Shown in pieces: positions 1 to 64,000 of a DNA stretch of 64,000 bases. The notes beneath the pieces are model-generated. The model was not told the origin of the DNA and did not search any database. It saw nothing but the letters and a program-made list of their open reading frames with translations. Origin of the DNA: Eurosta solidaginis (taxonomy: Eukaryota > Arthropoda > Insecta > Diptera > Tephritidae); the NCBI RefSeq assembly GCF_040869045.1, contig NC_090319.1:237205832-237269831 (forward strand), read 5' to 3'. The translations under genes were made by a program, and so were the position numbers. Numbering within the stretch: the stretch's first letter is position 1; every line of letters begins with the position of its first letter.

Positions 1-129
1 TAGATGAAAGCTAACTGCACGTTTTCTGTACCATACATGTTCGAATATCTTATTATTTCTGATAATCTCGGGACATATGTTGCAGACTTGTATATCTTGA
101 CATTTTTAGCTTCTTTATCAATGCCATCA
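1..129 (-). mobile_element. Penelope-like element fragment (distal part of copy 1)
   Basis: Read on the minus strand, these bases match the plus-strand PLE copy at about 10150-10285, just past the reverse transcriptase core. The same element resumes at 8256. The break is the insertion of the DNA transposon at 130-8255, and the dinucleotide CA is present on both sides of it. The fragment runs off the window start, so the endonuclease end of the element is not visible here. Confidence 0.75.
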
Positions 130-740
130 CACTCAGAGAAAAAATCGTTCTAAAACGAATGAAACAATTTCAAAATTAAGAACATTCGTTGACAAAAGTC
201 TGTTAAGTACGTTTTTTCTTAACTCGTGACCGATGGGCTTATTTTAAGAACAGTTTTTCCAAGCACACCGTTCGTATTTTATTACCACTTTGGTATTGAT
301 TTTTGAACCTTCTGTGCTTATTTCAAACACTACTCGGGCTTGATTTAAGATTTTTCGTTCTCACGCTTCGAGAAAGATTTGTGGTCGATTTAACAGTTTT
401 CGGTATCAATTAAAGAACGGTTTGTGCTTTGGTAGGAGGAAGATAATTTTTTAATTATTACCCATTTATTTATTTATTAATAAATAATTTTTTGGTTATT
501 AATAAGAAATATTAATAACAAAAAATATTATTAAATGCCAAAAAGGTTTGAAAAACGCATAATACGCATTGTTTCATAGATTTCTCAATAAGAGAAATCT
601 TTATTATTTGATGATGCAATCTGAATATATATTTAAAACATTTCATAACAAGTTTGAGAATTAATTGAATGGAACTGAACGAAAAATAAGAGTTAAAAAA
701 ATAGAATATAAAAAAAATGTTTTAGAAAACTTCAGAGTTT

Positions 741-800
741 GACGGCGATTGAACTCGCGCCACACGAGCGCAATCGCATCAACATAGCCGCTGGGCCACT
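741..800 (-). other. tRNA-like segment (pol III A and B boxes) inside DNA transposon copy i
   Basis: On the minus strand a box-A-like TGGCCCAGCGG (788-798) is followed by a box-B-like GTTCAATCGCC (744-754). The better preserved version is at 14312-14366. The segment lies inside a DNA transposon, so it is most likely a captured tRNA or SINE head and not a working tRNA gene. No full cloverleaf could be drawn. Confidence 0.5.
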
Positions 801-1040
801 ACAACTGCTTGGTAGTTTGTGCCAAATGTTGTATTTAACATTGTAGTGCACACGAATTATACCGTTTCTTTTTTCTTGAACTTATTTTAAGAACATTGTT
901 CTTAATTTAAGAACATTCCTTCTCATTAATACAACATTTGTTCATAATTTAAGACCAGCCGTTCTCTTTTAAAGAAAATGGTGTCAGTTCAATAACAAGG
1001 TTGTTGTTTTAAGAACAGTTCGTTCGTTTTTCAAGAACAA

Positions 1041-4000
1041 CAAGTAAGGAAGGTTAAGTTCGGGGGTAACCGAACATTACATACTCAGTTGAGAGCTATG
1101 GTGACAACATAAGGGAAAATAACCATGTAGGAAAATGAACCGAGGGAAACCCTGGAATGTGTTTGTATGACATGTATATCAAACGAAAGGCATTAAAGAG
1201 TATTTTATGAGGGAGTGGGTCATAGTTCTATAGGTGGACGCCATTTAGGGATATAGCCATAAAGGTGGATCAGGGTTGACTCTAGAATGCGTTTGTACGA
1301 TATGGGTATCAAATTAAAGGTATTAATGAGGGTTTTAAAAGGGAGTGGTGGTTGTTGTATAGGTGGTCGCCTTTTCGAGATATCGCCATAAAGGTGGACC
1401 AGGGGTGACTCTAGAATGCGTTTGTACGATATGGGTATCAAATGAAAGGTGTTAATGAGTATTTTAAAAGGGAGTAATCCTTAGTTCCATAGGTGTACGC
1501 CGTTTCGAGATATCGCCATAAAGGTGGACCAGGGGTGACCCTAGAATTTGTTTGTTCAATATGGGTATCAAAAGAAAGGTGTTAATAAGTATTTTAAAAG
1601 GGAGTAATCCTTAGTCCCATAGGTGGACGCCGTTTCGAGATATCGCCATAAAGGTGGACCAGGGGTGACCCTAGAATTTGTTTGTACAATATGGGCATCA
1701 AACGAAAGGTGGTAATGAGTATTTTAAAAGGGAGTGGGCCTTAGTTCTATAGGTGGACGCTTTTTCGAGGTATCGCATTAAAGGTGGACCAGGGGTGACT
1801 CTAGACTTTGTTAGTACGAAATGGGTATCAAATGAAAGGTGTTAATGAGTATTTTTAAAAGGGAGTTGGCCTTCGTTCTATAGGTGTTCGCCCTTTCGAG
1901 ATATCGCCATAAAGGTGGACCAGGGGTGACTTTAGAATATGTTTGTACGATATGGGTATCAAATGAAAGGTGTTAATGGGTATTTTAAAAGGGAGTGGGC
2001 CTTAGTTCTATAGGTGGACGCCGTTTCGAAATATCGCCATAAAGGTGGACCGGGGTGACTCTAGAATGTGTTTGTACGATATGGGTATCAAATTAAAGGT
2101 ATTAATGAGGGTTTTAAAAGGGAGTGGTGGTTGTTGTATAGGTGGTCGCATTTTCGAAATATCGCCATAAAGGTGGACCAGGGGTGACTCTAGAATTTGT
2201 TTGTACAATATGGGTATCAAAAGAAAGGTGTTATTGAGTATTTTAAAAGGGAGTAATCCTTAGTTCCATAGGTCGCCGTTTCGAGATATCGCCATAAAAG
2301 TAGGCCAGGGGTGACTCTAGAATTCGTTTGTGCAATATGGGTATCAAACGAAAGGAGTTAATGAGTATTTTAAAAGGGAGTGGGCCTTAGTTCTATAGGT
2401 GGGCGCCTTTTCGAAGTATCGCATTAAAGGTGGACAAGAGGTGACTCTAGACTTTGTTAGTACGAAATGGGTATCAAATGAAAGGTGTTAATGAGCATTT
2501 TTAAAAGGGAGTGGGCCTTCGTTCTATAGGTGTTCGCCCTTTCGAGATATCGCCATAAAGGTGGACCAGGGGTGACCCTAGAATTTGTTTGTTCAATATT
2601 GGCATCAAACGAAAGGTGGTAATGAGTATTTTAAAAGGGAGTGGGCCTTAGTTCTATAGGTGGACGCCGTTTCGAAATATCGCCATAAAGGTGGACCAGG
2701 GGTGACTCTAGAATGTGTTTGTACGATATGGGTATCAAATTAAAGGTATTAATGAGGGTTTTAAAAGGGAGTGGTGGTTGTTTTATAGGTGGTCGCATTT
2801 CCGAAATATCGCCATAAAGGTGGACCAGGGGTGACTCTAGAATTTGTTTGTACAATATGGCTATCAAAAGAAAGGTTTTAATGAGTATTTTAAAAGGGAG
2901 TAATCCTTAGTCCCATAGGTGGACGCCGTTTCGAGATATCGCCATAAAGGTGGGCCAGCGGTGACTCTAGAGTTCGTTTGTGCAATATGGGTATCAAACG
3001 AAAGGAGTTAATGAGTATTTTAAAAGGGAGTGGGCCTTAGTTCTATAGGTGGACGCCTTTTCCAGGTATCGAAATAAAGGTGGGCCAGGGGTGACTCTAG
3101 ACTTTGTTAGTACGATATGGGTATCAAATGAAAGGTGTTAATGAGTATTTTTAAAAGGAAGTGGGCCTTCGTTCTATAGGTGTTCGCCTTTTCGAGATAT
3201 CGCCATAAAGGTGGACCAGGGGTGACTCTAGAATTTGTTTGTACAATATGGGTATCAAAAGAAAGGTGTTATTGAGTATTTTAAAAGGGAGTAATCCTTA
3301 GTTCCATAGGTGGACGCCGTTTCGAGATGTCGCCATAAAAGTAGGCCAGGGGTGACTCTAGAATTCGTTTGTGCAATATGGGTATCAAACGAAAGGAGTT
3401 AATGAGTATTTTAAAAGGGAGTGGGCCTTAGTTCTATAGGTGGACGCCTTTTCGAAGTATCGCATTAAAGGTGGACCAGGGGTGACTCTAGACTTTGTTA
3501 GTACGAAATGGGTATCAAATGAAAGGTGTTAATGAGTATTTTTAAAAGGAAGTGGGCCTTCGTTCTATAGGTGTTCGCCCTTTCGAGATATGGCCATAAA
3601 GGTGGACCAGGGGTGACCCTAGAATTTGTTTGTACAATATGGGCATCAAACGAAAGGTGGTAATGAGTATTTTAAAAGGGAGTGGGACTTAGTTCTATAG
3701 GTGGACGCTGTTTCGAAATATCGCCATAAAGGTGGACCAGGGGTGACTCTAGAATGTGTTTGTACGATATGGGTATCAAATTAAAGGTATTAATGAAGGT
3801 TTTAAAAGAGAGTGGTGGTTGTTTTATAGGTGGTCGCATTTTCGAAATATCGCCATAAAGGTGGACCAGGGGTGACTCTAGAATTTGCTTGTACAATAAG
3901 GCAATCAAAAGAAAGGTTTTAATGAGTATTTTAAAAGGGAGTAATCCTTAGTCCCATAGGTGGACGCCGTTTCGAGATATCGCCATAAAGGTGGGCCAGC

Positions 4001-7000
4001 GGTGACTCTAGAATTCGTTTGTGCAATATGGGTATCAAACGAAAGGAGTTAATGAGTATTTTAAAAGGGAGTGGGCCTTAGTTCTATAGGCGGACGCCTT
4101 TTTGAGGTATCGCAATAAAGGTGGACCAGGGGTGACTCTAGACTTTGTTAGTACGATATGGATATCAAATGAAAGGTGTTAATGAGTATTTTTAAAAGGG
4201 AGTAGGCCTTCGTTCATTAGGTGTTCGCCTTTTAGAGATATCGCCATAAAGGTGGACCAGGGGTGACTTTAGAATATGTTTGTACGATATGGGTATCAAA
4301 TGAAAGGTGTTAATGAGTATTTTAAAAGGGAGTGGGCCTTAGTTCTATAGGCGGACGCCGTTTCGAAATATCGCCATAAAGGTGGACCAGGGGTGACTCT
4401 AGAATGTGTTTGTACGATATGGGTATCAAATTAAAGGTATTAATGAGGGTTTTAAAAGGGAGTGGTGGTTGTTGTATAGGTGGTCGCATTTTCGAAATAT
4501 CGCCATAAAGGTGGACCAGGGGTGACTCTAGAATTTGTTTGTACAATATGGGTATCAAAAGAAAGGTGTTAGTGAGTATTTTAAAAGGGAGTAATCCTTA
4601 GTTCCATAGGTGGACGCCGTTTCGAGATATCGCCATAAAGGTGGGCCAGGGGTGAATCTGGAATTCGTTTGTGCAATATGGGAATCAAACGAAAAGAGTT
4701 AATGAGTATTTTAAAAGGGAGTGGGCCTTAGTTCTATAGATATACGCCTTTTCGAGGTATCGCATTAAAGGTGGACCAGGGGTGACTCTAGACTTTGTTA
4801 GTACGAAATGGGTATCAAATGAAGGGTGTTAATGAGTATTTTTAAAAGGGAGTGGGCCTTCGTTCTATAGGTGTTCGCCCTTTCGAGATATCGCCATAAA
4901 GGTAGACCAGGTGTGACTCTAGAATTCGTTTGTGCAATATGGGTATCAAACGAAAGGAGTTAATGAGTATTTTAAAAGGGAGTGGGCCTTCGTTCTATAG
5001 GTGGGCGCCTTTTCGAAGTATCGCATTAAAGGTGGACCAGGGGTGATTCTAGACTTTGTTAGTACGAAATGGGTATCAAATGAAAGGTGTTAATGAGTAT
5101 TTTTAAAAGGGAGTGGGCCTTCGTTATATAGGTGTTCGCCCTTTCGAGATATCGCCATAAAGGTGGACCAGGGGTGACCCTAGAATTTGTTTGTACAATA
5201 TGGGCATCAAACGAAAGGTGGTAATGAGTATTTTAAAAGGGAGTGGGCCTTAGTTCTATAGGTGGACGCCGTTTCGAAATATCGCCATAAAGGTGGACCA
5301 GGGGTGACTGTAGAATGTGTTTGTACGATATGGGTATCAAATTAAAGGTATTAATGAGGGTTTTAAAAGGGAGTGGTGGTTGTTATATAGGTGGTCGCAA
5401 TTTTCGAAATATCGCCATAAAGGTGGACCAGGGGTGACTCTAGAATTTGTTTGTACAATATGGCTATCAAAAGAAAGGTTTTAATGAGTATTTTAAAAGG
5501 GAGTAATCCTTAGTCCCAAAGGTGGACGCCGTTTCGAGATATCGCCATAAAGGTGGGCCAGCGGTGACTCTAGAATTCGTTTGTGCAATATGGGTATCAA
5601 ACGAAAGGAGTTAATGAGTATTTTAAAAGGGAGTGGGCCTTAGTTCTATAGGTGGACGCCTTTTCCAGGTATCGTAATAAAGGTGGGCCAGGGGTGACTC
5701 TAGACTTTGTTAGTACGAAATGGGTATCAAATGAAAGGTGTTAATGAGTATTTTTAAAAGGGAGTGGGCCTTCGTTCTATAGGTGTTCGCCCTTTCGAGA
5801 TATCGCCATAAAGGTGGACCAGGGGTGACCCTAGAATTTGTTTGTACAATATGGGCATCAAACGAAAGGTGGTAATGAGTATTTTAAAAGGGAGTGGGCC
5901 TTAGTTCTATAGGTGGACGCTGTTTCGAAATATCGCCATAAAGGTGGACCAGGGGTGACTCTAGAATGTGTTTGTACGATATGGGTATCAAATTAAAGGT
6001 ATTAATGAGGGTTTTAAAAGGGAGTGGTGGTTGTTTTATAGGTGGTCGCATTTTCGAAATATCGCCATAAAGGTGGACCAGGGGTGACTCTAGAATTTGT
6101 TTGTACAATATGGGTATCAAACGAAAGGAGTTAATGAGTATTTTAAAAGGGAGTGGGCCTTAGTTCTATAGGTGGGCGCCTTTTCGAGATATCGCCATAA
6201 AGGTGGACCACGGGTGACTCTAGAATTTGTTTGTACAATATGGCTATCAAAAGAAAGGTTTTAATGAGTATTTTAAAAGGGAGTAATCCTTAGTCCCAAA
6301 GGTGGACGCCGTTTCGAGATATCGCCATAAAGGTGGGCCAGCGGTGACTCTAGAATTCGTTTGTGCAATATGGGTATCAAACGAAAGGAGTTAATGAGTA
6401 TTTTAAAAGGGAGTGGGCCTTAGTTCTATAGGTGGAGGACGCCTTTTCCAGGTATCGCAATAAAGGTGGGCCAGGGGTGACTCTAGACTTTGTTAGTACG
6501 AAATTGGTATCAAATGAAAGGTGTTAATGAGTATTTTTAAAAGGAAGTGGGCCTTCGTTCTATAGGTGGTCGCATTTCCGAAATATCGCCATAAAGGTGG
6601 ACCAGGGGTGACTCTAGAATTTGTTTGTACAATATGGGTATCAAACGAAAGGAGTTAATGAGTATTTTAAAAGGGAGTGGGCCTTAGTTCTATAGGTGGG
6701 CGCCTTTTCGAGATATCGCCATAAAGATGGACCAGGGGTGACTCTAGAATGAGTTTGTACGATATGGGTATCAAATTAAAGGTATTAATGAGAGTTTTAA
6801 AAGGGAGTGGTGGTAGTTGTATATGTGAAGGCGTTTTCCAGATATCGACCAAAATGTGGATCAGGGTGACCCAGAACATCATCTGTTGGATACCGCTAAT
6901 TTATTTATATGTGTAATATCTGCCAAGATTTTAAGAGTTTTTTATTTCGCCTTGCAGAACTTTTTCATTTTCTTCTACTTAATATGGTAGGTGTCACAAC

Positions 7001-8184
7001 CATTTTATAAAGTTTTTTCTAAAAGTTATATTTCGCTTCAATAAAACAATCCAATTACCTTACCATGTTTCATCCCTTTTTTCGTATTTGGTATAGAATT
7101 ATGGCATTTTTTTAATTTTTCGTAATTTTCGATATCGAAAAAGTGGTCGTGGTCATAGTCGGATTTCGTTCATTTTTCATACCAAGATAAAGTGAGTTCA
7201 AGTAAGCACGTGAACTAAGTTCATTAAAGATATGTCGATTTTTGCTTAAGTTATCGTGTTAACGGCCATGCGGAAGGACAATCGGATGACTGTGTATAAA
7301 AACTGGGCGTGGCATCAACCGATTTCGCCCATTTTCACAGAAAAGGGTTAATGTCATAAAATCTACGCCCCTACCAAATTTCAGAAGGATTGGTGAATTT
7401 TTGTTCGACTTATGGCGTTAAAAGTATCCTACACAAATTAAATGAAAAAGGGCGGAGCCACGCCCATTTTGAAATTTTCTTTTATTTTTGTACTTTGTTG
7501 CACTATATCATTACTGGAGTTAAATGTTGACATAATTTACTTATATACTGTAAAGATATTAAATTTTTTGTTAAAATTTTACTTTAAAAAAAATTTTTTT
7601 TAAAAGTGGGCGTGGTCCTTCTCCGATTTTGCTAATTTTTTTAGTCGTACATAACGTAATACGAGTAACGTTCCTGCCAAATTTCATCATGATATCTTCA
7701 ACGACTGCTAAATTACAGCTTGCAAAATTTTAAATTACCTTCTTTTAAAAGTGGGCGGTGCCACGCCCATTGTCCAAAATTTTACTAGTTTTCTATTCTG
7801 CATCATAATTTCAACTCATCTACCAAGTTTCGTCGCTTTATCTCTCTTTTGTAATGAATTATCGCAATTTTTCGGTTTTTCGAAATTTTCGATATCGAAA
7901 AAGTGCGCGTGGTTATAGTCCGATATCGTTCATTTTAAACAGCGATCTGAGATGAGTGCTGAGGAACCTACATAACAAATTTCATCAAGATAGCTCAAAA
8001 TTGACTCAAGTTATCGTGTTAACGGACGGACGGACGGACATGGCTCAATCAAATTTTTTTTCGGTCCTGATTATTTTGATATATGGAAGTCTATATCTAT
8101 CTCGATTCCTTTATATATGTACAACCAACCGTTATCCAATCAAACTTAATATACTCTGTGAGCTCTGCTCAACTGAGTATAAAA
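1041..8184 (-). mobile_element. INE-1/DINE-1-like (Helentron-associated) element A with expanded internal satellite
   Basis: Plus-strand order is CAAGTAAGGAAGG, a short hairpin (GTTCGG then CCGAAC), a subterminal TACTCAG..GAG word, tandem 130-bp repeats (about 1220-6860), a conserved block with several GGGCGTGG/CCACGCCCA words, an (ACGG)n microsatellite, and a terminal block ending in CTCAACTGAGTATAAAA. Read on the minus strand this gives a subterminal repeat, a CCGT microsatellite after a GCCATGTCCG word, a central tandem repeat and a 3' hairpin. That is the known layout of Drosophila DINE-1/HINE elements, which Helentrons mobilise by rolling circle. No coding capacity is seen. It sits inside the DNA transposon at 130-8255 with no clear target duplication, as expected for this class. 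Family assignment is inference from architecture. Confidence 0.75.
1220..6860 (-). repeat. 130-bp tandem satellite with five-monomer higher-order structure
   Basis: About 43 monomers of about 130 bp run head to tail; starts fall near 1341, 1470, 1600, 1730 and so on. Five monomer types recur in fixed order: a (ATTAAAGGTATTAATGAGGG), b (GGTCGCATTTTCG), c (GGAGTAATCC), d (CTAGACTTTGTTAGTACG) and e (TTCGTTCTATAGGTGTTCG). Type a starts near 1990, 2636, 3678, 4328, 5241 and 5890, giving a 650-bp higher-order unit with some five-unit cycles partly duplicated or deleted. Open frames of 70-80 codons here are artefacts of the periodicity. Related elements in this window carry only 1-11 monomers without this order. 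Confidence 0.9.
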
Positions 8185-8255
8185 AAGTAAGAACATGAAA
8201 AGCTTGAATTGAGTCCGGTGGTGCTGGATTTTAGAACGGCGTTTTTCTCTGAGTG

Positions 8256-9223
8256 CACTTGGTCGGGAACAATACTTAATCGCGAATTATTTTCTTGGTT
8301 AGCTCTGTGGGAAAGTTGTTGTTTTCCAAGATCTTTTTAATAATTATAATATTTTTCTCATAGTAGATATTGGCGCTGATGGACAAAACTCGTCTGACAA
8401 AATTATAAGCCGTGTTCAAAATAAGTTCTTTTTTATGTTGTGAGTAGAAATTTATGAGCTTCCTCCAGGCTGTTGGTTTTTGGTACCAATCTATGGTTAA
8501 GAAATTATTCCTCCTGATGGCCAAAGTATCAGAGAATGGCATTTTCCCGTTTTTTTCTATTTCTACTGTGAAATTAATGGATCTCTGAGATATATTGAGT
8601 GTATTCAGCATTATCTTCGTATCTTCCGTTCTTATTATAACGAATACGTCGTCCACATATTTTGTTAGTAATCGTGGTTTGTTAACCGATTCATTCTCAT
8701 ATCTGGTTAACAGTTCTTCCATCACGATATCCGCTATGACAGGTGAAGCTGGTAGTCTCATTGGGATTCCTGACCGTTGCTCGTATATTTTATCCGTGTA
8801 CTTAAAATATCGGTTTTCCTTGATACAAAACTTAACAATGGTCAAGAATAGTTCTTTTGCCATGGAAGTGTGTTCTTTTATCTGGTCCTATTTGCAATCT
8901 ATTATATCAAGGGCCAAATCTACTGGGATACTGGGAAAGAAGGAAACAACTTCGAACGAGACTAAACACTCATCATCATACACATAGGTATCCTTAATCC
9001 TTTTCTTGAAGTCTGTCGCGTCTTTTACATTACACTTGGATTCCCGCGTTAGATTTTTTAAAATTTGGACAACGAATCTACACAGACTTTAAGATGGAGA
9101 ATTGACAGACAAGCGAATAGGTCTAAGCTGAATGTCCGCCTTAGGGATTTTGGGCAGCCCATAAGTTCTGTGCGGGTTTGCTGTTTTACAATTAAGAAGG
9201 AAATTTTCTTTTATCCATCCAAA
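8256..9223 (-). mobile_element. Penelope-like element copy 1, reverse transcriptase region
   Basis: Translation on the minus strand is a PLE reverse transcriptase. A 195-codon frame (8863-8276) contains GIPMRLPASP at residues 32-41, SPVIADIVMEE just after, and the catalytic YVDD at 69-72. Upstream on the same strand (9061-8864) the frame continues with a DDECLVSFE segment and a single in-frame stop at 8888-8890, where copy 2 has a tryptophan codon. The frame is ended by the DNA transposon at 8255; the element resumes at 129. PLE RTs act in the nucleus on a nicked target. This copy is dead, although its RT core is well preserved. It is head-to-head with copy 2, with the axis near 9223. Confidence 0.85.
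8276..8863 (-). pseudogene. PLE reverse transcriptase core, truncated by a transposon
   Basis: This 195-residue frame is the longest intact stretch of PLE coding sequence in the window. The conserved glycine before the SPVIADIVMEE motif reads as MR and not the usual MG, a change in a normally invariant position. YVDD is intact. The C-terminal residues diverge after NNNFPTEL because the inserted element begins there. The true protein would continue upstream, so the first methionine is internal and not a real start. Confidence 0.8.
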
Positions 9224-10480
9224 TCCATCGACCTAAAAGAAAAGTTCCGCCTTAATTGTAAAACAGCAAACCAGCCCAGAATTTATGGGCTGCCCAAAAT
9301 CCACAAGGCAGACATTCCGCTTAGACCTATTTGTTCGTCTGTCAATTCTCCGTCCTACAGTCTGTGTAAATTCGTTGCCCAAACTTTAAAAAATCTAACG
9401 CGGGAATCCAAGTATAATGTAAAAGACGCGACAGACTTCAAGAAAGGGATAAAGGATACTTATGTGTATGATGATGAGTGTTTAGTGTCGTTCGATGTTG
9501 TTTCCTTGTTTTCCAGTATCCCAGTAGATTTGGAGCTCGATATAATAGATTCCAAATGGGTCCAGATAAAAGACACACGTCCATGACAAAAGAATTTTCT
9601 TGACCATTTTTAAGTTCTGTATCAAGGAAAACCGATATTTTAAGTTCAAGGCAAAATATACGAGCAACGTCAGGAATGCCAATGGGATTACCAGCTTCAC
9701 CTGTAATACCGGATATCGTGATGGAAGAACTGTTAACCAAATTTGAGACTGAATCGGTTAACAAACCACGATTACTAACAAAATATGTGGACGACGTATT
9801 CGTTATAATAAGAACGGAAGATACGAACATAATGCTGAATACACTCATTATAAGTATATCACAGATCCATTAAATTCACAGTAGAAATAGAAAAAGACGG
9901 GAAAATACCATTTTTGTATACATTGGTCATCAGGAAGAATAATGTCTTAACCATAGATTGGTACTAAAAACCAACTGCCTCGGGGAAGCTCATAAATTTC
10001 TACTCACAACATGAAAAACGACCTATTTTGAACAGGGCTAATAATTTTGTCTGACGAGTTTTGTCCATCAGCGACAATATCTACCATGAGAAAAACGTTA
10101 TAATTATTAAAAAGATCTTGGAAATCAACAACTTTCCCACAACAACTATTCCCGACCCATTGATGGCGTTGATAAAGAAGCTAAAAATTTCAAGATATAC
10201 AAGTCTGCAACATATGTCTCCCGAGATTATCAGAGATAATAAGATATTCGAACATGTATGATAAAGAAAACGTGCAGTTAGCTTTCACCTATGACAACAC
10301 ACTACTGAAAACTTTCAGCAACCTAAAATATAAAATTTCAACACATGACAAATCGGGCATTGTATACAAGATTCCTTGCAATGGTGAAGGGACCCACACT
10401 CTAAAACTTTTGTGTGAAATTAAGATTAAAATGGAGATAAATTCCTGTCGAAATAATTTTTTGGTGTAAAAATGCCCATT
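9224..10480 (+). mobile_element. Penelope-like element copy 2 (RT to start of GIY-YIG), frameshifted
   Basis: The plus-strand arm has RPICSSVNSPSYSLCKF and CLVSFDVVSLFSSIPVD near 9330-9530, MGLPASPVIPDIVMEELL near 9678-9735, and YVDDVFVII near 9783-9810. Near 10340-10380 it has SGIVYKIPC, the opening of the GIY-YIG endonuclease domain typical of PLEs. The frames are separated by shifts and stops, so no full protein can be made. The endonuclease is cut off after about 10440. Copy 2 still has the tryptophan that is a stop in copy 1. Divergence from copy 1 looks near 10% by eye, so this palindrome is not a recent duplication. Confidence 0.85.
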
Positions 10481-10771
10481 TTTACGTATTCATGTTGAAA
10501 ACAAAAAAATGGATGATATTACTGTAAAAAAAGGTGTAGTATTTCGATTTACACTCGAAAAGTACGTAGTTTTACGCAACAAGTGTGCAAAAGTATACAT
10601 GCTTTGTAATTTCACACAACAATGTGTAAATTTCGGTCACTTATTATCATTTTTGCTTCAGGTAACTGTAAATTTTAATTTTCTGCGAAATCATCGCGTT
10701 TGTCGCCTCGTGGTGGAAAAAAAGTGAATAAGCTTTAAAATATAATTATAAATAGCTTAATAAGCTATAAA
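10481..10771. other. No recognisable feature (AT-rich)
   Basis: This stretch between PLE copy 2 and the truncated DNA transposon has several TTTACAC/GTGTAAA words and a short palindromic AGCTTAATAAGCT. No gene, repeat unit or motif is recognised. Confidence 0.4.
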
Positions 10772-10966
10772 ATAATGAGCACAGAAAGTTCAAAAATCAA
10801 TACCAAAGTGGTCATAAAATACAAACCGTGTGCTTGGAAATACTGTTTTTAAAATAAGCCCATTGGTCACGAGTTAAGAAAAATCGTACTTAACAGACTT
10901 TTGTCAACGAATTTTCTTAATTTTGAACTTGTTTCGTTCGTTTTAGAACGATTTTTTCTCTGAGTG
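10772..10966 (+). mobile_element. TIR DNA transposon, copy iii (one end only)
   Basis: These bases match 14817-15009 of the complete copy and end in the same inverted-repeat terminus, TTTTTTCTCTGAGTG. The other 0.8 kb is missing, so this is a truncated copy. It also aligns with the inverted copy at 130-320. Confidence 0.75.
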
Positions 10967-11056
10967 TTGGACATGTTTGTGTGTACCACCGTGTACCACA
11001 AATTCAATTCTTCGATGGCTTCTTGCGTTTTTTTCGTTACAAACATACATGAAACA

Positions 11057-12430
11057 AGTAAAGGTGCCTAAGTTCGGCTGTAACCGAACATTATATACTC
11101 AGCGAGAGCTTCAATTGTACATTTCATTTCAGATAATTTACTTTTATAGATAACACGTGGCACCGCCCGTTTAAAAAAAATGTCTCCCCATTTCCTCTTA
11201 AAATAAAACTTGATAAGTGAAATATCATTCATTGAAAACTATTTTTTGCTAAGTTATAGCTTATTCTTCTAGTGTACGAGCCATTTAAACTTGTTTTATA
11301 TCTAAGTTTCCGTGGTCTTTAACCGATCCCGTCCATTTTTACTAGAAATATTTTCTGCTATAAGGAAAATATGTGTACACAATTTCATTAAGATATGTTA
11401 ATTTTTTTCGAGTTATGGCTCCCGAAACATAGAAAATTGCTTATTCATAAAAGCGGCGGTGCCACACCCATTTTCAATAATTTTAGTGTTTTCCAATTTA
11501 ATGTTATAATTCAATTTAGAAAGTAAAATTCTATTGATACAAAGCTCTTTTCGCTAAGATAAAGCTTATTATTTTCATCTACGACCCTTTTAAAAATCTT
11601 TTATATAAAAGTGGGCGTGGTCTTTAACCGATCTCCTCCATTTTTTCTAGAAATATTTCCTGCTATAGGGAAAATTTGTGTGCCAAATTTGGTTGCGATC
11701 CGTTAATTTTTCTTCGAGTTATGGCTCCCGAAACATACAAAATTGCTTAGTCATAAAAGGGGCGGTGCTACGCCTATTTTTTACATTTTGAAATTTTTTG
11801 TTATAAATCCACTTGGGATATGAAATACCGTTGATATAAAGCTCTTTTTTGCAAAGATATAGCTTATTTTATTCGTCCACGACCCTTTTAAAAATCTTTT
11901 ATATAAAAGTGGGCGTGGTCCTTTACCGATTTCGTTAATTTTTCTTCAAAGCATTCCTTATAGTAAAGGCAACCTCTCTGCCGAATTTTGTTACGATAGG
12001 TTTAACGATTTTTGGTTGGGCGGTGCCACGCCCATTTAAACATTTTTTTTTTTTTTTTCGTTTTTATCAAGAGTCTCAATATCAGTCCACACGTCAAATT
12101 TCAACATTCTTGTTGTATTATTTACTAAATAATCAGGTTTTTTGTGTTTTCCAAAATGTTGTATATATAAAAACTGGGCGTGGTTATCATGCGATTTCTC
12201 TCATTTTCAATACCAATCTATTCTGGGTTCAGATAGGCCCGTGTACCAAATTTGGTAAAGATGTCTTAATATTTACTCAAGTTATCGTGTTAACGGACGG
12301 ACATGGCTCATTCAAATTTTTTTCGATACTGATGATTTTGATATATGGAAGTCTATATCTATCTCGATTCCTATATACCTGTACAACCAACCGTTACCCA
12401 ATCAAAGTTAATATACTCTGTGTGCAAAGC
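11057..12430 (-). mobile_element. INE-like element B, divergent subfamily without the 130-bp satellite
   Basis: It starts like the other INE-like elements (CAAGTAAAGGTGCC, the GTTCGG/CCGAAC hairpin, ATATACTCAG) and ends with the GGACGGACATGGCT and TATATGGAAGTCTATATC blocks. It stops at ATATACTCTGTGTGC and lacks the usual CTCAACTGAGTATA end. The interior differs: three diverged modules of about 290 bp (near 11270, 11550 and 11840), each with ATAGCTTATT, CGACCCTTTTAAAAATC and AAAGTGGGCGTGG words. It is therefore a related family with its own internal repeat. No coding sequence is seen. Confidence 0.7.
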
Positions 12431-12603
12431 ATCTTTTTTGCGTAAAATTCAACAAGAGATTTGTAAAACTAAAGAAGCGTAATATTACACATTTATAGTG
12501 GTTAAAGTGTTGCCTACCATTTTGGTAGTAAATTTACGATTTTCGCTTTAGAGTGCAAATACGCGAGAAAGTATATGTGGGTACTACAAAAACAAAACTC
12601 AAG
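12431..12603. other. No recognisable feature
   Basis: Short AT-rich spacer between INE-like element B and the inverted PLE pair; nothing is recognised in it. Confidence 0.4.
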
Positions 12604-12894
12604 AAAGTATTAGACGGCGAATAAATAAATGTGTAGCCATCCCAGCATTACAGTGTTATTGTAAAAACGAAGCCTTTATATTTGCGTGGGTGGGTAAAAA
12701 ATGTGTCACGTATGTTTGTTGTTCCTAATTAGGTTGCGGTAGACATGTGAACAATTTGCGATATCCGTTTTAAAATTCATCCTCTTATCATTAGGGGCGT
12801 CCACTATGTGTAGCATTTCTAACATGAAGCGTTTATTGTAATTTCTCTCCTCTTCTAGAATAGTGACACTGTTAAAGTCCGAGTAATGTCCTTG
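12604..12894 (-). mobile_element. Penelope-like element copy 3, GIY-YIG C-terminal fragment (left arm)
   Basis: This is a near-perfect inverted copy of 12982-13271. On the minus strand it encodes GHYSDFNSVTILEEE and a KRFMLEMLHI segment, which is the C-terminal part of a PLE GIY-YIG endonuclease. It is truncated at 12604 and has no 3' untranslated end. Confidence 0.75.
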
Positions 12895-12981
12895 GATATC
12901 CTTCCGCGCACAAACCGAACATAAAATTAAGAAACAATTTTGCGGATAACCAAACAGCTTTAACTTCACACTGCCAAGATA

Positions 12982-13571
12982 AAGGACATTACTCGGACTT
13001 TAACAGTGTCACTATTCTAGAAGAGGAGAGAAATTACAATAAACGCTTCATGTTAGAAATGCTACACATAGTGGACGCCCCTAATGATAAGGGGATGCAT
13101 TTTAAAACGGATATCGCAAATTGTTCACATGTCTACCGCAACCTAATTAGGAACAACAAACATACGTGACACATTTTTTACCCACCCACGCAAATATAAA
13201 GGCTTCGTTTTTACAATAACACTGTAATGCTGGGATGGCCACACATTTATTTATTCGCCGTCTAATACTTTGTTGTTTTGAAAGTTTTTTTTTTACAATT
13301 ACGGGTTTTTCATTTGCTTATACTCTATGTTTAGATTATCAATCGCTGTTTCATTTTATAATTGTTTTATTAAATGTTAGTCTTGCAAGTGCAGCTTAAG
13401 ATGTAAGTTGTGTTGATATGTTAATTAATGTTTTTATGTACATATGTTTGTTATAAATACGTATTGTTTTTTGCAGTCCTGATGATGACTTCACACTGAG
13501 GTCGAAATGTTGGCATTAGATTAAATAAAAACAAAATAAAAGTGTTTTTAATCCGGCCTTGAGCTCAACAA
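12982..13571 (+). mobile_element. Penelope-like element copy 4, endonuclease C-terminus and 3' end
   Basis: From about 12970 the plus strand reads HCQDKGHYSDF and then KRFMLEMLHI, and stops near 13168. This is the end of the GIY-YIG domain with its conserved HC..H spacing. A non-coding tail follows to about 13571. It contains a hammerhead-like core (13479-13507), AATAAA near 13525 and a CAACAATAACAACAA tail. The arm facing copy 3 (12982-13271) pairs with it across an 87-bp spacer, and the two arms are nearly identical, so this pair is much younger than the 9223 pair. Confidence 0.8.
13479..13507 (+). ncRNA. Hammerhead-ribozyme-like core in PLE 3' region
   Basis: CTGATGA (13479-13485) is followed by a six-pair stem, GACTTC (13487-13492) with GAGGTC (13498-13503, one G-T pair), over a five-base loop, then GAAA (13504-13507). 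This is the conserved half of a hammerhead. PLEs are known to carry hammerhead motifs in their terminal repeats. A short stem III (TG, loop, CA) can be drawn after GAAA. Stem I is not convincing by eye, so activity is uncertain. Confidence 0.5.
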
Positions 13572-13996
13572 TAACAACAATAGTAAGGCCCTTTTATAGA
13601 AACAAAGTAGTATAAAGATAGAAAGCTATGGAAATGATTTCTTGTGGAAAATTGTCAAAGCGCATTAAGCCTATAAAACATATGGGAATAAAAATTGCTC
13701 TTCTCCTTATAGCGAGTATTCTGCCGTCAGCCTAAGGGGGTACAAACACTCGTTTGAAAGGGGCGTTCTTCATCAATAATTTGTGTACCTTTATAGAAAT
13801 TACAAAATGACTAGCGTCACTTGTTGGACGGTCAAAACTGTTCAAACGGTTAAGCACCAAATAAGTAACTAGTTATTGCAAACCTATTCAAAAAAGTATT
13901 TCAGTTACAAGTAAGGAAAGAACTACCTATTTATGGTAATCGAGATGCCTCTTCAAGATATATATGAAAGGTAGAGATATCAATAATACATACCTA
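13572..13996. other. Spacer with a LINE 3'-tail relic
   Basis: Mostly featureless. At about 13809-13871 it has TTGTTGGACGG, a CAAACGGTTAAGC word and a short AAGTAA tail. The same tail is seen at 39590-39650 and 46020-46060, so a truncated non-LTR 3' end lies here. Nothing else is recognised. Confidence 0.45.
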
Positions 13997-15009
13997 CACT
14001 CAGAGAAAAACGCCGTTCCAAAATCCAGCACCACCGGACTCAATTCAAGCTTTTCGTGTTCCCACTTTTTTGTTCTTGAAAAACGAACGACCTGTTCTCA
14101 AAACAATAACCTTGTTCTTGAACTGACAACCATGTTCTTGAAAAGAGAACGGTTGGTCTTAAAATATGAACAAATGTTCTGTTAATGAGAACGATGTTCT
14201 TAAATTAAGTACAATGTTCTTAAATTAAGTTCAAGAAAAAAGAAACGGTACAATTCGAGTGCAATACAAAGTTAAATACAATATTTGGCACAGGCTACCA
14301 AGAAGTTGTTGTGGCCCAGCGGCTATGATATTGCGGTTGCAATCGTGTGGCGCGAGTTCGATCACCGTCAAACTTTTGAAGTTTTTTAAAACAATTTTTT
14401 TATATTCTATTTTTTTAACTCTTATTTTTCGTTGAGTTCCATTCACATATGCACAGGTAATTCTCAATCTTATTATGCAATGTTATAAATATATATTCAG
14501 ATTGCATCATAGAAAAAGAAGAATTTCTCAAAAAGAGAAATAAATGAAAAATGCATATTTTGCATTTTTTAAAATCTTTTGGAATTTTAATAATAATTTT
14601 TTTGTTATTAATATTTTTTATTAATGACAAAAAAATTATTTATTAATAAAAAAATAAATAAATGGCTACTACTTGAAAAAATTACCTTCCCCACTTCCCC
14701 CAAAGATCAAGCACAAACCGTTCTTGAATTGATACCGAAAAATGTTAAATCGACCACAAATTGTTTTCAAAGCGTGAGAACGAAAAATCTTAAATCAAGC
14801 CTAAGTAGTGCTTTGAAATGAGCACAGAAGTTTCACACATCAATACAAAAGTGGTCATAAAAAACGAACGGTGTGCTTGGAAAAACTGTTCGCAAAATAA
14901 GCCCATCGGTCACGAGTTAAGAAAAAACATACTTAACAGACTTTTGTCAACGAATGTTCTTAATTTTGAACTTGTTTCGTTCGTTTTAGAACGATTTTTT
15001 CTCTGAGTG
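13997..15009 (+). mobile_element. TIR DNA transposon, complete copy ii (about 1.0 kb, non-autonomous)
   Basis: Termini are CACTCAGAGAAAAA and its complement, with an imperfect inverted repeat of about 28 bp. TA stands on both sides, consistent with a 2-bp target duplication. The interior has a degenerate array of TGTTCTTAA/TTCTTGAA words (14070-14235), a tRNA-like segment (14305-14385) and an AT-rich stretch with TTATTAATA words (about 14590-14660). No transposase frame is present; the 60-78 codon frames are not conserved between copies. Copies i (130-8255) and iii (10772-10966) belong to the same family. Confidence 0.8.
14305..14385 (+). other. tRNA-like segment in DNA transposon copy ii
   Basis: Box A TGGCCCAGCGG (14312-14322) and box B GTTCGATCACC (14356-14366) are 44 bp apart, a normal tRNA spacing. 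The same pair is kept in copy i. The D-arm-like and T-arm-like parts can be seen, but no matching acceptor stem was found. It could act as an internal pol III promoter or be a passenger SINE head. Confidence 0.55.
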
Positions 15010-17170
15010 TAGGGGTTCACAGTTCAAAAGCCGTTTCCCTAACTTTGAAGGGAAGAAGAGTTTTTTTTCGTTTCGAATATGCGATTAATCAAGTATTTAT
15101 AGTCCCCATTGCACTAGAATCTGTAACAAGCATTGTGACTGACAAGTAGCAAAGCAAAAACTCTTACAAACGAATTATAGCTACATATGTATGTATAATA
15201 AACTTTATAGTTTTGTAATTCCCTCAGAGGTTTTTATAGGCTCTTAGCTCCGCCAATTTTTAAAACTATAGCTTTAAACTGGAATTTAGAGCCCTTTTAT
15301 ACCGCGGAGCGACGTGACAACTAACGTCAAAATACACTTTTTTCGATGGGATAAATGAAGCGTGAAAAAGAGTAATCAGTCATTTTACATAAAATTCAAA
15401 CTGTTGGGTGACTTGTGATAACTAAACGGCTGATCAAGATATATGTTTTCTTCCCATGTTACTACATATATTGAGCAGCCCACGTACACTGATCATATTT
15501 TTAGTTGTAGGCACTTTCACTTTTAAACGCATCACATGCCATAAATCAAGTCTTATACCTGCTGCGGAAATATATCACCCCTGCAGCTACGGCTTGAACA
15601 GCCGATTTATTTTCGATTCACTATCAGTGCTGATGTATGTATGTTATACATCTATACGTATATAAAAACACAAATTTCTCTACATATTTTATTTGCAATG
15701 GCTAAAAAATGAAGCTTCACTAACATGCGGCATAAAGGCAGTCCATTTAATACTTGCACTAACACGTACCAAATATGAAACTGTATTGACCAGCTCAGAA
15801 AACCCAATATGAAAGGATTTAAAAAGGAACGACTGTTTAACGTAAACAATACAGTTTCGCGCAGCGGGAATTCAAAGAAGTTTTTGTAAGTAGCAAACGT
15901 TTCAATCACGCGTGTCAACCGAAGATGCCTACAAATTTGGATGAATTCGCAATAATGTTATATTTTTTAGAGATATTGACATAGCGTTTACATTGTACGA
16001 ATAAGGTATGGATTTGGTCGCTTAACATAGACTTGTTTGTTTCAAAACCGAAACTGTAATAGTTACTCTGAAAAGAAATACAACCGACCTAATCATTCTT
16101 TCTTAATTTATATATTTCTTTATATCAATAATTAAAAGAGAAATAATTATTACAATAATATTTGTAAAAGCCCAAAAATAATAATTTTAAAGATTCTTTT
16201 TGAGGCTAATGGAGCTAATACTTTGAAATAACAGCAAGAAACATTTTTATAATAATTATGGGTGACGCGAAATTGTATGAATCATAAATAATTATAATAA
16301 TAATTAAAAAAAGACAAACGTATCCTAATGCATGGAAATTTTCTTCATTATTTTAAAAATTCGTATAATAATATAAAGAAAATTTTGTTTGCCTATTGCA
16401 AAAAATCCCTCCAGTTTTTGCCTTCTGTGGAAGTTTTATTTAATTTTTATTTCATACTTTCCACATTGGCTACCACAACCGCATGTACTGTGTATTACTT
16501 ACTTGCGGCTTAGAAATACAATGACAAGCATTCCATGGAAAATCTTAAATTCTCGCCGATTTTCGAATTGATCTCCTTATGACTTTTCAATGCCAATGTA
16601 ATTTATATTTAATTTAAAGTTAAAACCAGCATGATAATTTGGAATAGTCAGAGTAATGATTGAATTATTTTATACAAAAAGGACTTCAGCAAGTTAGAAA
16701 TATAGTACTATAAATTACAATTTAAAGTAACAATTAGTAGTGCCCAGGGATGGTCAAAGAAGAGCGTCACGGTAGCGATATTTTATAATTTAAAAATTGT
16801 GGAGAGCTCATTTCCATGCCATATACTGTAAAAATTTTCCACTAAACTTACTGAACCCATCTTACCAGGTCTCAATTTGAAATTGCATCTATTGATACTG
16901 CGATCATAGAAAAAACATTTCCTAGCTCTTTTTGATTTGTTAGCATTTTGAAATGTTACGATCTCGACAACTCGTTGTTACGGTCGCGACATGGTTGGCT
17001 TTTTGGTTTATATATTTCCTTAAGGGATTGCTTTTACACAAAGGAAATGCATCCTATCTTCATAGTGTGAACAGCTGCTTTCGTGTGATACCCTTATTGA
17101 ACTAAAATATTTCAAGCTCATCCAGATCCGAGCTTTAGCCAATATCTCGATTATAAGGTCTTAAATACAA
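15010..17170. other. AT-rich region, nothing recognised
   Basis: About 2.1 kb without a repeat unit, coding motif or RNA gene that I can support. Frames here are under 90 codons and lack recognisable motifs. It is rich in ATAATAATT words at 16130-16320. Confidence 0.4.
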
Positions 17171-19770
17171 CAAGTAAGGAAGGTTAAGTTCGGGTGTAAC
17201 CGAACATTACATACTCAGTTGAGAGCTATGGTGGCAACATAAGGGAAAATAACCATGTAGGAAAATGAACCGAGGGTAACCCCGGAATGTGTTTGTATGA
17301 CATGTGTATCAAATGAAAGGTATTAAAGAGTATTTTAAGAGGGAGTGGGCTATAGTTCTATAGGTGGACGTCATTTAGGGATATCGCCATAAAGTTGGAT
17401 CAGGGTTGACTCTAGAATTTGTTTGTACGATATGGGTATCAAATGAAAGGTGTTAATGAGTATTTTAAAAGGGAGTGATTCTTATTTCCATAGGTGGACG
17501 CCGTTTCGTGATATTGCCAGAAAGGGGACCAGGGGTGACTCTAGAATGCGTTTGTACAATATGGGTGTCAAACGAAAGGTATTAATGAGTATTTTAAGAG
17601 GGCGTGGGCCCCAGTTCTATATGTGGACGCCTTTTCGAGATATCGCCATAAAGGTGGAACAGGGGTGACTCTACAATTTGTTTGTACTATATGGCTATCA
17701 AATGAAAGGTGTTAATGAGTATTTTAAAAGGGAGTGGGCCTTAGTTCTATAGGTGGACGCCTTTTCGGAATATCGTTATAAAAGTGGTTCAGGGTTGACT
17801 CTAGAATGCGTTTGTACAATATGGGTATCAAACGAAAGGTGTTAATAAGTGTTTTAAAAGGGAGTGGGCCTTAGTTCTATTGGTGGACGCCTTTTCGGGA
17901 TATCGCCATAAACGTGGACCAGGGGTGACTCTAGAATGCGTTTGTATAATATGGGTGTCAAATGAAAGGTGTTAATGAGTATTTTAAAAGGACGTGGGCC
18001 TTAGTTCTATAGGTGGACGCCTTTTCGAGATATCGCCATAAAGGTGGACCAGGGGTGACTCTAGAATTTGTTTGTACGATATGGGTATCAAATGAAAGGT
18101 GGTAATGAGTATTTAAAAGGGCGTGGGCCTTAGTTCTATAGGTGGACGCCTTTTCGAGATATCGCCATAAAGGTGGACCAGGGGTGACTCTAGAATTTGT
18201 TTGTACGATATGGGTATCAAATGAAAGGTGTTAATGAGTATTTTAAAAAGGAGTGGGCCTTAGTTCTATATGTGGACGCCTTTTCGAGATATCGCCATAA
18301 ACGTTGACCAGGGGTGACTCTAGAATGTGTTTGTACGATATGGGTATCAAATTAAAGGTATTAATGAGGGTTTTAAAAGGGAGTGGCCCTTAGTTGTATA
18401 TGTGAAGGAGTTTTGGAGATATCGACCAAAATGTGGACCAGGGTGATCCAGAACTTCATCTGTCGGCTACCGCTAATTTATTTATATATGTAATACCACG
18501 AACAGTATTCTTTCCAAGATTCCAAGGGCTTTTGATTTCGCCCTGCAAAACTTTTTCATCTTCTTCTACTTAATATGGTAGGTGTCACACCCATTTTACC
18601 AAGTTTTTTTCTAAAGTTATATTTTGCGTCAATAGACCAATACAATTACCATGTTTCATCCCTTTTTTCGTATTTGGTATATAATTATGGCATTTTTTAT
18701 TTTTCGTAATATTGGATATCGAAAAAGTGGGCGTGGTCATAGTCGGATTTCGGCCCTTTTTAACACCAATACAAAGTGAGTTCAGATAAATACGTGAACC
18801 GAGTTTAGTAAAGATATATCGATTTTTGCTCAAGTTATCGTGTTAAAGGCCGAGCGGAAGGAAAGACGGTCGACTGTGTATAAAAACTGGGCGCGGCTTC
18901 AACCGATTTCGCCCTTTTTTACACAAAACAGTTATCGTCCTAGAATCTAAGCCTCTACCAAATTTCACAAGGATTGGTAAATTTTTGTTCGACTTATGGC
19001 ATTAAAAGTATCTTAGAGAAATTAAATGAAAAAGGGCGGAGCCACGCCCATTTTGAAATTTTCTTTTATTTTTGTATTTTGTTGCACCATATCATTACTG
19101 GAGATGAATGTTGGCATAATTTACTTATATACTTTAAAGATATTAACTTTTCTTTTAAAATTTGAATTAAAAAAAAAAAATTTTTTAAAAGTGTGCGTGG
19201 TCGTTCTCCGATTTTGCAAATTTTTAGTAAGCAGACATATAGTAATAAGGGTAACGTTCCTGCCAAATTTCATCATGATATCTTCAACGACCGCCAAATA
19301 ACAGCTTGCAAAACTTCTAAATTACCTTCTTTTAAAAGTGGGCGGTGCTACGCCCATTGTCCAATTTTTACTATTTTTCTATTCTGCGTCATATGTTCAA
19401 CTAACTTTCTTTCATCGCTTAATCCGTATTTGGTAATGAATTATCGCACTTTTTCGATTTGTCGAAATTTTCGATATCGAAAAAGTGGGCGTGGTTATTG
19501 TCCGATATAGTTCATTTTAAACAGCGATCTGAGATGAATTCCCAGGAACCTACATACCAAATTTCATCAAGATACCTCAAAATTTACTCAAGTTATCGTG
19601 TTAACGGACAGACGGACGGACGGACATGGCTCAATCGAATTTTTTTTCGATACTGATGATTTTAATATATGGAAGTCTATATCTATCTCGATTCCTTTAC
19701 ACCTGTACAACCAACCGTTATCCAATCAAAGTTAATATACTCTGTGAGCTCTGCTCAACTGAGTATAAAA
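17171..19770 (-). mobile_element. INE-1/DINE-1-like element C
   Basis: Full-length member: CAAGTAAGGAAGG start, GTTCGG/CCGAAC hairpin, nine 130-bp monomers (17341-18470), conserved GGGCGTGG blocks, GACGGACGGACGGACATGGC and the CTCAACTGAGTATAAAA end. The layout is the same as element A without the higher-order expansion. No protein is encoded; frames such as those at 18974-19510 fall in the conserved non-coding block. Confidence 0.75.
17300..18470 (-). repeat. 130-bp tandem repeats of INE-like element C (about nine)
   Basis: GGGAGTGGG-type monomer starts recur near 17341, 17471, 17600, 17730, 17860, 17990, 18119, 18249 and 18380. The monomers lack the five-type order of the 1220-6860 array. 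Confidence 0.85.
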
Positions 19771-20039
19771 ACGATTAGTACCACTAAAGTCATGGGATTT
19801 GGGATAGTTGAATCTTTCCCATTTCCCGTTTCATTCAAACAAAATATCAGATTTAAGTATAGTGCCTACTATCTTAAAGAAAATGTACTTACTGTAACGG
19901 TCGGGACACGTAAGTATAAAAACTTAGAAATAAATTTGACGACTCAACCTTTCTTTATGATGCACATATATATTGCAATATTAATATGTTGTTTGCCACG
20001 CACGTAAAGAATTGGAAAAAAATTTCGCTTTTATGTTTG
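19771..20039. other. No recognisable feature
   Basis: A 112-codon frame (19669-20007) overlaps the end of element C and this spacer. Its first third is transposon sequence, so it is not treated as a gene. Confidence 0.35.
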
Positions 20040-20930
20040 TCCCCTCATTTCCATACAAATTTTTGACCCACGGAAAAGCCTTTTTCGGTAACTTCCCCTT
20101 GAGCTAGACACTTGATACTTAGAACATAGTTCAGATCAGGGAGATATTACAATGCAAGTAAAAAAAACCGCTAGGTGGCGCACGGATCGAGATATACAGA
20201 AAATTTATTTGAAAATGGAAATTTTTTGATCCACTTTTAACTAACTTCTCGGTGATCGCATATAGTTTGCGAGTCGATGGCACTACAATTCGTGGAAAAC
20301 AGAATGCCTTCAAGTGGCAGACGAATCGAGATAAACGAAAATCCCTGAAAAAACTTAGGGATTCTTGCGAGCGATTTTTAAGTAACTTTCCGGTGAGCTA
20401 GAGACTTGAAACTTGGGCCGTGAGTCAGCACCCGATGACAATGCTATATTTTATAAAAAAAATTCCGCTGGGTGGCGCATGGATCGAGATATTAAGTAAA
20501 TTAGTTTTGATTTGGGAATTTTCAATCCATTTTTAACTAACTTCCCGGTGACGTAGAGACTTGAAACATGGCACACAGTTCGAGGCTTGGTGACGATACA
20601 GTTTACAGAAAAGAAAATTCTGCTAGGTGGCGCACTAAGTGAGATAACTACAAATCCTTCAAAAACGAGGGGAAACTTGCAATCGATTTTTGAGCTCGAG
20701 ATATGAAACTTGGGCGGTAAATCAGAACCCGGTGACAGTGCAATATTTTATTAAAAAAAAATCCGCTAGGTGGCGCATGGATCGAGATACTGAGAAAACT
20801 AGTTTTAAATTGGGAATCTTGCAATCGATTTTTAACTAACTTACTTGATATCTAGAGACTTGAAACCTGAAATATAGTTTAAAACTCGGTGACAGTGCAA
20901 TGTTTGATGAAAAATAATTTTAGCTACGTA
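20040..20930 (+). repeat. Diverged tandem repeats of about 150 bp with AGGTGGCGC cores
   Basis: About six diverged units share TTTTTAACTAACTT, TAGAGACTTGAAAC and GCTAGGTGGCGCATGG followed by ATCGAGATA. The core AGGTGGCGC is exact at 20173, 20625 and 20768 and has one change at 20470; another unit near 20308 is more degraded. AGGTGGCGC is the core of the Drosophila CTCF binding consensus. No coding signal is seen. Confidence 0.75.
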
Positions 20931-21371
20931 ACGCGCAAGTCAAACTATTTCGAAGATTAGGCCATATCTTCATGGCTAGCCTCCTGAATGTTGGAGGCGT
21001 TGTAGAATTCCACCTCGTTGAAGCCCCAACTCAATGCACGGCTTTGCATACTTTTAGGCGTACACGACTTTCACCACGATTCTTTTAGACTTTCAGACTT
21101 ATGCGAATTTCACCACGATTTTCAGCTGTGCAAATTAAGTAGCTGACAAACGAGGTGGAATTCTCTTGTTATGATGCGAGGTGGAATTCTGTTGTTTTCG
21201 CCAGTGTTGTCAGCGAAAAATCCACTAATTCTCTTAAATCTTGCTATTTTGAAAAAATAAATAAAGATAAGAATGTTTACTTAGGAATTACTTTAATTAC
21301 TAATCAAAGTTGCAATTGCCTTTTTGTAGGCAGTATTAAAAAATTTAAAATAAAAATATGATAAACAAATT
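20931..21371. other. Spacer with GAGGTGGAATTC words
   Basis: GAGGTGGAATTCT occurs twice directly (21151 and 21178) and once inverted near 21012. The 68-codon frame at 21155-21361 has no recognisable motif. No other feature is seen. Confidence 0.35.
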
Positions 21372-21731
21372 TTAAGGGCTACCTTTATATAAATGGACCA
21401 AAAAATAGAAGGCAATTTTCCTTTAATACAGACATAGTCTTGTTGAATTTTGACTAAAAAACTTTAACAATAGCCCTTGTAAAAGAATTTTGGGATTTAA
21501 AATTCTAAAGGTATAGCGCGTGTTTAAATTTTAAATAATCAATTAGATAATCCCGAGTACATGGTTTGCGTTAAATTGAAAGACTGCGCTCCACCTTTAT
21601 AGTTTTAAATCCCAACATTCTTTGACGAGAGCTATTGTTAAAGTTTTTTGTCAAAATTTAACAAGACTATGTCTGTAAAAGAAAAAATTGACTTCTATTT
21701 TTTGGTACATTTATATAAAGGTAGTCCTTCA
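21372..21731. mobile_element. Foldback MITE (about 360 bp, arms about 150 bp)
   Basis: The left arm begins AAGGGCTACCTTTATATAAA and the right arm ends with its near complement (TTTATATAAAGGTAGTCCTT). The arms pair through ACAGACATAGTCTTGTT and AACTTTAACAATAGC words to about 21520 and 21590, leaving a small loop. Almost the whole element can snap back into one hairpin. No coding sequence is seen; the superfamily is unknown. Confidence 0.75.
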
Positions 21732-21959
21732 CATTTTTTTATCATCTTTTTATTTCTGATTTCTTCACGTTTAAGTGTTATATTTGAAATAAAGAAAATT
21801 GTCGCATAAAAATACTACTATATTATGTAGAATTCTTCGATGTGCGTGCAGTGAATGTGCTACAATTAGTGTTTAAAATCTCGAAACGCTGAACATCAAA
21901 ATAAAATTCACTGTATTCAAATGCTCATAAAAAAACAGCCAAAAATCGAGTTTTCATAG

Positions 21960-22190
21960 GTCAGCTCTTCTTCGAGTTGTGGCTACCGAAATATCAAAGG
22001 GTACTTGGTCAAAAAAGAGGCGCCATCCGTGCCCATTAAAGAAAAAAATTGGGCATATCTATCGCTCGTTTTAAATAGCGATGGGGATAAATGGCAACGA
22101 AACTTCATACCAAGTTTCATTAAGATGAGGTATCTCAGTCGCGTTTACGGACTGATGGATGGACGGACGACAGGCTGAGCTCAGGCCAAG
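21960..22190 (-). mobile_element. Decayed INE-like element fragment
   Basis: Several conserved INE-block words appear in order: CTTCGAGTTGTGGCT, GTGCCCATT, ACCAAGTTTCATTAAGAT, and GATGGACGGACGAC in place of the usual ACGG microsatellite. Neither terminus is present. Confidence 0.45.
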
Positions 22191-22207
22191 GGGTCACTGC
22201 CGTCAAA

Positions 22208-25200
22208 CAGTGAACGGCGTATTAATTTAGATTAGCTGCGAATATTCAAATAACCAGCCCCTGACCAAGAGCGGCTGGCGAGGAGGATTTGATTTAATAG
22301 GCCACATGCACCTTGCAAACCCCCAGTGACGGAGCGAATAGATGCCGCCCGTAATTTAAGCATCCACAAAGCACTGAGTGAATACCTACCCAGGATAGGG
22401 AGGCAAATAGGCGGCAAGCGATACACGCCTAGCCTTCATAATCAGGCCATTGTACATCGAATCCGCGCTGGAGGTAAAGGACTTAAAGAAGAAGATAATC
22501 TCAAATGATACGGCTAAGGATGGAAGTTCGTCGCCCCCAGGAAAGGGACCGAGGAAAGATTCGACTAGGGAAAATCAAGTAGCCAAGTCCACGATCTTAG
22601 CCAAGGACAATACGCCAAGACATGAGGAGAGTCACAAGCGAGTAAAATCGCGAGCGCCACTGAGCAAGAAAAAGGTCGAAAGGAAAGAAGACGCCACAGT
22701 TCAATAGTCGGGAGAGTGCCAAATAGCCAGGCCGAAAGGCGAATACAAAGAAAATGATAAAATCCAGGCCGGATGCAATCATAATTACGAAGGCTGAAGA
22801 TGCTATGTATGCTGATATACTGCGAAAAGTGAGGAGTTGCGATCAACTAAAAGCCCTGGGGGGTGACCTCAAAACCATTAGAAGGACGGCAAAAGGAGAT
22901 TGGTTGCTGCAGCTAAAAGATCTCAAGAGGGGAAAACAAACACGTCCAAGCAGAGATTGGAGCAGTCCTAAAGGAGTCAGCGAAAGTCACAGCAAAATCT
23001 CAAACGATCACACTACAGCTCGATGAGATTTGTGATGCGATCCATCAGCAATACAGGATAGAACGGCCTGATCCAACTGCCATAAAGAGTATACGTACAG
23101 GGTACAGCGGTAAAAAATCGGCACTTGTAGGCCTTACAGCGGATGATGCCAAATTTGTCCTAGAGGCACAAATAATAAGAGTAGGATAGGTATCTTTTCG
23201 AATTAGTGAGGTGAAACAGAGAGAGATACTGTTAAAGGTTCTCAGCCTATGGACATATAGCCCAGAAGTGCAAAGAGACTATAGATAGGTCAAAACATTG
23301 CATGAAATACGGTCCGAAGGAACACAAGGCCCCGAACTGCTCAAACGTGCCGAAATATGCGTTATGTTGGGGACAGCATACGCAAGCTGTTTTATATGCC
23401 CACAACTGGGAAGGTAGCAACTAATTTGCCCTATGAGATTGCTGCAACTCGATTTAAACCACTGTAAAGCGGCCCAAGACCTCTTATCTCAAACAATGTT
23501 TGAAGGAGGATTTGACATAGCGGTACTCTCTGAGCCGTACTGAAACAAGAAGGAGCAAGGCTGGCTCACGGACTCGGCTGGGAAATCCTGAATTTGGATA
23601 CCAGGAAAACTTCGTCCGCAGGAAAAAATGGCACCGAAAGTAACTGGATTCACGTGGGCAAAAATCAAAGGAATATAAATTTTTAGTTGCAATGCACCTC
23701 CGAGCATGACTGGCACAGAGTTTGAGAACATGACTCTTGGGATGACCATAGAAGCACAGGGTAAACACCCGCTAATAATGTGTAGACAATTCAATGCATC
23801 ATCAACCGTATGGGATAGTAGTAGAACTAACAATAGAGGTAGACTTATTCTCGAAAGCCTTACATCCTTAGGCTAGAACTTCTAAAAGAGACAGGGAAAT
23901 ATACATTCGACACTGGCAATAGACGCTCCGTTATTGGTCTCACGTTTGCTAGTAGCGAGATAGCGAGACGAGAAAAATGGTCCATAAGTAACGTATACAC
24001 ACACAGCGACCACAAAACTATTAGCCTAGAGCTAGTCAAAACTTCACCAAGGACAGCTTCCAACCAACTGCAAAGAAGAAGATGGAAGCAACACCTTTTT
24101 ACCAGAAGTATTTGATGTTTTATGGAATGATGCCATAATACGAAGGACACATTTGGAAGATAAGTGGGTTCAAATATCTAAGTCATTAAGTATGGCGTGT
24201 GATGCTGCCATGCCCAGAAGTCGCGCAAAAGTAAATCGGACTCCGGTATATTGAGGAACGAGGAAATAGCGGAGGAGCGTAGAAAATGCAACAAGGCATG
24301 ACGAAGGGTACGTTCGTCACCACGATATTATGTGCTGTACAATACCTACATAGCCCAAAGAACGGCGCATAAAAATGCTATAAAAAAGAGCAAGAGAGCG
24401 TGCTTCAAAGAACTGATGGATAGTGCCGCCCTTGATCCTTGGGCATTGGCTTACAGAACGGTGATAGCAAAAATCAAGGGGCGGAAGTCAGAGCAGCCTA
24501 CATGCCCGATGCTAATGAGAAGAATCATGTAAACTCTCTTTCCGATACAAGATTACTGGACCTATCAAAGTGAGGACCTCGAAGGTATGGAAATCTCAGA
24601 AACAACAGAGCAGGAGGTACTGGATTCAACACAAAGAGTTGGGGATAGTAAGTGTGATATGAAGTGTAATGTATCTAAGAAGGCGTCTTCCCCCGTGCAT
24701 GGAAATGTCAGAGACTGGTTCTTTCGCTGAAAACTGGTAAGATGCCCGACCAGCTATCTTCATATAGGCCACTTTGAATGTTGGATGCAATAGGAAAGAT
24801 TCTCGAACGTTTTATTAGTGAGCGTCTGCAGCAGACCCTTGAAAGCCCAGGTGGTTTGTCAAACAGTCAGGTTGGATCCCGAAAATCAAGATCCACGATA
24901 GATGCAATACAAACTGTTGTCAATATAGCCCGCGGCGCCATAACCGGAGGCCTAAGTAAAAGGAAGCTCTGTGCACAGATAACTTGAGATATTAAAGGAA
25001 TGGCTGAAGAACCAGGGCCTGGAGACAGCTAGCAATAAAACAGAAGTGATTTTGGTGAGCTCAACTACAGGAGATTATCAAATAAATTCAAAGCCTTTTT
25101 TGAAATATCTAAGAGTAAACATTGACTCAAAACTAACGTTTAAGGAGCACTTCAAGGCGGTTGGGGAGAAAGATTCTAGAATTGTTGGAGCCCTAACGCG

Positions 25201-25580
25201 AATAATGCCCAACATCGGCTGCCCAGGCGAAGCCACCCGTCATCTATTATCCAATTAATATTATATGCAGCACCAGTATGGCACGGATCTAAAATGGTCC
25301 ACAAAAAAGCTATACTAGTAGCCTACCGTATTACTGCTATACGAATAGAATGTGCTTATCGGACGGTGTCCCACGACGTGATCCTGGTTTTATCCAGGAA
25401 AACCCCAGTGGATCGACTCTCAGGTGAAATGGCCGATCTGTATTTCATGGCGAAAGACTCTCTGTATACAGAGTTTTTGGATAGGAGCCTTCCATTAAGA
25501 ATAGTTCCCCGAATGACGCAATTCATGCATGATGAAAGGGATCGCAGGGAAATGAGCATACGAAGTAGTGACGACTAAAA
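22208..25580 (+). mobile_element. R1-clade non-LTR retrotransposon, heavily mutated
   Basis: Three regions read in order. (1) ORF1 remnant, 22208-23430, ending in cysteine-rich pieces (HCMKYGPKEHKAPNC near 23297-23341) that resemble decayed CCHC knuckles. (2) APE endonuclease remnant, 23430-24150, with LSEPY and a THSDHKTISLE segment. (3) Reverse transcriptase remnant, 24250-25578, with LDAIGKILERFISERL, SRSTIDAIQTVV and, after a deletion, NKTEVILVSS and ECAYRTVSHDV. These are features of R1-type elements. Stops and frameshifts are frequent. The part of the RT that should hold the catalytic DD box is missing at about 24975-24995. Confidence 0.75.
24778..25578 (+). pseudogene. R1-type reverse transcriptase, catalytic segment deleted
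   Basis: The fingers region (MLDAIGKILERFISERLQQT, then GLSNSQVGSRKSRSTIDA) is followed after CAQIT by a stop, and then by the thumb-side WLKNQGLETASNKTEVILVS in another frame. About 100 or more residues expected between them, including the FADD box, are absent. The rest (25046-25578) matches the C-terminal RT/connection part of R1-clade ORF2 (YRTVSHDVILVLSRKTPVD). It cannot encode an active enzyme. Confidence 0.7.
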
Positions 25581-25929
25581 CTGCCAAATAATACATATTT
25601 TTAGAAAGATTATTACCACAATTTGTTTAGAAAGAATGTCCCCGATTTCCATCGTATTTCCCCAAAAATGTTTTCGTGAGGTTTAAATCCCCGAAGCTAA
25701 CTACAAGGTAAGTAACTCTCAGTTATTTTCTTTGAAAAAGACTTATTTCGTATTTCAATGGCCGAAACTACTAGTAAACTAATTTGAGCCGAGAAATCAG
25801 TTAGCCTATAATTAACTAGCTGCAGTGTATCACATCCCATCACAAGCCAAACACAAATAGATTTTATTCTGCATGCAGAAAATCAGATGAGCGAAGAAAA
25901 CAAAAGATTTGTTTTAATTTTTTTTTGCA
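25581..25929. other. No recognisable feature
   Basis: AT-rich spacer between two oppositely oriented LINE relics. It probably includes the 3' end of one or both, but no tail is clear. Confidence 0.3.
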
Positions 25930-27200
25930 ATGATTTTTATTGCCGGAAGTATAAACAGTTTGGCCTGTATTTGCCCTGGGCAGTCAATTCAGCGACGTCT
26001 GAATTGTTTTGTTTCCCAGTTACTTATGGTTTCCCTGGTGTGTGCTTTTGTGAGTCCACAAAAGGGCTCTGAACCATAGAATGCTGCTGTAGCACCATAC
26101 TTTGTTAGGTAATCTGCATGTCCATTACCTTCATGTCCCTGATGTCCGGGAACGCATCCTACCTACGCAACCTTGTTTTTTGTTCCCAGGTCATTAAGGT
26201 TTTCAATGCAGTCATCCACACGCTTAGATGTGTTGCAAGGCACGCAGGGCCACCTGGCTGTCTGACAAAATATAGATGCTCTTCGAGGATGTGCTTATCC
26301 GTAGACTTTCTCTACCACAAACTTCTATTGCATGCCTGAAATATGGTGGGGTAGCATACCATTGGTTTCTATTTCTCAAAGTTCGGCCCATAGATGCCAG
26401 CTCCCGCCCTTCCGTCATCGAATTTCGATTAATCTGTGAACCAGACCTCTGAGTAAGGGTCATTATAAGGATTCCCCGTTTCCCAATGGGTTCTGTCCAC
26501 AATGGACGCTTCAAAGTTCCGTGAGATTCCGAGCTTAGGCGACATTACGTCACGCAGTTGTAATGTGGGGTTTCGTTTCAATTTTCTTATTACTTTCATA
26601 TGCCCTTGCTTCCTAGCTTCAAATCTGAAATATTTTCAAGTCTTAGTGCGCCCAGTGTTGCCTCTTTCTCTATTATATATAGGGAAGGGAGGTATTCCCA
26701 CTAAAGCACTAAGTGCTTCAGCAGGGGACGTTCTCATCGCACCCGTTATGTAAATGCAAACTAGTCGATACAGTTTGCTTAGTTTTGCTGTTGCCGTTCT
26801 TTGCGTGGCCTTCTGCGTCCTAACTATGGAAGCATATGTGACTATTGGCTTTACAACAGTATTAAATGTCCAGAGGTATACCCCCTGTTTTGCCGTAGAG
26901 TCAAGTACAGGGGAAGAAAACTTTTGTTGCTTGGTTTTGGATAGCATCCAAATGAGCACTCCACGCGAGGGTTCTATCCAGTGTGACCCCTACATATTTT
27001 GTCTCCATTGGGAATAGTATTTAGTTCCACCCAGGGATGGTACACCCTCTGTTTTTTTAGATTGACCTCCCTGATATGCTGATCTAAGATTTTCTCCATA
27101 CCCTTTCGGAGAAACAAGCTCAGCCTTAGGTTAGGGCTTCCCTGGCTTTGGTATAAATACTACCTTAACCTCTGCCCATCTGTTTGGAATATGGCGGAGC
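25930..27200 (-). mobile_element. RNase H-bearing non-LTR retrotransposon (I/LOA-like), broken
   Basis: On the minus strand, from 27200 downward: an RT fingers piece (WAEVKVVFIPKP-type near 27150 and KGMEKILDQHI-type near 27080, broken by stops), then a thumb/connection piece (26959-26636, with TYASIVRTQKATQRT and ITGAMRTSPAEALSALVGIPP), then an RNase H domain (26514-26224 with SIYILSDSQVALRAL, and 26170-26080 with VPGHQGHEGNGHADYL). An RNase H after the RT is found in I-, LOA- and some R1-type elements. The RT palm is missing and frames shift repeatedly, so the element is dead. Confidence 0.7.
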
Positions 27201-27869
27201 AGTAGTGATGCCGTTTATAAAGTGGTTTGGGCTATAGGATTTATTCATTGCTGTAACAGACAACTTCAGAAGTTAAACAACGGAGGGATTTTTTGCAATA
27301 GGCAGAAATATTTATTATATGAATTTTTATAATAAGGAATCAAATTTCCATGCATATTAGATTGGGGTTTCTTTTGTTTTTAGAAAAATTTTATTGATAC
27401 GGGAGGAAATTTGTAAGGCTAAAAATCATTCCCATTTTGGAAAAAATTAATTTGTGCGTAGAAATGATATTTGTGTTAAATTGCTCGTAGGTAGGTCAAG
27501 AAGGGTAACTTCGTAAACGATGGCAGCTTAAATTGAGCAGATGTAGCGAATTGAGAGGAAGGCAGTCGAATGGTGTTAAATGAAAAACAGCAGAAAGAAC
27601 AGAGTTGAATTGCACCAATATACCTTCAATCCTTGTATCAATATTACAGATAAAACTTAAAAAAATAACTAAATAATTTAAAATAACCAAACATTTTCTC
27701 TAAATTACTGAAAATAATGAAAATCGGGTTATATCCGACAAAGTTATTATATGCTCGCAAAGATCGAAAGGTAGGAAAACGCATTTCTAGCCCGCAACTC
27801 ACGGGGAAAATCTGGTATGCAGTCATTCTTAGATTTTCTATAAAAATGTTTTGAATTCCCAGGTAAATG
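27201..27869. other. No recognisable feature
   Basis: AT-rich; frames are below 80 codons and without motifs. Confidence 0.35.
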
Positions 27870-29770
27870 AGCAAGCGTCATATGAATATGAGAATTGTTA
27901 ATTGTAAATGCGAAAGTGTAACTTCGATACGAGACCAGTGGCTTGTAGATGAGAAAGCGTGAAATGAAAATTAGAAAGCGTCGACAGTTATCGAGAATGG
28001 TCAGTTAAAATGGGAATAGTCTTTTGTAAATGTGATAGCCGATGAAGGAATTTAGCAGTTCCCGAAATGGATCTATACAACGAGCTTTGGCAGTTGTCTA
28101 AATTTTTTCTTTCTTCTATTCTAATTTAAAAAATGTTTCAATTAAGAAAAAATTTATCATAACAATAATAATGATAAAAAATTATTGTTAGGCCTTGAGC
28201 TCGATTCGAACCCCCGATCTTACAAATCAGTAGGCCGATATAACAACAAAAAAGTGATAGCTTTACTTCGATATGAGAATAGCCAATTGTAATTGAGAAA
28301 GCATGACAGTGCGAAAGCATCATTTGAAGTTGAGAATAGTCAGTTTTTAATAAAAGAGCGTTATTTGAAATTGAAAACATTTAATTTTTAATAAGGAAAT
28401 GCCAATTGAAAATCCAAAAGTGTCATTTGAAGTGCCAGGTTCCTTCGCTTCATCCACAAATTTTTCTAAATATTCGAGCCGTGCCGCTATCACAACATAT
28501 TGCCCGTTTGTTGGCGGGATGGTGAAGTTTCCCTTCACAAAAATTTTCGTTTTTGCCAAACAGTTTTCATTTATGTACATTGTGAATTCATACAAGAGAA
28601 AAATCTGTCTATTCCTCCATTGCCATACCTACCTGTCAAATAGTTGCTGACACGGAGAACGGCTGTCGCGAATGGCCATAGAATGAAAGAAAGGTTTGTT
28701 TTTTGCTCGCGGTTAATAAATTAAAGTGCCATGAATTGCCCATTCATGTTTCAAACGAATTTTTCTTTTACATGAGTCTACAGAAAACGAGACTGTAAAT
28801 TAATACTGATTTTAAAAATCTAGTTAATAGAGAAAATATGAGCATCCAGCTAAGCAAACATTTTAAAATATGTGACTAGCGCAATGTACCAGTCGTCTAC
28901 AAAAATGTTTACAAAACACTATTTAACAAATGATGTAAGTAATCGAATAAGGATTGAACAGGCGATCCAGGCTGTTTACTATTGTGAACGTTTTTTTTTT
29001 CAAACATTCGCCACTTGTATGAATTCACAATGTTTATGTATATAAAAATTTGCGAACACGGTGCTACGCGCAGTGATTTCACCAGGCTACCATTAGCTCG
29101 ACTTTAGAATGCATTGCGCGATGTCACACACCAAACCAGGTTGTTAAAATTTTTCACCTGCTCTGCCCAGCGTTGAAAAACTGACCTTACTCTAGCAGAG
29201 CATATGTTCATCCTAAACGAATCCCGTGTCGGCCGATCGACCGTACTCAAAACACTGATATCGCTACAGCTAACTTTATGTTTCGGCCTATTTAGAAGTG
29301 ACACCTTCGCATTAGCAATTGACTATTCTCATTTCCATATAACACATACTCTGACACACTCTCCACTTTTCCACATAATGGATTCGAGTTATCATTTATT
29401 TCTTTTTCATTTACAATTTAGTATTAAATTTTTATTATTTTTGTTGAAGCTACTCTTTCGAAATTTCAATTGATTGTTTTCATTTTTATATCACGCTTTC
29501 GCATTGACTGCTCATTTACAAATTACTCTTTTCATATTGAAATAACTCTCTCACACTTACAATTAATTATTCTAATTTCATTATGACGCTTACGCATTTA
29601 GATTTGATACTTTCTAGTTTACAAATGTATATTATTATTTACAACTGACAAATCTTATTACCAAATAACACTTTCTCATTTGTAACTATTCTCATTTCCA
29701 AATGATGGTTTCTCATTTACAATTGCATTTTCTAATTTTCAAGAGACGTTTTCTAGTTTACAGCTTGACT
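27870..29770. mobile_element. Foldback-like element: inverted arms of degenerate minisatellite
   Basis: The left arm (27870-28420) is a degenerate array of units like GAAAGCGTCATTTGAAATG and GAGAATAGTCAATTG. The right arm (29300-29770) is the same array inverted (CAATTGACTATTCTCATTTCC, then GACGCTTTC/TTTCTCATTT). Inner flanks also pair: TTGTGAATTCATACAAG (28581-28597) with CTTGTATGAATTCACAA (29015-29031). Arms of short tandem repeats around a loop of about 0.4 kb are the hallmark of Drosophila Foldback elements. No long frame is present. Exact ends and target duplication are not resolved. Confidence 0.55.
28196..28250 (-). other. tRNA-like 3' half
   Basis: The minus strand reads GATCGGGGGTTCGAATCGAG, a good T-arm/box B. 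No box A is recognisable upstream on that strand and no acceptor stem closes. It is probably a tRNA or SINE remnant within the left arm of the Foldback-like element. Confidence 0.35.
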
Positions 29771-30127
29771 TAGGGCAGACTCCACACACATACAAAATTA
29801 AAATTTTTTGTCATTGTCAGAAATTGAAAACATAACTTTTTTGCAAATACAAACATTATTTTCAATAGAGCAATCGCAGATTAATTTTTTAAATTTTTTT
29901 TATTCCTACCAACAGATTGCAAAAACACATACATAGACAACAAATGGAAAACGTAAGTTTTTGAATTCTTTTTGATGCAACGTAAGCGTAAATTTTTAAA
30001 AAATTCCTTGATTAGAAATTTACCCAGGAGGGTTTTTCATATATTTTTATATGTTTTACTGAAATGCTATATCTCAAATATTTATGCAATATTATATTTT
30101 AAAATTCCTGAAATGTAGACCAATAAT
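29771..30127. other. No recognisable feature
   Basis: AT-rich spacer without repeat or coding signal. Confidence 0.35.
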
Positions 30128-30485
30128 ATTATGTTGTTGTTGTTGTAGTTGTATTAAGGATAAAGGCAATCCCCGAAAGCTTTGGGGAGTGTTGTCGATG
30201 TTGATGGTCCTTTGCCGGTTATAGGTCCGGTACGTTCCGGTAACAAAGCACCATTAATGTACTAGCCCGACCATCTCGGGAACGATTTATATGAGCACAT
30301 TAAACCTTCAAGGCCATCCCTCCCTCCCCACTCCGTATTTCCATGAGGAGCTTGGGATCGCCAGAGCCTCGTCTGTTAATGAAACAGGATTCGCCGCGGG
30401 TAGGTGAGGTTGACAATTGGGTTGGAAAAGCTATATATTGCGCTGGCAACCTCTTGATAAGGTTGCGCTACACAACCCCTTGAAT
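30128..30485 (-). mobile_element. Dispersed GC-richer repeat ending in (CAA)n, likely retroelement 3' end
   Basis: The block is clearly less AT-rich than its surroundings. On the minus strand it ends in a CAACAACAACAACA tail at 30128, next to ACTCCCCAAAGC. It contains the long conserved words GACCATCTCGGGAACGATTT and GATTCGCCGCGGGTAGGTGA (plus-strand sense). I recall closely similar blocks as common in fly genomes. A short simple-repeat tail suggests the 3' end of a LINE or SINE. No protein domain is visible, so the family is left open. Confidence 0.5.
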
Positions 30486-30751
30486 CCCACCAATAATATC
30501 AATAATACCAGTAATATTATCGTACAGAACATCGAAATGTTAAGGCTTTGTTTCCTTCAAATGCGGTGTCATTATATTAGGACCGTTAAAGAGCGCTCGG
30601 TATACCTACTCACCGTTTTTAGCTGCACCGCTTTTTAAACTTCGAACACTTACGGCAGACGATCCACTAAATTTGGTTTTTACATTTTTGCATGTGTTTT
30701 TAGTTTATTTATTATTTTGTTAAACGTACATACAAGAAAAAACAATTCAAA
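30486..30751. other. No recognisable feature
   Basis: Spacer with no supported feature. Confidence 0.35.
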
Positions 30752-32458
30752 CCAGTAAGGAAGGCTTAGTTCGGGTGCAACCGAACATTATATACTCAGC
30801 TGAGAGCTTTGGAGACAAAATAAGGGAAAATTACCATGTAGGAAAAGGAACTTGGGTAGCCCTGGAATGTGTTTGCATGACATGGGTATCAAATGGAAGG
30901 TATTAAAGAGTATTTTAGAAAGGAGTGGGCCATAGTTATATAGGTGGACGCCTTTTCGAGAAACTGCCATAAAGGTGGACCAGGGGTGACCCTAGAATGA
31001 GTTTGTACGATACGGGTATCAAATGAAAGGAGCTAATTAGTATTTTAAAAGGAATTGGACCTTAGTTCTATAGGTGGACGCCTTTTCGAGATATCGCCAT
31101 AAAGGTGGACCAGGGGTGAGTCTAGAATGTGTATGTACGATATGGGTATCAAATTAAAGGTATTAATGAGGGTATTGAAAGGGAGTGGGCCTTAGTTGTA
31201 TATGTGAAGGCGTTTTCTAGATATCGACCAAAATGTGGACCAGGGTGACCCAGTACATCATCTGTCGGGTACCGCTAATTTATTTATATATTTAATACCA
31301 CAAACCGTATTCCTGCCATGATTCCAAGGGCTTTAGATTCAGCCCTGCAGAAGTTTTTCAAATTCTTCTACTTAATATGGTAGGTGTCACACCTATTTTA
31401 CAAAGTTTTTTCTAAAGTTATATTTTGCGTCAAAAAACCAATCCAGTCACTATTTTTCATCCCTTTTTTCGTATTTGGTATAGAATTATGCCATTTTTTT
31501 TTCATTTTTTGAAATTTTAGATATCGAAAAAGTGGGCGTGGTCATAGTCGGATTTCGCTCATTTTTAATGCCAATATAAGGTGAGTTCAGGTAATTTCGT
31601 GAACTAATTTTAGTAAAGATATATCGACTTTTGCTCCAGTTATCTTGTTAACGGCAGAGCGGAAGGACAGACGGTTGACTGTGTATAAAAACTGGGCATA
31701 GGTTCAACCGATTTCACCCATTTTCACAAAAAACAGTTATCGTCATGTAAGCTATGCCCCTACCAAATTTCACAAGGATTGGTAAATTTTTGTTCGACTT
31801 ATAGTATTAAAAGTATTCTAGGCAAATTAAATGAAAATGGGCGGAGCCACGCCCATTTTGAAATTTTCTTTTATTTTTATATTTTGTTGCACCATATCAT
31901 TACTGGAGTTGAATGTTGACATAATTTACTTATGTACTGTAAAGATTTTAAATCTTTTGTTAAAATTTGACTTTTAAATATTTTTTTTTATAGTGCTTCC
32001 TGCCAAATTTCATCATGATATCAACTGCCAAATTTCAGCTTGCAAAACTTTTAATTACCTTCTTTTAAAAGTGGGCGCTGCCACGCCCATTTTCCAAAAT
32101 TTTACAAATTTTATATTCTGCGTCATAATTTCAACCCACCTACCAAGTTTCATCGCTTTATCCGTCTTTGGTAATGAATTATCGCACTTTTTCGGTTTTT
32201 CGAAATTTTCGATATCAAAAAAGTGGGCGTGGTTATAGTCCAATTTTGTTCATTTTATATAGCGATCTGAGATTAGTTCCCAGGAACTTACATACCAAAT
32301 TTCATTAAGATAAGTCAAAATTTACTCAAGTTATAGTGTTTACGGTCGGACGGACGGTCATGGCTGAAATGAATGAATTTCTTTTATGCCGTTACGGGGT
32401 ACTGTTATGCGAACAAAATTAATATACTCTGTGAGCTCTGCTCAGCTGATTATAAAAA
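30752..32458 (-). mobile_element. INE-1/DINE-1-like element D
   Basis: Complete but short member with about two to three 130-bp monomers (30840-31220). It has the hairpin near the CAGTAAGGAAGG end, the GGGCGTGG blocks and a variant ACGG microsatellite (TCGGACGGACGG). Its terminal block reads TTATGCCGTTACGGGGTACT and not the TATATGGAAGTC block. Element G shares this terminus, so D and G form a subfamily. Confidence 0.75.
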
Positions 32459-32794
32459 TTAGAAGTAAAACATTTTGTTTATTTTGCAAAAAATTTAAAA
32501 TATTTGAAAAAATTTTCACCGCTTTGAGTATAAGCCCGCAGCTGTATTGTGTTACTGCGATCTTCGCCGTCTTCTTAGTTTCCCCATCATTACTTTTACA
32601 TTGCAAAATTTTTGACAACGTACTCTACCGCTATGTAACGGCCGCTATATAGCGACACAGTATTCGAGGATACCAAATCTTAGAAATTCAAGCCAGGGAT
32701 ATATGTCAACTTTGAATAAAAGGGTCGAATAAGAAGGACCCTATTACCTTTTCACCCTCTCAATGCGTACCAACATCGTATCGCTGGTTTTATT
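32459..32794. other. No recognisable feature
   Basis: Spacer; nothing recognised. Confidence 0.35.
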
Positions 32795-33021
32795 CAGACC
32801 AATTCTAAACGAAAATTCCGTGCGAGTTTTCTCCCTTCTCCCATTCCTCGTATTCTAAATAAAAATTCCTTGTGAGTTTTTTCACTTCTCCCTTTCCTCC
32901 TATTCTGAACAATGTTCGAAAAAGCGGAAACCGGTTATGGGAGAAAAGTAGGTATTATGAATGTGAGGGAGAGGGAGATTTCTCTGAACAAAATTCCGCG
33001 AGAATATTTAGAATTGGTCTG
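32795..33021. mobile_element. MITE, 227 bp, TIR CAGACCAATTCTAAA
   Basis: The ends are perfect complements over 15 bp and similar for some 20 bp more. The left half holds two tandem pieces of about 50 bp with TTCTCCC and TTCC words. ATT stands on both sides, so a 3-bp target duplication is possible. The right ATT abuts the terminus of the next element at 33023, which means this MITE landed at the extreme end of that element. Confidence 0.7.
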
Positions 33022-33022
33022 A

Positions 33023-34056
33023 TTGTAAACTGATGTAACGCTAAATTTGAATTTTTCGGTAAAACGCAATCAAAGTTCAAATCTTGGGCTAATTTCTACA
33101 GCAATGAAAGAATTTTGTCAATTTGACAGAAAGAACGGTAAACTTCATCTATTGAGGTAATATACTGTTGCAAAATAAATCATATTATTTGAAGGAATGT
33201 GCCTTACATTTTTCGATTCGAGATAATTCACTTTACTATAAAAATGTGTCAGCCAAATACTTATCCCATAGTACATAGGGAGTTCTTCAGAATACACAGT
33301 ATACAAAAAATTACAAATAATATAGTTTTACTTAAGTCAAATAAAGAGTTTTTTTTCGTGTGGATTCACTTCAATTAAAGATTCAAAACTTTTTCAATGG
33401 GGAAAGCTGGTATAACACTGAATTCAATCACTTAACAAGAGACAGGTAAGCGTCCAGAATTTATAAAACAAAATTGCAAAGACATTAGGGGGACTAATGT
33501 AAACGTATAAATGCCTTATAAAGTGTGTAAACGTATAAATTTATCTAGTGCGTAAACGAACCGTCAAATTTTGTATGAAAAATCATTTACACAATTTGTA
33601 TAAATTTACGCGCACATTTCATTGTGTAAATGCGGTAAACTCAAAGGAATGCAACCTTGCAGACATTACAGCAGGCATTTTCATCAGAAATCTCCAACAT
33701 CAGCAAGTCATTTACAAGAATATCTTAGTAAAGACGTTTTAGTTTTGATTTTTCACTTAATCTTGGCATTTTTTAATTTGTATAACAATCAAAAAATTTT
33801 TGTTTGGCAATAATACAGCTGATAAACAATCAGGTTTATCAAGAGTATTTCTAGGTGCGCTCATATAACAGCGTGTGTAAATGGATATAATTTTACACCT
33901 TATAAGTTTATATGGTTTCATGAGTCCCCCTATTTTTTTCTGCCATTTCTATGTCATTGTGTTTTTTGTAACACTGGACATAATCTCTTTAGTCAGTTAT
34001 AAAAATATATCATAATGTCTCGAAAAATGAAAATTCGGCGTTACATCAGTTTACAA
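33023..34056. mobile_element. TIR element of about 1.03 kb, TIR TTGTAAACTGATGTAACGC
   Basis: TTGTAAACTGATGTAACGC at 33023 is repeated as its exact complement ending at 34056 (19 bp), with weaker pairing for about 15 bp further in. It is non-coding. A separate MITE (33488-33930) has inserted inside it. Superfamily unknown. Confidence 0.7.
33488..33930 (+). mobile_element. MITE family 'GGGGGACT', copy 1 (443 bp)
   Basis: The ends are GGGGGACTAATG and CATGAGTCCCCC, with TA on each side, as in Tc1/mariner-type targets. The inverted repeat continues imperfectly through TATAAA..TTATAA words for about 45 bp. A second copy, inverted, lies at 49159-49579. Frames of 63-74 codons in both copies are in different registers and are not treated as genes. 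Confidence 0.8.
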
Positions 34057-34517
34057 TAAACCGAGGGATATATAGAAAACAAATCGCCGTTCCTTGCTGA
34101 AAGTATTTAAAAAGATCGTGCTATTTTATAAAATATAGGGTATTTCTTTTTACGTTGTTTATAAGTTTTGTTCAACTTTTGAGGCATACATTTTCGTGTA
34201 ATTCACAAGGGGCATCTATCTGTAAGTTTCGAGGGCTTTGGCCTCAACCACAATCTCCAAGTTAAGAACGCATGGCACATATCATTGCATTCAAGTCACA
34301 GTCTGTCGTAAAATTGTTATTTTATAGCAATAAATGTTAAATTTTATACGGAGCCTAATTGTATCGTTGAAATACATATTTAAATGCATGTACATATATC
34401 TATTAGGGTGCTCAGTATTACCTAAGTCAAATTCCTAGGACTGGAAAAGATATAAGAAATGTAAAACCTATTTGTTTTTAATATTATTGCGATTTTACTG
34501 TTTGTTTCTTATACCTA
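34057..34517. other. No recognisable feature
   Basis: AT-rich spacer. Confidence 0.35.
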
Positions 34518-35057
34518 TATGACACTACTTTATTTTCGTGGATTTTTTCCTGTATTTTATATTCAATTTTTTGTCGCACTCGCTCCTAATAAGGCTTCAG
34601 TACTGGTGTAAGTGTATAAACTATATTTCAAAAAACTAACGAAATACAAGAAAAATACAACCTAGTTCATTAAAAACAAACGAGCCAGTTTGTTTTTCGA
34701 TAGGTTGTTTTGACATTCGGCCGTTTTTTTCTTTATTTTTTTCTGACAAATGAAAATTTTGTTTTTAGTTTGAAAATTTGGTGCATAAAAACACAATTAA
34801 AAACAAGTTTCTTGTGAAAAAAGTGAACCATTAGAGACCGAAATAATTTGCGCGTGTTATTTGCATTGTTTTATTGTTAAAAATGTTAATGTAAAAATAA
34901 AATGTAAAACATAAACAAAAACATGCCAAACTCACTAATTATGGGGGAATAGTGGCCTCGCTTTTTCATGATAGAAATTGTTTTTCTGTTTTGAAGTTCC
35001 GATAAAGTTACGTCAGTTTTTTTAGCTTGGAATCCAAGCGAAAATAAAGTAGTGTCA
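34518..35057 (+). mobile_element. MITE family 'TGACACTAC', copy 1 (540 bp)
   Basis: The TIR TGACACTACTTTATTTTCG matches the complement of the right end, which closes with AAAGTAGTGTCA. TA flanks both sides. Inside are TTTTTTCTGACAAATGAAAA and a TTCCGATAAAG word, shared with 38691-39109 and 53957-54445. It has no coding capacity. TA duplication suggests Tc1/mariner-type mobilisation, by inference. Confidence 0.75.
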
Positions 35058-35327
35058 TATGTGCCTTACTCTTAAGGAAAATTCGGATAAGATGTACATG
35101 CGAAACCACAACGTAGGCAATTCTTAATAATTAAAAATAAAAATTTTAAAATCTTAAGGGAGTACATAATTTTGTGTATTTGTCGTTTTCAGTACATGTT
35201 TAAAAGTTTGAGCCTAAATTTTAAATTTTTGTGTGCTAAATACTATATGATCAAATCTAAATGAATGCTGAGAACTTGGTTTCACTTTGAAACTAGAGAG
35301 ATCTTCACTTGTAGTTATAAAAAAAAA
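35058..35327. other. No recognisable feature
   Basis: AT-rich spacer. Confidence 0.35.
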
Positions 35328-38184
35328 CAAGTAAAGAAAGCTAAGTTCGGGTGTAACCGAACATTATATACTCAGTTGAGAGCTGTGGAGACAAAGTAAG
35401 GGAAATCACCATGTTGTAAAAGGAACCTAGGGTAACCCTGGAATGTGTTTGTATGACATGTGTATCAAATGGAAGGTATTAAAGAGTATTTTAAGAGGAA
35501 GTGGGCCATAGATCTATAGATGGACGCCATTTAGGGATATCGCCATAAAGGTGGACCAGGCCTGACTCGAGAATTTGTTTGTACGATATGGGTATCAAAT
35601 GAAATGTGTTAATGATAATTTTAAAAGGGAGTGGGCCTAAGTTCTATAGGTGGACGTCTTTTCGAGATATCGCCATAAAGGTGGACCAGGGGTGACTCTA
35701 GAATTTATTTTGTACGATATGGGTATCAAATAAAAGGTATTAATGAGTATTTTAAAAGAGCGTTGGCCTAAGTTCTATAGATGGACACCTTTTCGAGATA
35801 TCTCCATAAAGATGGACCAGGGGTGACTCTACAATTTGTTTGTACGATATGGGTATCAAATGAAAGGTGTTAATGAGTATTTAAAAGGGCGTGGGCCTTA
35901 GTTCTATAGGTGGATGCCTTTTCGAGATATCGACATAAAGGTGGACCAGGGGTGACTCTAGAATTTGTTTATACGATATGGGTATCAAATGAAAGGTGTT
36001 AATGAATATTTTAAAAGGGAGTGGGCCTTAGTTCTATAGGTGGATGCCTTTTCGAGATATCGCCATAAAGGTGGGCCAGGGGTGACTCTAGAATTTTTTT
36101 GTACGATATGGGTATCAAATGAAAGGTGTTAATGAGTATTTAAAAGGGCGTGGGCCTTAGTTCTATAGGTGGATGCCTTTTCGAGATATCGCCATAAAGG
36201 TGGGCCAGGGGTGACTCTAGAATTTATTTTGTACGATATGGGTATCAAATAAAAGGTGTTAATGAGTATTTTAAAAAGGCGTGGGCCTTAGTTCTATAGG
36301 TGGACGCCTTTTCGAGATATCGACATAAAGGTGGACCAGGGGTGACTCTAGAATTTGTTTGTACGATATGGGTATCAAATGAAAGGTGTTAATGAGTATT
36401 TAAAAGGGCGTGGGCCTTAGTTTTATAGGTGGATGCCTTTTCGAGATATCGCCATAAAGGTGGGCCAGGGGTGACTCTAGAATTTATTTTGTACGATATG
36501 GGTATCAAATAAAAGGTGTTAATGAGTATTTTAAAAAGGCGTGGGCCTTAGTTCTATAGGTGGACGGCTTTTCGAGATATCGACATAAAGGTGGACCAGG
36601 GGTGACTCTAGAATTTGTTTGTACGATATGGGTATCAAATGAAAGGTGTTAATGAGTATTTTAAAAAGAAGTGGGCCTTAGTTCTATATGTGAACGCCTT
36701 TTCGAGATATCGCCATAAACGTGGACCAGGGCTGACTCTAGAATGTGTTTGTACGATATGGGTGTCAAATTAAAGGTATTAATGAGGGTTTTAAAAGGGA
36801 GTGGCCCTTAGTTGTATATGTGAAGGCGTTTTCGATATATCTACCAAAATGTGGACCAGGGTGATCCAGAACATCATCTGTCGGGTACCGCTAGTTTATT
36901 TATATATGTAATACCACGTACAGTATTCCTTCCAAGATTCCAAGAGCTTTTGATTTCGACCTGCAAAACTTTTTCTTACTTAATATTGTAGGTGTCACAC
37001 CCATTTTTCCAAGTTTTTTTCTAAAGTTATATTTTGCGTCAATATACCAATACAATTACCATGTTTCATCCATTTTTTCGTATTTGGTATATAATTATGG
37101 CATTTTTTTCATTTTTCGTAATTTTCGATATGGAAAAAGTGGACGTGGTCATAGTCGGATTTCGGCAATTTTTTATGCCAATACAAAGTGAGTTCAGGTA
37201 AGTACGTGAACTGAGTTTAGTAAAGATATATCGATGTTTGCTCAAGTTATCGTGTTAACGGCCGAGCGGAAGGACAGACGGTCGACTGTGTATAAAAACT
37301 GGGCGTGGCTTCAACCGATTTCGCCCTTTTTCACAGAAAACAGTTACCGTCCTAGAAGCTAAGCCTCTACCAAATGTCACAAGGATTGGTTAATTTTTGT
37401 TCGACTTATGGCATTACAAGCATCCTAGACAAATTAAATGAAAAAGGGCGGAGCCCCGCCCATTTTGAAATTTTCTTTTATTTTTGTATTTTGTTGCAGC
37501 ATATCATTGCTGGAGTTGAATGTTGGCATAATTTACTTATATGCTGTAAAGATATTAACTTTTCTTTTAAAATTTGAATTTAAAAAAAATTTTTTTTAAA
37601 AAGTGGGCGTGGTCGTTCTCCGATTTTCCTAATTTTTATTGAGCAGACATAAAGTAATAAGAGTAACGTTCCTGCCAAATTTCATCATGATATCTTCAAC
37701 GACTGCCAAATTATAGCTTGCAAAACTTCTAAATTACCTTCATTTAAAAGTGGGCGTTGCCACGCCCATTGTCCAAAATTTTACTAGTTTTCTATTCTGC
37801 GTCATAAGCTCAACTCACCTACCAAGTCTCATCGCTTAATGCGTATTTGGTAATCAATTATCGCACTTTTTCGATTTTTCGAAATTTTCGATATCGAAAA
37901 AGTGGGCGTGGTTATTGTCCGATATCGTTCATTTTAAACAGCGATCTGAGATGAGTGCCCAGGAACCTACGTACCAAATTTCATCAAGATACCTCAAAAT
38001 TTACTCAAGTTATCGTGTTAACGGACGGACGGACGGACATGGCTAAATCGATTTTTTTTTCGATACTGATGATTTTGATATATGGAAGTCTATATCTATC
38101 TCGATTCCTTTATACCTGTACAACCAACCGTTATGCAATCAAAGTTAATATACTCTGTGTGCTCTGCTCAACTGAGTATAAAAA
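35328..38184 (-). mobile_element. INE-1/DINE-1-like element E
   Basis: Full-length member with about eleven 130-bp monomers (35420-36880), the hairpin near the CAAGTAAAGAAAG end, the conserved GGGCGTGG blocks, GGACGGACGGACGGACATGG and the CTCAACTGAGTATAAAAA terminus. Within the array, adjacent monomer pairs repeat almost exactly (around 36070-36330 and 36330-36590), which points to a recent local duplication of a two-monomer block. A tRNA-like sequence begins directly at its end. Confidence 0.75.
35420..36880 (-). repeat. 130-bp tandem repeats of INE-like element E (about eleven)
   Basis: GTGGGCCTTAGTTCTATAGG marks each monomer, at spacings near 130 bp. Alternation of TTTATTTTGTACG and TTTGTTTGTACG variants shows a two-monomer higher-order unit from about 36070 to 36600. 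Confidence 0.85.
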
Positions 38185-38263
38185 GATGTGAGCTGTGGCC
38201 TGGTTTCGATCCGTGCGTGCTAGTGATTCTAGTAACTTGCTCTACCTATTGAGCTATCACATC
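38185..38263 (-). pseudogene. tRNA-like sequence with intact acceptor stem and D arm
   Basis: On the minus strand GATGTGA opens and TCACATC closes a perfect 7-bp acceptor stem over 79 nt. It is followed by TA and a canonical D arm (GCTC, loop AATAGGTA, GAGC). A box B, GGATCGAAACC, is present, but about 12 extra bases separate it from the acceptor 3' strand, and a standard anticodon stem does not form. I call it a tRNA pseudogene or tRNA-derived SINE head; isotype is not assigned. Confidence 0.5.
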
Positions 38264-38690
38264 TGTGTAAGAAAACATATCATAACACCTTTTATGTATA
38301 ACAAATGTTTCGAAAAAGAATCTATGACTGGCAGCACTCTTCACAAAAAATTTTTAAATTTTCAGCACTAAGTTTAAACTGTTTGGGCTTGCTTTAAAAT
38401 CGGACGTGTATAGAAGTTTTTGTTTTTAGATTTTTTAGACCTTTTGGTTTTGTTTGAAACCTAGACTTGACTAAAAGTTTTTTTTTATATTTTTGAAAAA
38501 ATGTTTTTTGTTTAAACAATTTTAAGATTTTATATTTATTGTTCAAATAAGTTAAATAAGTTTCAAAATAATTACGAATAAAGTTTAAAAAATCCGAATA
38601 ATGTTTAAATTAAGGTATCAAATTAGTATAAAAAAAGTTGCTAAACCTATGAATGGTTTAGAATTAAGGCTCAAATTTCTAATCATTTAT
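38264..38690. other. No recognisable feature
   Basis: AT-rich spacer, rich in TTTTTTAGA and TTTAAA words. Confidence 0.35.
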
Positions 38691-39109
38691 TGGTGTAAGT
38701 GTGTAAACTATATCCAAAAAACTAACGATATACAAAATAAACTCAACATAGTTCACTAAAAACAAATGAGTCAGTTTGTTTTGATAGGGTTTTTTTTACA
38801 GCCGGTCGTTTTTTCTGAATTTTTTCTGACAAATGAAAATGTTGTGGACAAATATGTAACGACGTGCTTGTGATATAAACAAACCAAAAGAACGTGCAAT
38901 AATTGTTCCGCTGTATATTCGTTGTTTTATTGTGATAAAGTTTGGTAAAAATAAAATTGAAAAGTCAATAAAACATTTCAAACATATTTCGTTTCTGAGC
39001 AATATCGCTCTCTCTTGCTCTGGTTGGAAATGGTTTTCGTAATTTGACCTTCCGATAAGTTTCGTCAGTATTTCGAGCTCGGAATCCAAGTAATAATAAA
39101 GCATTGTCA
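38691..39109 (+). mobile_element. MITE family 'TGACACTAC', copy 2 (5' truncated)
   Basis: From GGTGTAAGTGTGTAAACTAT onward the sequence aligns with 34610-35057 and ends in a decayed terminus (AATAAAGCATTGTCA). The left terminus is absent. Frames of 80-104 codons on the minus strand here are not supported by the other copies. Confidence 0.65.
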
Positions 39110-39189
39110 TGTAAGTATGAACAACTATTCATTACAAATATTTTCTTTCCACATTTTGTTCTGTATTGACAGTTGGTCATTAAGCTAAG

Positions 39190-39650
39190 CAATGATCTAG
39201 ACCTGAACACCCGCACCGTTAGTTCTGCTTACTCCAAACTGGAATAAGGACCGGTAAAGGTGGGTTTGATTGTGAATAAGGACAAAACGAAGTACCTGTT
39301 GTCATCGAGCAAAGAGTCAGCGCATATGCGTCTTGGCAACCACGCTACTGTTGGCAGCCACAATTTCGAAATAGTAAAAGACTTCGTTTATTTCTGAACC
39401 AGCATTAACACTAACAACAACATTAGCTCTGAAATCCAGCGAAGAAGCACTCTTGCCAATTAATGCTACTCTGGACTAGGTAGGCAATTGAAAAGTAAAT
39501 TCCTCTCTCGGCAAATGAAAATCATGCTCTACAAGTGTGCTTGTTGTGACCAATTGGTCCCAGTAGGCAGAGCGAAGAAGCGAATTTCGCCATTTGTTGG
39601 ACGGCCATAACCGTTTAAACGATTAAGCGCCAATTAAGTAAGTAAGTATT
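39190..39650 (+). mobile_element. Non-LTR retrotransposon 3' end (RT C-terminus plus tail)
   Basis: The plus strand reads KVGLIVNKDKTKYLLSS, then HNFEIVKDFVYF with a stop, and STLANXCYSGLGRQLKS with a stop at X; this is a widespread insect LINE RT C-terminal segment. It ends in TTGTTGGACGGCC, AAACGATTAAGCGCC and a TAAGTAAGTAAGTA tail at about 39640. It is broken by stops. The same 3' tail occurs at 13809-13871 and 46020-46060. The clade (RTE- or CR1-like) is uncertain. Confidence 0.65.
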
Positions 39651-40261
39651 GATGCTAGACCATTTGCACAAAGTCCTGAACTCCCTTTTGTTTATTAATT
39701 TCTACCGATTAACGAATTGTTAAGTAGTATTTCACGATTTCTAAATTACACAAAATAATGCATTCAAGAGAATTCAAAAGATGTGTATAAATATTGCACA
39801 CGATAAAGCCGCTTAAAGCCATAAATTTGGGAGGGTTTAGAATGAACGGTCCCCCGAAAAAGTTCCATCAAGTTCATCCAGGTTATGTAAAATGTTTTAG
39901 TATTGCGTCCTTATACTTTTTACAAGTAGCTATAAATTAAATTGGCTGCTGAAAGGTTCTGTTTTGCCTGTCTAGCACATTAGTTCTAGTACAATAAATC
40001 ATATAGGTCCCATCCCGCCAATTCGTAGAAAAAATTAAAAGGAACACAACGCAAACTGGAAGAGTGAAGCTTGGCCTAAAACCCCTTTGGAAGTTATCGC
40101 GCCTTGCATTTTATATTAAAGTGAAGTTTAATTTCCTAATACTTGCTTTTTAATAGTAAGGGCTTTTTTTATTGCTTTTAAAGATTTTCTGCTTGCTTGG
40201 AAAAAAGTTTGCTTTGAAAAACAATAAAACTTAAGCAATATAGTTCTGTTCGCTTAGTTTT
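39651..40261. other. No recognisable feature
   Basis: AT-rich spacer. Confidence 0.3.
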
Positions 40262-40834
40262 TTGTTTGTTGTTGTCGCATTATTAAAATTTTGTGTGTTG
40301 TGTTTATCAGACATTTATCTTAAATATACACACTTTAAAAAAGTTACCTATCAAGACGAAATAACGCGAGACGAGTATGCTGCCGTTGAGAGGTATAAGG
40401 GCAATTCTCTCGGTCTAGGAAGCGTAGTAAACGTAGACAATTTTCCTCCTTTTCTAGACCAAATGTACGACACTCAGAGAATGCACCACTTTCGCAATTA
40501 CTATCCTTTCGATCTGAACCTGCGTTTAGTGCCAATAGTTAAACACAAAACGTATATTTTACGTATTCGAAAAGATTACAAAACTGCCGCGCACAGTTTT
40601 TTGTATTTTTGTTTACTAAAAATTCAGTTTCAACATTTTTGTGAAATTGATAAACTTTCTATTGAATTATACATGGGTTTGAGTATAGAGTATGTAGGAA
40701 CCTTGAAAATTTGTTCACAAAAGCATTTTGTTGTTGCGTGTAGACAATTTTTGAAAGTAAAACACAAAATCTACAAATCGATCGGAATCCAAATAAAAAA
40801 AATCAAAACTTTCTACGTTTTCTATGTGTTCTAG
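40262..40834 (+). CDS. Hypothetical 190-codon ORF, doubtful
   Basis: This is the longest frame in the window not explained by a known transposon. The N-terminal 20 residues are hydrophobic (VVVALLKFCVLCL), like a signal or membrane segment. The middle (residues 30-100) is charged and reads more like protein (DEITRDEYAAVERYKG). The C-terminal half is lysine- and phenylalanine-rich and could be translated AT-rich noise. I recognise no domain. No promoter or splice site could be supported. It may be an exon or relic of an unknown element, or chance. Confidence 0.2.
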   Translation: MFVVVALLKFCVLCLSDIYLKYTHFKKVTYQDEITRDEYAAVERYKGNSLGLGSVVNVDNFPPFLDQMYDTQRMHHFRNYYPFDLNLRLVPIVKHKTYILRIRKDYKTAAHSFLYFCLLKIQFQHFCEIDKLSIELYMGLSIEYVGTLKICSQKHFVVACRQFLKVKHKIYKSIGIQIKKIKTFYVFYVF

Positions 40835-42229
40835 GCAGAGAGAATACTCCTTTTGTGTTTCAACGTTGAGCATTACCATTATAGTTACTAAAGTAAATAA
40901 ACTATCGTATATTACACACATTTTGGTTCACACGAGAAAAATTTACTCCTGCCTTCACATGTATACATACATAAATATCCTCTGAAATACTAAGCAAAGA
41001 AGTTATTCATTTTTGTTTAAGTGGTGCGAAAACATAGTATACATATTTTAGGCATAAAATTGTATGAGATTTTGGAAATAAAAAAAAAAATTTCCTTGTA
41101 CGTGTAAAGTTACAATGTTTTCTGTTTTAAAATGTTCCAAAATAAAATGCAATGCAGTTTTATATCAAAAATATATGGTCTGTGAACCGTTATTCACACT
41201 TGGCTCGACAATTCGTAAGTCAGTTTTCATCAGCTTGTTCACTTGTATTTCGTTTTTGTAAAATTTTTTTCGGTAGTGTTATAAAACAAAAATTATTCAT
41301 ACAAAAACCACGCACTGAGGAGGAGTGGTGTAAATCACAATAATACAGTTTTTTTTTTTAATTACAAGTTTTGTGTTTTAAGCCAAAACTTTAAGGGGTA
41401 ACCTGTGGGAAAAATAACTTCGTAAATCACGGGCAGCCTAGTATTTACTGATAAGTCTATCGATATGCAACACAACCATTTACCGGCTAAGCTTGATTTT
41501 TGTGCCAGTATAATAGGCAACAATATGGATAAAGTAAATACTTTATTGATTTAATCGGCGTATTTACTTTTATTTTTTAATTAATAATTTATTTATGTTC
41601 AATGCATAATATCGTGATATCAGCTACACAACTCATTCCTTTTGGTTATAACTGAGTCAGAATCATATGCTTTAGTATTGGTATTGGATGAAGACAGCAT
41701 TCCACCTAACGTAATTTTTAGAGAATTTCTCTCACAAATGAGCTCCTTTCCAAGCCCTTAGTAATCAAAAATTGTTCTACGCGGGAGCAAAGATTAGAGT
41801 CATATAAATGATCCCGAATCCGAAAGATGTTGAGCACGTTATAAACCTTTTACCTTGAGTTTTTTGCGGTTATATAGAAGTTTTTTTACCTTTTTATTAT
41901 TTTTTGAGTTATTTTGAGGATCTTTTCTAACTTCCTGTTGAAATCTGGGCCGAAATTACACTTTCAATCACGGATCGAAAACCTATTTCTCTGTTTCTCT
42001 CAAACGATAAGTATGAGGTTGTAAAACCATTTAGCGAAATAATAGTGAACTATGGATCTACTGAATACGCGTTGTTTATAGTTCACAGACTTCGTTTGTC
42101 TTATAGACCATTTTCCAGTGGCGGAAACTGTTATTCCTTTTATAATATAATTCCTTGCAAAACTATTAAATTTGGACTTTTAATATAATTGGATCAAGAT
42201 AAAAATTATTTTCGATTTTTTTTTACCTT
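40835..42229. other. No recognisable feature
   Basis: About 1.4 kb of AT-rich sequence; frames are under 70 codons with no motif. Confidence 0.35.
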
Positions 42230-42485
42230 AGTCCCAAAGAACTAATTAAACTCGGACTTTTAAAAATAAAAGTCCGGAAATAAAAGATAAATCCGGACTT
42301 TTATTTTTTAAGGCCAAAAATTTAAAAGAAATTTTTATTTCGGATAAGCCATTTCTTTGTTATCAAGCCGGACTTTTATTTTCGCCTTAAAAAATAAAAG
42401 TCCGGATTTAATTTTTAATTCCGGGCTTTTATTTTTAAAAGTCCGAGTTTCTAGTTCTATCGGACTCAAAAAATAAGAATACAGG
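42230..42485. repeat. Hairpin-rich array of AAAAGTCCGG / CCGGACTTTT words
   Basis: At least six copies of CGGACTTTTATTTT or its complement AAAATAAAAGTCCGG stand in both orientations within about 250 bp. Adjacent ones form near-perfect palindromes, for example CGGACTTTTAAAAATAAAAG at 42255. No TIR boundaries or frames are seen. Confidence 0.7.
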
Positions 42486-43605
42486 ATTTACTTTTATATG
42501 TGAACTTTTATGGAAGAAGTTCGAAAAATAAAAATGATTGCTATAGGGATACTAGGGAACTCAAACATTTTCACCTAGGACAATTTTTTGACCAGGACTT
42601 TTTCGACTCCGAAAAAAAAATTATTATTTTTCGTCCCTGCCATTTTCCAGTCACTGCGAGCCAAAATACGGGTGCTAAACAAAAGGGATGAAATAATTAT
42701 TTTTTATTGATAAATTTATAAAAACTGGGGGAGAGAAGTAATCATTGTGAAGGACGAGTGGAACATTATCACCCTGGCATCAACGCTGCCTCCATTTAAG
42801 ATGATGTAAACGATTTCCCTATAGAATCTGGGCATTCTCTGAACATGGTTACCAGGTCCCCCTTTGGTTCTGACAGAAATTTGACCCGGGCTTAAAACCC
42901 ACCGTCTTTTGCCGAATTTTTGCCAACATTTTAAAAATTTCCTATACTCTGTGTCATATTTATTGATCGGGTGATACCCATGTAGCTTTATGGATCTTTT
43001 AGTGTCTAACTTTAAGTTGGATATGAAAACATTTCGGAAACAGCGAAGGAAAGATGGTTACAAATAATATCACAACATTTTCCACCCTTTTTGAAGTCGA
43101 TGCAAAGATTTTCATTAGATTGGAGCGGCCTTAGTAGCCACTCGATTTTATCTAAGATACAAATACAATTTTTAAATCAACCCTACGAAGTTGATCGTAT
43201 AAAATTTTAGCGTTGTTGCTTTATAAATGACGGAAATATTGCGTTAAGTATTAATTATCACAGAAATAAGTTTAACTTGGAAATAATATTAATTTTTACA
43301 GGAGTATTAGTCGCGGTCAGAAGAAGTAGTGTCTTGAATTCTATTACAATATATTTCATTAAATGAAAGTTATTGCAAAAAAAAAAAAAAACTCGTACAA
43401 ATAGGCTGACGGATAGACCGAAGACTGGATGAGCAACGCTAACCTAAACTTTTATTTCGGTTGACTTCGATCAACTGGATAGCGGTGTTTTTCATGAAGT
43501 TTCCTCCTCCCTGGATCCGTCCATGCTAAAACTAAGGAATTACACGAAAAGTACTTTTCTTGAACTTCTGAACTCTTTGCGAGAGGCAAAGTTTAAATGA
43601 TTTAT
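42486..43605. other. No recognisable feature
   Basis: AT-rich; includes a 17-bp poly(A) tract near 43377-43393. Nothing else is recognised. Confidence 0.35.
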
Positions 43606-43935
43606 ACCTAACTTAAAACATTTTTAAATCAATTAATTGAATAGAAAATAAAATAATTAAAAAAAATTTAAGTTAAACGGCTTTATTGAAAACAACACTT
43701 ACATGAAGTAATAACAACACAACGCTTTTAATTGTCTGGCCAATGCTCTAGAGTGATGAGGAGTGTGATGACTAGTACCTAGGACCTACCTAATTATTTT
43801 CTAGCTTTTAGTGTTATTATTACTTCATGTAAGTATTGTTTTCAATAAAACCGTTTAACTGAAATTTTTTTAATTATACTATTTTCAAGTTTTTAGTCTT
43901 TATTTAATTGCCTATTATTTCTCATTTGATTTAGT
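43606..43935. mobile_element. Long inverted repeat, MITE-like
   Basis: A left arm containing TTATTGAAAACAACACTTAC and ATGAAGTAATAA (about 43655-43725) pairs with a right arm containing TTATTACTTCATGTAAGTAT (about 43815-43885). The arms pair over about 65 bp with few mismatches and more weakly outward. The loop of about 90 bp is unique. The outer ends are not precisely defined. Confidence 0.55.
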
Positions 43936-44099
43936 TCATTTAGTGACTCATTAGTATACGGACTCTTTCCTGACATTTTATTACAATATAAGTCCTCAAT
44001 ACATAATCCTTCTAAAGACTTTACTCGACTCTACGCCACGTATGCTTGTCCCTCCTCGAACTCCAAAATATTTTGATGTCACTTCTACTGGAATGTATG
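43936..44099. other. Spacer
   Basis: Nothing recognised. Confidence 0.3.
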
Positions 44100-44770
44100 T
44101 AATATTTGTTGCAAATATGAGCCAAATCGCACCACAAATACGATTTTTTGAATTCCTCGATACTTGCGCCACCTAGCGGCGATTTTTTTCATAGGTCTCT
44201 TTCCATTCTTGTACGTATTATGTATTCCAAATATGAGCCATATCGGACCACAAATACGATTTTTTTGAACATCTCGATCGTTGCGCCACCTAGCGGCGCT
44301 TTTTCCATAGGTCGCTTTCTATTCATGTATGTATTATGTGTTCCAAATATGAGCCAAATCAGACAAAAAATACGATTTTTTGAATATCTCGATCCTTGCG
44401 CCACCTAGTGGCGATTTTTTCATAGGTCTCTTTCTATTCTTCTATGTATTATGTGTTCGAAATATGAGCCAAATCGGACCACAAATACGACTTTTCTGAA
44501 TATCTGCGCCACCTAGCGGTAATTTTTTTCATAGGTCCCTTTCTATTCTTGTATGTATTATGTGTTCCAAATATGAGCCAAATCAGACAACAAATACGAT
44601 TTTTTTGAATATCTCGATCCTTGCGCCTCCTAGCGGCAATTTTTTTCATAGGTCGCTTTCTACTCATGTATGTATTATGTGTTCCAAATATGAACCAAAT
44701 CGGACCACAAATACGATTTTTTGAAATATTTCGATCCATGCGCCACCTATCGGAGTCTTTATTTCTTATT
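44100..44770 (+). repeat. Tandem repeat of about 116 bp with GCGCCACCT cores
   Basis: Six units share AAATATGAGCCAAATCGGAC, CACAAATACGATTTTTT, ATCTCGATCCTTGCGCCACC followed by TAGCGGCG, and TTTTTCATAGGTC. GCGCCACCT (complement of AGGTGGCGC) is exact at 44166, 44283, 44398, 44507 and 44740, and has one change at 44623. The core and its ATCTCGATCC flank are shared with the otherwise different repeat at 20040-20930, in opposite orientation. Frames on either strand here only mirror the repeat. Confidence 0.85.
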
Positions 44771-45940
44771 ATTGCATTGCCATCGAACTATATTCCAAGT
44801 TTCAAGCTTGTAGATTATCTCGAAGTTACTTAAATTTCAATTAAAAAATTCATGTCAGCCTGTCAACTCAAGCTAAATAAAACCGTTAGAAACCGACATA
44901 GATATCGTTGAGTCTCAAATATGAAATTCATAAAAAATAAAATAAGCATATAAAGCTTATATAATTCGAAATTTTCATAGAAATACATTTTATAAACCTT
45001 CGCAAATTTTTTTTTGTTTTTATGAATAAAGGGGTAGGTGCTTATAATAAAATGTGCGATATCATGTCTGTAAAAATAGAAATCTCATACAGTCACTGAG
45101 ACCCTTGCTTGATAATGATGGGCTAAAAATTAGGCTATAAAATTGACATCTATAAAACTTGCCTATTTGTTGAAATACCGTGTCAAGTAATTGAAACAAA
45201 AAACAATTTGATGAATTGATAGATATGTATATGTATTTGGTCGTGCTAATTTTTCACACATGTTCAGTCGGGGATCAACGTGGATATATCCGGTACATTA
45301 GCCTTGCATACAATTACGATCGATTGTATATTGCATATTTCCAGCTGAATTAGATATTGTCTCCTTTTCCTTCACCTTTAAAATGTGATTCAATCCTTAC
45401 TTTCCAGAATGCTGGTATGCATCGATAACACGTTGTTTGTGTAAATAATTATCTTCGATACGTCGTTGTCTATACCGGAAAACCTGGTATTAGAGACGAT
45501 TTTGTGGATTTGAGCGCTGCTTTTGGTGAGCTGTCGGAATAAACCGAAACAATTAATGGGCATTCAATAAATTAATATTACCAAGGGTTGCTTTAGGGAA
45601 AATCATCTTGGATGCAGTAAAAAGGCTGGGTTTGAAATTATAATACTGTGTGTCGATTGAAGTTAATGAAGAAAGAAGCAAGAAACCCTGTTATGATACT
45701 GCTTCCAAAAACTTAATGGAAAAAATTTTGCTTAGCCAACCAAAACGGTTGACGGTGACGCGATACGAGATGTAACGCGATATTTCTAAATGCACATCAC
45801 ATGCTAGCTGTACAGAGCATATTGGTTCGAAAGAAATAATGCCATTTTTCATTATGTCGTCGATTTACTAAAGCTATTGAAGCTGATATGCTGGCTAGGA
45901 TAAGTTATTCTAATGACAGATTATGCTCTGGCTAACAAGA
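44771..45940. other. No recognisable feature
   Basis: AT-rich; no coding motif. The last 200 bp may be the 5' side of the LINE relic that follows. Confidence 0.35.
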
Positions 45941-46065
45941 TAGTCATATCGGAAGCAGAGGTAGAGGCCGCCGCCCACTGCGCTGGAAAACCCTGTATAG
46001 AACTTCTTAGTTCGTAATTGACTGACGCTATTTGTTGAATGGCCAAAACCGTTTAAGGAAACAGG
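45941..46065 (+). mobile_element. LINE 3'-end relic
   Basis: AGCAGAGGTAGAGGCCGCCG and CGCTGGAAAA are followed by TTGTTGAATGGCCAAAACCG; these match the conserved 3' end of an insect LINE, the same tail as at 39590-39650. Truncated and decayed. Confidence 0.45.
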
Positions 46066-48575
46066 CGTGTGTGATTCACACATCGTCGAACAATTCGCTT
46101 ACTTGGGAGCACACAGAGTTGCTTTGTAAACTTTTTACCGCTTTAAAATTGCAATTTCTTTGTTTCGTATCTAGTTTTTATGAAAAAAAAAAATCAGATT
46201 TTTTCATCAGTGCAATGACAAGTATCAAAAACTGGTTAAAATTTGTTTCTACTTATAGTTGAAAAGATAGTCTTGTGATTACATATGGGTGTTTCCAAAG
46301 TTCATGAAAAAAGTTTAGTGGGATGTTTCGTCGACACGTGTGTACTAGGTTGAAGTGAATTTATTTTTGTTTTTCGAAATCGCTTTTGGCTGACTTCCAG
46401 AAAGTTGCCTTTCTAGACCAGAAATAAGGTTGAACATTTTTATTTCACTCATCGTATGTTTACAGTTACCCCCAACGCAACTATACTTTGAAAAAGACGG
46501 TAGGTACAAATTTTTATTTTTTTTTTTCGTCACTTTCGCTTCTTGTTATTGTGCTCATTGATTTCAAAGCCTACTGATTTTCATGGCCTATTATGTGCCT
46601 GTAAAACTATTACTTATGCACTTGATTAGAAACATACTATTATCAACAAAAAACTGTAAAACACCATTTAAAATTTGTCGTTTTTATATAATATGTAATT
46701 TTACTAAAGTTATGTATATTAAAAAAGAAATATAATAAATATGTAAATAATGAGCTTTGTAAAATCGCGATAATTTTGCTCAACTTCTTGGGGCTGGGGG
46801 CACCCCAAAACGCCATCCTACGAAAATAATATTTGGTGGTTTTGGTTAACTCTTATAAAGACAATTTTTCATTGCTAGGCCGTTACAAAAAAAAAAATCC
46901 ATAGGGTATCACTCCACCCTAGAGTGTACGCAATATTTCATCCTTCTTGAAACATTCTGATTAAACCGGCTCGAGATTTCAAGCTCTGATACTTAGATAG
47001 GTTGAGATACTTAACTCTTGAATCAGAACTGTAATGTGACAAAACTCACAATATCTTAGTATATATGCAATCAATTAAATAAAAAAAAAATAAAAAAATT
47101 CTCGGCCCACTCCTGGATTAGTGGGGATGATTGCAGAATTGATTGAAGGTTTTTATGAGAAAAAAAGGGCGAAATTCGAAAAATCTCGAAAAACTGAAAA
47201 ATTACAAAAAAGAAAAAACTTTAAAAATTTTTTTGAATTTTTTCTGAAGAGTACATTTAAAACCAAATTTAAAAAAAAAAAGATCCCAAACGGCCAATTT
47301 TTTTAAAGTTATAGCATTTTGAAAACAAAAACGGTGTTTTTTTAAAAATTCATAACTTTTTTTGAGTTGGATGAAAAAATTTTAAAAACTTCTGAAAAAC
47401 GTCTTTCGTAAGCTAGAAAAAGAAGAAAAACTTTCAGACAATTCTAAAGGGGTCGGGTTCTAAATTGGTCGAAATGGGATGGAATACCCCATATACTTCA
47501 TATACATGCGAATTTATTTAAGTACAATAGGAAATACCAAAACTGGAGTATACCAGTAGTTTTTTTTTTGAAATTTTTGGGTATTATACCAGAACAATAC
47601 CTGAACATTACGAGGAAAGTTTTTGGTAGCTTACACGAAAATATCCCTGTATTTTCCGGGGTAGTTACTTGCAACATACCTTAAAGTATGGTTTCAAATT
47701 CTGGTAGTTTACAAGTATGTTTCAAATAATTAATCTGTATCAATCCATACAGCCTACTTTAGTTTTACACATGTATATATAAAATAGTTTCATGAAAAAT
47801 TATGTTTTTAATTGCGAAAATACTCGGAAGTTACTAAGAAATTACTTGAAACATACTCAACTTCACATACAGTATTAATAAGGGATAAATACCAGAACTT
47901 TATTTTAAGGTGGTAATTTAAGTTTGTTAATTTCCATTACAATCTTTTTAACCGGCCCCTTGAGACACGACTCCATTAACGACTTTGTTCAGATACAGAC
48001 TTATTAACAGAATCTCTGAGTTACGTCCTTATTAACAAAACTTTTATGTAACGACCTTTCTATTAGGATAGGCCAATATAATGAAGTAGGGAAAATTCGT
48101 TGTTTGTTGGGGTTTAATGTGCTAAAACAAAACTAAGCTTAATCAAATTATTGAATTATTTGCATGCAACTGAAAAAACAGTGTTCTTCCAATTTACTTG
48201 AAAAAAAGCCATCTCTCTCATACTTCAAGTTAATATGTAAGTACATATATACATGCACGAATAAGCGCAAAACATTTGATATTTTATTGATTTAGTTCAT
48301 ATGTGTATGTAATACATACTATAATTCTATGACAATATGCTCACAATGAGTTTTGAATTGGAAATCAAAACAGAATACAGTCGTCAAAATTTTAGTGAAT
48401 GGAGCAGTACTGTATATACATAAGTGTGGCAAAATGAATTATAGGTGCATTCCCTTACCAAAACATTTAACACCAATATATCGGTACTCTGGTCTTTGCG
48501 TGTGTACCGACCTTGACTGTAGTAAATATAAAAGTATGTATATATATATGATTTTGTTACATATCTTATAACATA
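46066..48575. other. AT-rich region, nothing recognised
   Basis: About 2.5 kb. It contains an A-rich, strand-asymmetric stretch (47150-47290) that gives a 61-codon lysine-rich frame without a motif. No repeat boundary or gene is supported. Confidence 0.35.
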
Positions 48576-49126
48576 TCTCCACTTAAAGCTTTATTCGAGA
48601 TTTAAGCACCTGAAAGGATTTAGCGTCAAGTTTAGCAAGTTTTATCATACAAGGTTAAATCTCGCAACTGAGAGGGTAAATCTTCATTAGTTCTTCAATC
48701 ATTCCAATTTTTAGGTATGGCAAGCCACAGTTCATACATATATCACGTAATTTTTTGATAGGAAAGTATTTTAAGGAAGGTGAAGTTTTGAAATTCGTAT
48801 AAGACAGATGTTTTTTGGAGATTTTCAAATTAATTTTTTTCCGTTAAATATATATATATATATATATATATACCCAATATATAATATATATATATATATA
48901 AATATAGATATGTTTTTGCTTTGTAGCACATGTCAAAATATATGTGTTTAATTCGGAAATGTAAATTTTTTTTGCGGCTGAAAAACTGTACAAAAATTTA
49001 AAATTGCATGTGGTCCCACTTTATACTTTTCAATATGAAAAATTAGGGTATCAAAAAAAACTACAGATAGTGCAGGCTAAAATATGGGACTTAATAAATC
49101 TTTACACTTAAAGCTCTAGGTGGAGA
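48576..49126. mobile_element. MITE-like element with TIR TCTCCACTTAAAGC
   Basis: TCTCCACTTAAAGCTTTA at the left pairs imperfectly with the right end, TAAAGCTCTAGGTGGAGA. TA stands on both sides. The interior includes a TA microsatellite at about 48847-48902. Non-coding. Confidence 0.5.
48847..48902. repeat. (TA)n microsatellite
   Basis: Two TA runs are interrupted by CCCAATATATAA. Confidence 0.9.
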
Positions 49127-49158
49127 TATGCTATTATGGTATATGTCAAATTTTATTA

Positions 49159-49579
49159 GGGGGACTCATGATAGCATATAAACTTATAAGGTGTAAAATT
49201 ATATCCATTTACACACGCGGTTATATGAACGCACCTAGTAATACTCTTGATAAACTTGATTGTTTTTCAGCTGTATTATTTCCAAACAAATTTTTTTGAT
49301 TGTTATACAAATTAAAAAATACCAAGATTAAGTGAAAAATCAAAACTAAAACGCCTTTACTTGCTGATGTTGGAGATTTTTGATGAAAATGCCGTCTGTA
49401 ATGTCTGCAAGGGTGCATTCCTTTGAGTTTACCGCGTTTATACAATGAAATGTGCGCGTAAATTTATACAAATTGTGTAAATGATTTTTCATACAAAATT
49501 TGACAGCTCGTGCGTAAACTAGATAAATTTATACGTTTACACACTTTATAAGGCATTTATACGGTTACATGAGTCCCAC
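49159..49579 (-). mobile_element. MITE family 'GGGGGACT', copy 2 (421 bp)
   Basis: An inverted copy of 33488-33930, with ends GGGGGACTCATG and CATGAGTCCCAC and TA on both sides. It is similar over its full length, including AAATCTCCAACATCAGCAAG (in its own sense), with a small deletion next to it. Confidence 0.8.
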
Positions 49580-49924
49580 TATTATTTTAAAAAACAAAAT
49601 AAATACTTGAAACAACAAATTCACTTTGCACACGTTGTTTTATAAGCTCGCGAGTCTCGTGTCCGGTGTAAATATTTCCCTATTCTCCGTGGTCACAGCT
49701 TTAACTTTTAACGTACATATGCATGCATGTATTTTTGTTTCATTATTCCTTAAATGAGAAGCAGCATAGATAGATACAAATAATTATCAAATTTTTCTGC
49801 CCACATCTATTTAAACAGAAAAGGGTCACGCCAATTTTATTTAAGGTTAATTTGTCTTGAAAACTAAGCTCAAGTGTAAGTTTAAAAACGCGAACACAAG
49901 TTTAGTATAGCTAATAATAAATGG
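49580..49924. other. No recognisable feature
   Basis: Spacer, nothing recognised. Confidence 0.35.
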
Positions 49925-51726
49925 TTTTTATACTCAGTTGAGCAGAGCTCACAGAGTATATTAACTTTGATTGGATAACGGTTGGTTGTACAGGTATAAA
50001 GGAATAGAGATAGATATAGACTTCCATATATCAAAATCATCAGTATCGAAAAAAAATTTGTTTGAGCCATGTCCGTCCGTCCGTCCGTCTGTCCGTTAAC
50101 ACGATAACTTGAGTAAATTTTGAGGTATCTTGATGAAATTTGGTACGTAGGTTTCTGGGCACTTACCTCAGATCGCTATTTAAAATGAACGATATCGGAC
50201 TACAACGACGCCCACTTTTTCGATATCGAAAATTTCGAAAAACCGAAAAAATGCGATAATTCATTGCCTAAGACGGTTAAAGCGATGAAACTTGGTAGGT
50301 TGGTTGAACTTATGACGCAGAATAGAAAATTAGTAAAATTTTGGACAATGGGAGTGGCACCGCCCACTTTTAAAAGAAGGTAATTTAAAAGTTTTGCAAG
50401 CTGTAATTTGGCAGTCATTTAGGATATCATGATGCAATTTGGCAGGAACGTTACTACTAAAACTATATATGTGCTAAATAAAAATTAGAACAATCGGATC
50501 AAGAACAAGCCCACTTTAAAAAATAAAATTTTTTAAAAGTCAAATTTTAACAAAAAATTAAATATCTTTACTGTATATAAGTAAATTATGTCAACATTCA
50601 ATCCCAGTAATGATATGGTGCAACAAAATACAAAAATAAAAGAAAATTTCAAAATGGGCGTGGTTCCGCCGTTTTTCATTTAGTTTGTCTATAATACTTT
50701 TAATGTCATAAGTCGAACAAAAATTTACCAATCCTTCTGAAATTTGGTGGAGGCATAGACTCTATGACGATAACTGTTTTCAGTGAAAATGGGCGAAATC
50801 GGTTGAAGCCACGCCCAGTTTTTATACACAGTCGACCTCTGTCCTTCCGCTCGGCCGTTAAAACGATAACTTGTGCAAAAACCGATATATCTTTACTAAA
50901 CTCAGTTCGCGTACTTATCTGAACTCACTTTATCTTGGTACAAAAAATGGCCGAAATTCGACTGTAACCGCGCCCACTTTTTCGAAATCGAAAATTACGA
51001 AAAATGAAAAAAATGCAATAATTCTATACCAAATATGAAAAAAGGGATGAAACATGGTAATTTGATTGGTTTATTGACTAAAAAAATAACTTTAGAAAAA
51101 AACTTTGTAAAATGGGCGTGACACCTACCATATTAAGTAGAAAAAAATGAAAAAGTTCTGCAGGGCGCAATCAGCAGCCTTGGAATCTTGGCAGGAATAC
51201 TGTTCGTGGTGTTACATATATAAATAAATTAGCGGTACCCGACAGATGATGTTCTGTGTCACCCTGGTCCACATTTTGGTCGATATCTCGAAAACGCCTT
51301 CACATATACAACCAAGGGCCACTTCCTTTTAAAACCCTCATTAATACTTTTAATTTGATACCCATATCGTACAAACACATTATGGAGTCACCCCTGGTCC
51401 ACCTATATGGCGATATCTGGAAAAAGCGTCCTTATATAGAAATAAGGCCATTCCCTTTTAAAATACTCATTAACACCATTCATTTCATACCCATATCGTA
51501 CAAACACATTCTAGAGTCACCCCTAGTCCACCTTTAGAACTATGGCCGACTCCCGTTTAAAATGCTCTTTAATAGCTTGCATTTGATACCCATGTCATAC
51601 AAACACATTCCAGAGCTACCCTAGGTTCATTTTGCTAAATGGTGATTTTCCCTTATTTTGTCTGCAAAGCTCTCAGCTGAGTATGTAATGTGCGGTTACA
51701 CCCGAACTTAGCCTTCCTTACTTGTT
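49925..51726 (+). mobile_element. INE-1/DINE-1-like element F (only plus-strand copy)
   Basis: Read directly on the plus strand: TTTTTATACTCAGTTGAGCA, the TAACGGTTGGTTGTACAGG block, GAGCCATGTCCGTCCGTCCG, conserved CCACGCCCA/CGCCCACTTTT blocks, about two 130-bp monomers (51290-51640) and the 3' hairpin GTTCGG-type arm pairing (here TGCGG..CCGAAC, one arm mutated), then TTAGCCTTCCTTACTTGTTT. This orientation shows the match to DINE-1 architecture most clearly. No coding sequence is seen. Confidence 0.75.
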
Positions 51727-52087
51727 TCTTATTCTAATTTAATATCCGATATGAACCCAAATATAACAAAAACGCTACCAACATAAATATATATTATTTT
51801 ACTTATATTAGGCCATAAATACCCAGCAAAAAAGTTGATTGGCGATTGCAAGCAAATTTTCCTTAAAGAACTAACTGCTGGGAAATTTTTGAGATACGCC
51901 ATAGAAACAAAATAAAAAGGTGGAAAAGTACGGCTGTTTTTCCTCTTTCGTTTCAGAAACTGATTTTTCGAATTACTTTCTTCTATTAGTGTTAATGTCA
52001 AGCAAAAGCAAAATGGTACCCTTATTGGGTATATGGAATTGGTTTATAAATAATAATAATAATATTCGAATTTTTTCATTGATATCT
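51727..52087. other. No recognisable feature
   Basis: AT-rich; it may contain one terminus of the adjacent Tc1-like element, but no inverted repeat was identified. Confidence 0.35.
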
Positions 52088-52996
52088 TTAATTTATTAGA
52101 TTTCCATTTTGCTGAATAAATTTAAAAATTCTATTATCCATATAGTAATTTACTAAATGTAAAAGTAAATTATCCTCCAATTGCTCCCATTTAGCTACAA
52201 TGGCATACTTCAGTTCCTTTGTGGAGCCATATTTGTGCTTATCGGCATAAACTCTACGGGCTAATAGTCCCCATATATTCTCCATGGGATTAAGGATGGG
52301 CAAACAAGCTGGCCAATCCAAACCTCTAAGGCTCTTTTCAAAAAAAAAAATTTTGTCTCGCGACTGGCGTTGCTTGTAAATGCTCTCCAAACCATCAACC
52401 ATGCACCTCCAAAATTTCTTTTTGTAGAAATTTGGGACACCTCAAATCTCTCCAATATCGTGTATTTCCGTCCGGGCTATATAAGTTCTATTTATTGTTA
52501 TCTGAAAATATAACCTGCAACAAAAGGCGATACATAAATATGGGTTTAAAAAGGCAATTAATTTTCCCTACTTGAGACCAGTGCATTTTCATATGTTTCT
52601 TGGCGAACTCAATGCGAGCATTTTTATATCACTCTATTAAAACCGGAGCAATCTTTAATTTTTGGTAGCAAACATTTGGAGCTTCTTGGAGAACCCTCCA
52701 TATTGTTGATTTGCTCACGCTTGTCCTCACGAGTCTCGCCAATTTTGAACAGCTCTGCGAGGAGTTGCCGGCTTTGTTAATATTTTTCACCCTTCTCGAT
52801 TCGAAAGCTTTCGTTTTGGACCCACAAATCCTTTCTTGTCGTACTCCGCTGTATTTAATAAAAAGTTGCTCACAAGTTTGCAACTCCGATAATATTTTTT
52901 TGGAATTTCACAAATTTTTAAGTTTTGGTCCTTCAAAACCAAAATATTGCCTTTTTCGGTGTCAATTAATTTTGTTTCGCGTGGCAATTTTATCAC
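52088..52996 (-). pseudogene. Tc1-like transposase relic (DDE, frameshifted)
   Basis: Minus-strand frames read in order. The N-terminal helix-turn-helix region (52996-52787) has DTEKGNILVLKDQNLKICEI and FLLNTAEYDKKG. A linker/second HTH part (52883-52629) follows. A short VIFSDN-like piece near 52500 would hold the first catalytic Asp. The C-terminal part (52402-52088) has LDWPACLPILNPMENIWG, where the E of PMEN is the third catalytic residue, and ends in NRIFKFIQQNG. The second Asp (usual QDN box) is not recognisable. At least two frameshifts separate these pieces. Tc1-like elements move by cut and paste at TA; this copy is dead. Confidence 0.75.
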
Positions 52997-53956
52997 CGTT
53001 GGCTTAGATTATACGTACAAAAAAGAAGAAGTTCGTTTCCCTTAGAGGGTTTTCTCGAACTGAGTGCTATAATTATAAAACGATTTTATAAGCACAATCT
53101 AGGAAGTGTTTAGTTTCTTATAAAGGTCAAATCAATGGAGGAGATATATTCGAAGAATTGGTGGCTCAAATGAGTTAAGATGAATAGCTGTACCTTTCCA
53201 TATTTTATATATATTTCTGAGGGCATCAAAAAAATTCTCACCAGTTAGTTCTCTGAAAAAAAAAGTGTGCTTCAGTTATGTGACGCAGTAAACCATCACG
53301 AATGTCTACAAAAAATCATGTACTGGAGTGCCTTCTATTTTCGAACATTTGAAGTTATCTAGAAAACTGTTGGGCATTATAAGAAAAATAGGAGTTACTT
53401 CTATATGTGAAAAAGTGTTCATGTTTCTATTTTTGACAGTAACTCATTTTGAAAGAAGTAAACTCATGAAATGAAATATTATAAAGGCATGAAGAGGTTC
53501 GACATATTTGTAGTTACTCATAACATTGCCAAATAATTTGCTTTACTAAAGAAAAATATTTTTGGTCAAGAAAACCAAAAAGTGCTATAACTTCGAAAAA
53601 TATTTAAATTTTGAAAAGACATTGTTTTTTTATTCATCAAGGTATGTTAACAAAAAAATGTAAAACAAAAAAAAAAAGCCACCGTCGTAATATTCTGATA
53701 CACTTCAGGAGATTTTACTGACTTAAGAACTGAGGGGTCTGCCTTTGGTCAAGTGGCAAAAATCAAGATGATGATGATGATCTCCACGATTTGTTCTTCC
53801 ATAGCTTTTTTAACTAAGAAGTGAAAATACGAAGTAGTTTTTAGGAAAATTAGAAAACTTTATTAAAGCAGAAATGGTGGAATTTCGAAGTGCTAAAATG
53901 AAATGTGGAGCTGCAAATCATAACGGAATATGTGCATCCTCTTATACCTATGTATA
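52997..53956. other. No recognisable feature
   Basis: AT-rich; a short ATGATGATGAT run at 53769. No gene is supported. Confidence 0.35.
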
Positions 53957-54445
53957 TGACACTAGTTATTTTCGTGTATTTTTTCTTCAATTTTTTGTCG
54001 CACTCCGTCCAATACGGTGTACGTGTGTAAGCTATATTCCAAAAAACATAGAAAATACAAGAAAAATAGAATCTAGTTTGTTAAAAACAAACGGGCAAGT
54101 TTGTGGTTTTTTTGACATTTGATTTTTCTTTCTTAATTTTTTCTGACAAATCAAAACTTTGTTTAAGTTTGAAAATTTTTGCAAAAATACATAACTAAAA
54201 TGAAATAAGTGACCCACCAGAGCGTGAAATAATTTTTCCGTGTTATTTGCAATGTATTTTGTTGTGAAAATTGTTAATGAAAAAACAAAATTTAAAAAAT
54301 GAACAAAAACATGTCAAATTATTTTATTTTGTGGACCATATTGGTCTCTCTTTCGCTTGTTGGAAATTGTTTTTTAATTTGACTTTCCGATAAAGTTTCG
54401 TCGGTTTTTTGAGCTTGGAATCTTAGCAAAAATAAAGTAGTGTCA
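53957..54445 (+). mobile_element. MITE family 'TGACACTAC', copy 3 (489 bp)
   Basis: It begins TGACACTAGTTATTTTCG and ends AATAAAGTAGTGTCA, with TA on both sides. It aligns with 34518-35057 throughout, including TTTTTTGTCGCACTC-like and TTTTTTCTGACAAATCAAAA words. Confidence 0.75.
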
Positions 54446-56129
54446 TATTGGTATTAACATTTTTGGAGATATGGATATGAAGTAAAAAATGGGAAATTTA
54501 GCCATTCTGGAATATTCCAAAAATAAGTTTCTAAGCATACCGCAATAATTTTTATACATTTTTGTTGAAAATTTCGTTATGCTAACATGAATTGGAATAA
54601 GGTCGATTTAAGGAGTGCTTTAAGTCTATTTAGGGGGTATACGAGTACTACATAACTGATGCTTACATGTATTAAGAATGTATTACAGTTTACAATGCGA
54701 CGTCCTGGACCAGAATCACGCACTTCAGCTCGGAATAGTCCTTCAGAATCCTCCACGGGATACCTACAGGCGAAATCTTTCCAATAAACCCTAAAAACTT
54801 ACTTAATGGACAACTCACAAATTACAAGCCTCTAGAGCTGGACCATGCACTTCTTATTGGAGTACTAACATCCAAAGTCGCTGAAATAATGGTAGTAAAC
54901 CATCTATTCTATAAATAGCATATGCTATTCACTTCAAAGCACCTAAAACCCAATAAATTTCAAGCCAAAACTCAATAATTTCAAAATATTTCAAACCAAA
55001 ATGCAATAAATAATTTTTTTCTGACCAAAACGCAATAATTTCAAATAACTAGATATCTGTCGTTACTTCAAATCTAATCGTCTGATAAATGTTGATTTTC
55101 TAGCTGCATGTGTGTTTTTCTATAACTACTATAATATCATTGGTATCGTTTGAAAATTAGGCTACATTTAATTCGGGGTACTTTTTCTCATTTATCTAAG
55201 TTACTTATGAGTCAGTTATTGCGTTTTAGTTTGTAACTCCTCAAATGTTACTTATTTCATTTATACCAATATTTCTTAGCAACGAAGTGAAACTCTTCAG
55301 GATTCTGTACACATGGCCAAAAGACCCCTTTGGACCAGTTTAACATTTAAACGCAAATTAAAGTATAATTTAGCATGGTTACTTTGTTGCAAAGTGTTGG
55401 TTACATCGATTTATTTCCTATTATAAAAAATATTCCAAAAAAAAATTTATATTCCCTATACACTTAGGGCCTTGTGCTTTAAGTGCTGTACACATAAAAA
55501 GACTAACATTTTTTGGTGGGAAATTGTCATGTGTTCATCTTCGTCATCCATATTTCATATTTGTTTAGGAACTTGTTTACTCCTTTTTGTCCGGAGCTCT
55601 CTTTCATTCGTTCTCATATGCACTATGCTGTTTAATCATCCCTCTCCATGTTAAAAACGACGCTCACAAATCGGCCATGCATACTGTTAGCCGTTAGTCA
55701 GCAGCCATTGAATTCATCAGTGCCATTTCGTGCTGCTTTACGCTATCTTTTCATTTGTTTTACATCTCATTCTCTGCTCAACCATTCCAACAAACGAATC
55801 AACATTGTCATATGTGGAAAATTTTTTTGGAAGGGGGATGTGGAGAAAGAAATCACACTGACATTCAATTTAGCCACTGCGCACACTTATGCATTTGGCT
55901 TCGTTTGTTATTAAGTAGGTATTTTGTTGCTTCAACATTTGACAGCATGATACACGGTTGCTACACCAGTTTTCATTTGGGTCCAAAATTCACGACAAAA
56001 AGACCAAACCTGAATTCACAAATGTGTCGAATTCGTTGTAATATATTTAAGTCAGGTTGTGGTAAAGTGCAATGTCACACCCAATTTCACTTTAACAACA
56101 AGCCCCGTACCGCAAGCCAAATTAGTTCA
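54446..56129. other. AT-rich region with a short CAATAATTTCAAA repeat
   Basis: Near 54945-55050 the words CCAAAACTCAATAATTTCAA and variants recur about four times at roughly 30-bp spacing. Frames at 55472-56183 (up to 142 codons) overlap one another in different registers and show no domain, so they are not called genes. Confidence 0.35.
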
Positions 56130-56344
56130 GGACCCGTATTACGTCTTACGATCCGTAGTCGAAACTATTTTTTTAAATCATAATAGCTCTGAAACGATGG
56201 ATCAGATAAATGGCATATGAGAACTAGCGACAAATAGTAGTCGTTAGATCAATAACTTTATAATTTTTAGAAATAGTTTGGCAACCGTTATAGCTTGGGT
56301 GAAAATAGTTTTGAGTCACTGATAGTAACACGTAATACGGGCCC
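56130..56344. mobile_element. MITE, 215 bp, TIR GGgCCCGTATTACG
   Basis: The left end, GGACCCGTATTACGTCTTAC, pairs with the right end, whose complement is GGGCCCGTATTACGTGTTAC. Pairing continues to about 45 bp through an AACTATTTT word. Non-coding; no target duplication is clear. Confidence 0.65.
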
Positions 56345-57135
56345 AGTTTTATTTACATAAAAATCTTATTTTTAAACTAAATTTTTCCTGAGCTCGGCGG
56401 TATCACAAAGCTATCCTAAAAGTTGAAAAAAATAAAATAAAAATTTTTCCAATAGCTGGGTGTTCCATTTTTTTTAATGATAAGCAAATTGAATTCTTTG
56501 CTCTGTTTATACCAGATCTACGTTCAGCAATATAAGGTGCACGCTTTCAAAAAATATTTCTGTCTTATTTCCAAAAAAAATATTCCTTGGGTAAAGATAC
56601 TTAGTATTCTAAATTGCATGCACTGAAATTTCTTAAATATCCAATAAGTTGATAAAATCATTGTACCTAAAATTACTCAAAATATGCTTCATATTAATGG
56701 TATAATCTCAGCAGACAAACTTTTTCTGATTGAACTCTTTGGTGCAGGCCGGAAATATATACAAACTTTTAATTTTGCAACTCATATTGTATACCAGAAA
56801 CGCTATTAACTTCCAGACCCAAAGATAGAACATATAGCCGCACTGTGAGGCGTACGCAAGAAGACACTTTCTAGAGTAAAACAAATGACGAGTATCTTGC
56901 ACGATTTAACACCATAATAGTCTTGGAATTCCTTAAACTCATTAATTTGCTCTGAGCTGTGTGAGAAAAATTTAAATATCAACATCCCAAACGAAAAGTA
57001 ACACTTAAAAAATTTTTACATAGGATTTCCTTGTAAACATTTTTCAAGAAAAAGTTTTTGTTTGGCTTGTCGATATATTGATTTACAAACTCTCAATATA
57101 TATCGGTATGCTTGCACGCATAACTTTAACATAAA
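56345..57135. other. No recognisable feature
   Basis: AT-rich spacer. Confidence 0.35.
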
Positions 57136-58769
57136 CAAGTAAGGAAGTCTAAGTTCGGGTGTAACCGAACATTACATACTCAGCTGAGAGCTTTGGAGAC
57201 AAAATAAGGGAAAATCGCCATTTAGCAAAATGAACCTAGGGTAACCCTGGAATGTGTTTGTATGACATGTATATCAAATGAAAGGTGTTAATGATTATTT
57301 AAAACGTAGTGGGCCTTAGTTCTATAGGTGCACGCCTTTTCGAGATATCGCAATAAGGGGGCCAGGGGTGACTCTAGAATGTGTTTGTACGATATCGGTA
57401 ACAAATTAAAGGTATTAATGAGGGTTTTAAAAGGCAGTAACCTTTAGTTGTATATGTGAAGGCCTTTTCGAGATATCGACCAAAATGTGGACCAGGGTGA
57501 CCCGGAACATCTTCTATCGGTTACCGCTAATTTATTTATATATATATATCATACCACGAACAGTATTCCTGCCAAGGGCTTTTGATTTCGCCCTGCAGAG
57601 CTTTTTCATTTTCTTCTACTTAATATGGTAGGTGTCACACCCATTTTACAAAGTTTTCTCTAAAGTTATATTTTGCGTCAATAAACCAATCCAATTCATA
57701 TTTGGTACAGCATTATGGCATTTTTTTCATTTTATGGCCGAGCGGAAGGACAGAGGTCGACTGTGTATAAAAACTGGGCGTGGCTTCAACCGAGTTCGCC
57801 CATTTTCACAGAAAATAGTTATCGTCATAGAATCTATGTCCCTACCAAATTTCACAAGGATTGGTAAATTTTTGTTCGACTTATGGCATTAAAAGTATTC
57901 TAGACGAATTAAATGAAAAAGGGCGGAGTTACGGCCATTTTGAAATTTTCTTTTATCTTTGTATTTTGTTGCACTATATCATTACTGGAGTCGAATGTTG
58001 ACATAATTTACTTTTATACTGTAAAGATATTAAATTAATTTGTTAAAATTTTACTTAAAAAAATTTTGTTTAAAAGTGGGCGTGTTCGTCATCCGATTCC
58101 GCTAATTTTTATTTAACACACATATAGTAATAGGAGTAACGTGTATACCAAATTTCATCATGATATCTTCAATGACCAAATTAAAGCTTGCAACACTTTT
58201 AGATTACCTTCTTTTAAAAGTGGGCGGTGCCACGCCCATTGTCCAAAATTTTTCTAATTTTCTATTTTGCGTCATAAGGTCAACGCACCTACCAAGTGTC
58301 ATCGCTTTATCCGTCTTTGGTAATGAATTATCGCACATTTTCAGTTTTTCGAAATTTTCGATATCGAAAAAGTGGGCGTGGTTGTAGTCCGATTTCGTTC
58401 ATTTTAAATAATGATCTGAGATGAGCACCAAGGAACCTACATACCAAATTTTATCAAGATACCTCAAAATTTACTCAATGTATTATGTTTACAGACGGAC
58501 GGACAGACGGACATGGCTAAATGAATTTCTTTTTTCACCCAGATCATTTTGATATATAGAAGACTATATCTATCTCGATTAGTTTATGCCGTTACGGACA
58601 AGGCGACAGCTGTTTCGATTATACCTTGTAAATCTCTTCAAAGCCTTTTCTCCCGGGAGTGGGATTCGAACTCGCACTCCTACGATAGTTGAAATGGTGG
58701 TAAACGCATTCAGCTACGTCATGCCTGTTGTAAAGTTCTTCCCAATTGCCTTCTTTTTGCTCCCGGGAG

Positions 58770-58821
58770 AAAAGGCTTTGAAGAGATTTACAAGGTATAA
58801 TCGAAACAGCTGTCGCCTTGT
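58770..58821 (+). ncRNA. Possible degenerate hammerhead in the 447-bp unit
   Basis: In order: AAGGC (stem I), TTGAAGA (core; consensus CUGANGA, so C3 is changed, with one extra T before it), GATT..AATC (stem II), GAAA, CAGCTG (short palindromic stem III), TC (cleavage site), GCCTT (stem I partner). All three stems are in the right topology, but the C3 change and extra base argue against activity. It is repeated at 59217, 59664 and 60111. This is a suggestion only. Confidence 0.25.
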
Positions 58822-59140
58822 CCGTCCTGATGTCACGTTGTTTAAATTTTTCCCAAATTATTAAATAAATTATAAAATAAAAAAATTGCTCCAAATAAAT
58901 GTTTTCATACATTTGAAAAAGCAATATGGGCAATCCCCGATTATTAAAATCATACAAACAGACAAAATTGGTTAATTCGTTGTAGTTCTATAAATAGAAC
59001 GAAAACAGCAACAAAAACCAAAGTTTCTTTGAAAACCGCCGTACCAAGCATAGCTTTAACACATAATTGCATACGAAGTATGCAATGTGTAAAAGATTAA
59101 AATATGCAAAAAGAAGGCAATTGGGAAGAACTTTACAACA

Positions 59141-59215
59141 GGCATGACGTAGCTGAATGCGTTTACAACCATTTCAACTATCGTAGCAGTGCGAGTTCGA
59201 ATCCCACTCCCGGGA
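59141..59215 (+). other. tRNA-like head in the 447-bp unit
   Basis: Box-A-like TGACGTAGCTG (59145-59155) and a full box B, GAGTTCGAATCCC (59193-59205), are about 48 bp apart. The same pair is at +447 and +894, and inverted at about 58658-58720. The T arm pairs partly; no closed acceptor stem was found. This suggests a tRNA-derived SINE-type internal promoter. Confidence 0.55.
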
Positions 59216-60357
59216 GAAAAGGCTTTGAAGAGATTTACAAGGTATAATCGAAACAGCTGTCGCCTTGTCCGTCCTGATGTCACGTTGTTTAAATTTTTCC
59301 CAAATTATTAAATAAATTATAAAATTAAAAAATTGCTCCAAATAAATGTTTTCATACATTTGAAAAAGCAATATGGGCAATCCCCGATTATTAAAATCAT
59401 ACAAACAGACAAAATTGGTTAATTCGTTGTAGTTCTATAAATAAAACGAAAACAGCAACAAAAACCAAAGTTTCTTTGAAAACCGCCGTACCAAGCATAG
59501 CTTTAACACATAATTGCATACGAAGTATGCAATGTGTAAAAGATTAAAATATGCAAAAAGAAGGCAATTGGGAAGAACTTTACAACAGGCATGACGTAGC
59601 TGAATGCGTTTACAACCATTTCAACTATCGTAGGAGTGCGAGTTCGAATCCCACTCCTGGGAGAAAAGGCTTTGAAGAGATTTACAAGGTATAATCGAAA
59701 CAGCTGTCGCCTTGTCCGTCCTGATGTCACGTTGTTTAAATTTTTCCCAAATTATTAAATAAATTATAAAATTAAAAAATTGCTCCAAATAAATGTTTTC
59801 ATACATTTGAAAAAGCAATATGGGCAATCCACGATTATTAAAATCATACAAACAGACAAAATTGGTTAATTCGTTGTAGTTCTATAAATAGAACGAAAAC
59901 AGCAACAAAAACCAAAGTTTCTTTGAAAACCGCCGTACCAAGCATAGCTTTAACACATAATTGCATACGAAGTATGCAATGTGTAAAAGATTAAAATATG
60001 CAAAAAGAAGGCAATTGGGAAGAACTTTACAACAGGCATGACGTAGCTGAATGCGTTTACAACCATTTCAACTATCGTAGGAGTGCGAGTTCGAATCCCA
60101 CTCCCGGGAGAAAAGGCTTTGAAGAGATTTACAAGGTATAATCGAAACAGCTGTCGCCTTGTCCGTCCTGATGTCACGTTGTTTAAATTTTTCCCAAATT
60201 ATTAAATAAATTATAAAATTAAAAAATTGCTCCAAATAAATGTTTTCATACATTTGAAAAAGCAATATGGGCAATCCCCGATTATTAAAATCGTTACGGA
60301 TTACCGTTATGCGAACAAAGTTAATATACTCTGTGAGCTCTGCTCAGCTGAGTATAA

Positions 60358-61383
60358 TTAAGGGAGTGGCAAGTGCACTTAATATAAAACAAATTAGTCT
60401 CATGCTTTAGTTTGGTTTTCAATTCAAAAATGGCTTCATCAATGGCATACAACGTCAAATTTCTTTGAGTTCCACGTGCAACAACTTTTTTAAGCTCAAT
60501 TATTAACAAAAATGTATCACGAAAAGTGTTTGATAACGGTTCGAAATATCTACAAAACGAGATTTACTGAAAATTCTTTCTAAATTATCTGCTAGGTAAA
60601 GTGCCATTGTTCTGTTACATTTTGATGACATCAATTTTTTCATAAGAAATCCTTTGAGGTAAATTGAAATTTACATAAAATTTAATGAAGGTGTGGAACA
60701 TTTTGTGGGAATTGTTGTACATTTTTACCTCATTGAAAAAAAAAAGCACGAAAGTATCAAAATCTTGATTACAGCCTAAAAAGACCAAAATTGGAAAAAA
60801 ACGGACCAGAGGACAAAATGGGGTTGGAAAGTACCATTTATAGTCCAAATGGATCAAAGTGGCAACCGTTGGATAAGCAGTTATGGACATATACATATAT
60901 ATGCATATACATATGTATATGTATAGGCAGGTAGATATGCATAATGGCAAAGTGTACATTAGATCGTTTTGAAATTATAAACTGCGCTGTCAGAAAATAA
61001 TCAGTTTATGTTAACTAAGCTCGACCACATCGTAATTTTAATATTTTTAAAGGAAATACATAAATACACACGGCCTTTTCCATAGTAATTCACAACAGGT
61101 TGAACTGGCCGGTCAATAAAGGCTTCGCATAAACCGAATATGACCATAGTGTTGGTAACTCGCTTTACATAAGAAACAAAATTTTACTAGTTAAAATCAC
61201 TTTTTGTTCTATACTTAACATTTGCAAAAAAATGCGCTATCGTCCCATCCAACTATATAATAGCTGTTAAAAATGCCCAGCTTTTTTTAAATGAGTCAAT
61301 TAATTAAATGAAATAAGTTAAGTCACTCCTGTTATGATTTCTAAAGAAGAGTTTTCGTAGCGTTAACTAATTTTAAATAATAT
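60358..61383. other. Spacer with a TATACATA microsatellite
   Basis: A run of ATATACATATATATGCATAT-type repeat lies at 60889-60930. The minus frame at 60509-60321 (62 codons) has no recognised domain. No gene is supported. Confidence 0.35.
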
Positions 61384-61958
61384 TGTGACGAATATTAGTG
61401 ACACTAAGTGATACTCACATCACTAGTGTGATGCTAAGTAAATGAAGCCACAACAACAATAACGCAGGCAGTCATTTGTATCTACAATGTAGATTCTACA
61501 TAAACGAATCAATCAATATGTCTACACATATGTACCTACACTCAGCGGAGAGAGACCCACAAACACATGCATATATCATATCTGCGATGTTCCCAAAAGT
61601 AGGCAATTATCTGTGGAAGTATCACTCACATATACCCGCGCATATGAGAAGCTATAACGTGCATCTGTAGTTATGTTATAGATGGTACTTTTATAGCTGG
61701 TAGCAAATTCTAGAAATAGAAACGCCTAGAAATATGTCAACGAGGAAACCAAAAAGTATAAAACCAGCAGCAACTTAGGCACGACGAATCAGTTTGATTT
61801 AAGCACGCTGTCTGTCGAGCAGTAGAAGTGTTATTGTGAAGTACTTTAATAAAGGCCGTTTTGCATTATTGAATAGTGGAGTTATTTATTCAACAGTTTA
61901 GTGATTCGAATGTTAGTATAAGGTTGAAAATAAGCGGAATTTCCCAAAATTCGTTGCA
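61384..61958 (+). repeat. 5' LTR (575 bp)
   Basis: It begins TGTGACGAATATTAG and ends GTTGCA, the usual TG..CA, two bases before the primer binding site. Inside are a TATAAAA at 61757-61763 and an AATAAA polyadenylation signal at 61848-61853, the expected U3-R order. ACTAAGTGATACTCACATCA and the following bases near 61405-61440 contain inverted GTGAT/ATCAC words. The 3' LTR is outside the window, so the left border is inferred. Confidence 0.7.
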
Positions 61959-61960
61959 AT

Positions 61961-61978
61961 TGGTGTCAAAAGAGGAAT
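61961..61978 (+). promoter_or_regulatory. Primer binding site, tRNA-Leu-like
   Basis: TGGTGTCAAAAG and the following bases start two bases after the LTR. TGG plus this sequence fits the complement of a tRNA 3' end, most like leucine, with a few mismatches. It fixes the LTR right border. Confidence 0.55.
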
Positions 61979-62011
61979 TTTTGAATAAATTCTGGAGATT
62001 TCGAATACAAC

Positions 62012-62944
62012 TTGGACATGGCAAAGTTAAGTGAATTGAGGATCCAGCAACTGAAGAAGGAGTTGGGGAGCCGTGGATTGAATAAAACCGGCAATAAACT
62101 CGAACTTCAGGCACGGCTACGAGTTGTATTGGAGTTGGAAGTAATTAATGTGGACGAGTATGTCTTTTATCCTGATATGGAAGAGCCAGGGACTAAAATG
62201 GAAGAGAAGGTAGAGACTCCGAATCCATTGGCAAGTTTTGACACTAAAGCGATACTAGCATTGTTGAAGCAAATGTCGGCACAAATATCAACCGAAATGT
62301 CATCTCAACTAGAATCGCAGGAGAAACGTATAACATCCAATATGGAAGAACAGAAGACACGTATTGCAGAAATGTCGTCAGAAATATCATTAGAAATAAC
62401 ATCGAAGGTTGAGGCACAAGAAACGCGTATTTCAGAAACGTCGTCACAAATATCATCCCAACTGGAATCACAGGAGACGCGTATCTCAGAGATGTCGTCA
62501 GAAATAACATCTAAAATTGAAACACAAAAGGCACGTATATCAGAAATGTCGGCACAAATTTCAGCACAGTTATCATCGCAGATCTCTGCACAACTGGAAG
62601 CCCGTATGGACGAAAAAATTGTACAACTCGAGGAAAAAATTGATGCCGAGATAGAAGCGTTAAAAGGTCGTATGGAGCAGTTAAAACTAAAACGCCCAGC
62701 TGTGCCAGCGAGCAATCCGAAGGTAAAAATTCCATCTTTTGATGGCTCCGTTCCTTTCCAGGTATTAAAGCTTCAATTTGAGAAGACGTCAGCAGTGAAC
62801 AACTGGAATACTGAAGATAAAGTTGCTGCACTGTTCGTAGCAATGAAAAGGCCTGCAACTGAAATTTTACAGACTATTCCAGAGTGCGAACGGAACAGTT
62901 ATGAAGCATTGATGGCCGCTGTCGAGAGACGTTATGGAAGCTAG
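62012..62944 (+). CDS. Gag polyprotein with N-terminal SAP domain, truncated by a stop
   Basis: 310 residues. Residues 4-40 (LSELRIQQLKKELGSRGLNK) form a SAP domain, a DNA-binding helix-turn-helix known from nuclear proteins and some retroelement Gags. Residues 75-215 are a long coiled coil made of near-repeats of ISEMSSQISSQLESQETR type, about 20 residues each. Residues 230-310 (KIPSFDGSVPFQVLKLQFEK, ending in ALMAAVERRYGS) match the capsid region of Ty3/gypsy Gag. The frame ends at a TAG where related Gags continue; the downstream bases still read as capsid in the same and then a shifted frame. Gag would form the particle that holds the RNA. The start is the first ATG after the leader, 53 bp downstream of the PBS start. 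Confidence 0.75.
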   Translation: MDMAKLSELRIQQLKKELGSRGLNKTGNKLELQARLRVVLELEVINVDEYVFYPDMEEPGTKMEEKVETPNPLASFDTKAILALLKQMSAQISTEMSSQLESQEKRITSNMEEQKTRIAEMSSEISLEITSKVEAQETRISETSSQISSQLESQETRISEMSSEITSKIETQKARISEMSAQISAQLSSQISAQLEARMDEKIVQLEEKIDAEIEALKGRMEQLKLKRPAVPASNPKVKIPSFDGSVPFQVLKLQFEKTSAVNNWNTEDKVAALFVAMKRPATEILQTIPECERNSYEALMAAVERRYGS

Positions 62945-63378
62945 CACAGGAAATAGATATATCAAATAGAATTGCAAAATTGTTGCCAAAAAGCTAATGA
63001 GGCTTTGCAAGAGTTTGCTTCGGATGTTGAACGATTGGCTCATTTGGTAAATGAGCACGCACCCGTGGAGTACACCGAGAGGGTAAAAAAATTCAGTGTT
63101 TTATAAATGGAATACGGTACGTAGAAATGAAGCGAGCGGCATATGCAAACCCAAAACCCGCATTCGCAGAAACGGTATCCCATGCACTGACTCAGGAAAC
63201 AGCGTCGCTTCTCTGTAAGTTTTCAAAGCACACCGTGTAGAAGTGGAAAGGCCGACTGGGTGAACACAATATTGGAGGAGCTGAATGGATCACAACAGAA
63301 AAATGACGGAGTTATGAAGTGTTTCAAGTGCGGTAACCCAGGTCAGATTGCTCGTAATTGCAGAACCGGTCCTGGTAG
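62945..63378 (+). pseudogene. Gag C-terminus with zinc knuckle, frameshifted
   Basis: After the TAG at 62942 the frame has another early stop but still reads EALQEFASDVERLAHLV (from about 62997). It then shifts near 63085 to FINGIRYVEMKRAAYANPKP, then a stop near 63238 and another shift. At 63320-63361 is CFKCGNPGQIARNC, a CCHC knuckle in which the histidine is replaced by glutamine (63344-63346). A lone knuckle without its histidine should bind zinc and RNA poorly. At least three lesions lie in 300 bp. Confidence 0.7.
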
Positions 63379-63828
63379 TTGCAGCATGGTCTTAATAACA
63401 AAGCTGGAGGGGATGAGCAAGAGCGAGTAAAGTGTAGAGATCGAGAGCTAGCTCCAGCTTTTGAATGTCCTGTGATATCTGTGTCCCAAATTGGAAGGAA
63501 ATCAAGCAGTCTTACCGTCAGAGGGAATGTGGATGGCAAAGAACGTGTACTGACTGTAGATACGGGCGCATCTCATTCCTTAATCCGATCTGCTTTGGTC
63601 AATAGGAGAGAAAAGCCATTACCTGGAACAAGGTTGCGTACGGTCACTGCCGAGTATAACCAAGTCCAAAAAGAAGTGATCTGCAAAGTCTTAATTGGGA
63701 AGGTCATGGTTCTAAACAAATTCATTGTGGCGGAGATTGTTGAAGAAGTCATATTGGAAGTGGACTTCTTAGTTGACCATGACATCAGGATCGACATGCA
63801 AAGAAGGAATATGCGCTACAAGAACTAG
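63379..63828 (+). CDS. Retrotransposon aspartic protease region
   Basis: 149 residues in an open frame. The catalytic DTGAS lies at 61-65 (LTVDTGASHSLIR). A second hydrophobic ILEVDFL near residues 124-130 takes the place of the usual ILGxDFL, with the glycine changed to glutamate. This protease cleaves Gag-Pol as a dimer. The frame stops at 63828; polymerase would follow in the next region, and no RT motif is reached before 64000. The start codon is not meaningful, as the protease is normally made as part of Gag-Pol. Confidence 0.7.
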   Translation: MQHGLNNKAGGDEQERVKCRDRELAPAFECPVISVSQIGRKSSSLTVRGNVDGKERVLTVDTGASHSLIRSALVNRREKPLPGTRLRTVTAEYNQVQKEVICKVLIGKVMVLNKFIVAEIVEEVILEVDFLVDHDIRIDMQRRNMRYKN

Positions 63829-64000
63829 GATATACCACTTAACTTTAGTTTGGAGAAAGGCTTCAGCACTAATCGACTACTGGTTGAAAAGACTCGACAA
63901 AGACCACGAAAATCAAAGTTTAAGGTTGATGGATCGAATGGGCCAAATAAAGCGAAATCAAAAGTGCCTGCGAGAGAAACACTGGCATTCACAAAACCAA

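Follow-up and report, generated by a model that had tools for sequence, protein, structure and literature searches.

It is not yet settled how Penelope-like elements (PLEs) insert, or by which enzyme non-coding tandem elements are mobilised in animals. The purified PLE of Anolis (PAc) is reported to cleave and extend both target strands, to prefer AT-rich DNA and to start at two adjacent internal sites of its RNA, the genomic 'tail' being the stretch between these two start sites; the two strands are reported to show no difference in start site in vitro (PMC11167929). In the rotifer Adineta vaga, a Pen element was described that is preceded by an inverted repeat copy and has a duplication of 9 bp and, on one inverted end, a tail of 31 bp, and a host gene is reported to have been moved in trans between PLE repeats (PMC3846280). 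For metazoan (non-LTR) retrozymes, which are defined by a type I hammerhead, mobilisation by PLEs has been proposed, PLEs being presented as a strong candidate and no more, and the available part of the account holds no mapping of ends (PMC7229834).

The 447-bp repeat described here was noticed in a 64-kb window (the whole stretch of DNA that was analysed) of the Eurosta solidaginis genome. It looks like a parasite of the Penelope copying machinery, since it codes for no protein and the ends of its arrays carry the Penelope insertion signature. As far as the available accounts of PAc and Pen go, it shares with these PLEs the tandem and head-to-head layout, the inverted partial copy, the short duplications, the AT-rich targets, the two adjacent internal sites (putative start sites in the unit) and an optional tail on one inverted end; it differs from them in having neither an ORF for reverse transcriptase (RT) or endonuclease nor a confirmed hammerhead, and in the length of the tail (~82 nt in the unit vs ~30–40 nt in PLEs). 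It resembles retrozymes in being made of short, low-GC, non-coding tandem units beside PLEs, although the type I hammerhead is unconfirmed in it (PMC7229834). The short nonautonomous Penelope elements of Heliconiine butterflies are also a non-autonomous PLE class in insects, but multimeric structure or start sites are absent from the available part of their account, unlike what is found in the 447-bp family (PMC6685494). Non-autonomous PLEs and ribozyme tandem repeats are already known kinds; the 447-bp family and a strict one-site-per-strand rule appear to be new in the literature searched (subscription papers lying mostly outside it), where no recognised description of either was found.

The Window Locus

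The direct array at 58760–60292 (Table 1) has a period of exactly 447 bp, 3.4 copies and 99% matches, its full units differing pairwise at 3–4 of 447 positions, and an inverted piece of 167 nt in front of it (58594–58760) is 99% complementary to three later stretches; the presence of both parts, noted in the original prediction, is confirmed. It had also proposed an 8-bp target duplication, which is present on both sides (CGTTACGG at 58590 and at 60292) and becomes 9 bp (CGTTACGGA) with the next A. The array was rightly placed inside an INE-like element, the left part of which is 84–87% identical to other stretches in the window, where several other copies of this host repeat occur. The joined flanks of the array align across the junction with six of these copies; five of the six have diverged at the insertion site itself, and the closest one, at 32390, carries CGTTACGG once only. 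Because the array lies inside a multi-copy repeat, its flanks align with other copies and the closest of them has the target word once, it is one insertion with a target duplication. An assembly error is judged unlikely, as every one of the 37 genomic stretches that were fetched likewise holds an array of the unit.

The tRNA head and the pol III A/B boxes that had been proposed for the unit found no support: ARAGORN gave no tRNA in the window, Rfam gave none at E ≤ 10 over 58400–60500, and the best pair of boxes was no better than those of shuffled sequences, 53 of 300 of which scored as high or higher. These results speak neither for a tRNA head or pol III promoter nor for a tRNA-derived SINE, and this reading was set aside.

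Table 1. Positions of the features of the 447-bp array and its surroundings within the window.
Feature	Position	Strand	Detail
Left copy of target duplication CGTTACGGA	58590..58598	.	
Inverted arm	58594..58759	-	Outer start at unit 61–66, 5–6 bp target overlap; inner end at unit ~347
Forward arm, tandem array of 3.43 447-bp units	58760..60291	+	Unit position 1 = CTCCCGGGAG
10-bp palindrome CTCCCGGGAG	58760..58769	.	Junction between the two arms
Site A, unit 1	58857..58876	+	ATTATTAAA (unit 98–106) plus family end range 103–117
Site B, unit 1	58940..58962	+	ATTATTAAA (unit 181–189) plus family end range 188–203
Site B serving as 3' end of the window insertion	60280..60291	+	Unit 191
Right copy of target duplication CGTTACGGA	60292..60300	.	
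Host INE-like repeat, left part examined	57901..58589	+	
Host INE-like repeat, right end	60303..60357	+	

A Dispersed Family of Tandem Arrays

The genome of E. solidaginis (1.908 Gb, 569 contigs) was searched with one 447-bp unit, which gave at least 254 matches. Scores were obtained for 39 of the 1419 candidates, and 37 stretches were fetched, two of which (L030 and L031) overlap. These are the best-scoring loci and not a random sample, and the search is biased towards sites where a full unit is present. Arrays of the unit were present in all 37 stretches and in the window (38 rows). A locus has ~2–18 units, or 19 where L030 and L031 are counted together, and single arms can be as short as a fraction of a unit. 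Most units are 96–99% identical to the query and ~446–451 bp long, some being deleted. The 447-bp family is thus a dispersed family and the window array one insertion of it. Several loci with variable copy number, short duplications and often an inverted partial copy had been forecast, and this holds at the fetched loci; no single-unit copy, and hence none without a duplication, was found among them by this search biased to full units.

Tandem copies accompanied by a head-to-head inverted copy, a mark of PLE integration, are seen in that all 38 rows are tandem and that 16 loci, the window included, have the head-to-head layout. The longest open stretch in a unit dimer has 86 codons and there is no long ORF; an ORF with RT and GIY-YIG endonuclease, by which an autonomous PLE is recognised, is absent, so the element would be at most a non-autonomous PLE. 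At L030/L031, two unit arrays are separated by 998 bp made up of a different, imperfect repeat of the TTTCGGGATC type. One pattern searched for in public viral contigs was not found there.

Two End Sites, Each Used Once in Resolved Head-to-Head Insertions

Target duplications were found by script and the last base of the element was then mapped on the unit. Of 51 outer 3' ends mapped in this way, 47 fall in unit 103–117 (site A) or 188–203 (site B), ranges that were picked after the ends were seen and that together make up 7% of the unit. The ends outside them are those of L029 (95), L036 (305), L044 (421) and the left end of the window copy (61), and the 51 do not include L045 (unresolved), the left end of L019 or the right end of L030 (both cut by the fetch). 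Sites A and B are at or just 3' of CCC-N2-ATTATTAAA, which occurs twice per unit, 83 nt apart, the distance from A to B being ~82 nt. The 5' ends of the arrays are scattered, and a few junctions have extra bases (L013 and L025, 17–19 nt). What was observed at A and B is ends, which would mark the starts of reverse transcription. The window copy is atypical in that its right end is at B, its left end is at unit 61–66 with a microhomology of 5–6 bases to the target, and site A is unused as an end.

Duplications of at least 9 bp were found in 24 of the 38 rows (up to 18 bp, five with one mismatch), as raw counts without a random control; the remaining rows share a 7-bp word only (4/38) or none (10/38). 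Most duplications are 9–17 bp, and the 19 exact ones are 84% AT vs 63% in the flanks, which corresponds to the short AT-rich target duplications of PLE integration. The TRIM with a tRNA-like LTR known as Helenus has a duplication of 4–5 bp (PMC10886601), and an LTR/TRIM reading of the 447-bp family was rejected because of this wrong duplication length.

Twelve of the 16 head-to-head loci are resolved, in that both outer ends lie at A or B and a duplication of 12–17 bp is present (with one mismatch at two loci): L016, L017, L020, L021, L023, L024, L026, L032, L033, L038, L040, and L042. All twelve have one A end and one B end. The other head-to-head loci are the window, with its one end at 61; L019, which is nested and cut; and two loci at which no duplication was found, namely L030/L031, where 998 bp separate the arms, and L044, the right end of which is at 421. 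Single-arm insertions, counted without L036, L045, and L031, end at A in 11 cases (including L029 at 95) and at B in 8, and from these figures the chance of 12/12 A + B under independent choice is about 2e-4. Two adjacent sites with a tail on one end, a further mark of PLE integration, are therefore present here as observed ends (12/12 insertions and 47/51 ends). As regards the inner ends, 18 orientation switches were listed, and an arm ends at the palindrome CTCCCGGGAG (unit position 1) in the window, L016, L021, L026, and L033, a count that comes without a chance estimate and concerns a position that is also the edge of the query. The palindrome is possibly a point at which the polymerase stalls, or else the end of an RNA.

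Ordinary satellite DNA, moved by excision of circular DNA and reintegration, would also produce tandem units, homogeneity within arrays and the signs of later unequal exchange seen in L044, but it predicts scattered break points where nearly all outer 3' ends were found at two sites, and the target duplications (24/38 rows) together with the paired orientation speak against it; such an origin is hardly credible.

Penelope-Like Elements of the Same Genome

PLE-type RT genes are abundant in E. solidaginis (at least 150 matches scored of 13,014 candidates), and several matches have open frames of 854–868 codons. Some copies are in tandem and head to head, as in C6, where five minus copies are followed by two plus copies with a spacing of 3111 bp. 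The regions around the ORF start were compared in three families (L046, L047, and L048). Twenty excerpts were taken where 3' ends were predicted for the L048 family: in 6 the end is at ORF -38 to -27 and in 10 at +1 to +13, 2 have no match and 2 run to the edge of the excerpt. Thirteen head-to-head PLE pairs were examined, and all 11 that could be resolved have ends at ATG -41 to -25 and at ATG -3 to +12, the two sites being 24–46 nt apart (11 pairs), closer together than A and B of the unit (~82 nt); the remaining two are C1:120.3 (no match) and C2:114.6 (the left side runs on). The flanks of the resolved pairs have words of 9–15 bp in common, compared with a mean of 6.8 in 110 mismatched flank pairings, 10 of them with at least 9 bp and one with at least 13 bp. 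Since PLE pairs likewise end once at each of two sites, PLEs and the gene-less 447-bp unit would thus follow one rule.

The unit has no convincing homology to the three sampled families, with which it shares just short AT-rich words and a 9-mer, and so points to none of them as its helper PLE. L048 was considered and rejected as the helper: CAAATTATTAAA and ATTATTAAAAT, which it has in common with the stretches at sites A and B, are at about +121 in its ORF, whereas its mapped ends are at ORF -38 to +13. The upstream end site of L048 follows ATTATTATTAAC, like the ATTATTAAA of the unit, a likeness too short to be decisive. For a C-terminal piece of a PLE (L089), Pfam gave no GIY-YIG match, the PDB sequence search was empty, and a structure model (mean pLDDT 65) had no Foldseek match at E ≤ 0.001; in an alignment of 14 relatives, GIY-YIG is matched by one of them at 1.4e-4, and Y-x-I-x-C..C..Y-V/I-G..R..H can be seen as a conserved pattern.

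Twin-primed L1/SINE insertions join an inverted 5' segment to a forward 3' segment, as unit insertions do, and LINE insertions too can be inverted or truncated at the 5' end, lie in AT-rich targets and have duplications of similar length, all features seen in the insertions of the unit. The element could on this basis be regarded as SINE-like, copied by LINE machinery, with inverted arms that come from ordinary L1-type twin priming. LINE reverse transcription, however, normally starts at one RNA 3' end, and twin-primed L1/SINE insertions have this single RNA 3' end, a monomeric template and no paired fixed start sites; the unit has two fixed internal sites, paired in 12/12 resolved cases, and its arms pass through several whole units at many loci. 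A pol III promoter is without support, and PLEs of the same genome give the same pattern, in a comparison limited to PLE families. Copying by LINE machinery is accordingly considered very improbable.

Two further observations concern the PLEs themselves. A distant PLE (RT ~31% identical) with a 381-codon open stretch is present at 3818–5299 of L021, ~0.5 kb beyond the array. Hammerhead-like CTGANGA-stem-GAAA motifs, found by eye and missed by the descriptor, occur upstream of PLE ORFs (~449 in L046, ~86 in L047, and ~62 in L048), and in all three they come after splice-acceptor-like TTACAG/TTGCAG.

A Probable Common Template for Both Arms

Sequence variants were compared between the arms of 14 head-to-head loci, L019 and L030/L031 being left out. 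At least one common departure from the family sequence was found in 10 of the 14 loci vs 7 of 182 mismatched-locus pairings, from which it follows that one template probably made both arms of an insertion. In 8/14 loci a variant common to both arms is the majority at no other locus; the common variants of L033 and L044 are subfamily variants, and 4/14 loci have no common departure. The mean divergence of the arms is 0.56% within an insertion vs 1.10% between loci. The arms of L040 have five common variants and 0/446 differences, and L032 is the exception, with arms that differ at 12/381 positions.

In arrays that have at least four full units, the majority of polymorphic sites affect a single unit (25/27 in L034, which has 17 units, 8/8 in L028, and 8/8 in L036). 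Many variants are common among the units of L019, which has two unit types, and of L044, which has patterns of later unequal exchange, and some are common in L030/L031, L033, and others. At 6/35 loci all units carry a variant that occurs at no other locus, and 71/301 single-unit changes recur at other loci. The simplest reading of these patterns would be a unit-length template copied round repeatedly; the alternative is a long RNA transcribed from a homogeneous array.

A Model for Insertion

Taken together, these sequence comparisons make it likely that the 447-bp element is a non-autonomous PLE-type retroelement that inserts by reverse transcription of one RNA, probably a circle, from two sites. 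A non-autonomous element inserting as a multimer with PLE-like behaviour had been suggested originally, and the results support it; the use of PLE enzymes is inferred from the insertion signatures that the family and PLEs have in common. In the proposed model, a PLE RT-endonuclease, possibly a pair of them, would bind the unit RNA and nick both strands of an AT-rich target, and the two 3' ends thus set free would prime cDNA at different internal start sites (A and B) on a single RNA. This template, presumed to be circular (or else multimeric), would then be copied round several times to give tandem arms, and the two cDNA arms would be joined head to head by repair; where just one arm formed or survived, a single 5'-truncated array would result. 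The window copy would have used site B on one side and microhomology at unit 61–66 on the other.

The 447-bp arrays may in this way show in detail how PLE machinery inserts DNA. They suggest a sharper rule than the published one, namely that a head-to-head insertion uses each start site once, on opposite target strands and from one template. This one-each rule can be tested in a PLE protein assay, for which the family supplies a small non-coding RNA, a few hundred bases long, that bears two start sites. Additionally, paired ends at two fixed sites may serve as a simple sign of PLE-mobilised 'satellites' in other genomes. A wider proposal, which we would put at slightly less than an even chance, is that a paired PLE complex holds one RNA and obligatorily primes each strand at a different site, that gene-less circular RNAs with two such sites spread as ready-made tandem arrays in this manner, and that a class of dispersed 'satellites' arises when PLE enzymes reverse-transcribe RNA circles in a rolling fashion.

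A metazoan retrozyme, that is, a hammerhead-processed circular RNA mobilised by PLEs, in which the ribozyme has diverged or escaped recognition, would be a special case of the PLE-type reading, so that the odds of the two overlap. The size, low GC and tandem layout match those given in the available description of retrozymes, the authors of which name PLEs as the likely helper (PMC7229834). The unit also has a hammerhead-like layout at ~10–65 that was matched or beaten in 2 of 1000 shuffles, with a descriptor written post hoc, but its core has U in place of the invariant C3 plus an extra base. Rfam gave no hammerhead at E ≤ 10, which leaves this degenerate layout as the sole trace of the type I hammerhead of retrozymes, and the minimum-energy fold of the unit is no better than those of shuffles. 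A strict descriptor gave no intact hammerheads in 645,474 bases of examined DNA (both strands counted). A retrozyme origin is therefore regarded as rather unlikely, and the preferred reading is still that of a non-autonomous PLE-type element.

Other Repeats in the Window

A PLE fragment forms a 1.84-kb inverted repeat at 8306–10141 of the window, its arms being 90% identical. Arrays of a ~130-bp repeat (TTTGTACRATATGGGTATCAAATGAAAGG...) occupy 1155–6870, 17285–18443, and 35430–36861, near copies of the host repeat. The ORFs at 61985–63828 have a SAP domain above the Pfam cut-off and weak matches to retroviral-type aspartyl protease below it, and this stretch is possibly an LTR element.
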